Both the position numbers and the translations under genes were made by a program. Below are positions 1 through 64,000 of a stretch of 64,000 nucleotides of DNA, piece after piece. The notes beneath the pieces are model-generated. The model ran no database searches, was not told the origin of the DNA, and saw nothing but the letters and a program-made list of their open reading frames with translations. Position 1 is the first letter of the stretch; every line of letters begins with the position of its first letter. Source of the stretch: Mordavella massiliensis (GTDB taxonomy: Bacteria > Bacillota > Clostridia > Lachnospirales > Lachnospiraceae); assembly GCF_016902415.1 (NCBI RefSeq), contig NZ_JACJLV010000004.1, forward strand, positions 1 through 64,000. Direction: 5' to 3'.

Positions 1-46
1 CTATATAATATACTAAAGTCTAATTCAGATGTAAAGGATGATTCAC

Positions 47-265
47 ATGAAAAAAGGAAAACGTATACTTGCCCTTGCCGGAGCCGTGGTTCTTATCCTG
101 ATGTATCTATGCACCCTGGTCTTCGCCCTGATCGACCATCCGGCGGCAAAAGACCTTCTGATGGTCTCCATCGCCTGCACGATCCTGATCCCCGTACTCC
201 TCTACGGCTATCTGCTGGTATACCGTCTCCTGTCTCATGACAGGGAAAATGACGAAGAAAGATAA
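47..265 (+). CDS. small two-helix membrane protein, function unknown
   Basis: A 72-residue protein with a Lys/Arg-rich start, two hydrophobic segments (roughly residues 8-27 and 38-59) and a charged C-terminus (HDRENDEER), so it is very likely a small inner-membrane protein with both ends in the cytoplasm. An upstream in-frame ATG exists at 38, but AAAGG at 33-37 lies nine bases before the ATG at 47, which favours the later start. I do not recognise the family. Its 3' end overlaps the end of a small convergent ORF (235-393). Confidence 0.6.
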   Translation: MKKGKRILALAGAVVLILMYLCTLVFALIDHPAAKDLLMVSIACTILIPVLLYGYLLVYRLLSHDRENDEER

Positions 266-393
266 AGTTCAAAGGGAATCACTTCATCCGGCATGTCCGG
301 GTCTTTCGTTCCCTTCCGGGCTTTTCTTTTGTCCAGATATTCCTCGATAGACAGAACATCCGCTTCTGTCCGTTCCTGTTTTCTGCTGTACAT
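235..393 (-). CDS. small hypothetical protein (52 aa)
   Basis: An ATG ORF of 52 codons that is highly charged in its first two thirds (it starts MYSRKQERTEADVLSIEEYL) and has no membrane segment. A very good ribosome site (AAAGGAGG, eight bases before the ATG) is the main evidence for translation. A TATAAT at 451-456 on the same strand could serve as a -10, but I see no good -35. It overlaps the end of the convergent small membrane protein gene by about 31 bases. Family unknown; it could be spurious. Confidence 0.45.
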   Translation of the reverse strand: MYSRKQERTEADVLSIEEYLDKRKARKGTKDPDMPDEVIPFELYLSSSFSLS

Positions 394-550
394 ATGGATC
401 CCTCCTTTTCATTTCATTTATACTCTTACCCCCTTTGCTCCAACATTACTATTATATTGGCGCATATCTTATTCTATGCATGATCTGTGACCATCTGATG
501 TCGATATGCGAAATTTTTCCTGAGATTTTTCTTAAAATTTTATGACACAG

Positions 551-578
551 AAAAAGCAGGCGCTTTTCGCACCTGCCC
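551..578 (-). terminator. intrinsic terminator of purA
   Basis: On the minus strand GCAGGTGC and GCGCCTGC form an 8-bp stem (one G-U pair) with a GAAAA loop, followed by TTTTT, eight bases beyond the purA stop codon. Confidence 0.8.
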
Positions 579-583
579 TTTTT

Positions 584-1864
584 CTAACGGTATATAATAT
601 CGTTTCTGCCCGGTCCGTTGGAAACCATGGTGATCGGATAACCGATCTCTTTTTCCACGAACTCGATATAATTTCTGCAGTTTTCCGGAAGTTCTTCGTA
701 CTTGCGGACACCGCGGATATCGCATTTCCATCCCGGCAGCTTTTTCAGCACCGGCTTTGCCTTCTCCAGAAGGTGGGTGGTCGGGAAGTCTGTGGTCACT
801 TCTCCATCGATCTCATATCCGACACATACCGGGATCTCATCCAGATAACCCAGCACATCCAGAACAGTGAAGGCCACGTCTGTGGTCCCCTGCATCCGGC
901 ATCCGTACTTGGAAGCCACGCAATCAAACCAGCCCATTCTTCTCGGGCGTCCGGTGGTTGCGCCGAACTCTCCGCCGTCTCCTCCCCGGCGTCTGAGCTC
1001 ATCCGCCTCGTCGCCAAAGATCTCACTGACAAAAGCGCCCGCGCCTACTGCGCTGGAATATGCCTTGCACACGGTGATCACTTTCTTGATCTCATAAGGC
1101 GGAAGTCCTGCGCCGATCGCGCCGTATGCCGCCAGTGTAGAGGAAGAGGTCACCATCGGATAGATACCGTGATCCGGATCCTTCAGGGTTCCAAGCTGTC
1201 CCTCCAGAAGGATCTCCTTTCCTTCCTTTAATGCATTATGCAGATAAAGGGCGGTATCGCACACATAAGGTGCGACCATCTCTTTATATTCTTTTAATTC
1301 TTTATATAAATCATCCGGTGAAATGGCTGGTTTGTGGTAGAGATGCTCCAGCATGACATTTTTCTGCTCTGCCACTCTTACGACCTTTTCTTTTAACAGG
1401 TCATCATCAAACAGCTCGCTGACCTGGAAGCCGATCTTGGCATATTTGTCTGAATAAAACGGAGCGATGCCTGATTTGGTGGAGCCAAAGGATTTTCCTC
1501 CCAGACGTTCCTCCTCATATGCATCGAACATTTTGTGATAAGACATCACGATCTGCGCCCGGTCTGATACCAGGATCTTCGGCGCCGGCACGCCTCTGTC
1601 CACGATAGACTTGATCTCGTTAAATAATACCGGGATATCCAGGGCAACTCCATTGCCGATAATATTTGTGGTATGCCCGTAAAAGACACCGGAAGGCAGT
1701 GTATGCAGCGCAAATTTGCCATAATCGTTGACGATCGTATGGCCGGCATTTGCCCCGCCCTGAAAACGGATGATGATATCCGCCTTCTCGGCCAGCATAT
1801 CTGTTATCTTTCCCTTTCCTTCATCTCCCCAGTTCGCGCCTACTACCGCTTTAACCATATCCAT
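584..1864 (-). CDS. purA: adenylosuccinate synthetase PurA
   Basis: Joins IMP and aspartate using GTP to give adenylosuccinate, the first committed step from IMP to AMP, in the cytoplasm. The 426 residues match the usual family length. The N-terminus carries the glycine-rich GTP loop and catalytic aspartate in VVGANWGDEGKGKITD (about residues 6-21), followed by GGANAGHT with the catalytic histidine near residue 41. The C-terminal GTP-binding stretch VSNGPGRNDII is intact. It has its own promoter inside the end of cls and its own terminator, so it is probably monocistronic. No purine riboswitch is visible in the short leader. Confidence 0.97.
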   Translation of the reverse strand: MDMVKAVVGANWGDEGKGKITDMLAEKADIIIRFQGGANAGHTIVNDYGKFALHTLPSGVFYGHTTNIIGNGVALDIPVLFNEIKSIVDRGVPAPKILVSDRAQIVMSYHKMFDAYEEERLGGKSFGSTKSGIAPFYSDKYAKIGFQVSELFDDDLLKEKVVRVAEQKNVMLEHLYHKPAISPDDLYKELKEYKEMVAPYVCDTALYLHNALKEGKEILLEGQLGTLKDPDHGIYPMVTSSSTLAAYGAIGAGLPPYEIKKVITVCKAYSSAVGAGAFVSEIFGDEADELRRRGGDGGEFGATTGRPRRMGWFDCVASKYGCRMQGTTDVAFTVLDVLGYLDEIPVCVGYEIDGEVTTDFPTTHLLEKAKPVLKKLPGWKCDIRGVRKYEELPENCRNYIEFVEKEIGYPITMVSNGPGRNDIIYR

Positions 1865-1904
1865 TCCTCCTGTGTGATAAACTGACTTTCAAAGCCACTT
1901 TAGC

Positions 1905-1933
1905 ATTATACTACAATTTCGTTTTTCTGTCTA
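1905..1933 (-). promoter_or_regulatory. purA promoter
   Basis: On the minus strand TAGACA (1928-1933) and TATAAT (1905-1910) are separated by exactly 17 bases, a near-consensus vegetative promoter. The -35 overlaps the last codons of cls. Confidence 0.75.
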
Positions 1934-3493
1934 CATCAACGGAGCGAACAATCGCAATACCTGCCCGATAAGTTTGGTCAGCATCGTCCGCCTGCGGACC
2001 TCTATCAGCGTCACCTTGTGGCATCTTGCCAGAGTCTGCTGGAAGTCCCGCTCGATCCGGTCGATCTCGGAATTATTATAAATAAATACACCATTTTCAA
2101 AATGCAGGTACAGACTCCGGTAATCCAGGTTGATGGTTCCCACCGTTGCTGTATCGTCATCGGAAACAAATACCTTGGCATGGACGAATCCGGGCCGGTA
2201 TTCATAAATCTGCACGCCGCCTTCGATCAGCTCTTTGTAATAGGTCTTGGCCACGGCAAACGCATACCATTTATCCGGGATGTGCGGCATGATAATGATC
2301 ACTTCGATCCCGCTCTTTGCCGCCCGTTTTAAGGTGTTCAGCATCTCATGGTCCAGGATCAGGTACGGCGTCATGATGTGGACGTACTTTTTCGCATGAT
2401 TAAGGATGTGGAAATACACTTCTTCTCCCACATTTTCATTGTCAAAGGGGCTGTCCGCATAAGGGATCACATAACCCAGCTCTCTTTTTAAGCCTTTCCT
2501 CTTCGGCGTCAGATACCGGCTGTAATCCTCATTCTTCCTGACGTCCGCGTTCCACATCTGCAGAAAGATCATGGTCAGGCTCTGTACCGCGTCTCCTCGC
2601 AGCATCACGGCCGTGTCCTTCCAGTGGCCGAATCTTACCTTGCGGTTGATATACTCGTCCCCCAGATTGATCCCGCCTGTGAATCCCACTTTGCCGTCGA
2701 TGACGCAGATCTTGCGGTGATCCCGGTTGTTCTGGGTCGTAGACAGGAAGGGACGCACTTTATTTGCCATCTTACACTTGATACCGTAGCGTCTCAGCTG
2801 CGCCGGATACCGGTAAGGCAGCATGGAGATGGCGCACATTCCGTCGTACATAAACCGGACTTCCACGCCTTCTTCTACTTTCTGGCGCAGGATCTTCAGG
2901 ATCGTGCCCCACATATATCCCTTTTCTACGATGAAATATTCCATGAAAATGAATTTCTTCGCCTTCTGGAGTTCCTGTACCAGAGCCTTAAATTTGTACT
3001 CTCCCAGAGGGAAATATTTGACGTCCGTATTCCGGTAAGTCGGAAATCCCAGCTTATCTGACAGGTAGTAAGCCAGATTGGCGTTGGCTGATTTGCTGGC
3101 CCAGATGGCTTCGATCACGTCCGGATCCTGGGTCATATAGGGATCCGTCTCGATCTTTAAGGCTGCCAGCCGGTCCCGCATATAGCGGGTCCCCAGCTGC
3201 ATCTTTACAAAGATGTAAAAGACCACGCCGAACAAAGGAAACGCCAGGATGCACAGCATCCAGGTCATTTTAAACGCAGGGTTCCCCTCGGCATTGATCA
3301 GATAGATCAGTGCGATGACCTGCAGGATTACCAGAGTTCCATATACATAATGGATATATTCATGCAGATAATAGATGGTGCCGAACATAAGCGCGATCTG
3401 CGCCGCCAGAAGAAGCAGGATGATCCCGGTTCTGCTGAATACGATGCGGAACAGACCTTTTTTAGCTGTACTTGTCTGCGGTTGTTGGTTCAT
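1931..3493 (-). CDS. cls: cardiolipin synthase (phospholipase D family)
   Basis: Condenses two phosphatidylglycerol molecules into cardiolipin and glycerol at the membrane. The 520-residue protein starts with two hydrophobic helices (about residues 20-70, then 80-95) and then carries two phospholipase D HKD motifs: HRKICVIDG in the middle and HAKVFVSDD near the C-terminus, each with the required His, Lys and Asp. This is the standard ClsA-type layout and length. It stands alone between purA, which has its own promoter, and a divergent small gene. A 7-bp inverted repeat covers its -10 region. Confidence 0.93.
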   Translation of the reverse strand: MNQQPQTSTAKKGLFRIVFSRTGIILLLLAAQIALMFGTIYYLHEYIHYVYGTLVILQVIALIYLINAEGNPAFKMTWMLCILAFPLFGVVFYIFVKMQLGTRYMRDRLAALKIETDPYMTQDPDVIEAIWASKSANANLAYYLSDKLGFPTYRNTDVKYFPLGEYKFKALVQELQKAKKFIFMEYFIVEKGYMWGTILKILRQKVEEGVEVRFMYDGMCAISMLPYRYPAQLRRYGIKCKMANKVRPFLSTTQNNRDHRKICVIDGKVGFTGGINLGDEYINRKVRFGHWKDTAVMLRGDAVQSLTMIFLQMWNADVRKNEDYSRYLTPKRKGLKRELGYVIPYADSPFDNENVGEEVYFHILNHAKKYVHIMTPYLILDHEMLNTLKRAAKSGIEVIIIMPHIPDKWYAFAVAKTYYKELIEGGVQIYEYRPGFVHAKVFVSDDDTATVGTINLDYRSLYLHFENGVFIYNNSEIDRIERDFQQTLARCHKVTLIEVRRRTMLTKLIGQVLRLFAPLM

Positions 3494-3514
3494 ACAAATA
3501 ACTCTCCTTTATCT

Positions 3515-3556
3515 GTTACACGGGTACAGTGTAACATACTTTAGACTTCTTCTCAA
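3515..3556 (-). promoter_or_regulatory. cls promoter with operator-like palindrome
   Basis: On the minus strand TTGAGA (3551-3556), 17 bases and TACACT (3528-3533) form a plausible promoter. A perfect 7-7-7 inverted repeat, GTTACAC (3515-3521) and GTGTAAC (3529-3535), overlaps the -10 and the start site. That position fits a repressor operator, though a hairpin at the transcript start is also possible. Confidence 0.5.
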
Positions 3557-3572
3557 CTTACAGGTATTTTCT

Positions 3573-3600
3573 TTTGATTTTTGCGGAAAAATGATACAAT
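3573..3600 (+). promoter_or_regulatory. candidate promoter of the acidic-tail membrane protein
   Basis: TTTGAT (3573-3578) and TACAAT (3595-3600) with a 16-base spacer lie about 48 bases before the start codon at 3648. The -35 is weak, so this is tentative. Confidence 0.4.
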
Positions 3601-3647
3601 ATGTGTTATGATAAAGGATATAGAACGAACGAAAGGAGTCCATCAAT

Positions 3648-3983
3648 ATGACGAAGTGGGTAAAACGCCTGTTAAGCCTGGCAGCTATAGGCAGTGCAGC
3701 CGCCGGACTTATCTATTATTTTAAGAAAATCTACAAGGGCCGCGACGAGGATCTGGAAGATGACTTCGAGGACGATGATTTTGATCTCGACAGCGACTTA
3801 AAGCCTGTCGGCGACCGGGAATATGTACCCCTGACGCCCAAGGCCGATGACGCCGGAGAAGAAGCTCCTGCAGGAGAAGCATCCGAAGAACCGGAAGAAG
3901 AAGCGGCTGGAGAGGAACCGGCCGAAGAACCGGAAGCCTCCGAGGAAACATCAGAAGAAACATCAGAAAAAACGTCCGAATAA
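3648..3983 (+). CDS. membrane-anchored protein with acidic tail
   Basis: A 111-residue protein with one N-terminal hydrophobic segment (residues 7-25, ending YYFKK) followed by a tail made almost only of Asp, Glu, Ala, Pro, Ser and Thr. The tail has degenerate repeats such as EEPEEE and ETSEETSE and should be disordered. GAAAGGAG sits at good spacing before the ATG. Proteins of this build are common in Lachnospiraceae and have no assigned function. It is transcribed alone and shares a bidirectional terminator with the convergent MocR gene. Confidence 0.7.
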   Translation: MTKWVKRLLSLAAIGSAAAGLIYYFKKIYKGRDEDLEDDFEDDDFDLDSDLKPVGDREYVPLTPKADDAGEEAPAGEASEEPEEEAAGEEPAEEPEASEETSEETSEKTSE

Positions 3984-3993
3984 GACCTTAAGA

Positions 3994-4025
3994 AAACCTG
4001 TCCCTTATACGAGACAGGTTTTTCT
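3994..4025 (+). terminator. bidirectional intrinsic terminator
   Basis: AAACCTGTC (3994-4002) and GACAGGTTT (4013-4021) form a 9-bp stem with a 10-base loop, followed by T's on the plus strand and A's upstream, so it can stop both the small plus-strand gene and the convergent regulator gene. Confidence 0.8.
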
Positions 4026-5446
4026 TATTGCCAGAAGCGGATCAGAAGTTCCACCGCTTTTTTGATCTCTTCTTCTGTCAGATTTGCATATCCAAGCAGG
4101 ATAGCCGGCTCCTCGCCGCCTGCGGGACGGATCCGGTAATCAGACAGGCCGTAGACACGGATCCCGGCCTCTTTTGCCTGAAGGATCCTCTCCTCTTCGC
4201 TGATTTCTTTCCCGAAATGAAGCAGGAGATGCACTCCCGCATGTTCTCCCGAGATCCGGCAGATCCCGGATAAGGGTTTCAGCGCCTCGATCAGGGCGTC
4301 GTGACGCCCCCTGTACAGCGCACGCATCTTATTCAGATGCCGTTCATAATAGCCTTCTTCCAGAAACCGCTCCATAATCCTCTGGTCCACCTTGGACACC
4401 GTGGAATGAATGAACCGGTTTTTCTTTTCATAGATGTCCAGAAGCGACGCAGGCAGCACCATATAGCTGAGCCGGATGGCCGGCGCCACGGACCGGGAAA
4501 AGGTGCCCAGGTAAATGACTTTCCCATGGGCGTCCATTCCCTGCAGCGCAGGGATCGGCTTTCCTTTATAACGGAACTCGCTGTCATAGTCGTCTTCAAT
4601 GATATATCTGTTCTCCGCCTGATCGGCCCATTTTAAAAGCTCCTGCCGGCGGCCCACAGGCATCACGATCCCGGTGGGATACTGATGGGACGGCGTCACA
4701 TACGCAATGTCCGCGTCAGTCAGAGCCAGTCTGTCCACCCGCATGCCACTTTTATCCATGGACACCGGAACGGTCTCGTATGAAAGGCATTCAAACAGAC
4801 GGCAGGCCTGCATATAAGTCGGATCTTCAAAGGCAAGCTTTCTGTCCGGTCCCAGAATCGTCCCAAGCAGCATAAGCATATAATCATTGCCTGCGCCGAT
4901 GATGATCTGCTCCGGCCTGCATTCCACGCCTCTTGCCTGGTAGAGATAACTGGCGATCGCCCTGCGGAATCCCTCTTCTCCTTTGGAATCCCCGGTCCGG
5001 AACAGTTCCGTCCGGTTATCCTTCAGGATGTCTTTTGACAGCTTTCTCCACACATTATAAGGGAAACTGTCCACATCCACGCCGTTCGGCGTAAAATCAA
5101 AAAGATAGTTCTCCTTTTCTTCGCAGGATTCCGGAGCCTTTTCTGGCTCCTGCTCCCGGCGTTCCAGACGCCCCGGCCGGTCCAGACGATACAGGTCATC
5201 GATCCGGGCCGCAAAGTAGCCTCTGCAGGGCTCTGATTCCAGATACCCTTCTGACAGAAGCTGCTCATAGGCCAGCTCCACTGTACTTCTGCTCACCTCC
5301 AGATGTCTGGAAAGGGCCCGGGTCGAAGGCAGTTTTTCCCCGCAGGGGATCCTGCCGCTGCGGATATCGCCCCGGATATATGCATAGATCTGTTCATACA
5401 ATGGAACCTTACTGTCTGTTTTCAGGCTGATGGTCAATTCGTTCAT
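4025..5446 (-). CDS. MocR-type GntR regulator with PLP lysine replaced
   Basis: A 473-residue MocR regulator: an N-terminal GntR winged helix (residues 1-75, SRSTVELAYEQLLSEGYLE) joined by a linker to a fold-type I aminotransferase-like domain (from about 120). PLP-pocket elements are visible: SHQYPTG and IIEDDYDSEFRY with the conserved Asp and Tyr. The normal Schiff-base lysine of the GTFSK motif is replaced by arginine (GTFSRSVAP, R318, codon at 4493-4495). Known family: in GabR and PdxR this lysine binds PLP covalently. Inference: this protein may bind another ligand or bind PLP non-covalently. It starts four bases after the glnS stop, so the two are probably co-transcribed. Target genes are unknown. 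Confidence 0.88.
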   Translation of the reverse strand: MNELTISLKTDSKVPLYEQIYAYIRGDIRSGRIPCGEKLPSTRALSRHLEVSRSTVELAYEQLLSEGYLESEPCRGYFAARIDDLYRLDRPGRLERREQEPEKAPESCEEKENYLFDFTPNGVDVDSFPYNVWRKLSKDILKDNRTELFRTGDSKGEEGFRRAIASYLYQARGVECRPEQIIIGAGNDYMLMLLGTILGPDRKLAFEDPTYMQACRLFECLSYETVPVSMDKSGMRVDRLALTDADIAYVTPSHQYPTGIVMPVGRRQELLKWADQAENRYIIEDDYDSEFRYKGKPIPALQGMDAHGKVIYLGTFSRSVAPAIRLSYMVLPASLLDIYEKKNRFIHSTVSKVDQRIMERFLEEGYYERHLNKMRALYRGRHDALIEALKPLSGICRISGEHAGVHLLLHFGKEISEEERILQAKEAGIRVYGLSDYRIRPAGGEEPAILLGYANLTEEEIKKAVELLIRFWQ

Positions 5447-5450
5447 ACTC

Positions 5451-7118
5451 TTATTTTGGCAGCTTAAATGAGCTCTTTAATGAAACGATCCGGTTAAATA
5501 CCAGATTTTCCGGTGTGGAATCCTTAGAATCAATACAGAAATAACCGTTCCGTACAAACTGGAAGCTGTCGCCTGCCAGAGCCTCTCCAAAGCTGTCTTC
5601 CACGAAGCAGTTTTTCCGCACTTCCAGGGAGTTTGGATTCAGGTTCAGAGAACCGTCTTCTTTATTATACACACCCTTTTCTTCATCCACCAGGTTCTCA
5701 TAGAGACGGATCTCTGCCTGTCTGGCATGGGAAGCCTCTACCCAGTGGATCGTTCCTTTTACCTTTCTTCCGGTAAATCCGGTGCCGCACTTGGTTTCCG
5801 GATCGTAGGTGCCGTGTACCACCGTCACATTGCCGTTTTCATCTGTCTCATAGCTTTCGCATCTGACAAAATATGCGTTCATCAGACGCACTTCATTGCC
5901 CGGGAACAGACGGAAATATTTCTTCGGAGGTTCGATCATAAAATCTTCTCTCTCAATATACAATTCTCTTCCGAAGGGAAGCTTACGGGTGCCCAGTTCC
6001 GGATTCTCCAGATTGTTGTCCGCATCCAGGTATTCGATCTCGCCTTCCGGATAATTGTCGATCACCAGCTTAATGGGATCCAGGATTGCCATCATTCTTG
6101 GCTTCTTCAGCTTCAGATCCTCGCGGATACAATATTCCAGCATAGCATAATCCACAGAGCTCTGGCTCTTGGACACACCGCACAGTTCCACGAACATCTT
6201 GATGGACTCCGGTGTAAATCCCCGGCGTCTTAAAGCGGCGATGGATACCAGCCTGGGATCGTCCCAGCCGTCTACAATGCCGTCCATCACCAGTTTCTTG
6301 ATATAGCGCTTTCCTGTCACCACATTGGTCAGGTACAGTTTGGCAAACTCAATCTGTCTGGGCGCCGGATCAAACTCGCACTCTCTTACCACCCAGTCAT
6401 AGAGCGGCCTGTGGTCTTCAAACTCCAGCGTACAGATAGAATGGGTGATCTTTTCCACCGCATCTTCGATGGGATGAGCAAAATCATACATGGGATAAAT
6501 GCACCATTTGTCGCCGGTATTGTGGTGTGTCATATGCGCCACCCGGTAAATGACCGGATCTCTCATATTGATATTGGGAGAAGCCATGTCGATCTTCGCC
6601 CGCAGAACCTTTTCTCCGTCCTGATATTTTCCTTCCTTCATTTCTTCAAATAAGCGCAGGTTCTCCTCTACGGAACGGTCCCTGTAAGGACTGTTCTTGC
6701 CGGGCTCGGTAAGCGTGCCTCTATATTCCCGCATCTCTTCTGCGGAAAGGTCGCAGACAAAGGCCTTGCCCTTTTTGATCAGCTTTACCGCGCACTCATA
6801 CATGATATCAAAATAATCGGAAGCAAAATAAAGGTGATCCTTCCAGTCTGCCCCCAGCCACTTTACATCTTCTTTGATGGATTCTACGAACTCCATATCC
6901 TCTTTGGTCGGATTGGTATCGTCAAATCTCAGATGGAAGGTGCCGTTGTATTTTTCAGCCAGTCCATAGTTTAACAGAATGGACTTGGCGTGCCCGATGT
7001 GGAGATATCCGTTGGGTTCGGGCGGGAATCTGGTGCAGACTTCTGTATACACTCCTTCTGCCAGATCTTTGTCTATTTCCTGTTCGATAAAATTCCTGGA
7101 AACTGCTTCTTCTGCCAT
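5451..7118 (-). CDS. glnS: glutaminyl-tRNA synthetase
   Basis: Charges tRNA-Gln with glutamine. The 555-residue protein has the class I signature [15 protein letters not shown] near residue 33, the GlnRS block GWDDPRL and [11 protein letters not shown], and the C-terminal anticodon-binding beta barrels. The KMSKS-like loop reads VTGKRYIKK, a variant of the usual VMSKR, placed correctly before GWDDPR. Known: many Firmicutes use the GatCAB route, but Lachnospiraceae often carry a GlnRS acquired by transfer. It has its own promoter behind tRNA-Thr and a MocR regulator gene follows it four bases later. Confidence 0.95.
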
Positions 7119-7151
7119 GTTTTTCCTCCTCGTCTAACATCACTGTACCTT

Positions 7152-7180
7152 ATCTTATCATAAATGTTTTGGTGAAACAA
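7152..7180 (-). promoter_or_regulatory. candidate glnS promoter
   Basis: On the minus strand TTGTTT (7175-7180), a 17-base spacer and TAAGAT (7152-7157) lie shortly before the glnS ribosome site GAGGAGG. I see no T-box elements in this leader. Confidence 0.5.
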
Positions 7181-7242
7181 GCCGTTCTCTTAAGCACGAA
7201 AGGGCCGGAACAACTCTGGCCCCCTGATCCGCATCAGATAAT

Positions 7243-7266
7243 AAAAAAACTCCCAAAAAAGGGAGT
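7243..7266 (-). terminator. terminator of tRNA-Thr transcript
   Basis: On the minus strand ACTCCC, a six-T loop and GGGAGT are followed by seven T's, directly after the tRNA 3' end. Confidence 0.8.
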
Positions 7267-7269
7267 CTA

Positions 7270-7342
7270 AGCTGCCGAGCGGAATCGAACCGCCGACCTC
7301 CGCCTTACCAAGGCGACGCTCTACCGACTGAGCCACGGCAGC
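7270..7342 (-). tRNA. tRNA-Thr (anticodon GGT)
   Basis: A 73-base cloverleaf: acceptor arms GCTGCCG/CGGCAGC, D-arm GCTC/GAGC, anticodon loop TTGGTAA with anticodon GGT, T-arm GGCGG-TTCGATT-CCGCT. CCA is not encoded. The sequence around the anticodon matches bacterial tRNA-Thr(GGT). Confidence 0.95.
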
Positions 7343-7370
7343 ACGCATATCAGTCATATGCAACATTGAT

Positions 7371-7400
7371 AATATACAATATGTTGTACTGGTTTGTCAA
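7371..7400 (-). promoter_or_regulatory. tRNA-Thr promoter
   Basis: On the minus strand a perfect TTGACA (7395-7400), an 18-base spacer and TATATT (7371-7376) lie about 30 bases before the tRNA. Confidence 0.75.
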
Positions 7401-7417
7401 TAATAAATTTGGGATTT

Positions 7418-8029
7418 TTACTCTTTTTCTTTCTCCAGGATCTTCTGGGTCTTTGCCTTGATTCTCTGGAGTGCGTTGTCCACGGTCTTGGGGCTTTTAT
7501 CCAGAAGCTTTGCAATGGTTTTATAATCCGTGCCTCTCAGATGCAGATACAGCACCCTTTTTTCCAGGTCGCTTAACGATTCTTCCAATCTGGCTTCCAG
7601 CTGCTGCGCATATTCCCGGCTAAGAAAGATCTCTTCCGGATTCGTCTCCTGCCTGGCGGTGATGGTATCAATGAGCGGCGTTTTCTCCTCATCATCCTCA
7701 TAAAAAGAAACATAGGAATTTAAAGGAGAATGCTTTTTTCTCCTGGAGGCCGCAATGGCTGAATACATCTGTCTGGTGATGCAGAGTCTGGAAAAACTGA
7801 AAAAGGAGGCTTCCTGCTTTCCGTCATAATCCTGCACCGCCTTAAACAGACCGATCATCCCTTCCTGGATCAGATCTTCGTTTTCCCCTCCCAGAAGGTA
7901 CATGGCATTGGCTTCTTTACGCACCTGATCCTTATATTTTTCCATGATGTGATCCAGGGCGGCTTTATCTCCCTCCCTGTATCTGCGGATCAGTTCTTCA
8001 TCTGTCATCTGCTCATACTTTGCCACCAT
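7418..8029 (-). CDS. sigH: RNA polymerase sigma-H factor
   Basis: A 203-residue sigma-70 family factor of the SigH type (Spo0H), which directs early-stationary and sporulation-onset transcription in Firmicutes. Region 2 is visible as ENEDLIQEGMIGLFKAVQDYD and FSRLCITRQMYSAI, and region 4 as DYKTIAKLLDKSPKTVDNALQRIK, a helix-turn-helix. It closely follows B. subtilis SigH in layout, including the PLNSYVS motif between the regions. It lies 11 bases after rlmB in the conserved cysS-mrnC-rlmB-sigH block. GGGAGG is only three bases before the ATG, so the next codon, GTG, may be the true start. Confidence 0.9.
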   Translation of the reverse strand: MVAKYEQMTDEELIRRYREGDKAALDHIMEKYKDQVRKEANAMYLLGGENEDLIQEGMIGLFKAVQDYDGKQEASFFSFSRLCITRQMYSAIAASRRKKHSPLNSYVSFYEDDEEKTPLIDTITARQETNPEEIFLSREYAQQLEARLEESLSDLEKRVLYLHLRGTDYKTIAKLLDKSPKTVDNALQRIKAKTQKILEKEKE

Positions 8030-8040
8030 GCGCCTCCCGA

Positions 8041-8796
8041 CTATCCTTTCAGTCTCTGTCTTACGATCTCATAGGCCAGAATACCGGCCGCCACAGAAGC
8101 GTTCAGAGAATCGATATCTCCTTTCATGGGAATGGATGCCGTAAAGTCGCAGTTCTCTTTTACCAGACGGCCGACGCCTTCTCCCTCGCTTCCGATCACC
8201 AGTCCGATGGGTCCTTTCAGATTCAGGTCATACATCTGCGTGCCGTCCATATCGGCGCAGACAAACCACAATCCTTTTTCCTTTAATTCTTCCATGGTCT
8301 TTACCAGATTGGTCACCTTTGCCACCGGCGTATAGTGAAGTGCTCCTGCTGAAGTCCTTGCCACCACAGCGGTAAGTCCCACCGCCCGTCTTTTGGGAAT
8401 GATCACGCCGTGTGCTCCCGCCTGATTGGCGGTACGGATAATGGCTCCCAGATTGTGGGGATCTTCCATGTTATCCAGCAGGATCAAAAAAGGATCCTCG
8501 CCTTTTTCTCTGGCAAGCTCCAGCATATCCTCTACGGTAGAATAATGATAGGAAGCAGTGACTGCGATCACGCCCTGGTGCTTCCCGCTTTCAGACAGCT
8601 GATTTAACCGTTCTTTGCTCACGAACTGGATCATGGTGTCCTGCTTTCTGGCTTCTCTTATAATAGACTGCACCGGCCCGTCCTTGCATCCGTCCAGCAC
8701 ATAGAGCCTGTCTACGGTTTTCCCGGAGCGGAACGCCTCCAGCACCACATTTCTTCCCTCGATCCTGTTTTCATTTACTTTCTTTTCTTCCTGCAT
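8041..8796 (-). CDS. rlmB: 23S rRNA 2'-O-methyltransferase RlmB (SpoU family)
   Basis: Methylates the ribose of a peptidyl-transferase-loop guanosine (G2251 in E. coli numbering) using SAM. The 251-residue protein has an N-terminal L30e-like RNA-binding domain (residues 10-85) and a C-terminal SPOUT domain with the three SpoU motifs: NMEDPHNLGAIIRTANQAGA, GLVIGSEGEGV and IPMKGDIDSLNASVAAGI. It sits seven bases after mrnC and 11 before sigH. Assignment to RlmB rather than another SpoU enzyme rests on the domain layout and the cysS-mrnC neighbourhood. Confidence 0.92.
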   Translation of the reverse strand: MQEEKKVNENRIEGRNVVLEAFRSGKTVDRLYVLDGCKDGPVQSIIREARKQDTMIQFVSKERLNQLSESGKHQGVIAVTASYHYSTVEDMLELAREKGEDPFLILLDNMEDPHNLGAIIRTANQAGAHGVIIPKRRAVGLTAVVARTSAGALHYTPVAKVTNLVKTMEELKEKGLWFVCADMDGTQMYDLNLKGPIGLVIGSEGEGVGRLVKENCDFTASIPMKGDIDSLNASVAAGILAYEIVRQRLKG

Positions 8797-8803
8797 ACGA
8801 CCT

Positions 8804-9268
8804 TCATTCCTTTGTCAATCTATCGTCTTCCTCTTCCAGACTTTCTAATCCGTCACGGATCAGTTCCAGCATCCGCTTCCAGTCTTTTTTCAGATACAGA
8901 TACCCCATCAGCGCTTCAAAACCGGTTGCCCTGCGGTAATCTGTCACCGACTGGTTTTTGGCAGGGGAAACGCTTTTCGCGTTTCTTCCTCTTTTATAGA
9001 CTGCGTGTTCTTCTTCGGTAAGCTTCTCCTGGAGAACACGCATCATCCGCGACTGCGCGGACGCCTGCACCAGGGCGCTGGTCTCTTGGTGAAGTTTCTG
9101 CACCTGTTTGTTGCCTCTGTTGATCACCAGCGTACGGATCACCAGGTCATAGATGCCGTCCCCGATATAGGCCAGTGTAAGAGGTGAATATTCCTGGACA
9201 TCCACCTCTTTTAACTGAAAGATTTCCTGCAGATATGAATCAAACTGCCACTCTAAGCCTTTTTCCAT
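8804..9268 (-). CDS. mrnC: Mini-ribonuclease III
   Basis: A 154-residue RNase III catalytic domain without a double-stranded RNA-binding domain, the Mini-III form that matures 23S rRNA ends in Firmicutes. The acidic catalytic motifs are seen at LAYIGDGIYDLVIRT (about residues 30-45) and ATGFEALMGYLYL near the C-terminus. It overlaps the 3' end of cysS by 16 bases, which implies translational coupling and matches the gene order seen across Firmicutes. Confidence 0.93.
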   Translation of the reverse strand: MEKGLEWQFDSYLQEIFQLKEVDVQEYSPLTLAYIGDGIYDLVIRTLVINRGNKQVQKLHQETSALVQASAQSRMMRVLQEKLTEEEHAVYKRGRNAKSVSPAKNQSVTDYRRATGFEALMGYLYLKKDWKRMLELIRDGLESLEEEDDRLTKE

Positions 9269-10659
9269 TTTACTCCTTCCCGGGTATCCTCCAGAATAAT
9301 GCCCCTGGAGAGAAGTTCATCCCGGATCGCGTCTGCTTTTGCAAAATCCTTTGCCTTTCTGGCCGCCTGACGCTCTTCGATCATCTTTTCAATATCTTCT
9401 GCCAGCATTTCTTCTTTCTTATCCACGATCAGGCCCAGCACATCCGTCAGCGTCACCAGACGTTTCAGAAGGGCGTCCAGATATTCCCCGGAGCTTTCCT
9501 CTGAAGTATTGGTATTCAGATATTTTACCAGATCAAAGACTGCTGCCACCGCATCGGCCGTATTAAAGTCGTCATCCATGGCGTCTTCAAACTCTTTTAC
9601 GAATTCTTCTGTCTGGGCATATGCGCTCTTTTCTTCCTCTGTCATGGCCTCTGTCTTTGCATTTTTCCTCTTGTACTTCAGATTCTCCGCCGCATTGACG
9701 ATACGCTCCAGACCATTTTTCGAAGCCTCCATCAGATCCGCGCTGAAATTTAAGGGGCTTCTGTAGTGGGCGCTTAACATAAAGAAACGGAGCACCTGCA
9801 GATCGTACTGCTCGCTGATCTCCCGCACCGTGCGGAAATTGCCGAGAGACTTGCTCATCTTCTTATTATCAATATTCAGGAATGCATTGTGCATCCAGTA
9901 TTTCGCAAATTCTTTGCCGTTAGCGGCCTCGCTCTGCGCGATCTCGTTCTCGTGATGAGGGAATACCAGATCCTCTCCGCCTGCATGGATATCGATCTGC
10001 TCGCCCAGGTATTTCTTGGACATCTCTGAGCACTCAATATGCCAGCCCGGACGGCCCTCGGACCAGGGAGACTCCCAGAAAGGCTCTCCTTCTTTTTTCG
10101 GTTTCCAGAGCACAAAATCCAGCGGATCTTCCTTTTCATCCTCTCCGGTCACCAGAAGAGAACGCTCTCCGGAACGGAGATCATCCAGATTCTTGTGGGA
10201 CAGCTTGCCGTAATCCTGGAACTTTCTGGTACGGTAGTAAACCGTTCCGTTCTTCTCATAAGCATAGCCCTTATCGATCAGCGTCTGGATCATGTCCACC
10301 ATGCCGCAGATCTCCTCTGTTGCCAGCGGGTGCTTTGTGGCTGGCTTGATGTTCATGCCTTCCATATCCTTTTTGCACTCCGCAATATACCGCTTGGAGA
10401 TCTCGTCCGCAGTCACGCCTTCCTCGATCGCCTTTTTGATGATCTTGTCGTCCACATCCGTGAAATTGGAAACATAATTCACATCATATCCCTTGTATTC
10501 AAAATACCGGCGCACCGTATCAAATACGATCATAGGTCTGGCGTTCCCGATATGGATGAAATTATAAACGGTCGGTCCGCAGACGTACATCCTGACCTTT
10601 CCCTCTTCCAGGGGTACAAACTCTTCTTTTTGCTTTGAAAGGGTGTTGTAAAGTTTCAT
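9253..10659 (-). CDS. cysS: cysteinyl-tRNA synthetase
   Basis: Charges tRNA-Cys. The 468 residues match the family. Features in order: the zinc ligand and HIGH-type motif CGPTVYNFIHIGNARP (about 28-43), the zinc site residues in GWHIECS and HHENEIAQSE, KMSKSLGNF (KMSKS loop) and a C-terminal anticodon-binding helical domain. First gene of the cysS-mrnC-rlmB-sigH operon. Its leader contains a strong promoter and a T-box-like antiterminator/terminator without a Stem I (see 10718-10775), so expression may be attenuated. Confidence 0.96.
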   Translation of the reverse strand: MKLYNTLSKQKEEFVPLEEGKVRMYVCGPTVYNFIHIGNARPMIVFDTVRRYFEYKGYDVNYVSNFTDVDDKIIKKAIEEGVTADEISKRYIAECKKDMEGMNIKPATKHPLATEEICGMVDMIQTLIDKGYAYEKNGTVYYRTRKFQDYGKLSHKNLDDLRSGERSLLVTGEDEKEDPLDFVLWKPKKEGEPFWESPWSEGRPGWHIECSEMSKKYLGEQIDIHAGGEDLVFPHHENEIAQSEAANGKEFAKYWMHNAFLNIDNKKMSKSLGNFRTVREISEQYDLQVLRFFMLSAHYRSPLNFSADLMEASKNGLERIVNAAENLKYKRKNAKTEAMTEEEKSAYAQTEEFVKEFEDAMDDDFNTADAVAAVFDLVKYLNTNTSEESSGEYLDALLKRLVTLTDVLGLIVDKKEEMLAEDIEKMIEERQAARKAKDFAKADAIRDELLSRGIILEDTREGVKWKKA

Positions 10660-10717
10660 TTGCCGTCCTCCTTGCCTTTTTCTATTTCTCGCGGTCTATT
10701 GGATCCTTTGCCTGATA

Positions 10718-10775
10718 ACAAAATACTTCGTCTCCTGCATGCAAGAGACGAAGTATATCCGCCATTCCACGTCTT
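10718..10775 (-). promoter_or_regulatory. T-box-like attenuator module without Stem I, cysS leader
   Basis: On the minus strand the leader contains GTGGAATGGCGGAT (10757-10770), which resembles the T-box core GTGGNACCGCG, directly followed by a perfect 12-bp hairpin, ATACTTCGTCTC (10745-10756) with GAGACGAAGTAT (10723-10734), and a short T-rich tail. AGACG just before the core can pair with CGTCT in the hairpin, as in a T-box antiterminator around the TGGA bulge. TGGA would pair with a tRNA ending UCCA, and tRNA-Cys has U73. The promoter lies immediately upstream, leaving no room for the codon-reading Stem I. A relic or reduced T-box is my inference; a plain terminator-like hairpin is the alternative. 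Confidence 0.5.
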
Positions 10776-10790
10776 TGTCATATCGGTTCT

Positions 10791-10819
10791 ATCATATGTG
10801 AAAATCCCCGATTTGTCAA
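10791..10819 (-). promoter_or_regulatory. cysS operon promoter
   Basis: On the minus strand perfect TTGACA (10814-10819), 17 bases and TATGAT (10791-10796). The -35 overlaps the stop codon of the upstream histidine kinase gene. Confidence 0.8.
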
Positions 10820-12882
10820 CACGGATCTGGAAACCTGACCTCCGCTTTAAAGAGGTCTCCGTCCGTGTCTATCAGAAACTCCCCTCCCTGAAGTTCCGTA
10901 AAGCTTTTTACGATGGCAAGGCCAAGGCCGGAGCCTTCTGTGTTTCTGGACATATCCCCCCTGACGAAGCGGTCCGTGATGTCCTGTCCGTGAAAATTCA
11001 GCTCCTGCGCAGATACATTTTTCATCCGGATCACCGCCGCTTTTTCCTGCTTCTCGATCTCCACATAGACCCGTGTATGAGGAAGGGCATATTTCACGAT
11101 ATTCATAAGAAGATTCTCAAAGATCCGATAGGTTTTCTGACTGTCCAGCCGGACAATCAGTTTCTCTTCCGGAAAGGTACATTTGAATTCCAGATCCGCG
11201 TCTTTGATCTTATCTTCCAGTTCCAGTTTCACCTGCTTTAGCAGATTCACGATATCTACATCCATGAGTTCCAGTTTCACATTATCCGTACTGGCTTTGC
11301 TCACTTCAAAAAGATCCTCGATCAGCACCTTCAGCCTCTGGGATTTGCTTTCCAGCACCTGGACATATTCCTTTTGCTTTTCCGTATCTTCTTCCTTCTT
11401 TAAAAGATCCACATAGGTGATGATCGCAGTCAGCGGAGTCTTCAGGTCATGGGACACATTGGTGATCAGCTCCGTCTTCATCTTCTGGCTCTTCACCTCT
11501 TCCTCCACTGCCTTGTCAAAGCCCTGCCGGATCTTCTCCAGGCCTTCCGCCACAGGTGCAAAAACGCCGGTCTCCTCCGGGATCTCTGTCTTCAGGCTTC
11601 CATCTGCGATCGCATTCACCGAATCGAGCATCCGGTCGTATTTTTCCCGGATCTCATTCAGATATTTTTCCAGGAAGTAAAACAGAAGGATCGAATAAAG
11701 CACCAGTAAAATGATCCCGTAATACCAGGTACAGCAGATCACGGTCAGGATCACAAAGTTGACGCCCACCACCTCCAGAACCTGCCGGTTGGTGATATCC
11801 GAAAGCTTCAGATCCGAAACCGACTGATAGGCTTTGCGGATAGAATCTCCCGTTGTCTGCCTGGCTTTTTGGATCCCCGCCCGCACGCGGCTCTCCGGGG
11901 CAAAGAACAGGCTGTGTTCCCGGACGTACGCTTTGGACCGGAAACGGATCAGATTCCTTACATTTCCTGCGCACCAGTAAATAACTCCGGCATACAGAGC
12001 CCAGACGGCCAGATCCAGGATCCCGGTCCTTCCTTCGCTTTGCCAGATCATCCTTCCGGCATTCACCCATACCCCGATGGCCACAACAGCTGTCCCGGCC
12101 GCTACCGCTTCCAGAGGGGCAAAGAACACTTTTTCTTCCCCTGTTCCAAAAGAGCGGATTAACGGATAGAGACACGCGGCCAGAGCCGCCACCGCCGTCA
12201 GGATCAGGATGTGAGACACCGCCGCTTTTGGAAGCTGATCGCTGTCCATGTAAAAGATTTCGCTCAGATAGGTCTGCAGATTCTCCTCTGACATGGCAAA
12301 CGTAAACGAGCAGTCTTCCGGCATCGCGTAATACAGATCTTCCTTTGTATACCCGCGGTAAGATCCATTTTCCAGCCGGTTCAAAACCTCACGGAACCCT
12401 CTCTCAAGCTCTGACTTATGCTCCCTTGTCGCAATCTCCACATCCGCCTCCCCATTCTGATCGTAGACAAGCGTCAGGCCCACCGCATACGTGGTGATCC
12501 GGTAATGATCAAAGTCCCCGCTGCTGTTTCCCAGGCTGGTGGCCATCACTTCTCCCTTCCGGTCCTTCATCACATATTCCAGATAGGGATAAAAGGTCTC
12601 ATACTCATTCTGGATCTCTGCCGGGAGAAAGCTTCCTCCCCTCAGGCCGTCCCCATTCGGGCGGTCTTCGTCTTCCCTTTCATAAAGGATCCAGGAGGCC
12701 TGCAGAAACTGTCCCAGAAAATCTTCCGATAACAGCATCTGTTTTTCCGTCTCTTCCTGATTCTCTTTCATCATCTGATTATAAATGCCATAATAAGATG
12801 TGATATGATACGCCAGCAGCACGATCGTTGCCACGATCAGAACCACTGCCATCTTATGTCTGTTTTTCAATCTTGTATCCAA
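10816..12882 (-). CDS. membrane sensor histidine kinase
   Basis: A 688-residue sensor kinase. An N-terminal membrane helix (about residues 11-30) is followed by an extracytoplasmic domain of about 200 residues, several more hydrophobic helices, then a HAMP-like linker and the kinase core. The H box is NVSHDLKTPLTAI, the N box region FENLLMNIVKYALPHT, and the G box GSGLGLAIVKSF. It would autophosphorylate on the H-box histidine and pass phosphate to the response regulator encoded just upstream, with which it overlaps by 29 bases. The signal is not evident. The multi-helix region between sensor and kinase is more elaborate than in simple VanS or WalK kinases. Confidence 0.9.
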   Translation of the reverse strand: MDTRLKNRHKMAVVLIVATIVLLAYHITSYYGIYNQMMKENQEETEKQMLLSEDFLGQFLQASWILYEREDEDRPNGDGLRGGSFLPAEIQNEYETFYPYLEYVMKDRKGEVMATSLGNSSGDFDHYRITTYAVGLTLVYDQNGEADVEIATREHKSELERGFREVLNRLENGSYRGYTKEDLYYAMPEDCSFTFAMSEENLQTYLSEIFYMDSDQLPKAAVSHILILTAVAALAACLYPLIRSFGTGEEKVFFAPLEAVAAGTAVVAIGVWVNAGRMIWQSEGRTGILDLAVWALYAGVIYWCAGNVRNLIRFRSKAYVREHSLFFAPESRVRAGIQKARQTTGDSIRKAYQSVSDLKLSDITNRQVLEVVGVNFVILTVICCTWYYGIILLVLYSILLFYFLEKYLNEIREKYDRMLDSVNAIADGSLKTEIPEETGVFAPVAEGLEKIRQGFDKAVEEEVKSQKMKTELITNVSHDLKTPLTAIITYVDLLKKEEDTEKQKEYVQVLESKSQRLKVLIEDLFEVSKASTDNVKLELMDVDIVNLLKQVKLELEDKIKDADLEFKCTFPEEKLIVRLDSQKTYRIFENLLMNIVKYALPHTRVYVEIEKQEKAAVIRMKNVSAQELNFHGQDITDRFVRGDMSRNTEGSGLGLAIVKSFTELQGGEFLIDTDGDLFKAEVRFPDPC

Positions 12883-13555
12883 CTCCCCACACCACCTTCA
12901 AATATTTCGGTTCCTTCGGGTTGATCTCAATCTTTTCCCGAATATTTCTTACATGTACCATAATGGTGTCTGTGCTGACAGCCCTCTCCTGCCAGACCCA
13001 TTCATAAATCTCTTCGGCGGAAAACACTCTCCCCGGGTGTTTCATCAAAAGCAGCAGGATCTTGTATTCCGTAGGCGTCACCTTCACCGGCTCGCCGTCC
13101 ACGCTCACGGTCACCGCGTCCTCATTCAGCTCCAGTCCTCCGACCACATGGATATTCTCGCTTTTTGCATTCTGATCCAGCTTCTCCAGAAACCGTTTAT
13201 ACCGGCGAAGCTGGGAATTTACCCTTGCCAGAAGTTCCATGGGCTGAAACGGTTTGGTTACATAATCGTCGGCCCCGATGTTAAGCCCCAGAATCTTGTC
13301 CACCTCTTCTGATTTAGCCGATAAAAAGATAATCGGGAAATCATATTTCTCCCGCAGCTTTTCCGTCATCCGGATCCCGTCCATCCGGGGCATCATCACA
13401 TCCACGATGGCCAGGTGGATCTTTTCTTTCTCCGCGATCTCAAGGCCCTCGATCCCGTCTGCTGCCTGAAACACCTGATAGCCCTGGCTCTTTAGATAGA
13501 TCTCGATCCCCTGGCGGATCTCTTTATCGTCTTCCGCCACCAGTATATGATCCAT
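12854..13555 (-). CDS. OmpR/PhoB-family response regulator
   Basis: A 233-residue response regulator: receiver domain (1-120) with the acidic pair EDD (8-10), the phospho-acceptor Asp52 in VDVMMPRMDG and the conserved Lys in FLSAKSEE. It ends with an OmpR-type winged helix (about 140-230; VSTDTIMVHVRNIREKIE is the recognition helix region). It partners the kinase whose gene overlaps its end. Three copies of TTC(T/G)AAAGAA overlap its own promoter, suggesting autoregulation. The regulon is unknown. Confidence 0.93.
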   Translation of the reverse strand: MDHILVAEDDKEIRQGIEIYLKSQGYQVFQAADGIEGLEIAEKEKIHLAIVDVMMPRMDGIRMTEKLREKYDFPIIFLSAKSEEVDKILGLNIGADDYVTKPFQPMELLARVNSQLRRYKRFLEKLDQNAKSENIHVVGGLELNEDAVTVSVDGEPVKVTPTEYKILLLLMKHPGRVFSAEEIYEWVWQERAVSTDTIMVHVRNIREKIEINPKEPKYLKVVWGVGYKIEKQT

Positions 13556-13584
13556 ATCCCCACCTCCTTGTCTTCTTGTGTATA

Positions 13585-13642
13585 AGCATAGCTTATATTT
13601 CTAAAGAACGTAAAGACATATTTCGAAAGAAATTCTAAAGAA
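13585..13642 (-). promoter_or_regulatory. promoter of two-component operon with three repeat boxes
   Basis: On the minus strand TTTACG (13609-13614), an 18-base spacer and TATGCT (13585-13590). Three 10-base boxes read on the plus strand as TTCTAAAGAA (13599-13608), TTCGAAAGAA (13622-13631) and TTCTAAAGAA (13633-13642). The last two are 11 bases apart, the spacing OmpR-type regulators use for tandem binding. Confidence 0.5.
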
Positions 13643-13671
13643 AAAGATGCCAGGTTTTTCTAATGGATACA

Positions 13672-14011
13672 TCATTCAACATCAATCGCATAATACATTT
13701 GAATACACCCGTCTTCTGACTCTTCAATTGAAAAATTCATCCAGTGCAAGACAATTAATGTGTATAGCCCCTCCTATTTTTCTTACTGTTATTCCATCAG
13801 TTGCCTGCTCTATATACCCAACACCAAGATTAAAATAGCCAATAATTGTCTTCTCATCTTCAAATATCAATATGTAAGTTTTTCCTATGTTATCATTTAA
13901 AGAATCGGGAATTTGTAAGAATCGATCAAGATAATCATTACCAGAATGGAAAGACGATGCCAGCTTTTGATAACTGGCATCATAAAGAACAACTACAATC
14001 TTTTGCTTCAT
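13672..14011 (-). pseudogene. degraded GNAT acetyltransferase (internal deletion)
   Basis: The first 95 codons read as the N-terminal half of a GNAT acetyltransferase of the TA-toxin kind (FHSGNDYLDRFLQIPDS, then a YFNLGVGYIE strand and IHINCLALDE) and stop at 13724. The normal central acetyl-CoA-binding part (R/Q-x-x-G-x-G/A) is absent. Just past the stop, in another frame, a plausible C-terminal end reads IEESEDGCIQMYYAIDVE and stops at 13672. The simplest reading is an internal deletion that joined the two ends out of frame, so the enzyme is dead. Low-GC codon use differs from the neighbours, suggesting transfer. It follows an antitoxin-like ORF by one base. Confidence 0.6.
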
Positions 14012-14012
14012 T

Positions 14013-14186
14013 TTACTCCTTAAAAACTTTTAGCTCTGCCTCCTGGGTGGAAGGATTCGTATCAATTTCAAACTGATGTCCGCGAATAAACTCTCTCCGC
14101 GCTCTCGCCTCTTCAGAAAGCGGCTTTCTCTTACTTAAATCTTTCGTTGTAACAAAAGGTTGATCTGATATGCAAGCGTAGTTCAT
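14013..14186 (-). CDS. small antitoxin-like protein upstream of degraded GNAT
   Basis: A 57-residue ORF that begins MNYACISDQPFVTTKDLSKR and has a central KPLSEEARARREFIRG stretch and an acidic end. GGGAGGA precedes the ATG at good spacing, and a strong promoter (14217-14245) lies upstream. It ends one base before the acetyltransferase remnant. Small gene directly before a GNAT toxin-type gene is the classic layout of type II toxin-antitoxin pairs, so an antitoxin role is my inference. I do not recognise the sequence family. With the toxin apparently inactivated it may be an orphan. Confidence 0.6.
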   Translation of the reverse strand: MNYACISDQPFVTTKDLSKRKPLSEEARARREFIRGHQFEIDTNPSTQEAELKVFKE

Positions 14187-14216
14187 GACAATCCTCCCTT
14201 CCGATTTGTTTTCTCA

Positions 14217-14245
14217 AGTATAGCATTCCCAAAACGAAATGTAAA
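14217..14245 (-). promoter_or_regulatory. promoter of the antitoxin-like/GNAT pair
   Basis: On the minus strand TTTACA (14240-14245), exactly 17 bases and TATACT (14217-14222). Confidence 0.7.
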
Positions 14246-14370
14246 GATTACGATGTAGATAATGAAGTATGGCATTTCGCCAAAAATATCCCAGATAACC
14301 ACACTATACAAAACCACCCGGATATCAAGAGGATTATCTTGTTAATCACCTGTAGATTTTTCATACGTAC

Positions 14371-14400
14371 AAAAAAACGCCGTGGCTTTTGCCACGGCGC
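14371..14400 (-). terminator. terminator of the Eis-like acetyltransferase gene
   Basis: On the minus strand CGCCGTGGC and GCCACGGCG form a 9-bp stem with an AAAA loop followed by seven T's. Confidence 0.88.
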
Positions 14401-14421
14401 ATTCTTATTCCTCTTCTATTT

Positions 14422-15405
14422 TTATACCACTTCATTCAGATACATTCCGGACAACGGAATAATCTTTTTCAGTTCTTCTTCCATCCGGTCTGTCATCTCC
14501 ACACCGGGCGTCTTCCGCAGTTCTTCCGGCGTCTTCACGCCGAATATCAGATCCGTCAGCGCCCGGATCGGTAAAATTCCTTCACTGTTCTCCAGCTTTG
14601 CATCCATCAGCATGATACCGGAAAATTCTGTGCCTGTCAGCACCAGGCAGCGGTTATTTTCTTCGATCAGGGGATCGGTCACGGTAAAACACACGCCGGT
14701 CAGATAGTTTAAGCGAAGGGACATCAGCATCCGGCGCACATCCAGGATCCGGATCATGATCTTTGGCTTTTTCTCTTCCGGCTCCGGCACCCAGATAGCA
14801 AAATCCTTTACCGTCCCATCTTCCGCTTTCTTTATCAGCAGCTTGCCGCCATCGCTTTCATACTCTCGCAGCATCCGGTGATAATACTTCGCGTCACGGA
14901 CGGCATATACCTGATACTTCTGCTGCAGATACCTGTCTGCCGCATCCGCAAGAGCCTGGCAATCCGCTTCCTTTACCTGCATCCAGCCTTCCACGCTGTC
15001 AACATAAGGTCTTTCCTGTTCCAGAACAGTCCGGAAATCAAAAGGCTCGTAAATCTGCTCGGAAGCTGGCATCAGAAATGTGAAGATCTCACCTGCCTGA
15101 TACAGATCCCGAAGCGCTTTCTTTAATACTGCCGCCATATAACCCCGTCTCCTGCAGTCCTCTTTTGTCGCCACAGCGACAATATAGTGCGCCTTCTTTT
15201 CATTTCCGTTCACTGCCAGCGTATAAGGATTCAGATGTGCCATAGAGGAGATCACACCGTCTTCTTCCAGCACATAGATCTGATTATCCGCCGTCTTTTC
15301 TGTATAATAGTAATCCACAAACTCCTGGCTGTCTTCTGAAAATGCCTCTTCATAGAGAGGCCTGGTCAGGATGTGTTCCTCTGGACTTAATCTTCGCACC
15401 TGCAT
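14422..15405 (-). CDS. Eis-like GNAT N-acetyltransferase
   Basis: A 327-residue protein with an N-terminal GNAT domain (about 1-150). The acetyl-CoA loop is CRRRGYMAAVLKKAL after the core strand AHYIVAVATKEDC. A middle region and a C-terminal SCP2-like domain (about 225-327, GFSG-like strand TEFSGIMLMDAKL and the DLIFGVKTPEEL end) follow, which is the layout of Eis-family acetyltransferases. Those acetylate amines on aminoglycosides or proteins; the substrate here cannot be told. It follows ispF after about 80 bases on the same strand and ends at a strong terminator. Confidence 0.82.
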   Translation of the reverse strand: MQVRRLSPEEHILTRPLYEEAFSEDSQEFVDYYYTEKTADNQIYVLEEDGVISSMAHLNPYTLAVNGNEKKAHYIVAVATKEDCRRRGYMAAVLKKALRDLYQAGEIFTFLMPASEQIYEPFDFRTVLEQERPYVDSVEGWMQVKEADCQALADAADRYLQQKYQVYAVRDAKYYHRMLREYESDGGKLLIKKAEDGTVKDFAIWVPEPEEKKPKIMIRILDVRRMLMSLRLNYLTGVCFTVTDPLIEENNRCLVLTGTEFSGIMLMDAKLENSEGILPIRALTDLIFGVKTPEELRKTPGVEMTDRMEEELKKIIPLSGMYLNEVV

Positions 15406-15487
15406 CTATTCGTCCGCCTCTTTCCTTTTCTAATCATGGCCTGCCCGGATCTGGCATTTCCGGCATTTCCCTTCCCGGCAGCCGCAT

Positions 15488-16036
15488 CTAATGCGCATGT
15501 CCGGGACAACGGGCGCATCCCTGGCATCCTTCTTCACTGTCAGCGGCCAGAAAGCTGACGTCCCGGATCGATTCCAGCGCTGCCACAGCCTGAGAGGATA
15601 TCCCTTCTCCGGTTCCGGTAAAGCCAAGGCCTTCTTCCGTAGTCGCCTTAATATTTACCTGGGAAATGTCTATGCCAAGAGTTTCTGCCACGTTTTTTCG
15701 CATCTCTTCAATATGAGGCGCCATTTTAGGCTTCTGGGCAATGATGGTGGCGTCGATATTCCCCACCACATATCCTTCTTCTCCGATCAGTTCTCCCACC
15801 CGGGCAAGCAGCCGCAGACTGGAAGCACCCTTATAGGCAGGATCTGTATCCGGGAAATGTCTCCCGATATCTCCCAGAGCCGCAGCGCCAAGAAGAGCGT
15901 CCATAATCGCGTGCAGCAGCACATCTGCATCTGAATGGCCCAACAGTCCTTTCTCATAGGGGATCCTGACTCCGCCCAGGATCAGATCCCGTTCTTCCAC
16001 CAGCCGGTGAACATCATATCCCATTCCGATCCGCAT
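15488..16036 (-). CDS. ispF: 2-C-methyl-D-erythritol 2,4-cyclodiphosphate synthase
   Basis: Fifth enzyme of the MEP isoprenoid pathway: converts CDP-ME 2-phosphate to MEcPP with loss of CMP. The N-terminus [19 protein letters not shown] carries the metal-binding Asp and His, followed by [21 protein letters not shown] with the third ligand, [10 protein letters not shown], and the C-terminal [15 protein letters not shown]. The usual family length is about 155-160 residues. This one has 182 because of a tail ending [15 protein letters not shown], which looks metal-binding. Two bases separate it from the upstream small membrane protein gene, so they form an operon. Confidence 0.94.
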
Positions 16037-16038
16037 GT

Positions 16039-16383
16039 TTATTCCTCCTCATTTTCTTTGGCCGCGTCCGTGGTATCTGCAGCATCTTCTTCCCCTGCAG
16101 AAGCCGTTTCCTTCTCTGCCGCCTTCAGAGCTCGCTCCATCTCATCCGCGTCATCATCCATCATTTCCTTGTAATCATGCGTTGCCAGCTTTTTCACCGC
16201 CAGTCCGCCCCAGGCCAGGCCAAGCAGTGCAAATGCAGCTCCGGCCAGCGCATAGATGACGTAATGCTCCGGCTGTTCTTTGACGGATGAAAGGATCAGG
16301 TTCCCGCCCACATAAAGAAGGGCAAGTCCTGCGATCACCCGAAATGTCAGTGTCTTTTTATCTAACATCTGTCTGTCCTCCAT
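16039..16383 (-). CDS. small membrane protein with acidic tail
   Basis: A 114-residue protein with two hydrophobic helices (about residues 13-31 and 40-62) separated by a short loop, then an Asp/Glu/Ala-rich tail from residue 72 on that is probably disordered in the cytoplasm. Family not recognised. First gene of a short operon with ispF, whose ATG follows its stop by two bases, and behind a near-consensus promoter. The link to isoprenoid synthesis is positional only. Confidence 0.7.
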
Positions 16384-16427
16384 GTTCTCCTTCGTCCCGG
16401 CACAGTTCCGGGATCCGCAATACAGTC

Positions 16428-16456
16428 ATTATACATGATTTGTCTTTCTTTGTAAA
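16428..16456 (-). promoter_or_regulatory. promoter of the ispF operon
   Basis: On the minus strand TTTACA (16451-16456), 17 bases and TATAAT (16428-16433). The leader also contains a small CCCGG/CCGGG hairpin. Confidence 0.75.
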
Positions 16457-16508
16457 ACAAAAGAGGAGCATCCGAAGGAATCTCTGGATCGCTTCGGACG
16501 CCCCTCTT
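16455..16508 (-). terminator. terminator of the tRNA-Val/tRNA-Met transcript
   Basis: On the minus strand a long stem, AAGAGGGGCGTCCGAAG with CTTCGGATGCTCCTCTT (two wobble or mismatched positions), is followed by TTGTTTT, 18 bases after the tRNA-Met 3' end. Confidence 0.8.
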
Positions 16509-16525
16509 TATCCGGGCATAAAAAA

Positions 16526-16599
16526 TAGCGGGAACTGGATTTGAACCAGCGACACCACGGGTATGAACCGTGTGCTCTAGCCAACTGAGCTATCCCGCC
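16526..16599 (-). tRNA. tRNA-Met (anticodon CAT, elongator type)
   Basis: A 74-base cloverleaf beginning GGCGGGATAGCTCAGTTGG, with anticodon stem CACGG/CCGTG, loop TTCATAC (anticodon CAT) and T-arm CTGG-TTCAAAT-CCAG. CCA is not encoded. It lacks the three G-C pairs of initiator tRNA, so elongator Met is most likely; a tRNA-Ile(CAT) modified by TilS cannot be fully excluded. Confidence 0.88.
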
Positions 16600-16607
16600 A
16601 TATGGTA

Positions 16608-16680
16608 TGGGGCCTATAGGGCTCGAACCTATGACCCTCTGCTTGTAAGGCAGATGCTCTCCCAGCTGAGCTAAGACCCC
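16608..16680 (-). tRNA. tRNA-Val (anticodon TAC)
   Basis: A 73-base cloverleaf: acceptor GGGGTCT/AGGCCCC, anticodon arm TCTGC-CTTACAA-GCAGA (anticodon TAC), T-arm ATAGG-TTCGAGC-CCTAT. CCA not encoded. First in a two-tRNA transcript. Confidence 0.95.
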
Positions 16681-16716
16681 ATATCCTGCGGGTCCGTATC
16701 TCGAACCCGCTTTGCT

Positions 16717-16746
16717 ATTATACTATTAACTTCTTTCAAATGTCAA
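16717..16746 (-). promoter_or_regulatory. promoter of the tRNA-Val/tRNA-Met transcript
   Basis: On the minus strand TTGACA (16741-16746), 18 bases and TATAAT (16717-16722). Confidence 0.8.
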
Positions 16747-16764
16747 CACTTTTTTTCAATTTTT

Positions 16765-18294
<1,530 letters not shown>

Positions 18295-18345
18295 GTTAAC
18301 TTTTGCAGATGGAAATGCAACTTATTTACTTGCAAAATTCACTTT

Positions 18346-21300
18346 TTACTTAAAATATGCAACTCCGGACTCGAAGATCTTCATATCCTGCTCTCCGTAG
18401 ATATTTACGGCAACGCTGCGGCCTCTACGCTCGGAATGGGCCATCTTGCCAAGCACTCTTCCGTCCGGACTTGTGATACCCTCGATCGCATAATAGGAAC
18501 CGTTCACATTCCACTCTTCATCCCCTGTGATATTACCGCTTGGGTCGCAGTAACGGGTAGCCACCTGGCCGTTTGCAAAGAGTCTCTGGATGGTCTCTTC
18601 CGGTGCAACAAATCTTCCTTCTCCGTGAGAAGCCGGATTGACATAGACACCGCCAAGTTCAGCCTGTGCAAGCCACGGGGACTTGTTGGTAACAACCTTT
18701 GTATAAACCATCTTGGAAATATGGCGTCCGATGGTATTATAAGTCAGCGTCGGAGAAACATCGGTCTGTCCGGTGATCTTTCCATTCGGTACCAGGCCAA
18801 GTTTGATCAGTGCCTGGAAGCCGTTGCATACGCCAAGTACCAGTCCGTCTCTTTCATTCAGCAGTTTTTCTACCGCTTCTTTGAGCTTCGCGTTCTGGAA
18901 CGCAGTCGCAAAGAATTTTGCGGAACCGTCCGGCTCGTCGCCTGCGCTGAAGCCGCCCGGGAACATGATGATCTGCGCCTGTGCAATAGCCTGCTCAAAT
19001 ACCTGGACAGAATCCACGATATCCGCAGCGCTTAAGTTCTTAAATACTTTCGTCACAACCTTTGCGCCGGCCCGCTCAAAGGCCTTTCCGCTGTCATACT
19101 CACAGTTGGTTCCCGGGAACACCGGAATAAATACCGTGGGCTGCGCGATCTTGTGGTTGCAGATATGAACGCGGGACGCATAGAAGCATCCGTCTTCCTT
19201 CAGTTCGCCGTCTGCTGTTTCGGAAGGAGTGAGAACCCAGTTCTCTGCAGATTCTTCTGCCCCGGATCTGGTGGCAAATACCTTCTCCAGCGTTCCTTTC
19301 CATCCATCTTCGGCTTCATCAAGCCCGATGACACAGTCTCCATAGGAGAATCTGCCGTTCTCTGTTACTTCTCCGATCACAGTATAGGTGATCTGAAGAT
19401 TTCCAACCTGTCCGTCCGGAACCTCTGCAATAATATCTCCAAATCCCGGCGCAAAGAAGTCTCTGGGATCCAGATTGTGTTCGATCTTTACGCCAAGCCC
19501 GTTTCCAAACGCCATCTTGCTGACTGCTGCTGCAATACCGTGGCGGTCAAGCGCATATGCGGAAAGGATCCTGCCCGCGCGGATATCTTCTGTAAATTTG
19601 CCATACTGCTCCATCACTTTTTCGTAGACCGGTACGTCGTAATCATCGGTCTCGATCCGCAGCCATACCAGCTTGCTGCCGGCCTTCTTAAGCTCCGGTG
19701 TGATGATGTCTTTTTCTTTTGCCACATCCACGGCAAAGGATACCAGTGTAGGCGGCACATCAATATCTTCGAAAGTACCGGACATACTGTCCTTTCCTCC
19801 GATGGACGGCAGCCCGAATCCGAGCTGTGCGTTATATGCTCCAAGGAGCGCCGCAAAAGGCTGGCTCCATCTGTGCGGATCTTCTGTCATACGGCGGAAA
19901 TACTCCTGGAAGGTAAACCGGATCTTCGAGTAATCTCCTCCGGAAGCCACGATCTTTGCAACGGATTCTGTCACAGCATAAATGGCTCCGTGATACGGGC
20001 TCCAGGTAGAAAGGTAGGGATCAAATCCGTAACTCATCATCGTCACGGTGTCGCAGTCTCCTTTCAGCACCGGAAGTTTTGCCACCATAGCCTGGGTCTC
20101 TGTCATCTGATATTTTCCGCCGTGGGGCATGAAGACAGATCCGGCTCCGATCGAACCGTCAAACATCTCCACCAGTCCCTTCTGGGAGCATACGTTCAGA
20201 TCTTTCAGGGTATTCATCCACTGCTCTTTTACGTCTTTTACTTCCTGTCTGGTAAGAACGGTATCCTTCCGGTCCGGAATATCAACAGCCACTGCAGTCT
20301 CCTGATGAGCGCCGTTGGTATCCAGGAAAGCGCGGGAAAGATTGACGATCTCTTTTCCTCTCCAGCAGAGCACCAGCCTGGGTTCTTCTGTTACAACAGC
20401 CACTCTGGTAGCCTCCAGGTTTTCTTCGGAAGCATACGCCATAAATGCATCGGCGTCTTTGGGATCTACCACAACCGCCATACGTTCCTGGGATTCGGAA
20501 ATAGCAATCTCGGTTCCGTCAAGTCCCGCATATTTTTTCGGCACTTTATCAAGATCTACTCTCAGGCCGTCAGCCAGCTCTCCGATGGCAACGGATACGC
20601 CGCCTGCGCCAAAGTCGTTACATTTTTTGATCAGCCTGCTGACTTCTTCTCTGCGGAACAGTCTCTGGATCTTGCGCTCTGTAGGCGGATTTCCCTTCTG
20701 GACCTCCGCGCCGCAGGTGGTGGTGGACTCTTCGGTATGTACCTTGGAGGATCCGGTCGCTCCACCGCAGCCGTCACGGCCGGTGCGTCCGCCCAGCAGG
20801 ATGATGATATCTCCCGGATCCGAAGTCTCGCGGATCACGGCTCTTCTTGGAGCCGCGCCAAGCACCGCTCCGATCTCCATACGTTTTGCCACATAGTTGG
20901 GATGATAGATTTCTTTCACCGCGCCGGTGGCAAGGCCGATCTGGTTGCCATAGGAACTATATCCATGGGCCGCCTCTCTTACCAGTTTCTTCTGGGGAAG
21001 CTTGCCCTTCAGGGTATCTTTTGCAGAAACAGTGGGATCTGCCGCTCCGGTCACACGCATCGCCTGATATACATAGGTTCTGCCGGACAGAGGATCACGG
21101 ATGGCGCCGCCAAGACAGGTAGCCGCCCCTCCGAAAGGCTCGATCTCTGTCGGATGGTTGTGGGTCTCGTTCTTGAAGTTCACCAGCCATTCTTCTTCCA
21201 CGCCGTCTACTGTTACCGGCACAACGATACTGCAGGCATTGATCTCTTCAGATTCTTCCTGATCTTCCAGTTTTCCTTCTCTCTTTAACTTCCGCATTGC

Positions 21301-22143
21301 CATCAGAGCCAGATCCATCAGGCAGACAAACTTATCCTCTCTGCCTTTAAAGATCTCGCTGTGATCCTTCAGATACTGGCGGTAGGTTTCCTGGATCGGT
21401 TCTTTATAGTCTCCTTCTCCAAAGGAAACGTCTGTCAGTTCCGTGGAGAAAGTGGTATGACGGCAATGATCAGACCAGTAAGTATCCAGAACCCGGATCT
21501 CCGTCATGGACGGATCTCTGTGCTCCTCATTCCGGAAATAATTCTGGATATGAAGGAAGTCTTTAAATGTCATGGCAAGCCCCAGAGAATCGTAAAGCTC
21601 CTTAAACGGCGCTTCTTCCATGTCCTTGAATCCCTCAAAGATCCGCACATCTTCCGGCTCCTCGAATTTTGTCACCAGAGTGTCCGGTTTTTCCATGCCA
21701 GTCTCTCTGGAATCCACCGGATTGATGCAGTGCTTTTTCACTGCCGCAAACTCTTCATCCGTAAGATTTCCCTCTACCACATAGGTGGTGGCGGTATGGA
21801 TCACCGGCTGCTCGTCCTCTTTGATAAACTGCACGCACTGTACCGCGGAATCCGCTCTCTGATCAAACTGACCCGGCAGGAATTCTACAGAAAACACACG
21901 GCTTCCCTCAGCCATCGGGAATTCTTCTTTATAAAGAGTATCCACCGGCGGTTCTGAAAAGATGCCGTTGCAGGCCTTTTCAAAAGTCTCGTCGGTAATG
22001 TTTTCCACATCGTACCGGATCAGCACCCGGACATTCTTCAGATCTTTGATCCCCAGATATCCGTGAAGCTCGTGGTACAGATCCTTTGCCTGAACCGCAT
22101 ACTCCGGCTTCTTTTCTACATACACTCGTTTTACATTGCCCAT
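18346..22143 (-). CDS. purL: phosphoribosylformylglycinamidine synthase, single-chain PurL
   Basis: Converts FGAR, ATP and glutamine to FGAM in purine synthesis. At 1265 residues it is the long form that joins the synthetase and glutaminase in one chain, rather than the PurS/PurL/PurQ set of Bacilli. In order: an N-terminal PurS-like domain (about 1-170), two AIRS-type halves with GSIGAGSVFMPHGG and NPTE-like ATP-site segments, and a C-terminal class I glutaminase (about 1000-1265) with VFPGTNCEYDSG, the nucleophile in GVCNGFQALIKLG and the HGEGRFVA His-Glu region. Apparently monocistronic. No riboswitch is seen in the short leader. Confidence 0.96.
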   Translation of the reverse strand: MGNVKRVYVEKKPEYAVQAKDLYHELHGYLGIKDLKNVRVLIRYDVENITDETFEKACNGIFSEPPVDTLYKEEFPMAEGSRVFSVEFLPGQFDQRADSAVQCVQFIKEDEQPVIHTATTYVVEGNLTDEEFAAVKKHCINPVDSRETGMEKPDTLVTKFEEPEDVRIFEGFKDMEEAPFKELYDSLGLAMTFKDFLHIQNYFRNEEHRDPSMTEIRVLDTYWSDHCRHTTFSTELTDVSFGEGDYKEPIQETYRQYLKDHSEIFKGREDKFVCLMDLALMAMRKLKREGKLEDQEESEEINACSIVVPVTVDGVEEEWLVNFKNETHNHPTEIEPFGGAATCLGGAIRDPLSGRTYVYQAMRVTGAADPTVSAKDTLKGKLPQKKLVREAAHGYSSYGNQIGLATGAVKEIYHPNYVAKRMEIGAVLGAAPRRAVIRETSDPGDIIILLGGRTGRDGCGGATGSSKVHTEESTTTCGAEVQKGNPPTERKIQRLFRREEVSRLIKKCNDFGAGGVSVAIGELADGLRVDLDKVPKKYAGLDGTEIAISESQERMAVVVDPKDADAFMAYASEENLEATRVAVVTEEPRLVLCWRGKEIVNLSRAFLDTNGAHQETAVAVDIPDRKDTVLTRQEVKDVKEQWMNTLKDLNVCSQKGLVEMFDGSIGAGSVFMPHGGKYQMTETQAMVAKLPVLKGDCDTVTMMSYGFDPYLSTWSPYHGAIYAVTESVAKIVASGGDYSKIRFTFQEYFRRMTEDPHRWSQPFAALLGAYNAQLGFGLPSIGGKDSMSGTFEDIDVPPTLVSFAVDVAKEKDIITPELKKAGSKLVWLRIETDDYDVPVYEKVMEQYGKFTEDIRAGRILSAYALDRHGIAAAVSKMAFGNGLGVKIEHNLDPRDFFAPGFGDIIAEVPDGQVGNLQITYTVIGEVTENGRFSYGDCVIGLDEAEDGWKGTLEKVFATRSGAEESAENWVLTPSETADGELKEDGCFYASRVHICNHKIAQPTVFIPVFPGTNCEYDSGKAFERAGAKVVTKVFKNLSAADIVDSVQVFEQAIAQAQIIMFPGGFSAGDEPDGSAKFFATAFQNAKLKEAVEKLLNERDGLVLGVCNGFQALIKLGLVPNGKITGQTDVSPTLTYNTIGRHISKMVYTKVVTNKSPWLAQAELGGVYVNPASHGEGRFVAPEETIQRLFANGQVATRYCDPSGNITGDEEWNVNGSYYAIEGITSPDGRVLGKMAHSERRGRSVAVNIYGEQDMKIFESGVAYFK

Positions 22144-22235
22144 AAAACTTCCTCCATCTTATTGTTGATTCATTATGAATTTTTGCCCTTATTTCATCAT
22201 ACCACAGGAATGCAGATTAGTAAAACCCCGGCGTT

Positions 22236-22952
22236 CTATTTTTCCCCGGTTTTTCCTCTGTATTTCCAGAATGCTTTCTGCCTGACGGCCATCATCACTG
22301 CAAACAGGAGCATCAGTCCGCCCACAAAGAAGGCTCCGATCCGCATAACCATGTCGTAGAAAAAGCCTTCCGGCAGCATCCGGATCATGTAATCTTCCGC
22401 AGGATCAAACATCCACAGGTCATTGGTAAAAAAGATCTCGTGGAACACCGTAAAGCTTGCTGTAAAGTCAACGGCAAAAGAAACCAGAAGTCCCGCGATC
22501 AGGATCGCAAAGACTCCCAGAGCCGCAAAATATGCTCCGGTCAGCATTTTCTTTAAGTCCGCTTTTGTAAGGATCAGAAACAGGACGAGGACCGCGGCAA
22601 CGAGTAACATGACAGTACGGAGTTTCAACCCGCCCAGAAATAAATTTTTCACATCTTCCATGTGAAGCCGGTCCTGTTCATTGAAGAAATCCTGAGTCCT
22701 GCCTTCCACCTCGGTTTCAATCGAAAGCACTTCTTCTTTTCCGATCAGATAATCCATCATATAGGAAGTGACCTCCATCACATCCTCCATATCCATATAG
22801 AGCGATTCTGTCACCTGGTATTTTTCGTATTCCTTCTGATAAAATCTGTAATCCGGATCCCCATAGATCGCGATCTGGAAGCTGGTGATCAGCATGGCGA
22901 TGATTACGCAAAACATGGCGGTAAAGGCCGCCGCCCTCTGTATTGTTTTCAA
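22236..22952 (-). CDS. DUF1461/TIGR01906 integral membrane protein
   Basis: With the TTG start at 22952 the protein has 238 residues. That start overlaps the helicase stop as TTGA, and GGAGGAG lies nine bases before it. Hydrophobic helices at about 5-25, 110-130, 140-165 and 205-230 flank an extracytoplasmic segment of about 80 residues (YRFYQKEYEKYQV, DYLIGKEEVLS, FNEQDRLHMEDVKNLF), the conserved pattern of the TIGR01906 family, whose function is unknown. Last gene of the putative SOS-controlled operon. Whether it has a DNA-damage role or is just carried along is open. Confidence 0.8.
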   Translation of the reverse strand: MKTIQRAAAFTAMFCVIIAMLITSFQIAIYGDPDYRFYQKEYEKYQVTESLYMDMEDVMEVTSYMMDYLIGKEEVLSIETEVEGRTQDFFNEQDRLHMEDVKNLFLGGLKLRTVMLLVAAVLVLFLILTKADLKKMLTGAYFAALGVFAILIAGLLVSFAVDFTASFTVFHEIFFTNDLWMFDPAEDYMIRMLPEGFFYDMVMRIGAFFVGGLMLLFAVMMAVRQKAFWKYRGKTGEK

Positions 22953-25327
22953 CTGGTCTCTCCTCCGTTCTTTTCCTCCCAGAACCGGGCAATCTGTTCC
23001 GACACATTTCCCAGACTGCACCAGCCGCGGGACGCCCATTCTCTGGGGAATATTTCCTGGCAGCGGCGTTCCCGGAACCGGTCGTCCAGAAGAAGGATCA
23101 CTCCCTGATCTTCGTCTGTACGGATCACCCGTCCCGCAGCCTGCAGGACTTTATTCATTCCCGGATAAAGATAGGCATAATCAAAGCCCCGGAATCCCCG
23201 GGCGTCAAAATATTGTTTCAGAAGTTCCCGTTCCCTGCACACCTGGGGAAGACCGGTTCCTATGATCACCGCGCCGATCAGCTGATCTTCGGAAAGATCG
23301 ATCCCCTCGGAAAAGATTCCGCCCAGCACGCAGAATCCCATCAGACTGCGGTTCCGGACGTCCTCAAAATTTTCCAGGAAAATCTCCCTTGCCTCCTCGG
23401 ACATATAGGGAGACTGCATGACATCATCGATATCCTCTCCCGTATCTTCCAGGATTTCCAGAAACTCTTCGTGTACCTCTTCCATAAAATGATAGGAAGG
23501 AAAAAAAGCAATATAGTTTCCTGCCTTCGCCTTTGCCACATTTACCAGATACCTGGCGTACTTCCGGTACATCTGCTTTCCCCGCAGTTTGTATTTTGTA
23601 CTCACGTCATTTCCCAGCAGCAACAGCCGGTTGGCCGGATCAAAGGGCGACTCGGCATAAACGGCGTAATCGTCCGTTGAAGTGCTGAGAAGCTTTTTAT
23701 AATAATGGACCGGCAGAAGCGTGGCGGAAAAGAGGATCGTGCTTCTTCCTTTTTCCAGATATTCCTGCAGCTTTCTGGCCGGATTGACACAGAAAAGATG
23801 CAGATAAAACCGCCCGTCCTCTCCCAGTTCGGAATTGATCAGATAGTTTTCATCCAGATCTTCATAGATCCCCAGGAACGAGCGGACTGCAAAACACAGT
23901 TCCAGAACCTCTGCATGCATTTCCTCATTCTTGCATTCTTCCAGGAACCGCTCCATCTCTCCCATCAGCGAAACCAGTTTCAGGTAAACATTTGCCGCGC
24001 TGTCAAGAACCTGACATCCCTCGCACTCCCGCTTCAGGGCCAGCAGTTGTCTGTTGCACTCTTCCAGTCTTTTGGAAAGCCTGGGGTCTTCTTCTTTGAC
24101 CAGCTTTTTGATCTTGAGAAAGTCCTCCTTGCAGATAGCGGCGCTGTACATCTCTCTTCCTCTGTCCACAAGATTATGCGCCTCGTCGATCAGAAACAGA
24201 TAGTCTCCTTTGTTTCCTTCCCCGAAAAAGCGTTTCAGATGCGCATTGGGATCAAAGACGTAGTTGTAATCGCAGATGACAGCGTCCACCCAGGTGGACA
24301 CGTCCAGACCCATTTCAAAGGGACAGACCTGCCATTTTCTTGCCTGCTCCTCGATCACTTCTCTGCTGATGGCATCGGTGGTGTTCAAAAGCTCATAGAC
24401 CGCGTCGTTGACCCGGTCAAAATGTCCTTTCGCATAGGGACAGGCATCGGGATTGCACTCCGTTTCTTCACAGAAGCAGATCTTTTCTTTGGCGGTCAGT
24501 ACGATCACTTTCATCCGCAGAGCCTGCTCCCTCAGCGTCTCAAACGCCTGCCAGGCCACGGTGCGGGTAATGGTTTTGGCGGTCAGATAAAAGATCTTCT
24601 CTCCCAGTCCTTCTCCCATGGCCCGGACGGATGGAAAGACGGTGGCAATGGTTTTCCCCACGCCGGTAGGGGCCTGGATAAATAATTTCTTTTTTTGCTC
24701 AATGGTACGGTAAACAGCCGCTGTCAGTTTCTTTTGTCCCTCCCGGTAGGCAAACGGGAACTGAACCTCCCGGATCGAGGCATTTCTCTTTTCCTGCCAG
24801 CGGATCTGGAAACGGGCCCATTTTTCATATTCCCCCACAACCTCCAGAAACCAGACGCCCAGTTCTTTTGTCTGATAAGCGCTCTGAAACCGTTTGATAT
24901 CCTCAGTATCCATGTTGCAATAGGTCATCTGAACCCCGATCTCCTCCAGTTCCTGCTGGACTGCGTAAATATATGCGTAACATTTTGCCTGAGCCAGATG
25001 GATCGGCTCCGGTTCCTTTAAGTATTCCAGATCTTTAAAAATCCCCTTGATCTCATCGACCACAATGCCGGAAGGCGTGCGGAAAATACCGTCTGCCCGC
25101 CCCTCCACAGACAGATCAAACCCCTGACAGGGAATCTTCATTTTTAAGGAAACTTCTGCCTGATAGTCCGCGCCCATGCTTCGCTGGATCTTCCGGTGGA
25201 TTTTCCCGCCCAGGAGCATGGCGTCTTTATCCGCTCCTGCGGCCCGGTTGTCAATGTCACCGCTTCGAAGAATGAATTCCACCAGATTGCGGACAGAAAT
25301 CCGGATCAGCGGCTGCTCTGTATCCAT
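22949..25327 (-). CDS. Rad3/DinG-type iron-sulfur helicase fused to a PD-(D/E)XK nuclease
   Basis: A 792-residue protein. Residues 1-170 resemble a Cas4/RecB-type nuclease (VEGRADGIF, VVDEIKG, then LAQAKCYAYIYA as in the QhxxY motif). The rest is an XPD/DinG superfamily 2 helicase: Walker A APTGVGKTIATVFPS, a four-cysteine iron-sulfur cluster region (ICFCEETECNPDACPYA and WQVCPFEM), DEAH box LIDEAHNLVDRG and the C-terminal GGIFSEGIDL and QAAGRVIRTDED motifs. It should unwind and perhaps cut DNA during repair. GGAAGAG gives better spacing to the ATG at 25327 than to the one at 25333. Third gene of the operon under LexA-type boxes, 36 bases after the TIGR03915 gene. Confidence 0.88.
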   Translation of the reverse strand: MDTEQPLIRISVRNLVEFILRSGDIDNRAAGADKDAMLLGGKIHRKIQRSMGADYQAEVSLKMKIPCQGFDLSVEGRADGIFRTPSGIVVDEIKGIFKDLEYLKEPEPIHLAQAKCYAYIYAVQQELEEIGVQMTYCNMDTEDIKRFQSAYQTKELGVWFLEVVGEYEKWARFQIRWQEKRNASIREVQFPFAYREGQKKLTAAVYRTIEQKKKLFIQAPTGVGKTIATVFPSVRAMGEGLGEKIFYLTAKTITRTVAWQAFETLREQALRMKVIVLTAKEKICFCEETECNPDACPYAKGHFDRVNDAVYELLNTTDAISREVIEEQARKWQVCPFEMGLDVSTWVDAVICDYNYVFDPNAHLKRFFGEGNKGDYLFLIDEAHNLVDRGREMYSAAICKEDFLKIKKLVKEEDPRLSKRLEECNRQLLALKRECEGCQVLDSAANVYLKLVSLMGEMERFLEECKNEEMHAEVLELCFAVRSFLGIYEDLDENYLINSELGEDGRFYLHLFCVNPARKLQEYLEKGRSTILFSATLLPVHYYKKLLSTSTDDYAVYAESPFDPANRLLLLGNDVSTKYKLRGKQMYRKYARYLVNVAKAKAGNYIAFFPSYHFMEEVHEEFLEILEDTGEDIDDVMQSPYMSEEAREIFLENFEDVRNRSLMGFCVLGGIFSEGIDLSEDQLIGAVIIGTGLPQVCRERELLKQYFDARGFRGFDYAYLYPGMNKVLQAAGRVIRTDEDQGVILLLDDRFRERRCQEIFPREWASRGWCSLGNVSEQIARFWEEKNGGETS

Positions 25328-25363
25328 AAACATCTCTTCCTATCCTGTGTCTGATTGCTGCAA

Positions 25364-26164
25364 TCATCTTACCACACCCGGAAACTCTTCTGCAAGAAAT
25401 TCCGTCATTTCAGACCGGTACCTGAGCGGCAGATGCTGAAGCTGACAGGCCGGATTGCGCCTTTCTTCAATGGTGATCGCCCGGCAGAAGCCCTTCCACA
25501 GCCGCGCATACTGCCGCTCGGCATCGGAGACCTGAAACCGGATCTCCAGCTTTTCTTCCGGATCCTGCTGCAGCAGCACCCACTTTTTTCCCGCCTCATG
25601 AACCGCAAACTGGCCGTGATGCTGATCATGGATCATCCAGTTCTCTTTGGGAAGCCGGTCTGCAAAATGCGGCGCCAGGCAGGGAAGCACCTGGGCTTTG
25701 GGCCGGATCGCGGCGTACAGCACCCCGTTTTCCAGTTCCCGGAATCTTAAGAATCCTTTGTAGTTATGGGCTTCTCCTCCCGCCGCCCGGCTTAACTCAA
25801 ACACTTTTTCCACCATGGGATGGCTCAGATGCTCCATGATCTTCCGGCTGTCCGGAAGGCTTCTTGCCGCAAACATGGTTCCAAGCACTGCATTTCCTTT
25901 CTCCGGATCTTCTGTCAGCAACGCGTAATAAAGATCCCTCCGGGCCTTCTCTCCCATGTTCTTATGGATCAGCCGGTCTACCGCTGCCGCTTTTTTCAGA
26001 TCTTCCTCTACCTCCGTGTATTCACAGAACAGTTCCTGCTCCACCTGGCCTTTCAGTGCGATCCCGCAGCCTTCCTGCCGGTTTACCACCGCCTGCTTCC
26101 AGGCATCATAAATTCCTGAATAGATCCCTGTCACGGAATCTGTACAAATATAAATGGTCCTCAC
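25364..26164 (-). CDS. TIGR03915 (DUF4130) DNA-metabolism protein
   Basis: A 266-residue protein matching the TIGR03915 family, which has a uracil-DNA-glycosylase-like fold by family description and always accompanies the radical SAM protein TIGR03916. Visible family features are the N-terminal ICTDSVTGIYSGIYDAW, the central NYKGFLRFRELENGVLYAAI, and the HFADRLPKENWMIHDQHHGQ segment. The chemistry is unknown. It overlaps the radical SAM gene by four bases (ATGA), so the two are translationally coupled and surely act together. The SOS-type promoter upstream supports a DNA-repair role. Confidence 0.88.
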   Translation of the reverse strand: MRTIYICTDSVTGIYSGIYDAWKQAVVNRQEGCGIALKGQVEQELFCEYTEVEEDLKKAAAVDRLIHKNMGEKARRDLYYALLTEDPEKGNAVLGTMFAARSLPDSRKIMEHLSHPMVEKVFELSRAAGGEAHNYKGFLRFRELENGVLYAAIRPKAQVLPCLAPHFADRLPKENWMIHDQHHGQFAVHEAGKKWVLLQQDPEEKLEIRFQVSDAERQYARLWKGFCRAITIEERRNPACQLQHLPLRYRSEMTEFLAEEFPGVVR

Positions 26165-27474
26165 ACGATCACATTCTCCCTGAATCTTACATCATCAAAC
26201 AGTGACAGCTGCCGGTATCCCAGATCTCTTACTTCAGCCGGCAGTTTTTCCTTTGTTTCCAGAAGATTTCTTGCGATATAATCCTCTTCCAGTCTGACGG
26301 GATACATCATCTTCCCCTGACAGGTAATAAAATACAGAGCCCGTTTCAAAACCACGCCCATTTTCTTCAGATCCTGAAACCCAAGGACTCCCAGTCTTCT
26401 GGCCTTCACGATCCTGGAGGCGGACTTGTATCCGATCCCCGGAACCCGCAAAAGCATCCGGTAGTCCGCCCGGTTCACCTCAACCGGAAACTGTTCCAGA
26501 TGGTTCAGCGCCCAATTGCATTTCGGATCAAAATGAATGTTAAAATTCGGCTGCTCCTCAGACAGAAGTTCTTCTGCCCGGAAGTGATAATACCGGAGCA
26601 GCCAGTCCGCCTGGTACAGCCGGTGTTCCCTGAGAAGCGGCGGCCCGGCGTCTGTCCTGGCAGGCAGGGCCGCATCGTCATTGACATGGACAAAGGCCGA
26701 ATAAAACACCCGCTTCAGATCAAAATTGTCGTAAAGGGACTGGGCCACCCGGACAATCTGGTAGTCCGTCTCCGGCGTGGCCCCGATGATCATCTGCGTA
26801 CTCTGGCCGGCAGGCACAAACTGTGGCCCGCCCCGGTACAACTGGATCTCCTGCTTATTTTCCATCATTCTCGTCTGCACCAGCCGCATAGGCTCCAGGA
26901 TCTTTTTCCGGGTCTTATGAGGCGCCAGCATCTGCAGGCCCTCCGCTGTGGGAAGTTCCAGATTGATGCTCATACGGTCAGCCAGAAATCCCAGCCGCTC
27001 CACCAGTTCCCGGCTGGCTCCCGGGATCGCCTTCACATGGATATATCCCTGAAACCGGCACTCCCGTCGCAGTTTCCATAAAGTGGCGTACAGAAGCTCC
27101 ATGGTATAATCCGGGCTCACCAGCACCCCGGAACTCAGGAACAACCCTTCAATATAGTTCCTCCGGTAAAATTCCATCGTAAGCGTACACACCTCGTCCG
27201 GCGTAAAAGAAGCCCGGCGCACATCGTTGCTCCGGCGGTTAATACAATATTTACAGTCATAGATACACTCATTCGTAAACAAGATCTTCAAAAGAGAAAT
27301 ACACCGGCCGTCCGCAGAAAAACTGTGACAGATCCCCGCACGTTCGCAACTGCCCATGCCGGCGCCGTCTCCCCGCCCGTCCGCGCCGCTGGACGTGCAT
27401 GCCACGTCATACTTGGCCGCATCCGTCAAAATCTCCAGCTTCTCATACAAATCCATCGACTCCTGGAGCCACAT
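26161..27474 (-). CDS. putative DNA modification/repair radical SAM protein (TIGR03916)
   Basis: A 437-residue radical SAM enzyme. The CX3CX2C cluster motif is CIYDCKYC (about residues 60-67), followed by the TIM-barrel core, and a C-terminal helix-hairpin-helix DNA-binding motif, LLRVPGIGYKSASRIVKAR (about 345-363), which points to a DNA substrate. The open frame extends 103 codons further up, but GGGAGGTGATACT precedes the ATG at 27474 and the extension has no family match and runs through the promoter. First gene of a four-gene operon whose promoter is framed by two LexA-type boxes. The reaction is not established. Confidence 0.9.
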   Translation of the reverse strand: MWLQESMDLYEKLEILTDAAKYDVACTSSGADGRGDGAGMGSCERAGICHSFSADGRCISLLKILFTNECIYDCKYCINRRSNDVRRASFTPDEVCTLTMEFYRRNYIEGLFLSSGVLVSPDYTMELLYATLWKLRRECRFQGYIHVKAIPGASRELVERLGFLADRMSINLELPTAEGLQMLAPHKTRKKILEPMRLVQTRMMENKQEIQLYRGGPQFVPAGQSTQMIIGATPETDYQIVRVAQSLYDNFDLKRVFYSAFVHVNDDAALPARTDAGPPLLREHRLYQADWLLRYYHFRAEELLSEEQPNFNIHFDPKCNWALNHLEQFPVEVNRADYRMLLRVPGIGYKSASRIVKARRLGVLGFQDLKKMGVVLKRALYFITCQGKMMYPVRLEEDYIARNLLETKEKLPAEVRDLGYRQLSLFDDVRFRENVIV

Positions 27475-27490
27475 AGTATCACCTCCCGGA

Positions 27491-27549
27491 TGGGGACGCG
27501 GTAAAATGCAAAAGTACCCGCGGGTGAATGCAAAAGGTCTACGTCCCCA
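27491..27549. repeat. GGGGAC palindromic element P1
   Basis: Outer arms TGGGGACG (27491-27498) and CGTCCCCA (27542-27549) enclose 43 bases. The right half contains GCAAAAGGTCTACGTCCC (27530-27547), an 18-base word found again, inverted, in element P2 about 220 bases away. It lies in the 5' leader of the radical SAM gene. Confidence 0.65.
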
Positions 27550-27562
27550 ACGCATCGTAAAA

Positions 27563-27612
27563 GAACATTTGTTCGGTATATTTATTATACGAACAAATGT
27601 TCTTTTTGTCAA
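27563..27612 (-). promoter_or_regulatory. SOS-type promoter with two LexA/DinR boxes
   Basis: On the minus strand TTGACA (27607-27612), exactly 17 bases and TATAAT (27584-27589). A 12-base palindromic box lies in the spacer (GAACAAATGTTC on the plus strand, 27591-27602) and a second just past the -10 (GAACATTTGTTC, 27563-27574). Both fit the Firmicutes LexA/DinR consensus CGAACRNRYGTTYC. Placement over the core promoter predicts repression relieved by DNA damage. Confidence 0.88.
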
Positions 27613-27664
27613 CTCTGCTCTCTGTTTTAGCCATTCTCTGTTTTTCATATCGGACAGGCACGAG

Positions 27665-27795
27665 TTTTGGCGACAGGGTACGGGGACACCCCTAACGCCA
27701 AAAAGGGACACCCTGAAATGCGATTGGGGACACCGCAAAACGCAATTTGGGACGTAGACCTTTTGCAAAGGTCTACGTCCCAAATTTGTTTTGCG
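27665..27795. repeat. GGGGAC palindromic element P2 (composite)
   Basis: Several nested inverted repeats: TTTTGGCG/CGCCAAAA (27665-27672, 27696-27703) around GGGGACACCCC; AGGGACACCCT (27704-27714); and a long hairpin with perfect 20-bp arms (27744-27763 and 27767-27786, loop TGC) plus outer 8-bp arms CGCAAAAC/GTTTTGCG (27734-27741, 27788-27795). The right end abuts the mrp stop codon, so it can act as the mrp terminator. Confidence 0.75.
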
Positions 27796-28626
27796 TTACA
27801 TCTTGTTTACAACTCCGGCCAGGTATTCATTGCTGACCTCATAAAACTTCTCTTCTTCCACAGCCTGTGCAAGCCCAGCGTCTATGGGCATCTTGCCAAG
27901 CACCGGAATCCCGAGCTTTGCGGCCGCATCGTCTACATGGCTCTCGCCGAATACGGATATTTTCTTTCCGCAGTCCGGGCATACCAGGTAGCTGTAGTTT
28001 TCTACCACGCCCAGCACCGGGATGTTCATCTGCACTGCCATATTGTAGGCTTTTTCTACGATCATCTGTACCAGGTCCTGGGGGGATGTGACGATCACCA
28101 CGCCGTCCACCGGCAGAGACTGGAATACGGTCAGCGGCACGTCGCCGGTTCCCGGCGGCATATCCACAAACAGATAATCCAGATCGCCCCAGACCACGTC
28201 GGTCCAGAACTGTGTGACTACGCCTGCGATGATCGGTCCTCTCCAGATGACCGGATCGGACTCATGCTCCAGAAGCAGGTTGACGGACATGATCTTTGTC
28301 CCGTCTTTTGCTTCTGCCGGAAGGATCTCTTCTCCTGTTCCCTTTGCCGTCTCGTGGATCCCGTACATTTTCGGGATAGAGGGGCCTGTAATGTCTGCGT
28401 CCAGGATGCCCACGGAAAATCCCTGCTCTCGCATGATCCTTGCAAGGGACGCTGTGACCATGGATTTACCCACGCCGCCTTTTCCGCTGACCACTGCGAT
28501 CACTTTCCCGATCCGGGAATGAGCGTTGGCCGGCTTTTTAAAGTCGACGGGCTTACTGGTACAGCTGTCCGCATGTGCACATCCGGCGCAGTCGGATGGA
28601 GAGCATCCGTTTTGCTGTTCTGCCAT
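27796..28626 (-). CDS. mrp: Mrp/NBP35-family P-loop ATPase, iron-sulfur carrier
   Basis: A 276-residue Mrp/ApbC-type protein that binds and delivers iron-sulfur clusters in the cytoplasm. An N-terminal cysteine cluster (C8, C14, C17, C23: GCSPSDCAGCAHADSC) precedes the deviant Walker A GKGGVGKSMVTASL, the switch DADITGPSIPKMYG and DMPPGTGD. A further pair VCPDCGKK lies near the C-terminus, the cluster-holding CxxC of the dimer. Stand-alone gene, ending directly at palindrome P2. Confidence 0.92.
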   Translation of the reverse strand: MAEQQNGCSPSDCAGCAHADSCTSKPVDFKKPANAHSRIGKVIAVVSGKGGVGKSMVTASLARIMREQGFSVGILDADITGPSIPKMYGIHETAKGTGEEILPAEAKDGTKIMSVNLLLEHESDPVIWRGPIIAGVVTQFWTDVVWGDLDYLFVDMPPGTGDVPLTVFQSLPVDGVVIVTSPQDLVQMIVEKAYNMAVQMNIPVLGVVENYSYLVCPDCGKKISVFGESHVDDAAAKLGIPVLGKMPIDAGLAQAVEEEKFYEVSNEYLAGVVNKM

Positions 28627-28669
28627 TTATAATAACCTCTTTTCTTTGCTTCGTTTTCAAACTCTGCTT

Positions 28670-29044
28670 TTATTCTTCTACTGCTGCGATCACTTCGATC
28701 TCGCACAGCGCGTTCTTCGGAAGTGTCTTAACTGCCACGCAGCTTCTGGCCGGTTTGGAAGTGAAATATTTAGCATATACTTCGTTAAATGCAGCAAAAT
28801 CTCCCATGTCTGCCAGGAAACAGGTGGTCTTTACAACTTTATCGAAAGAGGTTCCTGCCGCTTCCAGTACAGCCGCCATGTTCTGGCATGCGCGGTCAGC
28901 CTGTCCCTCGATCCCTTCTGCCAGATTTCCGGTAGCCGGATCTGCTCCCAGCTGTCCTGCGGAGTAGAACATTCCTCCGTGGATATATCCCTGTGAATAC
29001 GGTCCAAGTGCTGCAGGTGCTTTTTCTGTTGCTACGATTTTCAT
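28670..29044 (-). CDS. ridA: RidA-family reactive enamine/imine deaminase
   Basis: A 124-residue YjgF/YER057c/UK114 protein. RidA hydrolyses 2-aminoacrylate and other imines to protect PLP enzymes. The ATG at 29044 has AAAGGAGAGGTAACT before it; a 15-codon upstream extension is spurious. Family features: GPYSQGYIHGG, the catalytic arginine in PARSCVAVKTLPK, and ALCEIEVIA near the end. It starts two bases after the ornithine cyclodeaminase-family gene, so the two are coupled; imines formed by such enzymes would be natural RidA substrates (inference). Confidence 0.93.
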   Translation of the reverse strand: MKIVATEKAPAALGPYSQGYIHGGMFYSAGQLGADPATGNLAEGIEGQADRACQNMAAVLEAAGTSFDKVVKTTCFLADMGDFAAFNEVYAKYFTSKPARSCVAVKTLPKNALCEIEVIAAVEE

Positions 29045-29046
29045 AG

Positions 29047-29997
29047 TTACCTCTCCTTTGCTATCTCTAATATTTTTTGTGCGATACACACGTCAAAAAG
29101 ACCCATTCCCACTGATTTGAAATACGTGGTCTTTCCGTTTCCGGATTCTTCCCGTTCATCGGAAGCCAGGTAATCGCTCATCAGAACGATCCGGTCCTTT
29201 GTAAGCTTTCCGTCAGCCAGAGGCTGGCTTAAATCACCGCTCTCCTCGCAGGCGTAAGGAAGCTCGATATACACCCGGTCCGCCATGTCCCAGATCGCGT
29301 CCGGGATCTCCCGCATCTTAGGCGTATAAGAACCGATGGCAATGATACACTTCCCTTTTAACAGCTCCTTGTCGTCAGGAAGTACCGGCTCAGTCGAAGG
29401 CGTGGCCGTACAGATGATCTCGCTCTGTCTTACCAGTTCCTCCGCTGTCTTACATTGTACTACCTTTACACCCGGATTATCAATAGCTTTTTTCAGCCTC
29501 TCCAGATATTCCGTCAGGTCCCTGCCACTGTGATTGTACACCGACACCTGCCGGATCTCTCTGGCCGCGCAGGCATACAGGGCCTGGTAAAATCCCTGTG
29601 TCCCGGCGCCGATGATCCCCACCGTATGCGCGTCTTTGTCCGCCAGATGCCGGATGGCCGTCCCGCCTACGGCGCCTGTCCGCCAGGCCGTCACTGACTG
29701 CCCGTCCAGAACCGCCAGAGGCGCTCCTGTTTTCTGATCATTTAAGATCACCAGCCCGTCAATCGACGGCAGACCCAGCTTCGCATTTTCCGGAAACATG
29801 GTCAGCATCTTTGTCCCGATGATCTCCTCTGTGTAGCAGGGCATATAGATCAACGTCTTATTGTCATGCTCGATCACGGGTCTTGGCGGCATATAATAAG
29901 TGCCTGCCCGGAAGATCCGGTAACACTCCTCGATCTGATCCATCATCATGTTGCAGTCCATCAATTCTTCAATCTGTTCTTTTCCTAAAACAATCAT
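29047..29997 (-). CDS. ornithine cyclodeaminase/mu-crystallin family dehydrogenase
   Basis: A 316-residue Rossmann-fold protein of the OCD/mu-crystallin family: N-terminal MPPRPVI and KMLTMFPENAKLGLPSI, substrate arginine/lysine region TAWRTGAVGGTA, and NAD-binding VGIIGAGTQGFYQ. Members include ornithine cyclodeaminase, alanine dehydrogenase, ketimine reductase and opine-type enzymes. I cannot assign the substrate. It overlaps glgX by four bases upstream and ridA follows two bases downstream, giving a TauE-glgX-OCD-ridA run. The RidA neighbour fits an enzyme producing or consuming imines. Confidence 0.85.
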   Translation of the reverse strand: MIVLGKEQIEELMDCNMMMDQIEECYRIFRAGTYYMPPRPVIEHDNKTLIYMPCYTEEIIGTKMLTMFPENAKLGLPSIDGLVILNDQKTGAPLAVLDGQSVTAWRTGAVGGTAIRHLADKDAHTVGIIGAGTQGFYQALYACAAREIRQVSVYNHSGRDLTEYLERLKKAIDNPGVKVVQCKTAEELVRQSEIICTATPSTEPVLPDDKELLKGKCIIAIGSYTPKMREIPDAIWDMADRVYIELPYACEESGDLSQPLADGKLTKDRIVLMSDYLASDEREESGNGKTTYFKSVGMGLFDVCIAQKILEIAKER

Positions 29998-32102
29998 TTT
30001 TCTTTCCTCTCACCTAATAATATCATAACAGAGCGCGCTCCGGCCAGCACCCGGTCGTTGCGGATCCATATCGCCAGCTCCAGGAACTCCTCTCCCTGCG
30101 CGCTGGTATTGACCTTCATATACCATTTCAGTCCGTCCGGCAGCCCCGGAAGCTTTACTTCCACCGCCTCCCAGAAGGGGTTGATGACCAGATAGACAAT
30201 ATCATCCTTCTTCCGCTTCGGATCATAGCAGGCAAACAGCACTGCCCCTGCCCTGCTTCCTTCCGCCGGCGCCATCCAGGGGATCTCACTGTGAATGCTC
30301 GTCTCCGGAAGCCCGCAGACTGCAGGCACCTTCGTTCCACGGACAGCCGGATGCTCCTTCCGGAACCGGATCATCTGGCGGAAGAACCGGTGGATTTCCG
30401 GGAACAGCTCCAGTCTCCCCCAGTCCAGCCAGGAAATCTCATTATCCTGGCAGTAGGCATTATTATTGCCAAACTGGGTATTGCAGAATTCATCCCCCGC
30501 CAGGAACATGGGCGTTCCCCGGCTGGCGAACAGCACCGCGCAGGCATTGCGGATCAGCCGCATCCTTAACTTTATAACTTCCGGATCTTTGGTATCCCCT
30601 TCCCAGCCGCAGTTCCAGCTCCGGTTGTCATTGGCGCCGTCTGTGTTCTCCCAGCCGTTGGCTTCGTTGTGTTTCTGGTTATAAGAATACAGGTCATACA
30701 ACGTAAATCCATCGTGGCAGGTCAGGAAATTCACGGATGCGTGCGTTCCGCGGACAGCCGGATCATACAGATCCTTTGACCCTGTGATCCGCTCAAGCGC
30801 TGCACCGGCGCACCAAAGCCCGCCTTTTAAATATTCCCGCAGATCATCCCGGTAGCGCCCGTTCCACTCGCTCCAACGGTGGAACGCGGGGAACGCTCCC
30901 ACCTGATAGAGACCGCCTGCATCCCAGGCTTCCGCGATCAGCTTGGTGTCCGCCAGGATGGGATCACAGGCCAGCGCCTGCAAAAGCGGCGGCTTCTCCA
31001 TGGGCGAGCCGTCCTCATTTCTTCCCAGGATCGAAGCCAGGTCAAACCGGAACCCGTCGATCCGGTAGGTGGTAACCCAGTAGCGCAGACAGGAGACGAT
31101 CATCTGCTGGACCACGGGATGATTACAGTTCATGGTATTTCCACAGCCGCTGAAATTATAATAATACCCTTCCGGCGTCAGCAGATAATAAATGTTATTG
31201 TCAAAGCCTTTAAAAGATATAAACGGCCCGTCTTCATTTCCTTCCGCCGTATGGTTGAACACCACATCCAGGATCACTTCGATCCCGTTTTCATGGAGCG
31301 CCCGGACCAGCTGCTTAAACTCCAGCCCCTCCTGGTTATATTCCACCGCAGAGGCGTAACTGGTATTGGGCGCGAAAAAGCTGACCGTATTATATCCCCA
31401 GTAATTCAGCACCTCTTTTCCGTCCACGATCCTTCTGCCCGCCAGTTCGTCAAATTCAAAAACCGGCATCAGTTCAATGGCGTTGATTCCCAGCTTTTTC
31501 AGATACGGAATCTTCTCCCGGATGCCAAGAAATGTTCCCGGCGCACTCACATCTTTTGCAAGCTTCGTAAATCCACGCACATGCATTTCATAAATAATCA
31601 GATCCTCCATAGGGATCTTCGGCTGTTTCAAAGCTCCCCAGTCGAAATTATTGCGCACCACCCGGGCCCGGTATCCGTCGTCGCTGACCTTTTTCCCCCA
31701 GGTGCTCTGTCCGGTGACCGCTTTTGCATAAGGATCCAGCAGCACATGGCTTTTGTCAAACAAAAGCCCTTTTGCCGGGTCATAGGGCCCGTCCACCCGG
31801 TAGGCATACTCAAACTCTTCTACATTCAGCCCGAACACGATCATGGAATATACGTCGCCGATCCGGTAGTTTTCCGGAAAAGGCAGCACCGCATAGGGTT
31901 CAGACTCTTTCCTGTGATAAAGAAGGAGCTCGCAGGATACTGCCCCGTGGGAATGGACCGTAAAATTCACCCCTCCGGGGATCGGTGAGGCCCCCTCATA
32001 GTCGTAAAACCCCGGACGCACCTCGTACTCGCCGATCCGGTCCAGCGCAAGCATATGTCTTGCTTCTCCTTCGTGCAACAATTGCTCCGCATCTGCCGCC
32101 AT
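29994..32102 (-). CDS. glgX: glycogen debranching enzyme (GlgX/isoamylase type, GH13)
   Basis: Hydrolyses alpha-1,6 branches in glycogen or limit dextrins. The 702-residue protein has an N-terminal CBM48 module (about 20-125), then the GH13 barrel with the conserved regions: DVVFNHTAEG, the nucleophile in GFRFDLASILG, the acid/base in KLIAEAWDAGG, and NFLTCHDGFTLYDL, followed by a beta-sandwich C-terminal domain. AAGGAGGGATGGT precedes the ATG. It lies 18 bases after the TauE/SafE gene and overlaps the OCD-family gene by four bases, an unusual setting for a glycogen gene. Confidence 0.93.
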   Translation of the reverse strand: MAADAEQLLHEGEARHMLALDRIGEYEVRPGFYDYEGASPIPGGVNFTVHSHGAVSCELLLYHRKESEPYAVLPFPENYRIGDVYSMIVFGLNVEEFEYAYRVDGPYDPAKGLLFDKSHVLLDPYAKAVTGQSTWGKKVSDDGYRARVVRNNFDWGALKQPKIPMEDLIIYEMHVRGFTKLAKDVSAPGTFLGIREKIPYLKKLGINAIELMPVFEFDELAGRRIVDGKEVLNYWGYNTVSFFAPNTSYASAVEYNQEGLEFKQLVRALHENGIEVILDVVFNHTAEGNEDGPFISFKGFDNNIYYLLTPEGYYYNFSGCGNTMNCNHPVVQQMIVSCLRYWVTTYRIDGFRFDLASILGRNEDGSPMEKPPLLQALACDPILADTKLIAEAWDAGGLYQVGAFPAFHRWSEWNGRYRDDLREYLKGGLWCAGAALERITGSKDLYDPAVRGTHASVNFLTCHDGFTLYDLYSYNQKHNEANGWENTDGANDNRSWNCGWEGDTKDPEVIKLRMRLIRNACAVLFASRGTPMFLAGDEFCNTQFGNNNAYCQDNEISWLDWGRLELFPEIHRFFRQMIRFRKEHPAVRGTKVPAVCGLPETSIHSEIPWMAPAEGSRAGAVLFACYDPKRKKDDIVYLVINPFWEAVEVKLPGLPDGLKWYMKVNTSAQGEEFLELAIWIRNDRVLAGARSVMILLGERKEK

Positions 32103-32120
32103 ACCATCCCTCCTTTTTGT

Positions 32121-32921
32121 CTATCCCAGGACTCCGGAAAACTTCAGCGCATTATAAATGTTGATCAGCACGATCACACCCATCAGAAAGATAAAGAGCT
32201 TGTCCACTCCCCGCTCGCTGATCTTCTTATTGATCTTGCTTCCGATGGTTCCTCCCAGGATCCCGCCTGCGATCATAAAGACCAGATATGAAATCTCCAT
32301 CTCCGGGATATTTCCTGTTGCAAACGTCTGCACCAGACTTGTGATCTGGGAAAACATAATGATATACAGGGAACTGAGCGCCGCGTCTTTTGTTCCCATG
32401 GAAAAGAAATATCCCAGCACCATCAGATTGATCGGCCCTCCGCCGATCCCCAGAAAACTGGACATCACTCCCAGCGCCAGACCGATCCCCACACAGATCC
32501 AGATCTGGCTGCAGGTTCTGGTGTGGATCTTCTCTTTACAGACTGTATAGATCAGCGTCGCCAGAGTGATCAGGATCAGTACCACCGCCTGGGTGAACCC
32601 CACCATCTCTTCGTTGCCGGAAGCCTCTTTTAAGGATTCAAACAGAACCTTTCCAGCCACGCCTCCAAACGCCGCGCCCAGAGCCAGGGCCGTAGAAATC
32701 TTCAGATCGATCTTCGCCGCCCCGGAGCGCATGTTCCGGTATACAGAAACCACGGTCATACACAGCACCGTACAGCCGGAAAGAAAACTGATGCTGCTTA
32801 CACTCATGATCCCCATTGCGTCCAGCACCGGCTTAATGATCACGCCTCCGCCGATCCCGCAGATAGAACCTGCCCCGCAGGATAAAATACTGACCGCAAA
32901 AAATAACACTATCATTCCCAT
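32121..32921 (-). CDS. TauE/SafE-family anion exporter
   Basis: A 266-residue polytopic membrane protein with about eight helices and the two glycine-rich repeats of the family (CGAGSICGIGGGVIIKPVL at the N-terminus and SSFLGIGGGPINLMVLGYF in the second half). TauE/SafE proteins are thought to export sulfite, sulfoacetate or related sulfur anions. It is first in a run with glgX. It is also divergent from a sulfatase gene, so a role in sulfur-anion efflux is possible but only positional. A TATAAT at 32963-32968 on this strand may be its -10; the -35 is poor. Confidence 0.88.
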   Translation of the reverse strand: MGMIVLFFAVSILSCGAGSICGIGGGVIIKPVLDAMGIMSVSSISFLSGCTVLCMTVVSVYRNMRSGAAKIDLKISTALALGAAFGGVAGKVLFESLKEASGNEEMVGFTQAVVLILITLATLIYTVCKEKIHTRTCSQIWICVGIGLALGVMSSFLGIGGGPINLMVLGYFFSMGTKDAALSSLYIIMFSQITSLVQTFATGNIPEMEISYLVFMIAGGILGGTIGSKINKKISERGVDKLFIFLMGVIVLINIYNALKFSGVLG

Positions 32922-33092
32922 ATCTTCATCTTTAACCTTTCTTTTTCGTACATCGTATCACTATTATACCTTGTTTTCCCCTTTTCATCTACCCCGCTGC
33001 TTGCTTTTCCCTGTTGAATGTATTATTGTGTAATTATCAGAAGAAAAAAGCAATATCATAGATTCATTGTAAAAAATCAAAGGAGACCAGCT

Positions 33093-34553
33093 ATGAAACA
33101 GCCTAATATTATATTGATCATGACCGACCAGCTCCGGGGCGACGCCCTTGGCTATGCCGGTCATCCAGACGTAAAAACGCCTTATCTGGATACTCTGGCT
33201 TCAAAGGGCGTGGTTTTTGACCGCGCCTACAGCGCCTGCCCCAGCTGCATTGCCGCCCGGGCTGCCCTGCACACCGGCATGGAGCCAAGCCATCACGGCA
33301 GAGTCGGCTACGAAGACAACATTCCCTGGAACTACTCCCATACAATGGCAGGACAATTATCCAAAGCCGGATATTATACCCAGTGCGTTGGAAAAATGCA
33401 TGTGCATCCGTTAAGAAATTATCTGGGCTTCCACAATGTGGACCTGCATGACGGTTATCTCCACTGTGCCCGTTATGCCAGTGTTCCTTATCAGGAATCC
33501 CAGTTTGTGGCAGACGACTATTTCCACTGGCTTAAGCAGGAACTGGGCGCAGACGCCGACGTTACCGATACCGGCATTGACTGCAACAGCTTTCTTGCAA
33601 GGCCCTGGACCCATGAGGAGAAATACCATCCCACCAACTGGGTTACCGACCGGTGTCTTGATTTTCTGCGGCGAAGAGATCCCAGGAAGCCTTTCTTCCT
33701 GATGGCCTCCTACCTGCGGCCTCACCCGCCTTTTGACGCGCCGTCCCATTACTTTGATCTATATAAGGATAAAGATCTGCGAAAGCCTTTCATCGGCACC
33801 TGGGAAACGACAGAGGACCTGGAAAAGAACGGCCGGATCTTTGATTCCAAAACCGGACCTCTGGATCCGGAACTGGCCCGCCAGGCCCAGATCGGCTACT
33901 ATGCCTGCATTACACATCTGGACCACCAGATCGGACGTCTGATCATGGCCCTGATCGAGCAGGAACTTTACGATGATTCTGTTATCGTCTTTACCGCTGA
34001 TCACGGCGAAGAGCTCTGTGACCACCACATGTTCCGCAAATCCAGGCCTTATGAGGGAAGCTGCCGGATCCCGCTTTTGATCGCCGCCGGAAAGAATGTA
34101 TTTCCGGAGATCAAAGCCCACAGTGTCTGCCACAGCGTTGTGGAATTAAGAGACGTCATGCCCACGCTTCTTGCCATGGCAGGAGCCCCGGTTCCTGACA
34201 GCGTGGACGGCCATGAACTTCTTTCTCTGGCCAGGGATCCCAAAGAAACGGTACGCCCCTGGCTCCACGGGGAGCATTCCTACGGGGAATATTCCAACCA
34301 CTGGATCGTCACAGAAACAGACAAATTCATCTGGCATTCTGTCACAGGCAGGGAACAGTATTTCTGCCTGACAGAAGATCCCCATGAACTGACCGATAGG
34401 ATCCATGACCCGGCATGTCTGGAGCGCATTGATACGCTCCGCTCCTGCCTGATCCAGTCCCTGACCGGACGCCCGGAAGGATTTACCGATGGAAAACGGC
34501 TGATCCCGGGACGGCCCTATCCGCCCACCATGGCAGGCGCCACAAAGGCCTGA
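33093..34553 (+). CDS. sulfatase (Cys-type, formylglycine-dependent)
   Basis: A 486-residue S1-type sulfatase. Metal ligands are visible at IMTDQLRGD near the N-terminus and VFTADHGEELCDHH near residue 305. The sulfatase signature reads C52-IAAR-AALHTG, a C-x-A-x-R form of the usual C-x-P-x-R, so Cys52 should be turned into formylglycine. No signal peptide is seen, so it probably acts in the cytoplasm on imported sulfated sugars. The open frame extends 25 codons up, but AAAGGAGACCAGCT precedes the ATG at 33093. An AraC regulator follows on the same strand and the maturing enzyme gene converges on it. The exact sugar substrate cannot be told. Confidence 0.9.
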   Translation: MKQPNIILIMTDQLRGDALGYAGHPDVKTPYLDTLASKGVVFDRAYSACPSCIAARAALHTGMEPSHHGRVGYEDNIPWNYSHTMAGQLSKAGYYTQCVGKMHVHPLRNYLGFHNVDLHDGYLHCARYASVPYQESQFVADDYFHWLKQELGADADVTDTGIDCNSFLARPWTHEEKYHPTNWVTDRCLDFLRRRDPRKPFFLMASYLRPHPPFDAPSHYFDLYKDKDLRKPFIGTWETTEDLEKNGRIFDSKTGPLDPELARQAQIGYYACITHLDHQIGRLIMALIEQELYDDSVIVFTADHGEELCDHHMFRKSRPYEGSCRIPLLIAAGKNVFPEIKAHSVCHSVVELRDVMPTLLAMAGAPVPDSVDGHELLSLARDPKETVRPWLHGEHSYGEYSNHWIVTETDKFIWHSVTGREQYFCLTEDPHELTDRIHDPACLERIDTLRSCLIQSLTGRPEGFTDGKRLIPGRPYPPTMAGATKA

Positions 34554-34607
34554 TAACTCTTTTCCAGTCATCGGTCCCGCCTGTCACACCTGATAAGGAG
34601 AACGCTT

Positions 34608-35444
34608 ATGAGCCACAGACAATATGTTGTACAGACCACAGATGTAGAAAAACTGAATGTCCGTCTTCTATCCATTTCTTTTTCCAAAGACGAAAAGGAC
34701 TGGAGAAGCGTTCTCCACACCCATCCGTTTACGGAATTGTTTTTTGTGGTGGCAGGAGAAGGAAAGTTTCTCTTCCGGGAGAAATCCTACCAGATCAAGA
34801 CCGGCGACCTGGTCATCATCCCGCCTTACATGGAGCACACCGAACAGTCCACCCGCAACATGCCTCTGCAGTATTATGTCATCGGCCTGGAAGGGATCTC
34901 CTTTCAGCCGGAATCCGGCAAAGGCGGCGTGCAGGTTTTCTGTAACTTTGACAATCTGTCCCTGATCTCCGACCTGTTTGCCCAGATGCTCTACGAAGTC
35001 CGCAATCAGTCCTATGGATCAGACAAGATCTGCCAGAATCTTCTGGAGGTTCTGATCCTCCGGATCATCCGCTCCCAGCATCTGATCCCGGTGGCCATCT
35101 CTCCCACCCATATGACCAAAGAATGCGCCCAGATCAAAGAATATCTGGACGCAAATTATGCAGATCAGATCACTTTGGATACTCTGACCGAACTGACCCA
35201 TATGAATAAATATTATATGGCGCACTCATTTGCCAGATATACCGGCCAGTCGCCCATCCAGTACCTGAACCAGCGCCGGCTGCAGGCCGCCTGCACGCTT
35301 CTTGAGGACACGGACCATTCCATTTCCTCTATTGCAGAGTCTGTGGGATTTTCCTCCCAGTCCTACTTTACGCAGGCATTCCGCAAGAAATACGGCACAA
35401 CGCCCATCCGTTACAGGCAGGAAAACCGCGCCGCCACAGACTAG
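34608..35444 (+). CDS. AraC-family transcriptional regulator with cupin sensor
   Basis: A 278-residue AraC regulator: N-terminal cupin-type sugar-sensing domain (HTHPFTELFFVVAGEGKFLF, about 35-60) and C-terminal double helix-turn-helix (about 175-275: LTELTHMNKYYMAHSFARY, then ISSIAESVGFSSQSYFTQAF). It lies 54 bases after the sulfatase gene, so the two are likely co-transcribed. Its stop overlaps the end of the convergent anSME gene by four bases. It probably controls the sulfatase and the facing GH112 operon, whose leader has repeated boxes. Confidence 0.92.
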   Translation: MSHRQYVVQTTDVEKLNVRLLSISFSKDEKDWRSVLHTHPFTELFFVVAGEGKFLFREKSYQIKTGDLVIIPPYMEHTEQSTRNMPLQYYVIGLEGISFQPESGKGGVQVFCNFDNLSLISDLFAQMLYEVRNQSYGSDKICQNLLEVLILRIIRSQHLIPVAISPTHMTKECAQIKEYLDANYADQITLDTLTELTHMNKYYMAHSFARYTGQSPIQYLNQRRLQAACTLLEDTDHSISSIAESVGFSSQSYFTQAFRKKYGTTPIRYRQENRAATD

Positions 35445-36571
35445 ATCCGTCCCCGGCTTCTTACGTCCGCCAGTAGTTCCAGCCTGCTCTCCGCATAGGC
35501 GAAAAATCCCTGAAATGCTTCACAGTAATAATTCTTCTCTCTGCCGTCGATCCGATAGCAGTCTCTTTTACAGCCGCCCCTGCACAGAGGATACCACCGG
35601 CAGCCGGGGCATCTGTCATCACGCTTCCCGGCCGTTTCAAAGAATGAACCTTTCTCCATCGCATTTGCCTTTTGCTGCAGAAACTCAAAAGTCAGTTCCG
35701 GATCCGTAAGATTTCCCATCTGGTATTCGTCCAGTGCGTAAAAATCACAGGGATATATTGTCCCGTCGCTCTCGATCACATTCTGCATGCTGCACTGTCC
35801 GTACATGCTGCAGGCCTCCGGCTGTCCGCCCAGCAGCATATCCACATAATTTTCAAACTGCCTGAGATACACAGGCACTCCCTTTACCTTGTCCTCATAC
35901 CACAGATCGAACAGTTTTTTCAACGCTTCTTCATAAAGAGCCGGCGTCAGTGAATAAGGCTCCTCTCCCCTGCGATCTCCCAGTGGATCCAGACAGGGGA
36001 TATACTGCTGACAGAGATACCCTTTCCGCATAAAAAACCGGTAAATGGCCTCGATCCTGGCGGCAGTCTCTGCGGTCAGCACGCACAGGATATGAAAGGG
36101 AATTCCTTCCTGCTTCAGTCTCTGCGCCGTATCAAACACTTCAGAAAAAGTTCCCTCTCCGTCTCTTCCTCTCCTGTTTTCATCGTGGGTTTTCCGGACG
36201 CCGTCCATAGATAGTCCCACCAGGGTACGGGTCTTTTTTAAAAATCTCAACCACGCTTCATCAAGAAGCGTGCCATTGGTCTGCAGCGTATAATACACCT
36301 GCTGGTCCGGCTTTTTCAGCTTTTCCACCCAGGCATAAAACATTTCAAAAAAAGGCAGACCTGCCAGTGCCGGCTCCCCTCCCTGGAAGCCGAACACGCA
36401 GGTCTGCGCCGCTGCAAGTGCTTTTTCTATTACGATCTTCGCCGTCTCTTCTGTCATCCGCCCGCAGTCTCCCACCTGGCGGTGCCCGGCCTCATCCATA
36501 TAAAAACAATAACGGCAGGCCAGGTTGCAGGCAGAAGAAACCGGTTTGATCAGCAGCTGCAATTCTTTCAT
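35441..36571 (-). CDS. anaerobic sulfatase-maturing enzyme (radical SAM/SPASM)
   Basis: A 376-residue anSME. It oxidises the active-site Cys or Ser of sulfatases to formylglycine using SAM and three 4Fe-4S clusters. The radical SAM motif is C15-NLA-C19-RY-C22. The C-terminal SPASM cysteines include CSMYGQCSMQNV, TIYPCDFYAL, RCPGCRWYPLCRGGCKRDC and YYCEAF. QTNGTLLDEAW and GLSMDG match the family. It begins 15 bases after the GH112 stop and so is the last gene of the disaccharide operon, while its presumed client sulfatase is on the opposite strand. Confidence 0.93.
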   Translation of the reverse strand: MKELQLLIKPVSSACNLACRYCFYMDEAGHRQVGDCGRMTEETAKIVIEKALAAAQTCVFGFQGGEPALAGLPFFEMFYAWVEKLKKPDQQVYYTLQTNGTLLDEAWLRFLKKTRTLVGLSMDGVRKTHDENRRGRDGEGTFSEVFDTAQRLKQEGIPFHILCVLTAETAARIEAIYRFFMRKGYLCQQYIPCLDPLGDRRGEEPYSLTPALYEEALKKLFDLWYEDKVKGVPVYLRQFENYVDMLLGGQPEACSMYGQCSMQNVIESDGTIYPCDFYALDEYQMGNLTDPELTFEFLQQKANAMEKGSFFETAGKRDDRCPGCRWYPLCRGGCKRDCYRIDGREKNYYCEAFQGFFAYAESRLELLADVRSRGRI

Positions 36572-36586
36572 TGGATCCCTCTTCTT

Positions 36587-38749
36587 TTAGATCTCATACC
36601 AGTAGATACCGTTTGCCTCCAGGTCAAGGTCAAAGCTTGTGCCGTCTCCCTTGTACACGGTTGTGCTCTGCGGCTCATAGGTATTATTTACCACGCAGTA
36701 TTTTCCGTTCTTCACATAAGCGTGCACCTCTACATTGTAGTTGGTACTGAACCACTTGTGAAGGTTGTCCTCGTCATGGGAAGCCCAGAGGATCGCACGG
36801 TACAGCACACGGCTGTTCTCAAAGCTGTAGGGCAGTCCGCTGATATAAACGCTGCGGCCGCCGCCAAACTCCTTCACCGCCATCTGCACTTCTCTGTCTT
36901 TCTGAGAAAGGATGGTCGTTCCTTCGTAGGCGTAAATATTTTTCTTGCCTTCTCCGAAATCCACCTCTCCTTTACAGTCCTCGGTGATAAAGTGTGCGTG
37001 TTCCTCCCAGTTGTATTTGTCCACATTCAGGGTGAATCCGTTTTCTTCTTCTACACCCATCACAGTGGCAAGCTGGAAGAAATGTCCTTCGTGCTGATGT
37101 GCCGCCGGCTCGCCCACACCGATGAAACCGCCGCCGTTGTAGATAAATTTCTTCACTGCGGTAACAATCGTCTCATCCGTCCAGTTCTCCCCGCCGGAGT
37201 AAGCGGTATCCGCATCTCCCACGTTCAGGATCACATCGATGTCGTCCAGGATATCCGGATTCTTACGGATATCGTCAAAACTGATGAACTTCACGTCAAA
37301 GGGCGCGCCGCTTAAGGCCTCAATGATGCCTGCGTAAGAATAGTTCTGTTTATAATAAATCGCGTGGTGCACCATGTGGTTGCCCCAGGCCCGCATCTTG
37401 CCCCAGCAGTTTAAGACTGCTACTTTCTTGATGCAGTAGGGGGTGGTTCCCTTAATATTATCATACAGGGTCCGGAACTCATCGCAGACGCTCTCTACAT
37501 AGTCCACGAACTCCGGGAACTCCATGGCAAGCTTTAAGTAACCGCCATATCCGATCCGGTCGATGGGCTTTCTAAGGATCGCCCTTCTCGCAGTTACCCA
37601 GTTCACCTTGGCTTCTTTCACCGGATCTCCGCCCTCATGGAACACATCCGGGAAGAAGTATGGAAGGAGACGTCCTTCTGTATATTTCACGCCGTCAATG
37701 TCGCTGATCAGGCGAAGGGTGGAGCCGTTGCCCACACTTCCTACCACTGCGTCCAGGCCGACTTTCTTAAACTCGTCCATAAATGGTTCCATACCGATCC
37801 AGTGATCGCCCAGGAACATCATGGCTTCCTTGCCGCACTCATGGGTGATATCCACCATCTCTTTTGCCAGCTTTGTCACTTCTCTTCTCTGGAAATCCTG
37901 GAAATCCCGGAATTCTTTGGAGGGGATACGATAGGTATTATTCATATATCCCTGGTCAATGATATATTCCGGACGGAACTTATATCCCACTTCCTTTTCA
38001 AACTGCTCCAGGATATAGGGGCTCACAGATGCGGAATATCCGTACCAGTCCACATATTTCTCCCGGGCCAGCTCATCGAAGATCAGCGTAAACTGATGGA
38101 AAAAGGTGGTATAGCGGATCACGTCCACATGCGGATTGTCCGCGATAAATTTCCGCAGACGCTCCATGGAATATTTGTGGGTTTTCGGCTGGCGCACATC
38201 AAAGGTGATCTGCTTTTCAAAATTGGTCCAGCCATTGGTCACGGCATTGTACATATGCACCGGATCCCACATGATATATGCCAGGAAGCTGACAGTATAA
38301 TCGTGGAATGCTTTTGCCCCGTGGATGGTCACATTTCCGGTCTCCCCGTCGTAAGTCCACTGGGATGCCGGGACAACTTCTCCTGTGGTGCGGTCGATCA
38401 CTTCCCACCATCTTGTAATGTCATCCCGGTCATTTACCTTTAACATGTCGGGATACAGATGATCCATCAGATGAACGGACAGCTCCTCATCCACAGCGGT
38501 ATAAAAAGGTGTCATAATATACATCTGCTGTATCTCATCCGGATTGGCTTTGGCCCACTCATTATCCTTTCTGGTTGTATAATAAGTGGAGTAGACTTTT
38601 GCATCTACATGTTTGAGTTCTTCCGGATAGTCGGTACCGTCGCAGTCGCGGATCGCGTCCGCTCCCCAGCGTTCTACCAGTTCCAGAGTCTCCGGCACCA
38701 CATCTACGTCTGTTGGAATTGTAACTCTGCCTTTAGTCTGTGATTTCAC
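36587..38749 (-). CDS. gnpA: GH112 beta-1,3-galactosyl-N-acetylhexosamine phosphorylase
   Basis: A 720-residue GH112 enzyme. The family splits galacto-N-biose (mucin core) and lacto-N-biose (milk sugar) with phosphate to galactose 1-phosphate and GalNAc or GlcNAc in the cytoplasm. Evidence: N-terminal GRVTIPTDVDVVPETLELVE, RWGADAIRDCDGTDYPEEL with the catalytic-region Asp, YSTYYTTRKDNEWA, YTEGRLLPYFFPDVFHEGGD and IGVGEPAAHQHEGHFFQLA, together with full family length. The start is GTG with AAAGGAGAACAAT before it. Members acting on beta-1,4-galactosyl-rhamnose exist, so the exact substrate is not proven; the sulfatase and anSME neighbours favour mucin-type glycans. It is co-transcribed with the ABC transporter. 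Confidence 0.92.
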   Translation of the reverse strand: MKSQTKGRVTIPTDVDVVPETLELVERWGADAIRDCDGTDYPEELKHVDAKVYSTYYTTRKDNEWAKANPDEIQQMYIMTPFYTAVDEELSVHLMDHLYPDMLKVNDRDDITRWWEVIDRTTGEVVPASQWTYDGETGNVTIHGAKAFHDYTVSFLAYIMWDPVHMYNAVTNGWTNFEKQITFDVRQPKTHKYSMERLRKFIADNPHVDVIRYTTFFHQFTLIFDELAREKYVDWYGYSASVSPYILEQFEKEVGYKFRPEYIIDQGYMNNTYRIPSKEFRDFQDFQRREVTKLAKEMVDITHECGKEAMMFLGDHWIGMEPFMDEFKKVGLDAVVGSVGNGSTLRLISDIDGVKYTEGRLLPYFFPDVFHEGGDPVKEAKVNWVTARRAILRKPIDRIGYGGYLKLAMEFPEFVDYVESVCDEFRTLYDNIKGTTPYCIKKVAVLNCWGKMRAWGNHMVHHAIYYKQNYSYAGIIEALSGAPFDVKFISFDDIRKNPDILDDIDVILNVGDADTAYSGGENWTDETIVTAVKKFIYNGGGFIGVGEPAAHQHEGHFFQLATVMGVEEENGFTLNVDKYNWEEHAHFITEDCKGEVDFGEGKKNIYAYEGTTILSQKDREVQMAVKEFGGGRSVYISGLPYSFENSRVLYRAILWASHDEDNLHKWFSTNYNVEVHAYVKNGKYCVVNNTYEPQSTTVYKGDGTSFDLDLEANGIYWYEI

Positions 38750-38780
38750 ATTGTTCTCCTTTCAATCTTGTATTCCGTCG

Positions 38781-38948
38781 TTACTTATATCTGCGATTGT
38801 AAATGAATAACAGGACCAGCAGTCCCACCAGCCCTGCAAGCTCCATGCACAGGCCGGTGGCGCTGATATTCTTCTGTCCGATAAAGATCAGGGCGAGACA
38901 AACGATAAATACAATGATCATGATCACATTTCTTACAACATTACTCAT
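38781..38948 (-). CDS. small two-helix membrane protein of the GH112 operon (DUF6903-like)
   Basis: A 55-residue ORF between the second permease and the GH112 gene, too short for many gene finders. Two hydrophobic helices (about residues 6-24 and 34-50, SATGLCMELAGLVGLLVLLF) end with a basic tail NRRYK. AGGAGGAGAAGA precedes its ATG. I recall similar 55-residue proteins (DUF6903) beside GH112 genes in other Lachnospiraceae; that link is from memory. It is probably a transporter accessory or membrane peptide. Function unknown. Confidence 0.75.
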   Translation of the reverse strand: MSNVVRNVIMIIVFIVCLALIFIGQKNISATGLCMELAGLVGLLVLLFIYNRRYK

Positions 38949-38960
38949 TCTCTTCTCCTC

Positions 38961-39833
38961 CTAACCTTTCAGTCCGCCAAGCGTCATACCCTTGGTCAGC
39001 TGTTTCTGTACGCATACATACAGGATCAGTACCGGGATCATAACGATCACAAGACCTGCATACATGATACCGTAGTTGGTAGCTGTTCTCTCCACTGCCA
39101 TCAGGTTCTTCAGTCCAACAGCCAGCGTGCTGTTCTCGTCCATCAGGGTAAATGCAATGATGTACTCATTCCAGAAGGACAGGAACTGGAACAGGATGAC
39201 TGTGATGATACTGGGTTTTGCCATGGGGATCATGATCTTCACCATGGTCTTGAAGTATCCGCATCCGTCTATGTAGGCCGCCTCTTCATATCCCTTTGGC
39301 AGTGTCTTAAAGTAACCGCTCAGAAGGTAGATTGAGAACGACAGGGAACTGGACGCGTAAACCAGGGACAGGATAAACCGGTTATCCAGGAAAAATTCCA
39401 CTCCCAGCATCCGGTTCGCGCCGGAGAGCATCAGGAAGATCGGTACTACGATATAGTTTACATTTACAAACAAACCTGCCATAAAGGCAATATTTAAAAA
39501 CTTCTTTCCCTTAAAATCAAATCGGGACAGCGCATAGGCCGCCGGAAGGGCGATCACCAGAAGAAGGACCAGGGACAGTGCGGTAATGATCACAGAATTC
39601 AGGAAGAATTTTCCCATTTCCGCGTCCACAAACGCAGTCACATAGTTCTGCCACTGAAGCTGTTCAGGCAGCGCCCAGGGATTGGTCCCTTTCCCGATAA
39701 ACTCAGCATTCCGTTTGAAGCTGGCCATAAATACCCAGGCCACAGGAATGATGATCGAGATCGTCATGATAATCAACGCGGCATAAACGAGTACTTTGAA
39801 TAAAGCCTTCGTTGCCGGATTCTGCTTTTTCAT
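38961..39833 (-). CDS. carbohydrate ABC transporter permease (MalG type)
   Basis: A 290-residue inner-membrane permease with six hydrophobic helices, the first at about residues 15-35. The cytoplasmic EAA loop that docks on the ATPase is EEAAYIDGCGYFKTMVKIMIP. Second of two permeases, 17 bases after the first. Inference: it imports the disaccharide used by the GH112 enzyme encoded downstream. No ATPase gene is in the operon, so a shared MsmK-type ATPase elsewhere must energise it, as is usual in Firmicutes. Confidence 0.93.
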   Translation of the reverse strand: MKKQNPATKALFKVLVYAALIIMTISIIIPVAWVFMASFKRNAEFIGKGTNPWALPEQLQWQNYVTAFVDAEMGKFFLNSVIITALSLVLLLVIALPAAYALSRFDFKGKKFLNIAFMAGLFVNVNYIVVPIFLMLSGANRMLGVEFFLDNRFILSLVYASSSLSFSIYLLSGYFKTLPKGYEEAAYIDGCGYFKTMVKIMIPMAKPSIITVILFQFLSFWNEYIIAFTLMDENSTLAVGLKNLMAVERTATNYGIMYAGLVIVMIPVLILYVCVQKQLTKGMTLGGLKG

Positions 39834-39850
39834 ACTTCAGGCCCTCCTTT

Positions 39851-40741
39851 CTAAAATTCCAGAACTTCTCTGTCCGTAATCTTATTGACAACTGCTGCAA
39901 GTACAAACGAGAAAAGAAATACCACTACGCCAATGGCCATACCGTAACCATATACGCCTGCGCCATATGCCTGCTTGTACATATAGTTCAGGAATACTTC
40001 CGAGTGGCCGTTGGGGCCGCCGTCGGACATGATCTGAACGAACTGGAAGCTTAAGTTGATCGTACTGATGATGTAGAAAGTAAGGGTGGTCCGGATATTG
40101 CTCCAGATCAGCGGAAGCGTTACCTGGAAAAACATCTGGAGTTCTGTGGCTCCGTCCAGGGAAGCCGCCTCGTAGAGATCCTCCGGGATCGCCGCCATAC
40201 TGGCCATATACATAACCATATAATAACCGATCGCCTGCCATACCAGCGCGAAGATGATGGAATACAGTACGATCTTCTGATCTCCCATCCACTGGTGTGC
40301 CAGAGCGTCCAGCCCGATGGCTCTTAAAAAGGTATTAAGAAGTCCGGTACTGGGATTATAGATTGCGCCGAAAATACCGGCGATAACTACGATACTTAAA
40401 ATATTCGGGACGTAAAAGATAACGCGGAAGAAGTTTTTCCCCTTAAACTTGCCGCGGTGTAAGATCGCGCCGAACAAGATTGCAAAAAAGATAGTGAACA
40501 GTGTTACAAGTACAATGATCGCGATCGTATTCTGCATAGCCTGCAGGAAATTTTCATCTCCCATCAGGGATTCAAAATTGCTGAAACCAACAAATTCTCT
40601 TTTGTTTGTGATACCGCCCATCCGGTACAGCGACATTCTAAACACATTGAACGTCGGAACGAAGATGAAGAGTGTTACAAGAATGGCAGCCGGCGCTATA
40701 CAGCAGAACACGAACCGTCCCTGCGCCTTTTTTCGATTCAT
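39851..40741 (-). CDS. carbohydrate ABC transporter permease (MalF type)
   Basis: A 296-residue permease with six membrane helices and the EAA loop LYEAASLDGATELQMFFQVTLP. It pairs with the MalG-type permease encoded next. It follows the solute-binding protein gene after a stable hairpin (40763-40791). By context it carries galacto-N-biose or lacto-N-biose type disaccharides. Confidence 0.93.
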   Translation of the reverse strand: MNRKKAQGRFVFCCIAPAAILVTLFIFVPTFNVFRMSLYRMGGITNKREFVGFSNFESLMGDENFLQAMQNTIAIIVLVTLFTIFFAILFGAILHRGKFKGKNFFRVIFYVPNILSIVVIAGIFGAIYNPSTGLLNTFLRAIGLDALAHQWMGDQKIVLYSIIFALVWQAIGYYMVMYMASMAAIPEDLYEAASLDGATELQMFFQVTLPLIWSNIRTTLTFYIISTINLSFQFVQIMSDGGPNGHSEVFLNYMYKQAYGAGVYGYGMAIGVVVFLFSFVLAAVVNKITDREVLEF

Positions 40742-40762
40742 ACCATTTCTCCTTTCCTTTGA

Positions 40763-40791
40763 AAAACGGTGAGCAGATCACTCACCGTTTT
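40763..40791 (-). terminator. intra-operon hairpin after the binding-protein gene
   Basis: AAAACGGTGAG (40763-40773) and CTCACCGTTTT (40781-40791) form an 11-bp stem with a seven-base loop, and T's follow on the minus strand. It lies between the solute-binding protein and the permease genes, so it is probably a partial terminator or mRNA-stabilising hairpin that keeps the binding protein in excess. Confidence 0.75.
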
Positions 40792-40824
40792 CCCACACAA
40801 ATGCTTTCGCAGTTTTTATGTTTC

Positions 40825-42207
40825 TTATTCCATTGCGTCTGCGCACTGTGACCAAACATCAACAAGCTGCTCCTGCCACTCGTCAACGCTCATATCTCCT
40901 GTGCTGACAGAATCGATTGCTCCGTATACGGAACCTTTCATATCCAGACCTTCGATCGGAGCTGTGGTTGCCCATGTTCCTGTTACAGCAACAACATCGT
41001 CGCCTGTCTGGAAGCTTGTCTTAATAACGCCTTCCGGAAGTTTTTCTGCAGCGCCCTGTACCGGTACTACGATCGGTGCATCGGACTCTTCTCCGGTCTC
41101 AGCGTTTGTTGTCTTGTTTGCAAGGCAAAGGTCAACAACAGTGTCGGAGTACATGAACTTGATGAATTCTTTTGCAAGGTCAATATTCGGTGCATCTGCC
41201 GGAATCCACATCTGCTCTGTAAAGGTGTAAACGGACTGGGACTCGTCAGCGCTCCACTTCGGAACTCCCATTACGCCCCACTCATAGTCGTCCGGTGTGG
41301 AGTTAGCCATCTCGCCAACTACCCAGCTTCCGTTCGGCATAAAGAGTGCATCGCCGTCGATAACTGCCTGCTGGTTTACCTTGAATCCGCCGTCAGTATT
41401 GGCATTGGATACGGTGTCTGCCCACAGGTTGTCAGAAGATACCAGTGTTGCGATGGTGTCAAGAACTTTCTTTCCTTCGTCAGAAGTCCAGGTGTTCTCA
41501 TCATAGGTCAAAGCGTTGTTGTAGAAGTCTGTTCCGCCTGCCTGAGCCAGCATTGCATACATAGTTGCATCAAAGTATCCCGGCTGAGGATAGGTAAACA
41601 GGGATCTTCCGTCTGCCTTAGCCTGCTTGCCAAGTTCGAAGAACTCGTCCCATGTGGTCGGTACTGCATATTCTTTTCCTTCACCAACCAGTGTTGCATT
41701 GTACCAGAAACCAGTCTGTGTGTAGAAAATAGGAGCCAAATAGATCTTGCCATCCCCATATGGCTGAGCTGCGGTACCATCCAGGATACCTTCTACCATC
41801 TTGCCCTTCAGCTCATCATCAAAAACATCTGAAATGTCAGCTACTGCTTTCTCTTTCAGCATGGTCTCTGTGAATCCGCTCTCCTGACCCAGGTTGTAGT
41901 AAACAACGTCCGGAACATCTCCGTTCTGGATCTCTTTTGTCAGAACCTGATCAAGCTCGGAAGACAGCTCCAGTTCCACTTCGCAATCGAACTCTTCCTC
42001 GAATGCTGCTGTGATCTTCTCCCAGATGTCAGCTCCGTTTCCGCCTTCGAACGCTGCCACCTTCAGGGTCTTGCCGTCTCCGCTTCCGCCTTCATCGCTT
42101 CCGCTGTCACCACTGTCGCTTCCGCCGCCGCATCCTGCAAGCAGAACTACGGTCATTGCAGAAACCAGAGATACTGACAAAAGCTTTTTGACTGTTTTCT
42201 TTTTCAT
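40825..42207 (-). CDS. ABC transporter solute-binding lipoprotein (sugar)
   Basis: A 460-residue extracellular lipoprotein. The signal peptide ends in the lipobox LLAGC with Cys26 as the lipidated residue, followed by a Gly/Ser/Asp-rich linker (GGGSDSGDSG) and a family 1 binding-protein fold (LKVAAFEGGNGADIWEKIT, GDALFMPNGSWVVGEM). It captures the oligosaccharide for the two permeases. First gene of the operon SBP-permease-permease-small protein-GH112-anSME. The leader has repeated boxes and a weak -35, consistent with an activator-dependent promoter. Confidence 0.93.
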   Translation of the reverse strand: MKKKTVKKLLSVSLVSAMTVVLLAGCGGGSDSGDSGSDEGGSGDGKTLKVAAFEGGNGADIWEKITAAFEEEFDCEVELELSSELDQVLTKEIQNGDVPDVVYYNLGQESGFTETMLKEKAVADISDVFDDELKGKMVEGILDGTAAQPYGDGKIYLAPIFYTQTGFWYNATLVGEGKEYAVPTTWDEFFELGKQAKADGRSLFTYPQPGYFDATMYAMLAQAGGTDFYNNALTYDENTWTSDEGKKVLDTIATLVSSDNLWADTVSNANTDGGFKVNQQAVIDGDALFMPNGSWVVGEMANSTPDDYEWGVMGVPKWSADESQSVYTFTEQMWIPADAPNIDLAKEFIKFMYSDTVVDLCLANKTTNAETGEESDAPIVVPVQGAAEKLPEGVIKTSFQTGDDVVAVTGTWATTAPIEGLDMKGSVYGAIDSVSTGDMSVDEWQEQLVDVWSQCADAME

Positions 42208-42257
42208 AAACTTACCTCCTTTAAGTTTTAATGTAACTTCATTGTATTCTTTTTAAT

Positions 42258-42434
42258 ACATCATTTCCATATGATTCTTGGTTTTTCTTTTATAATTCTT
42301 GCTCTTTTTTCGATATTTTTTACAAAAAACTCCATTTTTTTGTTCTAACTATTGAGAGGATTTCCTTAGATGATTTTTTCTTTTATGCAGGTTGCATAAT
42401 AATTTCTGCTCTATTCTTTATAATTCTTGCTCTT
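42258..42434 (-). promoter_or_regulatory. upstream region of the GH112 operon with two 18-base direct repeats
   Basis: The 18-base word TTTATAATTCTTGCTCTT (plus strand) occurs at 42289-42306 and 42417-42434, 128 bases apart. A partial copy (ATGATTCTTGG, 42271-42281) sits next to a possible -10 (TACAAT on the minus strand) that lacks a proper -35. This fits an activator of AraC type; the AraC gene at 34608 is the obvious candidate (inference). The rest of this AT-rich stretch to the dnaJ end holds no gene that I can see. Confidence 0.5.
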
Positions 42435-42451
42435 GGCTTTCCCGCACACGC

Positions 42452-42493
42452 AAATGGGGACGGGGGATTTCTGAAAATCCCCCGTCCCCATTT
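42452..42493 (-). repeat. GGGGAC palindromic element P3, dnaJ terminator
   Basis: Perfect 19-bp arms AAATGGGGACGGGGGATTT (42452-42470) and its complement (42475-42493) with a four-base loop CTGA, directly after dnaJ. It shares the (A/T)TTTGGGGACG / CGTCCCC layout of P1 and P2. It can terminate dnaJ transcription, though the run after the stem is only TTT. Confidence 0.75.
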
Positions 42494-42503
42494 AAAAGGA
42501 CTG

Positions 42504-43694
42504 TTATTCTTCAAACGCTTCTTTTACTTTATCCATGAAGCCTTTTTTCTTTTTTCCGCCTTTTGGCTCTTCTGCCTTTTCACCGGAAGTTCCCAGTGTG
42601 CCGCCTGACAGTTCGTCGAAACGGCGAAGGGCTTCTTTTGCCTCCGGACTTAAGTGTTCCGGTGTCTGGATCACCAGAGTCACGTAGTGATCGCCCCGCA
42701 CCTGGGCATTGCGGACAGAAGGAACGCCTTTTCCTTTCAGACGTACCTTGGTGTCTGTCTTGGTCCCGGGCTTCACGGTATAGAGAACCTCTCCGTCCAC
42801 TGTCTTGATCCGGATATCGGCTCCCAGAGCCGCCTGCGCAAAGGAAATGGGCACCGTAGAGAAGATGTGCATATCCTGTCTCTGGAAGATCGGATGCCTG
42901 GAGACAACCACTTCTACCAGCAGGTCTCCTCTGGGGCCGCCGTTTACGCCCGGCTCGCCCTTTTCCCGGATCCGCACGCTCTGGCCGTTGTCTATGCCGG
43001 CCGGGATCGTTACGGAGATCTTTTTGCGGCTGGAAATATATCCGGTGCCTCCGCAATCCGGACATTTTTCCCGGATGATCTTACCGGTTCCGTGGCAGTC
43101 CGGACAGGTCTGTACATTCTGTACCGTTCCGAAGAAGGACTGCTGCGTATAGACCACCTGGCCCTTGCCTCCGCATTTCGGACAGGTCTCCGGGGAAGTT
43201 CCCGGCTTTGCCCCTGTCCCATTACATTTCGGGCAGGGATCTTTGAGAACCACATCCAGCTCTTTTTCACAGCCAAACACAGCCTCCTCAAAAGTAAGCC
43301 GCACACTCTTGCGGATATTCATCCCCTTCATCGGCCCCTGGTTTGCCCGGCCTCTGCGGCCACCGCCGCCAAACAGATCTCCAAAGATATCTCCGAAGAT
43401 ATCGCTGAAATCCGCGCCACTGAAGTCAAATCCGCCAAATCCGCCTGCGCCTCCTGCACCGCCCTCAAAAGCAGCATGACCAAACTGGTCATACTGCCTT
43501 CTCTTGTCAGGGTCACTTAACACCGCGTATGCTTCCGAGGCTTCTTTAAACTTTTTCTCCGCCTCTGCATCTCCGGGGTTCATGTCAGGATGATACTTCT
43601 TGGCAATCTGTCTGTATGCTTTTTTCAGAGTTGCCGCGTCGGCATCTCTGCCAACGCCCAGCACCTCATAGTAATCTCTCTTTGATTCTGCCAT
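42504..43694 (-). CDS. dnaJ: chaperone DnaJ
   Basis: Hsp40 co-chaperone that stimulates DnaK ATPase. 396 residues: J domain with HPD ([10 protein letters not shown], about 33-42), Gly/Phe-rich region ([12 protein letters not shown]), four CxxCxGxG zinc repeats ([32 protein letters not shown]) and C-terminal substrate-binding domains, with a short Lys-rich tail. Last gene of hrcA-grpE-dnaK-dnaJ, 21 bases after dnaK. Confidence 0.98.
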
Positions 43695-43715
43695 GATTTA
43701 TCCCTTTTCTAGTTC

Positions 43716-45605
43716 TTAGACTTCTTTATAATCTCCATCGACCACATCGTCGCCCTGGAATCCGTCCGGAGCCGGTCCCGGATTCGGGCCTGCACCTGCG
43801 CCCGGGTTCGGGCCTGCGCCCTGTCCTGCTCCTGCAGCAGCGCCTGCCTGCTCATACATCTTGGTGAACAGCTTCTGCGCGCTTTCTGTCAGTTTCTCTT
43901 TGCCGGCCTTGATCTCTGCGATCTGGGCGTCTGTCATGTCTTCCATATTTACTTTCTCAAGCAGTTCTTTGAGCGCCTTGCAGTCAGCCTCTACCGCGGC
44001 TTTGTCTGCGCCGTCCAGCTTGTCGCCTACTTCTTTCAGAGCCTTCTCTGTCTGGAATACCATAGCGTCGGCCTCATTCTTGGCGTCGATGCCCTCTTTA
44101 CGCTTCTTATCCTGCGCTTCAAATGCCGCCGCCTCTTTGACAGCCTTGTCGATCTCGTCGTCAGACATGTTGGAGCCTGCGGTAATGGTAATGTGCTGCT
44201 CTTTTCCGGTTCCCAGATCCTTGGCGGATACATTTACGATACCGTTTGCATCGATATCGAAGGTAACCTCGATCTGCGGTACTCCACGCGGAGCCGGCGC
44301 GATGCCGTCCAGTCTGAACTGTCCGAGGGACTTATTGTCTCTTGCGAACTGACGCTCGCCCTGTACTACATTGATATCAACCGCTGTCTGGTTATCTGCA
44401 GCTGTTGAGAAGATCTGGCTCTTCTTGGTCGGGATGGTGGTATTTCTCTCGATCAGTCTGGTCGCTACGCCTCCCATGGTCTCGATAGACAGAGACAGAG
44501 GAGTTACATCCAGAAGCAGGATGTCGCCTGCGCCGGTATCGCCGGCCAGCTTACCGCCCTGTACAGATGCTCCCAGAGCCACACACTCATCCGGGTTCAG
44601 AGACTTGCTGGGCTCTTTGCCGGTCAGACGTTTTACTTCTTCCTGTACAGCCGGGATACGTGTAGATCCGCCTACCAGAAGTACCTGGCCAAGTTCGGAT
44701 GCTGTGATGCCCGCATCAGACAGCGCTCTTTGTACCGGCTCGGAAGTCTTCATTACCAGGTCATTGGTCAACTCGTCAAATTTTGCTCTGGTCAGATTCA
44801 TATCAAAATGCTTCGGTCCTTCTGCGGTTGCAGTGATGAACGGAAGGTTGATGTTAGTGGTGGTTGCGGAAGACAGCTCTTTCTTTGCCTTCTCTGCCGC
44901 TTCTTTGAGTCTCTGCAGAGCCATCTTGTCATTGGAAAGGTCTACGCCTTCCTGTTTCTTAAATTCAGCGATCATGTAATCAGTCAGTTTCTGGTCGAAG
45001 TCATCGCCGCCCAGACGGTTGTTTCCGGCTGTGGAAAGAACTTCAATGACGCCGTCGCCGATCTCGATGATCGACACATCAAAAGTACCGCCGCCAAGGT
45101 CATATACCATGATCTTCTGCTCTTTCTCATTATCAAGTCCATAAGCCAGGGCTGCTGCCGTAGGCTCGTTGATGATACGTTTTACATCCAGACCTGCGAT
45201 CTTTCCTGCGTCCTTGGTAGCCTGACGCTGTGCGTCATTGAAGTATGCAGGTACGGTGATGACAGCCTCTGTCACCTTTTCTCCCAGATATCCTTCTGCG
45301 TCTGCTTTCAGCTTCTGCAGGATCATTGCGGAGATCTCCTGCGGAGAATACTTCTTGTCATCGATCGTTACTCTGTAATCAGAGCCCATCTCTCTTTTAA
45401 TAGAAGAAATGGTTCTCTCTGCATTTGTAACAGCCTGACGTTTTGCAGGCTCGCCCACCAGACGCTCGCCGGTCTTTGTAAATGCTACGACAGACGGTGT
45501 GGTCCTTGCTCCCTCTGTGTTTGCGATTACTGTAGGCTGCCCGCCTTCCATAACGGCTACGCAGCTATTTGTGGTTCCTAAGTCAATACCAATAATTTTG
45601 CCCAT
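43716..45605 (-). CDS. dnaK: chaperone DnaK (Hsp70)
   Basis: ATP-driven chaperone. 629 residues: nucleotide-binding domain with [35 protein letters not shown] and [17 protein letters not shown], then the substrate-binding domain ([15 protein letters not shown]) and helical lid. The tail has Gly/Pro/Ala repeats ([19 protein letters not shown]) and ends [11 protein letters not shown]. In the heat-shock operon, controlled by HrcA at the CIRCE site. Confidence 0.99.
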
Positions 45606-45644
45606 TTTGAATTCCTCCTGTAAAATGAATTTCTATTTTTTATG

Positions 45645-46340
45645 TTAGTTTGCTACTTTTACCATACTGTGTCTCACAACAGAGTCACGGTACAGGTAAC
45701 CTTTTTGAAACTCTTCGGCAACAATGTTTTCTCCCAGATTTTCATCCTCCACATGCATCACTGCATTATGGAAATTCGGATCGAACTCCTTGCCTACGGC
45801 CTCGATGGGTTTCACCTCGATTCCTTCCAGTGTTGTCATCAGTTGTTTGTAAACTTTTTCCATGCCCTGTACAAAGGCATTTTCCTTTTCTTCTTCGGTC
45901 ACAGCGGCAAGTCCCCGCTCAAAATTATCCACGACCGGAAGAATCTTTTCTATGATATCTTTCGCACCTACTTCGTACATCTGGGATTTCTCCTTTTCCG
46001 TACGTTTGCGGAAGTTATCAAACTCTGCCATCTGACGGGTCAGCTTATCCGTCAGTTCCTCGATCTTTTCGTCTTTTTTATCTTTTTTCTTTTTCCCGAA
46101 AAATTTCTTCTTTTCTTCGGATCCTTCTTCTGCTTTTTCAGAATCTGCGGCTTCTTCCGAAGCTTCTTCAGAAGTTTCCTGTGCAGTCTCCTCTACGGTC
46201 TCTTCAGCTGCCTCTTCCGCAGTTTCCTGTGCAGTCTCTTCTTCCGCAGTCTCTTCTGCTGCTTTCCTTGCCTCTTCCACGGCTTCCTTTACCATTTCTT
46301 CCTGGCTCTTTTCCTGCTTATTTTCCAAGGGTTCTTCCAC
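45645..46340 (-). CDS. grpE: nucleotide exchange factor GrpE
   Basis: Exchange factor for DnaK. 231 residues. The first 90 residues are a Glu/Ala/Thr-rich disordered extension with repeats such as ETAEEAAEETVEET and a Lys patch (KKKFFGKKKKDKKDEK). The long helix (DKLTRQMAEFDNFRKRTEKE) and beta domain (EVGKEFDPNFHNAVMHVED) are typical. The acidic extension is longer than in most GrpE proteins. It lies between hrcA (17 bases) and dnaK (39 bases). Confidence 0.96.
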   Translation of the reverse strand: MEEPLENKQEKSQEEMVKEAVEEARKAAEETAEEETAQETAEEAAEETVEETAQETSEEASEEAADSEKAEEGSEEKKKFFGKKKKDKKDEKIEELTDKLTRQMAEFDNFRKRTEKEKSQMYEVGAKDIIEKILPVVDNFERGLAAVTEEEKENAFVQGMEKVYKQLMTTLEGIEVKPIEAVGKEFDPNFHNAVMHVEDENLGENIVAEEFQKGYLYRDSVVRHSMVKVAN

Positions 46341-46357
46341 CTTTCTTTCTTTACTTC

Positions 46358-47404
46358 CTATGTTTCTTCCTTATGAAACATCTGATCCAGTTCATTTTGA
46401 AGCCGCTTCATGGATTTGAGTACGTGTTCGTAATCCATGCGCTTCGGTCCGATAATTCCTATCGTTCCCTTCATGCCCTCGCCCAATTCATAGGTTGCGG
46501 TCACTACGCTGCAGTCTTTCATATTCTGGACAGGAGTTTCATCACCGATGTATACCTGGATCCCGGTGTTGTCCTCTCTGGCCAGCGTCTGGGTCACCAG
46601 CTCATTTAACTGCTGCTTCTCTTCAAACGCACTGATGATCTCCTGGGCGCTCTGCTTATCGCTGAGCTCCGGGTACTTAAATATGTTCGTGGCGCCGCTG
46701 GTATAGATATGCATCTCATTGTCCACCTGGATCACTTCTGCCACAGCGTCCAGCACATTGCCCACCACTTCACTGTGGATTCCGGCCTGTTCTTTCAGCC
46801 TGGCGATCAGCCCCAGATTGATCTCCTCGATCGGCATTCCTGTCAGCGTCGTATTCAGAAGCATATTTAACTTCAGAAGATTTTCATTGCTTAAGGGCTC
46901 CTCCACATTGATGATCTTATTCTTGATCACATTGCCTCCAAGCACGATGACCGCTATGATCTGCTCTTCATCCACCATGGACAGCTGGATGAACTTCAGC
47001 TTATTGGCGCTGCTTACGGGGGTGGAGACCATGGTCGCGTAGTTGGTGCTGCTTGCCAGCACCTTCGCAGCCTGGCTTAAGAGCTGCTCCATACGGTCTG
47101 CTTTATCAAGCATCTGCTCCTGCATCTCTGTAAGCTCCTGCTCCTTCTCCTCCATCAGCATATCCACATAGAGGCGGTAGCCCTGGTCCGAAGGGATCCG
47201 TCCGGCGGACGTATGAGGCTGTAAGATGTAGCCCAGTTCCTCCAGATCCGCCATCTCATTTCTTATGGTGGCTGAACTTAAATTCAGATCTGTGTACTTG
47301 GATATGGTCCTGGATCCTACCGGTTCTCCGGTCTCCAGATAGTTCTGGATGATCGCGTGCAGAATCTTCAGCTTCCGCTCGCTCAGTCCGTGGTCCGCTA
47401 CCAT
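46358..47404 (-). CDS. hrcA: heat-inducible transcription repressor HrcA
   Basis: Represses class I heat-shock genes by binding CIRCE and is refolded by GroEL. 348 residues: N-terminal winged helix (RKLKILHAIIQNYLETGEPVGSRTISKYT, SSATIRNEMADLEELGYI), a dimerisation domain and a GAF-like middle. First gene of its own operon, just downstream of a perfect CIRCE element, so it is autoregulated. Confidence 0.97.
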   Translation of the reverse strand: MVADHGLSERKLKILHAIIQNYLETGEPVGSRTISKYTDLNLSSATIRNEMADLEELGYILQPHTSAGRIPSDQGYRLYVDMLMEEKEQELTEMQEQMLDKADRMEQLLSQAAKVLASSTNYATMVSTPVSSANKLKFIQLSMVDEEQIIAVIVLGGNVIKNKIINVEEPLSNENLLKLNMLLNTTLTGMPIEEINLGLIARLKEQAGIHSEVVGNVLDAVAEVIQVDNEMHIYTSGATNIFKYPELSDKQSAQEIISAFEEKQQLNELVTQTLAREDNTGIQVYIGDETPVQNMKDCSVVTATYELGEGMKGTIGIIGPKRMDYEHVLKSMKRLQNELDQMFHKEET

Positions 47405-47429
47405 CCGCGTTCCTCCTTCCTTCGGCTTA

Positions 47430-47456
47430 TTAGCACTCTTTAAAATTGAGTGCTAA
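47430..47456 (-). promoter_or_regulatory. CIRCE operator
   Basis: Perfect TTAGCACTC-N9-GAGTGCTAA (47430-47438, 47448-47456), the HrcA binding site, in the leader of the hrcA operon. An extra half site TTAGCACTC lies at 47474-47482 within the promoter. Confidence 0.98.
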
Positions 47457-47470
47457 CATCTTCGACTATT

Positions 47471-47499
47471 AATTTAGCACTCTGTCATTTGTTTGTCAA
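47471..47499 (-). promoter_or_regulatory. hrcA operon promoter
   Basis: On the minus strand TTGACA (47494-47499), 17 bases and TAAATT (47471-47476), directly before the CIRCE element. The additional CIRCE half site lies in the spacer. Confidence 0.75.
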
Positions 47500-47581
47500 C
47501 ACCATTTCCTCATTTTTTTCTTTTGAATAAAGGATGCCCGCCCGTGCGAGCACGGCGGCCGCCATCCCGGGCGTATCACGC

Positions 47582-47631
47582 AAAAAGAGCATGTTATATA
47601 TGAAACCATTCTTTCACACATAACATGCTCT
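47582..47631 (-). terminator. terminator hairpin upstream of the heat-shock promoter
   Basis: AGAGCATGTTAT (47586-47597) and ATAACATGCTCT (47620-47631) form a 12-bp stem with a 22-base loop, followed by TTTTT on the minus strand. It ends the transcript of the small genes at 47664-48124. Between it and the hrcA promoter are further short GC-rich inverted repeats (for example CCGTGC-GA-GCACGG) but no gene. Confidence 0.7.
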
Positions 47632-47663
47632 GCTGTCATTCTTATCAGAAAACGATCCGCAAA

Positions 47664-47804
47664 TTACTGCTGTTCCTTCTGCGCTTTACGGGCTGCACGT
47701 TTTTTTCCGTACCAGAGGATCGCTCCGGCATATACGGCCGCAGCCGCGATTCCAATTGCGTAGGAAGCCGCCCAGGGAAGGTTAAAGCCTATCTTGGCGT
47801 TCAC
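47664..47804 (-). CDS. possible 46-aa single-helix membrane peptide
   Basis: A short frame starting at GTG (47804): a hydrophobic helix (WAASYAIGIAAAAVYAGAIL, about residues 11-30) followed by a strongly basic tail (KKRAARKAQKEQQ), the look of a small membrane protein. No good ribosome site precedes the GTG, and the frame stays open back into the end of the 97-aa gene, so the start is uncertain. It may be a fragment of a larger gene. Confidence 0.35.
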   Translation of the reverse strand: MNAKIGFNLPWAASYAIGIAAAAVYAGAILWYGKKRAARKAQKEQQ

Positions 47805-47830
47805 AATATGCGAACAGGGAAAGGCTCTGA

Positions 47831-48124
47831 TTAGCTCAGTTCTACTTTTGCAGCCTCTTCCGGCTTGAAATCATTCGCCAGATCGTAGATGTTGTGTCCG
47901 GTGGACTCGCTCAACACTCTTCCCTCCAGAGAATAGCAGCGGATGAATCTCTTACCGTCAACGCTGGACCAGTGCTCTACATCCCAGGACATGTATCCGT
48001 CTTCGTCAGACTTTTTCTCCTTCAGATACAGATCCACCTGACGTCCTTCCTTCATCTTTTCGATCAGTCCTTTGGTTCCGTCTACTTCTACTTCTGTCTT
48101 ATTTACAGAATCATAAATGGTCAT
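47831..48124 (-). CDS. hypothetical 97-aa cytoplasmic protein
   Basis: A soluble 97-residue protein, acidic overall, with one Trp-containing stretch YMSWDVEHWSSVDGKRFI and no recognisable motif. CAGGAGGATACCTATC before the ATG is a good ribosome site, so it is very probably translated. The 85-bp repeat copy A begins about 50 bases upstream of its start. Function unknown. Confidence 0.65.
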   Translation of the reverse strand: MTIYDSVNKTEVEVDGTKGLIEKMKEGRQVDLYLKEKKSDEDGYMSWDVEHWSSVDGKRFIRCYSLEGRVLSESTGHNIYDLANDFKPEEAAKVELS

Positions 48125-48172
48125 GATAGGTATCCTCCTGTTTCCTATAAAATATTTCTACAGTAAATTATA

Positions 48173-48257
48173 GCTTCTGAAACAGAAAATTACAATCTTC
48201 TTCTCTTTTTATCTTGACATTATTTTCGTTTCGTTTATATTATTGTATTAACCAATT
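48173..48257. repeat. 85-bp direct repeat, copy A
   Basis: Identical to 52227-52311 except for one base (84 of 85). It contains TTGACA (48214-48219), an 18-base spacer and TATTAT (48238-48243), the promoter that in copy B drives an ABC exporter. Copy A stops at CCAATT, inside the operator palindrome that is complete in copy B, and a transposase remnant follows. Copy B therefore looks like the original site. Confidence 0.9.
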
Positions 48258-48292
48258 CGGGAGTTTGACAGTTGCATAATTAAAAAAGTGCT

Positions 48293-48322
48293 TACAGGCC
48301 GCATAAAGCCTGTACTTTTTTT
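48293..48322 (+). terminator. terminator at the left end of the IS remnant
   Basis: TACAGGC (48293-48299) and GCCTGTA (48308-48314) form a 7-bp stem followed by C and seven T's, just before the transposase fragment. Many IS elements carry such a hairpin to block read-through into the transposase. Confidence 0.7.
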
Positions 48323-48389
48323 GTCAAGTTTTTCGTTTTGCTATCTAGTAATATTTAGTGATATATGAATTATTACAGAGGTGATTTCA

Positions 48390-48704
48390 ATGCGTGTTAC
48401 TACATCCAAATCAAAAAATTCCGAATCCTTTTACATTACAAAGTCCTATACAAATGCCCAGGGTAAGAGTACTTCTACCACGATTAAAAAACTAGGTACT
48501 CTGGCCGAATTATCGGAACGGCTTGGCACTGATCGTGATGGTGTCATGGCATGGGCAAAAGAACAGGCAAGAATCGAAACGGAAAAATATAAAAAAGAAA
48601 CGGAAGATGCAGTTGTTATGATCCCCTTCCATTCCAACAGGCTTATGGACTATAGTATGTTTCGGTTCCGGTATGGAGGCGCCACTGAGCTGCCGGTATT
48701 ATGA
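48390..48704 (+). pseudogene. truncated IS1634-type transposase
   Basis: The first 85-90 codons (MRVTTSKSKNSESFYITKSY, KKLGTLAELSERLGTDRDGVMAWAKEQARIETEKYKKE, MIPFHSNRLMDY) match the N-terminus of IS1634-family (DUF4277-like DDE) transposases, which are normally over 500 residues. After LMDY the frame leaves the family and stops at 48704, so most of the element is gone. AGAGGTG precedes the ATG at 48390. Beyond the break, another frame reads CRYYEAIHSRYMDKINRLMA to a stop at 48789, an unidentified C-terminal fragment. Base composition is more AT-rich than the flanks. Confidence 0.75.
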
Positions 48705-48828
48705 AGCCATCCACAGCAGATATATGGATAAGATCAACCGGCTGATGGCGGAGCACCGTGCAAAGCCTTATGGTCAGCGAGATCTCTGACTGATGGTCTG
48801 CTTTGTGAAAAATATCCACCCTAAAGAA

Positions 48829-48866
48829 ACACCGGAGAGAGCAGGCACCCCCGCTTTCTCCGGTGT
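48829..48866 (-). terminator. terminator of cstA
   Basis: ACACCGGAGA (48829-48838) and TCTCCGGTGT (48857-48866) form a 10-bp stem, followed by TTCTTT on the minus strand about 50 bases after the cstA stop. Confidence 0.7.
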
Positions 48867-48916
48867 TCTTCTTTCTCTGTTCTGTTTTATAGACTGTCAG
48901 AGATTAGTATGATTTA

Positions 48917-50605
48917 TCATTTCTCTGCTTTATTTCTCACAAGCTCTTTTCCTGAAGTGACCACGATAGTAACTCCCAGGATCAGAAGCAGGATCGCCAC
49001 GATCAGCTGAAGCCCTTCAACCATAAATACAGCTGTTCCTGCGGAAAATGCCTTCACAAGGGCAATGGATCTCTGGACCAGCGCTGTGAATGTCACGATC
49101 AGCATGATCACAAACGGAGGCACCAGTGTTTTCAGTGTTCTTCCCGTAACTTTCAGGAATACGCACAGCGTGATCAGTACCAGGGCGCTCAGAAGCTGGT
49201 TCGCACTTCCGAACAGCGGCCAGATATTGGAGTAGCCGACCTGGGTCAGGATATATCCGAATACCAGTGTGATGACCGTTGCAAAATATTTATTGCACAG
49301 GACTTTTCTCCAGCCTTCGGCGTGCTCCATGTCATCCTTGCTGAACAGCTCCTGGAATGACATACGCCCGATACGAGCAACCGAATCCAGTGTTGTAAAC
49401 GCCAGAGCAGACACGCACATGGTCATAAAGCTCTGCGCCACATAGACCGGGATACCGAACATCTCAAGGAATCCTGCCACTCCGGATGAGAAGATCTGGA
49501 ACGGCGTTCCCACTGCTGCAGTTCCGTCCGCCCCTGCAGCCGCACCTGCAACACAGAGCGCGATCACTGCCAGAAGGCTTTCCAGCACCATCGCTCCGTA
49601 TCCGACTTTGAGCATATCCTTTTCGTTGGAGATGGTCTTGGACGAAGTACCGGACGATACCAGGCTGTGGAATCCGGATACCGCACCGCAGGCGACTGTT
49701 ACGAACAGGATCGGGAACAGTGTTCCCAGACTCTCATTCTGGAATCCGGTAAATGCCGGAAGGTTCATCGTCGGATGCGCAAACAGAAGCCCCAGGACTG
49801 CACCTGCGATCATACCGATAAACATAAATGTGGACATGTAATCCCTCGGCTGCATCACAAACCACATGGGCAGCACTGCCGCGAGGAAGATATAGACAAA
49901 TGCGATGTATACCCACATCTCTTTGCCCAGGATCACCGGGAAGTTCATACCGCATACAAACGCCAGCACGGTACATACCAGCCCGAACACAACTTCTTTC
50001 CATCCGGTCAGCTTCACTTTGTGCTGAACCACACCGAATACCACAGCAAACAGGATAAAGAACAGGGAAATGCTTCCCGCCGCTCCGTTTACCTGTGCAT
50101 TCTCAGAAAGAGTCTGTACTCCGTCTGTCACCACATATGCGTTGAATGTATCCGCCACCATATCGGCAAATGCCGCGATCACGATCAGGCAGAACAGCCA
50201 GCAGAATCCCAGGAACAGCTTTCTTCCCGCTTTTCCGATATATTTCTCGATCAGCAGCCCCATTGATTTTCCGTCGTTCTTAACACTTGCATACAGAGCG
50301 CCGAAATCTGTAACGGCTCCAAAAAAGATGCCGCCCAGGATGATCCACAGAAGGACCGGCAGCCATCCAAACGCCGCTGCCTGGATCGCTCCGGTGACAG
50401 GGCCCGCACCTGCTATGGATGAAAACTGATGTGCAAATACGGTCCAGCCGTCCGTCGGTACATAGTCCTGTCCGTCATTGTGAACGACCGCAGGAGTCTT
50501 CGCTTTCGGATCGATTCCCCACTTCTTCGCCAGCCAGCGTCCGTACAGCGCGTATGCCGCGATAAGGCAGACGGCGGCGATCAATACGATTACCAGTGTG
50601 TTCAT
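48917..50605 (-). CDS. cstA: CstA-family transporter (carbon starvation protein)
   Basis: A 562-residue polytopic membrane protein with about 14-16 helices. Family signatures: YGRWLAKKWGIDPKAKTPAV, DYVPTDGWTVFAHQFSSIAG, GPVTGAIQAAAFGWLPVLLWI, FGAVTDFGALYASVKNDGKS and FHSLVSSGTSSKTISNE. CstA and its relative BtsT are known as peptide and pyruvate transporters in Enterobacteria. Here the gene stands alone behind a T-box leader with an apparent alanine specifier, which argues for a link with amino-acid supply (inference). Start at the ATG preceded by AAAAGGAGAGTAGAGAATT. About 150 bases separate the T-box terminator and the start codon. Confidence 0.93.
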   Translation of the reverse strand: MNTLVIVLIAAVCLIAAYALYGRWLAKKWGIDPKAKTPAVVHNDGQDYVPTDGWTVFAHQFSSIAGAGPVTGAIQAAAFGWLPVLLWIILGGIFFGAVTDFGALYASVKNDGKSMGLLIEKYIGKAGRKLFLGFCWLFCLIVIAAFADMVADTFNAYVVTDGVQTLSENAQVNGAAGSISLFFILFAVVFGVVQHKVKLTGWKEVVFGLVCTVLAFVCGMNFPVILGKEMWVYIAFVYIFLAAVLPMWFVMQPRDYMSTFMFIGMIAGAVLGLLFAHPTMNLPAFTGFQNESLGTLFPILFVTVACGAVSGFHSLVSSGTSSKTISNEKDMLKVGYGAMVLESLLAVIALCVAGAAAGADGTAAVGTPFQIFSSGVAGFLEMFGIPVYVAQSFMTMCVSALAFTTLDSVARIGRMSFQELFSKDDMEHAEGWRKVLCNKYFATVITLVFGYILTQVGYSNIWPLFGSANQLLSALVLITLCVFLKVTGRTLKTLVPPFVIMLIVTFTALVQRSIALVKAFSAGTAVFMVEGLQLIVAILLLILGVTIVVTSGKELVRNKAEK

Positions 50606-50760
50606 AATTCTCTACTCTCCTTTTTAATGTAAAACTGAGGTGTCAAACACCTTTTTCAAGGCATCTTCGGATCAAAGCCAGCTTTCTCCATCCGGAATCT
50701 CCTCTGTAGACATTTCCTCCGGAAAGTTCTCCTGCAGGGAACGTTTTCATCTGTCCACAG

Positions 50761-51135
50761 AAAAAGAAAAACGCCTCCCGACAGATCACTCTGTCAGAAG
50801 ACGAAGTATATTTTCTCCGCGTTACCACTTCTCATTACCGATCATCTCGGTCACTCACTCCCGTCGTCCGCTTTGTCTGCGACCTCAGCACTTTCCCGGT
50901 TTCCTCCCCGTCTCTTGGGTTCATCCCCGGAAGGTACTCTCAGATCCTGGCGGATTAACAGGTTTCCTGATAACGGTGGAATTCCGGTCCGGGCTACTTG
51001 GCGTACCGCGTTCGCCCCGACTGCTCGCAGGGGATGGCTTCCTCGCTGTGCTGTTCCCTCACACCAGCCGGGAACTCTCTGAAAGCAGCTGAACTTCGGA
51101 AGTCCTGTCCTGTTCTTCGCATTGGCTTTTTTCAA
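50761..51135 (-). ncRNA. T-box riboswitch upstream of cstA, apparent Ala specifier
   Basis: On the minus strand: Stem I elements AGAGAG, then GGCTGGTG and GAGGGAAC in the distal arm, and the specifier-loop pattern GAA-GCC-ATCCCC-TGCGAGCAG (GCC at 51036-51038), with CTGCT/AGCAG closing the base. The antiterminator core AAGTGGTAACGCGG is at 50817-50830, with TGGT at 50824-50827. The terminator CTTCTGACAGA/TCTGTCGGGAGG plus T's is at 50761-50803. GCC is an alanine codon, and TGGT fits the A73 discriminator of tRNA-Ala. Uncharged tRNA-Ala would then allow transcription of cstA. The class is clear by motif; the specifier assignment rests on my alignment. Confidence 0.85.
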
Positions 51136-51144
51136 TCCTGTTTC

Positions 51145-51172
51145 ATTATAACTCAGCTGTCTCCAAAGTCAA
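51145..51172 (-). promoter_or_regulatory. cstA/T-box promoter
   Basis: On the minus strand TTGACT (51167-51172), 16 bases and TATAAT (51145-51150). Confidence 0.75.
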
Positions 51173-51201
51173 CAAGAAAATAGAACGCACTCTGTTTTTT
51201 G

Positions 51202-51387
51202 TTAATATTTTATAAATTCCCCTTTTGTTCGGGAACAGATTTGTTTGATTTTACCGTAGTAAAGCGTTCCATTATCAAAGTTTCCTTCCCAGTATTCTGC
51301 CGGGATAAAATCATGCGCCCGAAGATTGGTATCCAGCCAGATTTCTGCGATTCGGTCCGTATCTGTTTGCCTTAATTCTCTGATCAT
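51202..51387 (-). pseudogene. GNAT acetyltransferase, N-terminal fragment
   Basis: Sixty-one codons starting MIRELRQTDTDRIAEIWLDT and running to EYWEGNF match the first third of a GNAT acetyltransferase. The remaining residues (from GTLYYGK on) do not, and the acetyl-CoA site is missing. TCAGGAGG before the ATG at 51387 is intact. The rest of the gene was lost, possibly where the cstA T-box segment joins. Confidence 0.65.
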
Positions 51388-51417
51388 AAAATCCTCCTGA
51401 CATCTCATGCATGGGAT

Positions 51418-52108
51418 CTATATATTTTCAAATTTTCTGCAAAGTTCCTCATATGTCATCCTGCCGGATATAAAGTCCATCATAGTCAAATGCATTTTTT
51501 CGCCTTTTGTATAGGGCACATTAATGCACCTGTCCAGCAATTCCATCTCATTTTCCAAAGGACTTAGTACATTTTTCCTTTTAGAAAAAGCTTCATAGTA
51601 GCGGACACCCCACCTTCTCTGCGAAGCTGCATCCATATGGATCCCATCCGGATTTGGCGTCAGGCCTTCTGCTGTTACAAAATAACTGTTTTTCTGTTCC
51701 TGAGCAAATCTTAATAATTCCCTGTTTATCAGTTCATATTCTGTACAGTTTGCCCCAAGCCCCGATTTTCCCAGAAATCCTCCCAGGCCGCCAAGGATAA
51801 AGGGAATCTCCGGCGCGTTCAGTTCTTGTCTCAGCTCCGCTGTCATTGTCTGAAGTTTTTCGTAATAGGTCTGATACTTCCCATCGCAGCTGTCGCTTTC
51901 TCCCTGATGCCACAAAATACCGATAAGCTCCGTATCCTGCATGGCGAATTTCGCCTGACAGACCGCATGCCGAAAGAGCGTGTTGTCTGCCGCCCAGTCA
52001 TCTATTGTACTCCCGCCTTCTGCGCAGGGGATCAATCCGATTTTCTCTTCTTTGTTTTCCATACACCACATTGCTGCAAACGAACCCGCAAAGGATCACG
52101 GATGAACT
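51418..52108 (-). pseudogene. sialate O-acetylesterase-like esterase (SASA), 5'-truncated
   Basis: The readable part (217 codons from an internal ATG at 52071) matches the SASA/DUF303 esterase family: LIPCAEGGSTIDDWA, GILWHQGESDS (conserved Gln-Gly-Glu-Ser), ILGGLGGFLG and the catalytic region NPDGIHMDAASQR. Upstream in frame a further GSFAAMW matches the family until a stop near 52100. The N-terminal GQSNMAGRG block with the nucleophile serine is absent, so about 70 residues are gone and the protein should be inactive. Such esterases deacetylate sialic acid or xylan; the former would suit the host-glycan theme. Confidence 0.7.
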
Positions 52109-52226
52109 TCATGATGCATGCAGTTTCCGCACAGACTATCAATTTATAACAAAACGCAAAATGAAAGAGATTCAGAAAAAAAGTAAGCGAAGATAAAACA
52201 TTACTATATTTCAAGTATAGAGCACG

Positions 52227-52311
52227 GCTTCTGAAACAGAAAATTACAATCTTCTTCTCTTTTTATCTTGACATTATTTTCGTTTCGTGTATATTATTGT
52301 ATTAACCAATT
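52227..52311. repeat. 85-bp direct repeat, copy B
   Basis: Partner of 48173-48257 with one mismatch. Here it is the working promoter of the ABC exporter: TTGACA (52268-52273), 18 bases, TATTAT (52292-52297). It is followed by the palindrome ATTAGT-AC-ACTAAT (52309-52322), an operator-like site of the kind bound by YtrA-type GntR repressors. Confidence 0.9.
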
Positions 52312-52343
52312 AGTACACTAATACATCTAAAGGAGAAATGAAA

Positions 52344-53102
52344 ATGAGTGTTGTACTGCGAACGAATCAACTGACCAAATGTTACAACGGAAGGCCTGTT
52401 GTGGATCATCTGTCCATGACCATCCACAAAGGAGACATCTATGGTTTTATCGGAAAGAACGGTGCCGGCAAAACCACCCTGATCCGTATGATCGCCGGCC
52501 TGGCCGCTCCAACCAGCGGAAATGCGCTGCTGTTTGGAAGCGCTGACTTAAGAAAGGGAAGAAAACGGATCGGAACTGTGATCGAATCTCCCGCTCTTTA
52601 TCCCGGCATGACCGCAAAAGAAAATCTTCTGGTCCATTACCGGCTCCAGGGGATCCGCGACACCTCCCGGGCAGACGCAATCCTGACCCTGACAGGGCTT
52701 AAAGACGCAGGCAGGAAAAAGGCCAGAGACTTCTCTCTTGGCATGCGCCAGCGTCTTGCCATCGCCATCGCCCTGATCGGCAATCCCAGATTCCTGATCC
52801 TTGACGAACCCACCAACGGTCTGGATCCGGAAGGGATCAAAGAGATCCGTGACCTGCTTCTCCGCCTGAACCACGACCGGCAGATCACCGTGCTGATCTC
52901 CTCTCATATCCTAAGCGAACTGTCCAAATTTGCCACCCGTTACGGGATCATCCATCAGGGCCGTCTCATCGATGAATTTACAGAAGAGCAGCTGATCAGA
53001 CGCTGCACCGGGCCGGACGGAACACAAGTGATGGATCTGGAAGATTACTTTTTAAAGAAAATACAAGGAGGAATCTCTCATGACACATTTATTAAGAAGT
53101 GA
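52344..53102 (+). CDS. ABC transporter ATP-binding protein (BcrA/bacitracin-type)
   Basis: A 252-residue ABC ATPase: Walker A GFIGKNGAGKTTLIRM (about 35-50), Q-loop GTVIESPALYPGMTA, signature FSLGMRQRL, Walker B FLILDEPTNGLDPEG and the H-loop ISSHILSELS. The ESP(A/S)LYP Q-loop and size are typical of lantibiotic/bacitracin-resistance exporters. AAAGGAG has better spacing to the ATG at 52344 than to that at 52338. It overlaps its permease gene by 23 bases. Its promoter and operator lie in repeat copy B. Confidence 0.92.
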   Translation: MSVVLRTNQLTKCYNGRPVVDHLSMTIHKGDIYGFIGKNGAGKTTLIRMIAGLAAPTSGNALLFGSADLRKGRKRIGTVIESPALYPGMTAKENLLVHYRLQGIRDTSRADAILTLTGLKDAGRKKARDFSLGMRQRLAIAIALIGNPRFLILDEPTNGLDPEGIKEIRDLLLRLNHDRQITVLISSHILSELSKFATRYGIIHQGRLIDEFTEEQLIRRCTGPDGTQVMDLEDYFLKKIQGGISHDTFIKK

Positions 53103-53925
53103 TTTTTATAAACTGAGAAAAGCAAAATATTTCCGGGTGTGCCTCATCATCACCATATTACTGGCTGTAGGCACCGTTTTTCTCCTGGACTTTACTTACC
53201 GGATCGCAGGAGATCAGATGGCCTCTCAGATGGCTTCCCAGCAGGATGCGCTGTCAGAAAGCGGCGTCAGCGTCTCTGTGGAGGGGATCGCCGGAAGTTA
53301 TGAGGATCTGGGCGCCGCCGGACAGCTTCTGACCTTTTTTGCCGGTAACACCACGCTGATCCTGGCCGTGCTCGTCTCTCTCTTTGTAGGAAGCGAATTC
53401 AATCACGGGACCATGAAACTTATAGCCTCCCGCCAGTACAGCCGTCTGACCATCTACAGTTCTAAACTGATCGCTGCCATGGCGGCCGGGATTTTTCTCA
53501 CTCTCATCTATGTCCTGTTCTCTTTCCTGACCGCCTCCTTTGTCTGGGGTATTGGCGATGCGCCTTCTCAAGGGTGGGCCAGAACCATTGGAGCCGCCGG
53601 CCTGGAGCTTTTCCTCCTTTGCGCCTTTCTTTCACTCTTTGTCATGTTCAGCTTTCTGATCCGGCAAAGCGGAGGCGCCCTGGCGCTCAACATCTGCTTT
53701 CTGGAATTTGTGTCTCTGTTTGCCATACTCGGCGAAATGCTGGTAAAAAAGCTGACCGGAAAGGAAATTGTCATTTCCAATTATCTGCTGGACACCAATA
53801 TGAACGCCCTTCTGGGAGACCTTCACAGCGACATCGTTTTACGGGCTCTGATCGTCGGCATCTGCTTTTTCGCAGTCTCCTTCCTCATAGGAGCAGCCAG
53901 TTTCCAGAAGCGGGACATTAAATAG
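53080..53925 (+). CDS. ABC-2 type permease of the exporter
   Basis: A 281-residue membrane protein with six hydrophobic helices: one near residues 18-38, a long extracytoplasmic loop (about 45-90), and five more between 95 and 275. It follows and overlaps the ATPase gene, AAGGAGG preceding its ATG within that gene. This is the usual arrangement for BcrAB-like exporters that protect against peptide antibiotics or adjust the envelope. Substrate unknown. Confidence 0.9.
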   Translation: MTHLLRSDFYKLRKAKYFRVCLIITILLAVGTVFLLDFTYRIAGDQMASQMASQQDALSESGVSVSVEGIAGSYEDLGAAGQLLTFFAGNTTLILAVLVSLFVGSEFNHGTMKLIASRQYSRLTIYSSKLIAAMAAGIFLTLIYVLFSFLTASFVWGIGDAPSQGWARTIGAAGLELFLLCAFLSLFVMFSFLIRQSGGALALNICFLEFVSLFAILGEMLVKKLTGKEIVISNYLLDTNMNALLGDLHSDIVLRALIVGICFFAVSFLIGAASFQKRDIK

Positions 53926-53939
53926 TTTTGCCCTGCCAT

Positions 53940-54447
53940 TTACAGAAGCCAGAATTCACTTCTCTTATAATCCAGTACCCCTTCCCGGCGGAGCTTTGAC
54001 AGCTCCGCCGACATGGCGCTTCGGTCCACACAGAGATAATCTGCCAGTTCCTGCCGGTTAAAGGGGATCACAAAATGCCGCTTCTTTTCTTTTTTTGCAG
54101 TCTCTGACAGGTAGGACAACAGCTTCTCCCTGGTACTCCGGCGGGACAGGCAGGTAATCTTTTCACTGAACGCCACGTTCTTTCCTGCCAGGCTCGTCAC
54201 CAGATTGCGAAGCATCTGCTGATGGCAGGGACAGGCCGCCGGACAGACAGAAAGCACCTTTCCGATATGCATCCAGCAGATCTCGCAGTCTTTTTCCGCG
54301 ATCACGCTTCCCTCCAGCACGATCCCGATCCTGTCCGGGATCTCTTCTTCAGACAGGATCATCTCCTGGCGGCGGTACTTCTTCCTCGTACTGTCCATAC
54401 AGACAAGAAGTTTTTCCAGTTCTTCGCCTTTGATGCCCCCAAAAAGA
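53940..54447 (-). pseudogene. Crp/Fnr-family regulator, 5'-truncated and internally deleted
   Basis: The C-terminal half is intact: TREKLLSYLSETAKK, then the helix-turn-helix FNRQELADYLCVDRSAMSAELSKLRREGVLDY. The N-terminal part reads LFGGIKGEELEKLLVCMDS and IGIVLEGSVIAEKD, then jumps to IGKVLSVCPAACPCHQ, so about 35-40 residues of the cyclic-nucleotide-binding barrel are missing. The first 18 codons of the open frame (to 54500) lie antisense to the ferredoxin gene and have no family match, so the true 5' end is lost. Probably non-functional as a sensor. Confidence 0.6.
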
Positions 54448-54454
54448 GTCGCCT

Positions 54455-55038
54455 GCGCCTCTGCCTGCCACGAAGGAGCCATCCAGATGATAAATGGCAA
54501 AGCAAAGCTGATCCGGGATGACTACTGCGACGGACTGGGAGACTGCCTGCCGGCCTGTCCTACCGGAGCCATCACGTTTGAAGAGCGGGAGGCTGCAGCT
54601 TATGACGCCGAAGCAGTACAGCTTCATCTGAAACACCGCTCTGCCAGAACATCGCCCAAATCGCCTGCTCCACAGAGCGAACTCACCCACTGGCCGGTCC
54701 AGATCCGGCTGGCCCCGGTAAATGCGCCTTACTTTAACGGCACAGACCTTCTGATCGCCGCAGACTGCACCGCCTACGCCTACGGTGATTTTCACCAACG
54801 GTTTATGAAGGACCACGTCACCTTGATCGGGTGTCCCAAGCTAGATCCGGTGGACTACTCTGAGAAACTCTCAGACATCCTCCGGCATAACGACATCAGA
54901 AGTCTGACCATCGTCCGCATGGAGGTTCCCTGCTGCGGCGGGATCGAGCGGGCCGCCACAGCCGCTTTAGACGCCAGCGGCAAACACCTCCCCTGCCAGG
55001 TCGTGACCATCGGCATGAACGGCAGAATCAAAGAGTAG
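54455..55038 (+). pseudogene. 4Fe-4S ferredoxin-domain protein, 5'-truncated
   Basis: From CASACHEGAIQMINGKAKLI on, the frame matches a 4Fe-4S protein often found beside Crp/Fnr regulators and hcp in Clostridia: second cluster motif DYCDGLGDCLPACPTGAITFEERE, and a C-terminal domain with VTLIGCPKLD and EVPCCGGIERAA. The N-terminal CxxCxxC of the first cluster is missing. The open frame continues back to an ATG at 54430 only through sequence antisense to the regulator remnant. One deletion that removed the divergent promoter region and both 5' ends explains this and the neighbouring regulator. Confidence 0.6.
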
Positions 55039-57060
55039 CACCCGGCAGCCAAACGGTTCCAGCGCAAGGCTTCCCTGGATACTTTCTCCGTTCTCGGCAT
55101 CCGTCCATCTTCCGATCCCTTCCACAGTCACCGGCTCGTTCTTAAAATTCATAACGAACACAACCCGCTTCTGATGCGGATCATTTGCGTCTCCTGCCGT
55201 GCACCGTTCTGTTACTGACACGCCATAAGGCAGTCCGGTTCCCAGCGGATTCTCAAGCCCTGCCTCCTTTAATACATCCTGGTAAAATGCCCCGAGAAAC
55301 GCAAGGTCAGATCCGGCAGCCAGATAATAAGCTTTGCCCTTTCCATAGGGATTACAGGTTACCACCGGGTATCCGGCATAATAATCCCGCTCATAGACAG
55401 ACAGCACGCGGGCCGTCTCTTTTGCATGGACCACCTCGCACAGATTCCGCGCCGGATAGCTTTCTCCCCGGTAGCAGAACTGATTTTCAAACTCCTCGGA
55501 AGGCGCGTCTGTTTCTTCCTGGATCACGCCAAGCACATCCTCCAGCGGATGGTGTCCGGTAAAGCAAAGGTCTGTCTCATTTACCACGCCGCTGAAATAG
55601 GTCGTGACATAGATGCCGCCCTTTTCTACAAAATCCCGTACTTTTTCCGCATAACCGGGTTTGTACATATAATTCAGGGGCGCGCACACCAGCGCATATC
55701 CACTGAGATCATCGTCCATATCTACGATGTCCGCCTCGATGCCCTTCTCCCAGAGCGCACGATAATGCTCTGTCACACAGTCCGGATAATTCAGATCCAG
55801 TCTGGGGCCGGACATATCTTCCACCGCCCACCAGTTGGCCCAGTCAAAAACGACTGCTGCCTTTGGCCGGTTCACTGTTCCTTCCAGAATCTCTCCTAAC
55901 CCTTCCAGTCTCTTTCCTGTCTCCGTCACTTCCCGGAAGGTGCGGGTATTGCTGCCGTTCTTATGATCCACAACTGCCCCGTGAAATTTTTCAAACGCCC
56001 CTCTGCCTTTACGCCACTGGAAATACAGCACGCTGTCGGATCCATGGGCAACGGCCTGCATGGAAGAAAGCATATGCATACCCGGTCGTTTCAGGGGATT
56101 GCAGGTCCTCCAGCTTACCTGGGAAGGCGTACTCTCCATCAGGAGGAAGGGCTCTTTTTTCAGGCTGCGCATCTGGCTGTGATTCAAAGCAGCCTGCACC
56201 GCCACCGGCACCTCGTCCTTTTTCTTATGCCAGCAGGGATAATTATCCCAGGACACAATGTCGATTTCTTTCTGCAGCCGGTGATAGTCTATGCTCTTGA
56301 AAAAGTACATAAAGTTCGCTGTCGCCGGCCGGTCGGAATACTCCGCCACCGCACGGCGCTCCATCCCGCAGAAATCGCTGATCTGGTCTGACACAAACCG
56401 CCGCCAGTCCACCACCAGTCCGGTAATGGTAGTCTCCCCGTTTGGAGCCGGGCTGTGGATCTGATCCCAGTCTGTATACATACGGCTCCAGAACCTGGTC
56501 CACCAGGCGTTGTTTAAGGCCTCCAGCGTTCCGTAGCGTTCTTTCAGCCACTGGCGGAATGCCTGCTGGCAGAGTTCACAGTGGCAGGCGCCATCCGCGA
56601 AGTTTCCGCCCAGCTCATTGGAAAGATGCCAGAGGATCACATTTTCTTTCATCCCAAGCCGTCTGGAAAGTTCCCGGTCAAGGGCGCTTATCTTTTCCCG
56701 CATCACCGGGGAAGTGTAACAGAAGTTGTGGCGTTTTCCCGGCAGATTCCTGCGGCCGTCCGCCTGCACCTGCATCACTTCCGGATACCGGGCGGTCAGC
56801 CAGTGCGGCATGGCGCCGGAAGGGGTGGCAAGGATCACCTGGATCCCCGCCTTTCCCAGATTGTCAATGATCTCTTCCAGCCAGTCCAATGTATACGTTC
56901 CCTCTGATGGTTCCAGAACCGCCCAGGAAAAGATGCCAAGCGAGACGCAGTTGACATGGGCCTCCTGCATCAGTCTTATGTCTTCCTCCAGAATCTCCGG
57001 ATGATCCAGCCATTGTTCCGGATTATAATCTCCGCCGTGAAGCAGATGTCCTCTTAACAT
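54967..57060 (-). CDS. GH42 beta-galactosidase
   Basis: A 697-residue GH42 enzyme hydrolysing terminal beta-galactosides in the cytoplasm. Residues 1-390 form the barrel: GGDYNPEQWLDHPEILEEDI, the acid/base in LWHLSNELGGNF, the nucleophile in FLLMESTPSQVSW. The trimerisation and C-terminal beta domains follow (about 390-690). The last 24 codons (after VLLFDS) run antisense into the ferredoxin remnant, so the natural stop may have been lost. No signal peptide. It starts 20 bases after the GH2 stop and forms an operon with it. A Cys-rich zinc-type segment, GACHCELCQQ, is present as in many GH42 proteins. Confidence 0.93.
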   Translation of the reverse strand: MLRGHLLHGGDYNPEQWLDHPEILEEDIRLMQEAHVNCVSLGIFSWAVLEPSEGTYTLDWLEEIIDNLGKAGIQVILATPSGAMPHWLTARYPEVMQVQADGRRNLPGKRHNFCYTSPVMREKISALDRELSRRLGMKENVILWHLSNELGGNFADGACHCELCQQAFRQWLKERYGTLEALNNAWWTRFWSRMYTDWDQIHSPAPNGETTITGLVVDWRRFVSDQISDFCGMERRAVAEYSDRPATANFMYFFKSIDYHRLQKEIDIVSWDNYPCWHKKKDEVPVAVQAALNHSQMRSLKKEPFLLMESTPSQVSWRTCNPLKRPGMHMLSSMQAVAHGSDSVLYFQWRKGRGAFEKFHGAVVDHKNGSNTRTFREVTETGKRLEGLGEILEGTVNRPKAAVVFDWANWWAVEDMSGPRLDLNYPDCVTEHYRALWEKGIEADIVDMDDDLSGYALVCAPLNYMYKPGYAEKVRDFVEKGGIYVTTYFSGVVNETDLCFTGHHPLEDVLGVIQEETDAPSEEFENQFCYRGESYPARNLCEVVHAKETARVLSVYERDYYAGYPVVTCNPYGKGKAYYLAAGSDLAFLGAFYQDVLKEAGLENPLGTGLPYGVSVTERCTAGDANDPHQKRVVFVMNFKNEPVTVEGIGRWTDAENGESIQGSLALEPFGCRVLLFDSAVHADGHDLAGEVFAAGV

Positions 57061-57080
57061 AATCTGTCCTCCTTATCTCT

Positions 57081-60000
57081 CTAGCAGACTCCCCTGAAGG
57101 AGAAGCAAAATTCCATCTTCTTTCCTGCATCCAGAAGGTATTCCGGATGGGTGCAGGATCCCCAGCTGTCATCGCCGCCGACGCCCATCTGTCCAAGCGC
57201 CGCGCGCACCACTGTATAATGTGTCTGCGGAAGTTCATAGGCATGCTTTGCATTTTCAATCTCGTGAGGTGTATAAGGCAGAGCGGAAAACATCATCGGG
57301 CCGCTCTCTTCTTCCATCTCAAAGATCATGCCGCGGCCGCTTCTGTCCGTAATCTTTGCCCAGCGGACCTGCTGCTTTGCCCCGCACTCCTGAGGCGTTA
57401 CGTACCTGGCCATATTGTCTTCTACCAGATTCTCATAAATGCCAAGCTTGGCTCCTTTCATGCGGTCCGCGTAGGTTTCGTCCGGTCCCAGGCCGTACCA
57501 TTTCACATGGTCGTAATCTGCGTCAAACTTGAACATCACGCCAAACTCAGGCATATCTCCCAGTTCCTTTGCCGGGTCGCAGGAGAGCCTGGTCCGGATC
57601 GTTCCGTCGCCCAGCACCTCATAGGAAAGCATACATTCACTGGCAGGCTTTGTGGGCATTTTATAGGTGTAAACAACCGTAACCGAATTCTTCCCGACTT
57701 CTACAGCCGGCTCCAGAAGACGCGGGAATCCGCCTTCTACATACTCATGATGATCCGCGTACATGCCGGCAGTCTTCCACTGGCAGTACCGCTGCGGCAT
57801 CAGGCTGCCGTAGTCATTGTCAACAGGCGCGCGCCAGAAGTTCGGCTTCGGGATCTCCCGGATCATCTCACGTCCGCCCCACCGGTAGGAAACAAGGCCG
57901 CCGTTCAATGCAGAGAACATCACTTCAAAATGATCTCCCCGGACGCCGATGTTGTGTTTGCTCCGGATCACTTTCAGTTCACCGCAGTGGCATTTCTTCT
58001 CTCCCTCCACCTGGTACACGTACTGTCCAAACGCCGTCTCATGTCCGGCCGGCGCCCAGATGGTGCCTTCCTTTAACCGGAAGGATACGGTAACCGTATA
58101 TTCCCCGGCACACTCCGCCTTTTCAAAAGGCAGCGGATAAACATCTTCACTAAGAGGCTCCGTATGAGTTTCCAGAACCGCTTCTTTGATCTTTACACCG
58201 TTTTTCTGAAGCGTAACGACGCACTGGAAACGGTCGGTATTCACAAAGAGATTCTTATTGATCACTTTTACGCTGTTTTCGGAAACTTCCGCAGTGATAT
58301 TCTGATAATTAAATTTCACCTCCTGCATCTTCGGAGACGGCTCTCTGTCTCCTCCGTACACGATGCCGTTGGCGCTGAAGCTGTAGTCTGTGGGGCGCTC
58401 GCCAAAGTCTCCGCCGTATGCCTGGAACTCTTTGCCGTATCTGTCCTTTTTATACAGGGTCTGGTCAATATAGTCCCAGATAAATCCGCCCTGATATAAG
58501 GGCTCTTCATCGGACAGGTCCGTATACTTATGCATCGCTCCGCAGGAATTTCCCATCGCATGGGTGTACTCACAGCAGATGAACGGCTTGCTTCTGTCTT
58601 TTTGCAGGAATTCTTTGATCTTCTCTACAGAAGGATACATCTGGCTCTCCATGTCGCTGGAGTCATTGTAGCGGCGGTCCCAGAACACACCTTCGTAGTG
58701 GACCAGTCTGTCCGGATCTACTTTACGGAAAAATTCAGACATCTCGTAGATATCCTTTCCGCCGTAAGATTCATTTCCGCAGGACCAGATCAGTACGCAG
58801 GGGTGGTTCTTGTCCCTCTGATACATGGAATTGGCGCGGTCCAGAATGATATCCAGCCATTCCGGCTTATCATAAGGCACAATATAATCATAATCCCCGG
58901 TAGCCCCTGCTGTGTCCCAGGATCCGTGGCTTTCCAGATTGGTCTCATCGATCACATACAGGCCGTACTCATCGCAGAGACGGTACACGATCGAAGAGTT
59001 CGGATAATGGCAGGTCCGAACCGCGTTGATATTGTTCTGCTTCATCACAGTCAAGTCTTTGCGCAGTTCTTCTTCGGATACATTTCTTCCTGTGACGGAA
59101 CTGAATTCATGCCGGTTTACCCCCTTAAACACGATCCTCTTTCCGTTCAGCATCATAAGATTCTCTTTCATCTCAAACCGGCGGAAACCGACTTTCTGCG
59201 GAATGATCTCCTTAAGTTCTCCGTCTTTCCCATATACCCGGATCGTAAGATCATAAAGAGCGGGATCTTCTGCGCTCCAGAGATGAGGTCTGTTAACTTC
59301 CCATGTAAAGGTGTCTTCCCCTGTAAGATCTTTTGTATCTTCCAGACAGAGTTTTCCCTTGTAGGACAGAGTAAAGACCGCGCTTCCCTCTCCCCAGGTC
59401 TGGCAGGATGCTTCCAGAACCGCCTGCTTCAGCGTCTCGTCCGGCAAAGCCCGGATCTTCAGATCCCGGATATGAACCTCCGGAACCGTATAAAGGAACA
59501 CATCCCGGTATAATCCGGAGAAGCGGTAAAAATCCTGATCCTCGCACCAGCTTCCGCCGGTCCACTTAAAGACCTGCACAGCCAGCTTGTTTTTTCCTTC
59601 CTTTACATAAGGAGTCAGTTCAAAATCAGAAGGCGTAAAGCTGTCCGCCCGGTATCCCACATAAGTCCCGTTCATCCACAGCGCAAGCGCGCTCTCTGCT
59701 CCCTGGAAAGAGATAAAGAGCCGTTTCCCTTTCATGCGCTCCGGAACGGTAAAATATTTTACATAGCTTGCCACAGGATTAAAATACTCCGGAATCTCTC
59801 CGGGTCTGATATCCTCCCGGCCCTCCCAGGGATACTGAGTATTGGTGTACTGCGGAGAATCAAAGCCCTCCATCTGGATATGGGCGGGCACGCGGATATT
59901 GTCCCACCCCTCGCAGCTGTAATCCTCTTTTTCAAATCCCGGGATCACAGATTCATAGTTCTTTGCATAATGAAATTTCCACAGGCCGTTCAGGCTCTCT

Positions 60001-60131
60001 GTAAATGACGAACAGCCGTCCATGCACTCGCCCTCCGACGCATAATATAAATGATCGGAACAGGGGCTGACCCAGTTTCCATCCTGGAAATACTGAGGAT
60101 CTTTCACTTTGCCGTAATCAAATATTTTCAT
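57081..60131 (-). CDS. GH2 beta-galactosidase (LacZ-like)
   Basis: A 1016-residue LacZ-type enzyme. Order: sugar-binding jelly-roll (about 30-210), Ig-like domain, catalytic barrel with the acid/base in LIWSCGNESYGG and the nucleophile in FICCEYTHAMGNSCG, a second Ig-like domain, and the small-chain-like C-terminal domain (NFWRAPVDNDYG, WYGLGPDETYADRM). The open frame extends 24 codons up, but GGAGGG before the ATG at 60131 marks the start. First gene of a GH2-GH42 operon divergent from an AraC regulator. No signal peptide, so it acts on imported galactosides. Confidence 0.95.
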   Translation of the reverse strand: MKIFDYGKVKDPQYFQDGNWVSPCSDHLYYASEGECMDGCSSFTESLNGLWKFHYAKNYESVIPGFEKEDYSCEGWDNIRVPAHIQMEGFDSPQYTNTQYPWEGREDIRPGEIPEYFNPVASYVKYFTVPERMKGKRLFISFQGAESALALWMNGTYVGYRADSFTPSDFELTPYVKEGKNKLAVQVFKWTGGSWCEDQDFYRFSGLYRDVFLYTVPEVHIRDLKIRALPDETLKQAVLEASCQTWGEGSAVFTLSYKGKLCLEDTKDLTGEDTFTWEVNRPHLWSAEDPALYDLTIRVYGKDGELKEIIPQKVGFRRFEMKENLMMLNGKRIVFKGVNRHEFSSVTGRNVSEEELRKDLTVMKQNNINAVRTCHYPNSSIVYRLCDEYGLYVIDETNLESHGSWDTAGATGDYDYIVPYDKPEWLDIILDRANSMYQRDKNHPCVLIWSCGNESYGGKDIYEMSEFFRKVDPDRLVHYEGVFWDRRYNDSSDMESQMYPSVEKIKEFLQKDRSKPFICCEYTHAMGNSCGAMHKYTDLSDEEPLYQGGFIWDYIDQTLYKKDRYGKEFQAYGGDFGERPTDYSFSANGIVYGGDREPSPKMQEVKFNYQNITAEVSENSVKVINKNLFVNTDRFQCVVTLQKNGVKIKEAVLETHTEPLSEDVYPLPFEKAECAGEYTVTVSFRLKEGTIWAPAGHETAFGQYVYQVEGEKKCHCGELKVIRSKHNIGVRGDHFEVMFSALNGGLVSYRWGGREMIREIPKPNFWRAPVDNDYGSLMPQRYCQWKTAGMYADHHEYVEGGFPRLLEPAVEVGKNSVTVVYTYKMPTKPASECMLSYEVLGDGTIRTRLSCDPAKELGDMPEFGVMFKFDADYDHVKWYGLGPDETYADRMKGAKLGIYENLVEDNMARYVTPQECGAKQQVRWAKITDRSGRGMIFEMEEESGPMMFSALPYTPHEIENAKHAYELPQTHYTVVRAALGQMGVGGDDSWGSCTHPEYLLDAGKKMEFCFSFRGVC

Positions 60132-60256
60132 AAAAACATACCCTCCTTCGGTGTTTTCGTTTTCTGGCGTTGTAGTTATTATAATAAAAATAGACAGCCT
60201 CATGTATGATATGTTAAACTTAATAATATAATATTTCGAAACAGGAGGACGATCTG
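60132..60256. promoter_or_regulatory. divergent promoter region of GH2 operon and AraC regulator
   Basis: A 125-base AT-rich gap with a TATAAT for each direction (minus strand, 60178-60183; plus strand, 60227-60232) and no good -35 for either, as expected where an AraC-type activator recruits polymerase. Confidence 0.45.
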
Positions 60257-61063
60257 ATGACCGTTATATTCCGCAGCACCCCGGTAAATATTCCCTTCAC
60301 CTTTGATTCCATTGGAAACCACTGGGACCAGCCCCCCGTATCCCGCCCCAAAGGCTATCCCTGCTACCACTATCTGCAGACAGAAACCGGCTGCGGGCGG
60401 GTGGAGACCTCTGTGGGGACTTTTCTCCTTCACGAGGGTGAGGGTCTCCTTCTTTCCCCCTTTATCCGCCACAGCTACCAGAAGGAAAGCGACCGCTGGC
60501 GCACCTGCTTTGCCTCTTTTACCGGCACGCTGGAAAGCAGCATCCAGACAATCGTCGGCAGCCGGCCCGCCGTCAAGGTGGAACCGGAACAGGGCCAGAA
60601 GATCGCAGAACTGATCACCCGATGCGTAAGCCTCTACTCTGCCGGGCAGGACAATAAAGAGGCTCTGTCCGTCAACTGCTACCGGCTGCTCCTTTCCCTG
60701 GCAGACGCGGCGCACACTTACAATCTTACGGATACGCCGGTCTACCAGCGGTATGTGGCGCCTGTGATAAAAGAAATCGAAAAAAACTATGCCCAGCCAC
60801 TGACCGCTGCCTCCTTAAGCCGCCAGGTATTTGTCACCCCGCAGTATCTGTCCCGGCTGTTCCGCAAATATCTGAACTGCTCCACCATTGAATATCTGAT
60901 CTTATTCCGGATCAGCAAGGCAAAAGAACTTCTGGTCACAGAGCCCCGGACAGAGGTGCAGGCCATCGCCCATCGCATCGGTTTTTCCGATGCCAGTCAC
61001 TTTGCAGCCACGTTCCGCCGCTGTACAGGTCTCACTCCGGCGGAATTCCGCCGCCTGAACTGA
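60257..61063 (+). CDS. AraC-family transcriptional regulator
   Basis: A 268-residue AraC regulator. The N-terminal sensor domain (about 1-150) contains YPCYHYLQTETGCGRVE and LHEGEGLLLSPFIRHSYQ, and the C-terminal double helix-turn-helix (about 170-268) contains LTAASLSRQVFVTPQYLSRL and VQAIAHRIGFSDASHFAATF. Divergent from the GH2-GH42 operon and convergent with the ABC transporter operon; it probably activates both in response to a sugar. Confidence 0.92.
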   Translation: MTVIFRSTPVNIPFTFDSIGNHWDQPPVSRPKGYPCYHYLQTETGCGRVETSVGTFLLHEGEGLLLSPFIRHSYQKESDRWRTCFASFTGTLESSIQTIVGSRPAVKVEPEQGQKIAELITRCVSLYSAGQDNKEALSVNCYRLLLSLADAAHTYNLTDTPVYQRYVAPVIKEIEKNYAQPLTAASLSRQVFVTPQYLSRLFRKYLNCSTIEYLILFRISKAKELLVTEPRTEVQAIAHRIGFSDASHFAATFRRCTGLTPAEFRRLN

Positions 61064-61102
61064 TACGCGTATCCATACTCTTCCCGTAATCACCGGAAGT
61101 GC

Positions 61103-61136
61103 AAAAAAGAAGATGGCTGTCATCAGCCATCTTCTT
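61103..61136 (-). terminator. terminator of the second sugar ABC operon
   Basis: On the minus strand AAGAAGATGGCTG and CAGCCATCTTCTT form a 13-bp stem with a four-base loop, running into six T's. It lies between the AraC gene and the permease gene, which converge. Confidence 0.9.
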
Positions 61137-61155
61137 ATCATTTTCCACAGATATT

Positions 61156-61995
61156 TTATTTTACCGCGCCGGTAATACCTTCTGCAAACTGCTTCTGCAG
61201 AACGAAGAACACGATCATTGTCGGTACGGAACAGAACAGTACGCCTACCATCAGCATACCATAATCTGTCGTATATCCGGAAGACATGTTCGCGATCAGC
61301 ATCGGCATGGTCTGCGCTTCCGGCTGCGTCATGATTACCTTCGGCCACAGGTAGGAGTTCCATGCGTTCATGAAAGTAATAACAGCTGCCGCAGCATAGG
61401 TGGATTTCATCATCGGCATATACATGCGGAAGAAGATCTGGATCTCATTCAGGCCGTCGATACGCGCCGCTTCCATCGTATCAACCGGGAAGTTCCTGGA
61501 GTTCTGACGGAACATCATGATCAGGAACGGTGTGGAGATAGACGGAAGGATGAAGCCCCATACACTGTTCAGAAGGTGTGCGGAAGACAGCAGTCTGAAC
61601 AGAGGGATCATCGTTGCAACCTGCGGGATCATCATGGCAAGCAGCAGGATGGAGAATACCAGGTCTTTTCCTTTGTCATGGTACAGCTCAAATCCAAAAC
61701 CTGCCAGTGAACAGATCAGGATCGCAAGAACCACCTGCACGATCGCATAAACAAAGGAATTACCCATCGCCCGCCACAGATCATAGTTTGCGATCAGGTT
61801 GTTAAAGTTTTCGATCAGATGGCCTCCGATCGTGATCTTACCCTGGGCAACATCGAAGGATGTGTTGGTTGCCGCGGAGATCATCCAGTAAAACGGAAAA
61901 ACCGAAAAGAATGATACAATGATCAGAAATATGTACGTAGGAATCAAACGACGCTGGATCATACTTATATTTTTTTTCTCAGTCACGTGTATCAC
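61156..61995 (-). CDS. carbohydrate ABC transporter permease (MalG type)
   Basis: A 279-residue permease with six membrane helices, the first at about residues 18-38. EAA loop: METARIDG-like MEAARIDGLNEIQIFFRMYMP. It overlaps the upstream permease gene by 17 bases and ends before a strong terminator. With the MalF-type permease and binding protein it probably supplies galactosides to the GH2 and GH42 enzymes. No ATPase gene is in the visible operon. Confidence 0.92.
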   Translation of the reverse strand: MIHVTEKKNISMIQRRLIPTYIFLIIVSFFSVFPFYWMISAATNTSFDVAQGKITIGGHLIENFNNLIANYDLWRAMGNSFVYAIVQVVLAILICSLAGFGFELYHDKGKDLVFSILLLAMMIPQVATMIPLFRLLSSAHLLNSVWGFILPSISTPFLIMMFRQNSRNFPVDTMEAARIDGLNEIQIFFRMYMPMMKSTYAAAAVITFMNAWNSYLWPKVIMTQPEAQTMPMLIANMSSGYTTDYGMLMVGVLFCSVPTMIVFFVLQKQFAEGITGAVK

Positions 61996-62881
61996 CTACT
62001 TTCATATTGATAAATGCAAGGATCGCAACGAGGATAAATACGAAGAAGCACATTGCTGTCGCATATCCGAAGTTGGAAACTCCGCCGGTTCCGAATGTAT
62101 TGTTGTAAATGTAATGAGACATGGTGATCGTCGAGTTGGACGGTCCTCCGTTTGTCAGGTTGACAGACTCATCGAACAACTGCAGCGTACCGTTGATGGA
62201 CATGATAAATGTCATAACGATCGTCGGCCGCAGAAGCGGAACAGTGATCCGCCAGAATGTCTGCCATCCGTTGGCTCCGTCAATCTTTGCAGCCTCATAT
62301 ACAGAATATTCGATATTCTGCAGACCTGCCAGATAAAACACCATGTTGTAGCCGGTCCATCTCCAGATCAGCGCCAGGATGATCACGGCCTTCGCGCTGG
62401 TCGGATGACCAAGGAAATTGTAATTCTGTTCCAGAATTCCTAAATTTACCAGAATGGCATTGATCAGTCCGTCTGTCGCAAACAGGGATTTGAAGATCAA
62501 TGCGTAGGATACAAGGGCCGTTGCGCAGGGAAGGAATACACAGGTACGGAAAAAGCCCTTAAATCTCAGATGCTGGTTGTTCAGAAGCTGTGCCAGCAGG
62601 ATCGCAAGCACCAGCATGATCGGCACCTGAATGATCAGATACAGAAATGTGTTTCCGACGGAAGTCATGAACACTTTGTCAGAAAACATTCTTGTGTAGT
62701 TGTTGAAGATCGGATCGTTCCACTGAAGATTCGCGCTGGATCCGGTCTGCAGTGACATAATAAACGCCTGCACCATCGGCCAGAAAGCCATGATAGCGAT
62801 CAGGATCGTAGCCGGGGTCAGGAACACCCAGCCGGCCGCTGACTGTTTGGCAAGCAGCGACATTTTCTTTTTCTCTTTCAC
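61979..62881 (-). CDS. carbohydrate ABC transporter permease (MalF type)
   Basis: A 300-residue permease with six helices, the first at about residues 15-38 (GWVFLTPATILIAIMAFWP). EAA loop: VYEAAKIDGANGWQTFWRITVP. It follows the solute-binding protein gene after a strong hairpin and overlaps the MalG-type permease gene by 17 bases. Confidence 0.92.
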   Translation of the reverse strand: MKEKKKMSLLAKQSAAGWVFLTPATILIAIMAFWPMVQAFIMSLQTGSSANLQWNDPIFNNYTRMFSDKVFMTSVGNTFLYLIIQVPIMLVLAILLAQLLNNQHLRFKGFFRTCVFLPCATALVSYALIFKSLFATDGLINAILVNLGILEQNYNFLGHPTSAKAVIILALIWRWTGYNMVFYLAGLQNIEYSVYEAAKIDGANGWQTFWRITVPLLRPTIVMTFIMSINGTLQLFDESVNLTNGGPSNSTITMSHYIYNNTFGTGGVSNFGYATAMCFFVFILVAILAFINMKVGDTRD

Positions 62882-62913
62882 TTCTTTGGCCCCTCCTTTT
62901 CTCTCTTATAAGG

Positions 62914-62945
62914 GGCAAAGGCATGGTCAAACCCACGCCTCTGCC
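62914..62945 (-). other. intra-operon hairpin after the binding-protein gene
   Basis: On the minus strand GGCAGAGGCGTGG and CCATGCCTTTGCC pair over 13 positions (two G-U) with a six-base loop and no T tract, between the binding-protein stop and the permease start. Probably an mRNA-stabilising or partial-termination element, equivalent to the hairpin at 40763-40791 in the other transporter operon. Confidence 0.65.
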
Positions 62946-62985
62946 TGATACTTTATCATCTCAGTATTCTTTTAGACTGCAAGAA

Positions 62986-64000
62986 TTAATTGCCCATCTC
63001 AAAGTTCAACTGATCTTCTGCTTCCTGGAGAGCCTCCATGGTATCTGCGCCGTTGATGATATTTACGATCGCTGTTCCCACGTAGTTACGTGCGGAATAG
63101 TGATAATCGCTCTGCTCTACGATCTGTACGTTTGTACCCATCTCAACGATGTCTGCGTAGATCGGCTGGTTGTTGAAGTACTCAACGCCTTCCTGATATA
63201 CTTCTGTCTCGCCGGCAGGAGCATAAGTAGAAATCACGCCACCATCTCTTAACGCGTTGTCATAGGTCTCTGTGCTTCCGCCAAATGTGTAAGCAAGGAA
63301 ATCTTTTGCAAGATCTACATTGTGGCAGTTGGATGTAATATACAGAGAGGAACCGCCGTTACTTGCGTAACCTTCGCCGCCCTCAAGTGTCGGCATGGAT
63401 GTGATCTCCCATTTACCGCTGTTTGCTTCTACCTTCTCGATAGTCGGGATGATCCAGTTACCATTCATAACACCTGCAACCTGGTCGCCCTGGATTGCTT
63501 TGTCTGTGTAGTCAGACCAGCTGTTCGGCATCAGAAGTGTGCCGTCTTTTGCCATCTGAACCAGTTTTTCAACGATCTCTACCAGTGTCTCGTTCTCTGT
63601 GATGTACGGTTTGCCGTCTTTGAACTGGGAAACGCCCTCTGCCTGCATCATCATGTACGGAAGGTCGTTACCGTCAGCGTTCATACACAGAAGAGCTTTG
63701 CCTGTCTTGTCATATACAGCCTTGCCGATCTCCATGAACTTGTCCCATGTGCAGCCTGTCAGGTCGTCGATGGTGTATCCTGCTTCTTCCAGAAGGTCTG
63801 TACGGTATGCGCATACAACAGTACCGTTGTCTACCGGCACACCATAATGCTCGCCGTCGATGGTGGAGTAATCCAGTTTCTCTGCAGCGAAGTCATCCCA
63901 GTTGATGTCGATGTCGCCAAGAGCGGTCCATGCATCCGGATAATCAGATACATATCTCTGGATGTAGTGATCCTGGAACAGTACCATGTCCGGAAGGTTG
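62986..64000 (-). CDS. ABC transporter solute-binding protein (sugar), N-terminus outside window
   Basis: The C-terminal 338 residues or so of a family 1 sugar-binding protein. The frame is open to the window edge (NLPDMVLFQDHYIQRYV), so the signal peptide and first domain lie beyond it. Visible: VPVDNGTVVCAYRTDLLEEAGY, AGVMNGNWIIPTIEKV and SLYITSNCHNVDLAKDFLAY, typical of extracellular sugar-binding lipoproteins. First gene of the operon with the two permeases. Confidence 0.92.
   Translation of the reverse strand, partial: NLPDMVLFQDHYIQRYVSDYPDAWTALGDIDINWDDFAAEKLDYSTIDGEHYGVPVDNGTVVCAYRTDLLEEAGYTIDDLTGCTWDKFMEIGKAVYDKTGKALLCMNADGNDLPYMMMQAEGVSQFKDGKPYITENETLVEIVEKLVQMAKDGTLLMPNSWSDYTDKAIQGDQVAGVMNGNWIIPTIEKVEANSGKWEITSMPTLEGGEGYASNGGSSLYITSNCHNVDLAKDFLAYTFGGSTETYDNALRDGGVISTYAPAGETEVYQEGVEYFNNQPIYADIVEMGTNVQIVEQSDYHYSARNYVGTAIVNIINGADTMEALQEAEDQLNFEMGN

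Follow-up and report, generated by a model that had tools for sequence, protein, structure and literature searches.

The leader of cstA in the window (the whole stretch of 64,000 nucleotides of Mordavella massiliensis analysed here) is very probably a transcriptional T-box riboswitch with the isoleucine specifier ATC, controlling a single gene, cstA. The codon read one triplet off gives alanine, as in an earlier sequence-only reading of this DNA; the comparative reading points instead to isoleucine and leucine and to the 2-oxo acids from which they are made. An isoleucine or leucine T-box is kept across one branch of Lachnospiraceae, and this ties CstA to the supply of branched-chain amino acids.

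Judged from alignment and predicted folding, a genuine transcription-terminating T-box lies ahead of cstA. All its parts are on the minus strand. The promoter, TTGACT-16-TATAAT at 51145–51172, agrees with the consensus in 11 of 12 letters. Stem I (51023–51124) carries the AG bulge and the distal loop (CAGAGAG...GGCTGGTGTGAGG, 51081–51051), both of which are conserved in related leaders. Stem II with the S-turn motif CGAAC...AAGTAG corresponds to 50989–51020, and the Stem IIA/B element CCGGAATTCCACCGTTA to 50971–50987. Stem III is found at 50838–50850, with a predicted hairpin energy of −6.4 kcal/mol. These four elements are placed by the alignment to the Rfam T-box model RF00230, while the antiterminator (50796–50832), with the T-box bulge UGGU at 50827–50824, is placed by the same alignment together with the fold. 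The T-box core AGTGGTAACGCGG lies at 50829–50817. The intrinsic terminator (50767–50803) has 14 pairs and a T run; its predicted energy is −22.2 kcal/mol (stretch 50803–50772). In the predicted fold, its 5' arm is part of the 3' arm of the antiterminator, so that the two structures are mutually exclusive. Folding of the whole leader as a single sequence is uninformative (z −1.5). The sequence-only reading had recognised the promoter, the Stem I elements, the core, the T-tailed terminator and the CstA-family gene downstream, and all of these stand. The terminator is separated from the start codon of cstA by about 160 nt, and the ribosome-binding site GGAG is 15 nt upstream of the gene.

RF00230 matches the leader over its full length (positions 1–219 of 219) at 51126–50794 on the minus strand, with 81.7 bits (E 4.4e-18; 4227 families searched), and the same match is recovered again in a whole-genome search. 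It is interrupted by a long linker insert before Stem III. The score is below the curated Rfam gathering cut-off of 93, and for this reason a default Rfam scan of the window shows three tRNAs only and misses the T-box. Of 11 RF00230 matches in more distant cstA leaders, seven are above the cut-off (94–121.5 bits). The whole-genome covariance-model search finds 12 T-boxes in total, the cstA leader included.

The other 11 T-boxes of the genome were used to calibrate the register of the specifier, with the names of their downstream genes read from open reading frames rather than from profile searches. In all 11, a codon matching the gene downstream stands exactly 6 nt ahead of the GAGC-like 3' end of Stem I: CTG for leuS, GTA for valS, TTC for pheS, CCG for proS, GTA for ilvB, TGG for a TrpX-like binding protein, ACC for thrS, ATG for metG, TAC for tyrS, ATC for ileS and AAC for asnS. 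The same register in the cstA leader gives ATC (isoleucine) at 51035–51033. In the RF00230 alignment, AUC occupies the same columns. ATC also results from the TBDB rule, by which the codon occupies positions 2–4 of the specifier bulge, counted from its 3' end (PMC7778990). Besides, the helix closing the specifier loop covaries among leaders (CAGG/CCTG, CAGA/TCTG, AGGG/CCCT, TGGG/CCCA and GAAG/CTTC), which pins down where the loop ends and thereby the register of the codon. The base after ATC is C in the window leader, whereas A is commoner. With its conserved ATC as specifier, the leader falls into the isoleucine class of T-boxes; an alanine codon, as in the alanine class, is not found in this position.

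The sequence-only reading had taken GCC in the pattern GAA-GCC-ATCCCC as the specifier. These letters are present, but GCC (51036–51038) is the triplet preceding the codon, and in the predicted fold of Stem I the two C of this triplet pair with a GG on the opposite strand. The covariance model proposed there as a check does match the T-box, yet it places a codon other than alanine, ATC, in the specifier, so that the alanine assignment is wrong. The agreement of the TGGT bulge with A73 of tRNA-Ala is real. However, tRNA-Leu, -Lys, -Met, -Phe and -Val of this genome also have A73; the bulge is compatible with any of the A73 tRNAs and is thus no evidence for alanine. A73 was dropped as non-diagnostic. 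The tRNA genes read in the draft assembly of 141 contigs include no tRNA-Ile, and we suspect that the missing gene is located in the unassembled rRNA operons.

A scan of genome contigs yielded 80 cstA orthologs with 81–99% identity, most of them from Mediterraneibacter, Blautia and related Lachnospiraceae, plus 18 from spirochaete-labelled MAGs. The T-box core is seen in 56 of the 61 close non-spirochaete orthologs with enough upstream DNA, and the codon is ATC in every one of the 55 close orthologs in which it is readable. Eleven more distant cstA genes with a T-box come from a family-wide and a class-wide sample; eight of them have ATC and three have CTC (leucine). Of the 67 cstA leaders that can be read, 64 carry ATC and three CTC. 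The automatic count relied on a pattern that admitted ATC or CTC only; loci left unplaced by it were inspected by eye or in covariance alignments, and none of those inspected has another codon. The triplet preceding ATC, in contrast, takes 13 forms among related leaders (GCT, GTT, GAC, ATC, TTC, ATT and others). L038 appeared by pattern to have a CTC T-box and was rejected, as it has no covariance-model match. By these alignments, the regulatory pairing of a T-box with cstA, earlier reported once and doubted, is conserved among gut Lachnospiraceae.

In a quick protein tree without bootstrap, the CstAs with a T-box all group in one clade (SH-aLRT 100), within which the leucine codon is seen in two separate places. 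Outside the clade, the covariance model detects no T-box in 14 sampled CstA loci, and the pattern search finds no T-box core in the remaining sampled ones. Inside the clade, five Lachnospiraceae loci (L032, L059, L061, L067 and L069) are without a T-box, and the leader of L117 is degenerate. CstA copies on contigs of MAGs labelled Spirochaetaceae or Spirochaetales are 82–88% identical to the CstA of the window. The 18 spirochaete-labelled copies (L100–L108, L110–L116, L118 and L120) have no T-box core, four of them, inside the clade, having been checked by the covariance model. Unless these contigs are mis-binned, the copies probably represent transfer with loss of the regulator.

A T-box is also present upstream of cstA1, a CstA-family gene of Bacillus methanolicus, where it was described in one genome with its amino acid unassigned; the paper reports that the transcript is interrupted between the start site and the gene, and the authors doubt that the T-box acts on cstA1 (PMC4342826). 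By analogy, the T-box of the window could be a relic which no longer controls cstA. The distance between terminator and start codon and the five loci without the element, together with the degenerate L117, would fit such a relic. Nevertheless, the T-box is maintained in nearly all evaluable close orthologs (56/61) although the genes downstream of cstA differ, and the covarying helices and the invariant codon indicate selection, so a relic is unlikely. It is still less likely that the leader has dual specificity, with ATC as the main codon and the upstream GCY or GTY triplet binding a second tRNA (Ala or Val). For some T-boxes, specifiers in other frames have been considered (PMC7778990), and GCY or GTY is frequent as the upstream triplet; however, this triplet is offset by three bases, more than the −1/+1 frames that TBDB takes into account, it is not conserved, and its preference for GYY is accounted for by the paired fold. 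An alanine T-box, in which GCC is the specifier and cstA is induced by alanine shortage, is the least credible of all, because the GCC or GCT ahead of ATC in 43 of the 65 automatically read leaders and the compatibility of UGGU with tRNA-Ala are outweighed by the register that is correct in all the controls, by the variation of this triplet next to a constant ATC, by the predicted pairing of its CC and by its position beyond the five bases that the TBDB rule counts as the specifier region.

The isoleucine T-box of cstA contains an additional helix between Stem IIA/B and Stem III. In the window, it extends over 50962–50860 on the minus strand, from CCUGUUAAUCCGC to GCGGACGACGGG, with the pairs CCUGU/ACGGG and UCCGC/GCGGA. 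Such a helix occupies the same position in 45 of 47 non-redundant leaders, where dinucleotide shuffling of the linkers gives an expectation of 8.4. Its letters vary among leaders while the pairing is maintained. It contains an internal loop that recurs among leaders, with UUAA facing CGA or GA, and it encloses an insert of very variable length. The long-linker T-box L010 of another gene in the same genome apparently has a linker helix too, so the feature may not be specific to cstA. L010 (contig C14:51776–52093, outside the window) is a tyrosine T-box (TAC) followed by a gene for a small membrane protein (211 aa) and then by tyrS.

Based on the established T-box mechanism, tRNA binding and the induction of cstA can be pictured as follows. 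Under isoleucine shortage, the anticodon GAU of uncharged tRNA-Ile would pair with the ATC of Stem I, and the free ACCA end of this tRNA would pair with the UGGU bulge. This pairing would stabilise the antiterminator, the overlapping terminator would not form, and cstA would be transcribed. With charged tRNA-Ile, transcription would be terminated before cstA.

The isoleucine T-box of ileS in the same genome (L011) has the same architecture, with ATC in the same register. The cstA leader differs from it in controlling a transporter instead of a tRNA synthetase and in having the extra linker helix. The 5' strand of the specifier loop is mostly ACANGA in cstA leaders, against the usual AGUA. Isoleucine T-boxes are among the commonest T-box classes (PMC7778990). 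A survey of T-box-controlled transporters in 2008 listed seven families (MFS, APC, NSS, DAACS, LIVCS, NhaC and ABC), and CstA is absent from them (PMC2494555). The cstA leader resembles the T-boxes of those amino acid transporters in that a T-box serves to induce a transporter and the codon to predict its role; their branched-chain specificity can differ between relatives (PMC2494555). T-boxes and T-box-controlled transporters are thus already known, and it is the isoleucine assignment before cstA that appears new, although it may be listed in an earlier survey or in TBDB.

The gene cstA (48917–50605, minus strand) encodes a CstA-family transporter of 562 aa, which matches PF02554 with 485.7 bits (E 2.6e-145; cut-off 27). 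The pyruvate/proton symporters CstA and BtsT of E. coli belong to the same family. The CstA of the window is shorter than the E. coli symporter (701 aa), and its score of 241.6 bits against the model of the pyruvate/proton symporter CstA, NF011590, is far below the equivalog cut-off of 1188. CstA of E. coli is a narrow pyruvate transporter, and both CstA and BtsT of E. coli are regulated by other means (PMC7730263). A sequence search finds no homolog of the window CstA with a solved structure, and an AlphaFold model based on 24 close orthologs is unusably poor (pLDDT 43). No conserved operon partners are seen downstream of cstA, where the genes differ among orthologs, so that the operon gives no clue to the substrate.

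Few sequence signals hint at the role of an uncharacterised transporter, and the codon of a T-box is one of them. The genome contains homologs of ilvA (threonine ammonia-lyase), ilvB, ilvC and ilvD, and 2-isopropylmalate synthase; with these genes, isoleucine synthesis is probably possible. Acetolactate synthase (ilvB) is under a valine T-box. The branched-chain pathway to isoleucine, valine and leucine uses pyruvate as a substrate. CstA would import a precursor or source which relieves the shortage of branched-chain amino acids. The change from an isoleucine to a leucine codon within one clade fits a substrate useful for all branched-chain amino acids. The most likely substrate, if short of a probable one, is pyruvate or another 2-oxo acid feeding the branched-chain pathway. 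Peptides are a lesser candidate, and branched-chain amino acids themselves would be a rather unlikely one. The import of alanine proposed earlier falls with the alanine specifier, while pyruvate or peptides can still be linked to CstA on other grounds: pyruvate matters here as a precursor of branched-chain amino acids. It can be speculated, tentatively, that the CstA clade of Lachnospiraceae is a dedicated importer of 2-oxobutanoate, branched-chain 2-oxo acids or branched-chain amino acids, and that the codon records this role. We know of no CstA-family member for which these compounds are the substrate.

Two further loci are of minor interest. Upstream of the leader, an open reading frame at 51418–52071 on the minus strand looks like the C-terminal portion of a carbohydrate esterase, with a WHQGESD motif. 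Its N-terminus is apparently missing and it has no NCBIfam match; it is possibly a gene remnant. Outside the window, L126 (contig C3, around 12823–13656) encodes a 2-isopropylmalate synthase of 662 aa with a C-terminal AraC-type DNA-binding domain, an enzyme-regulator fusion in the leucine pathway.
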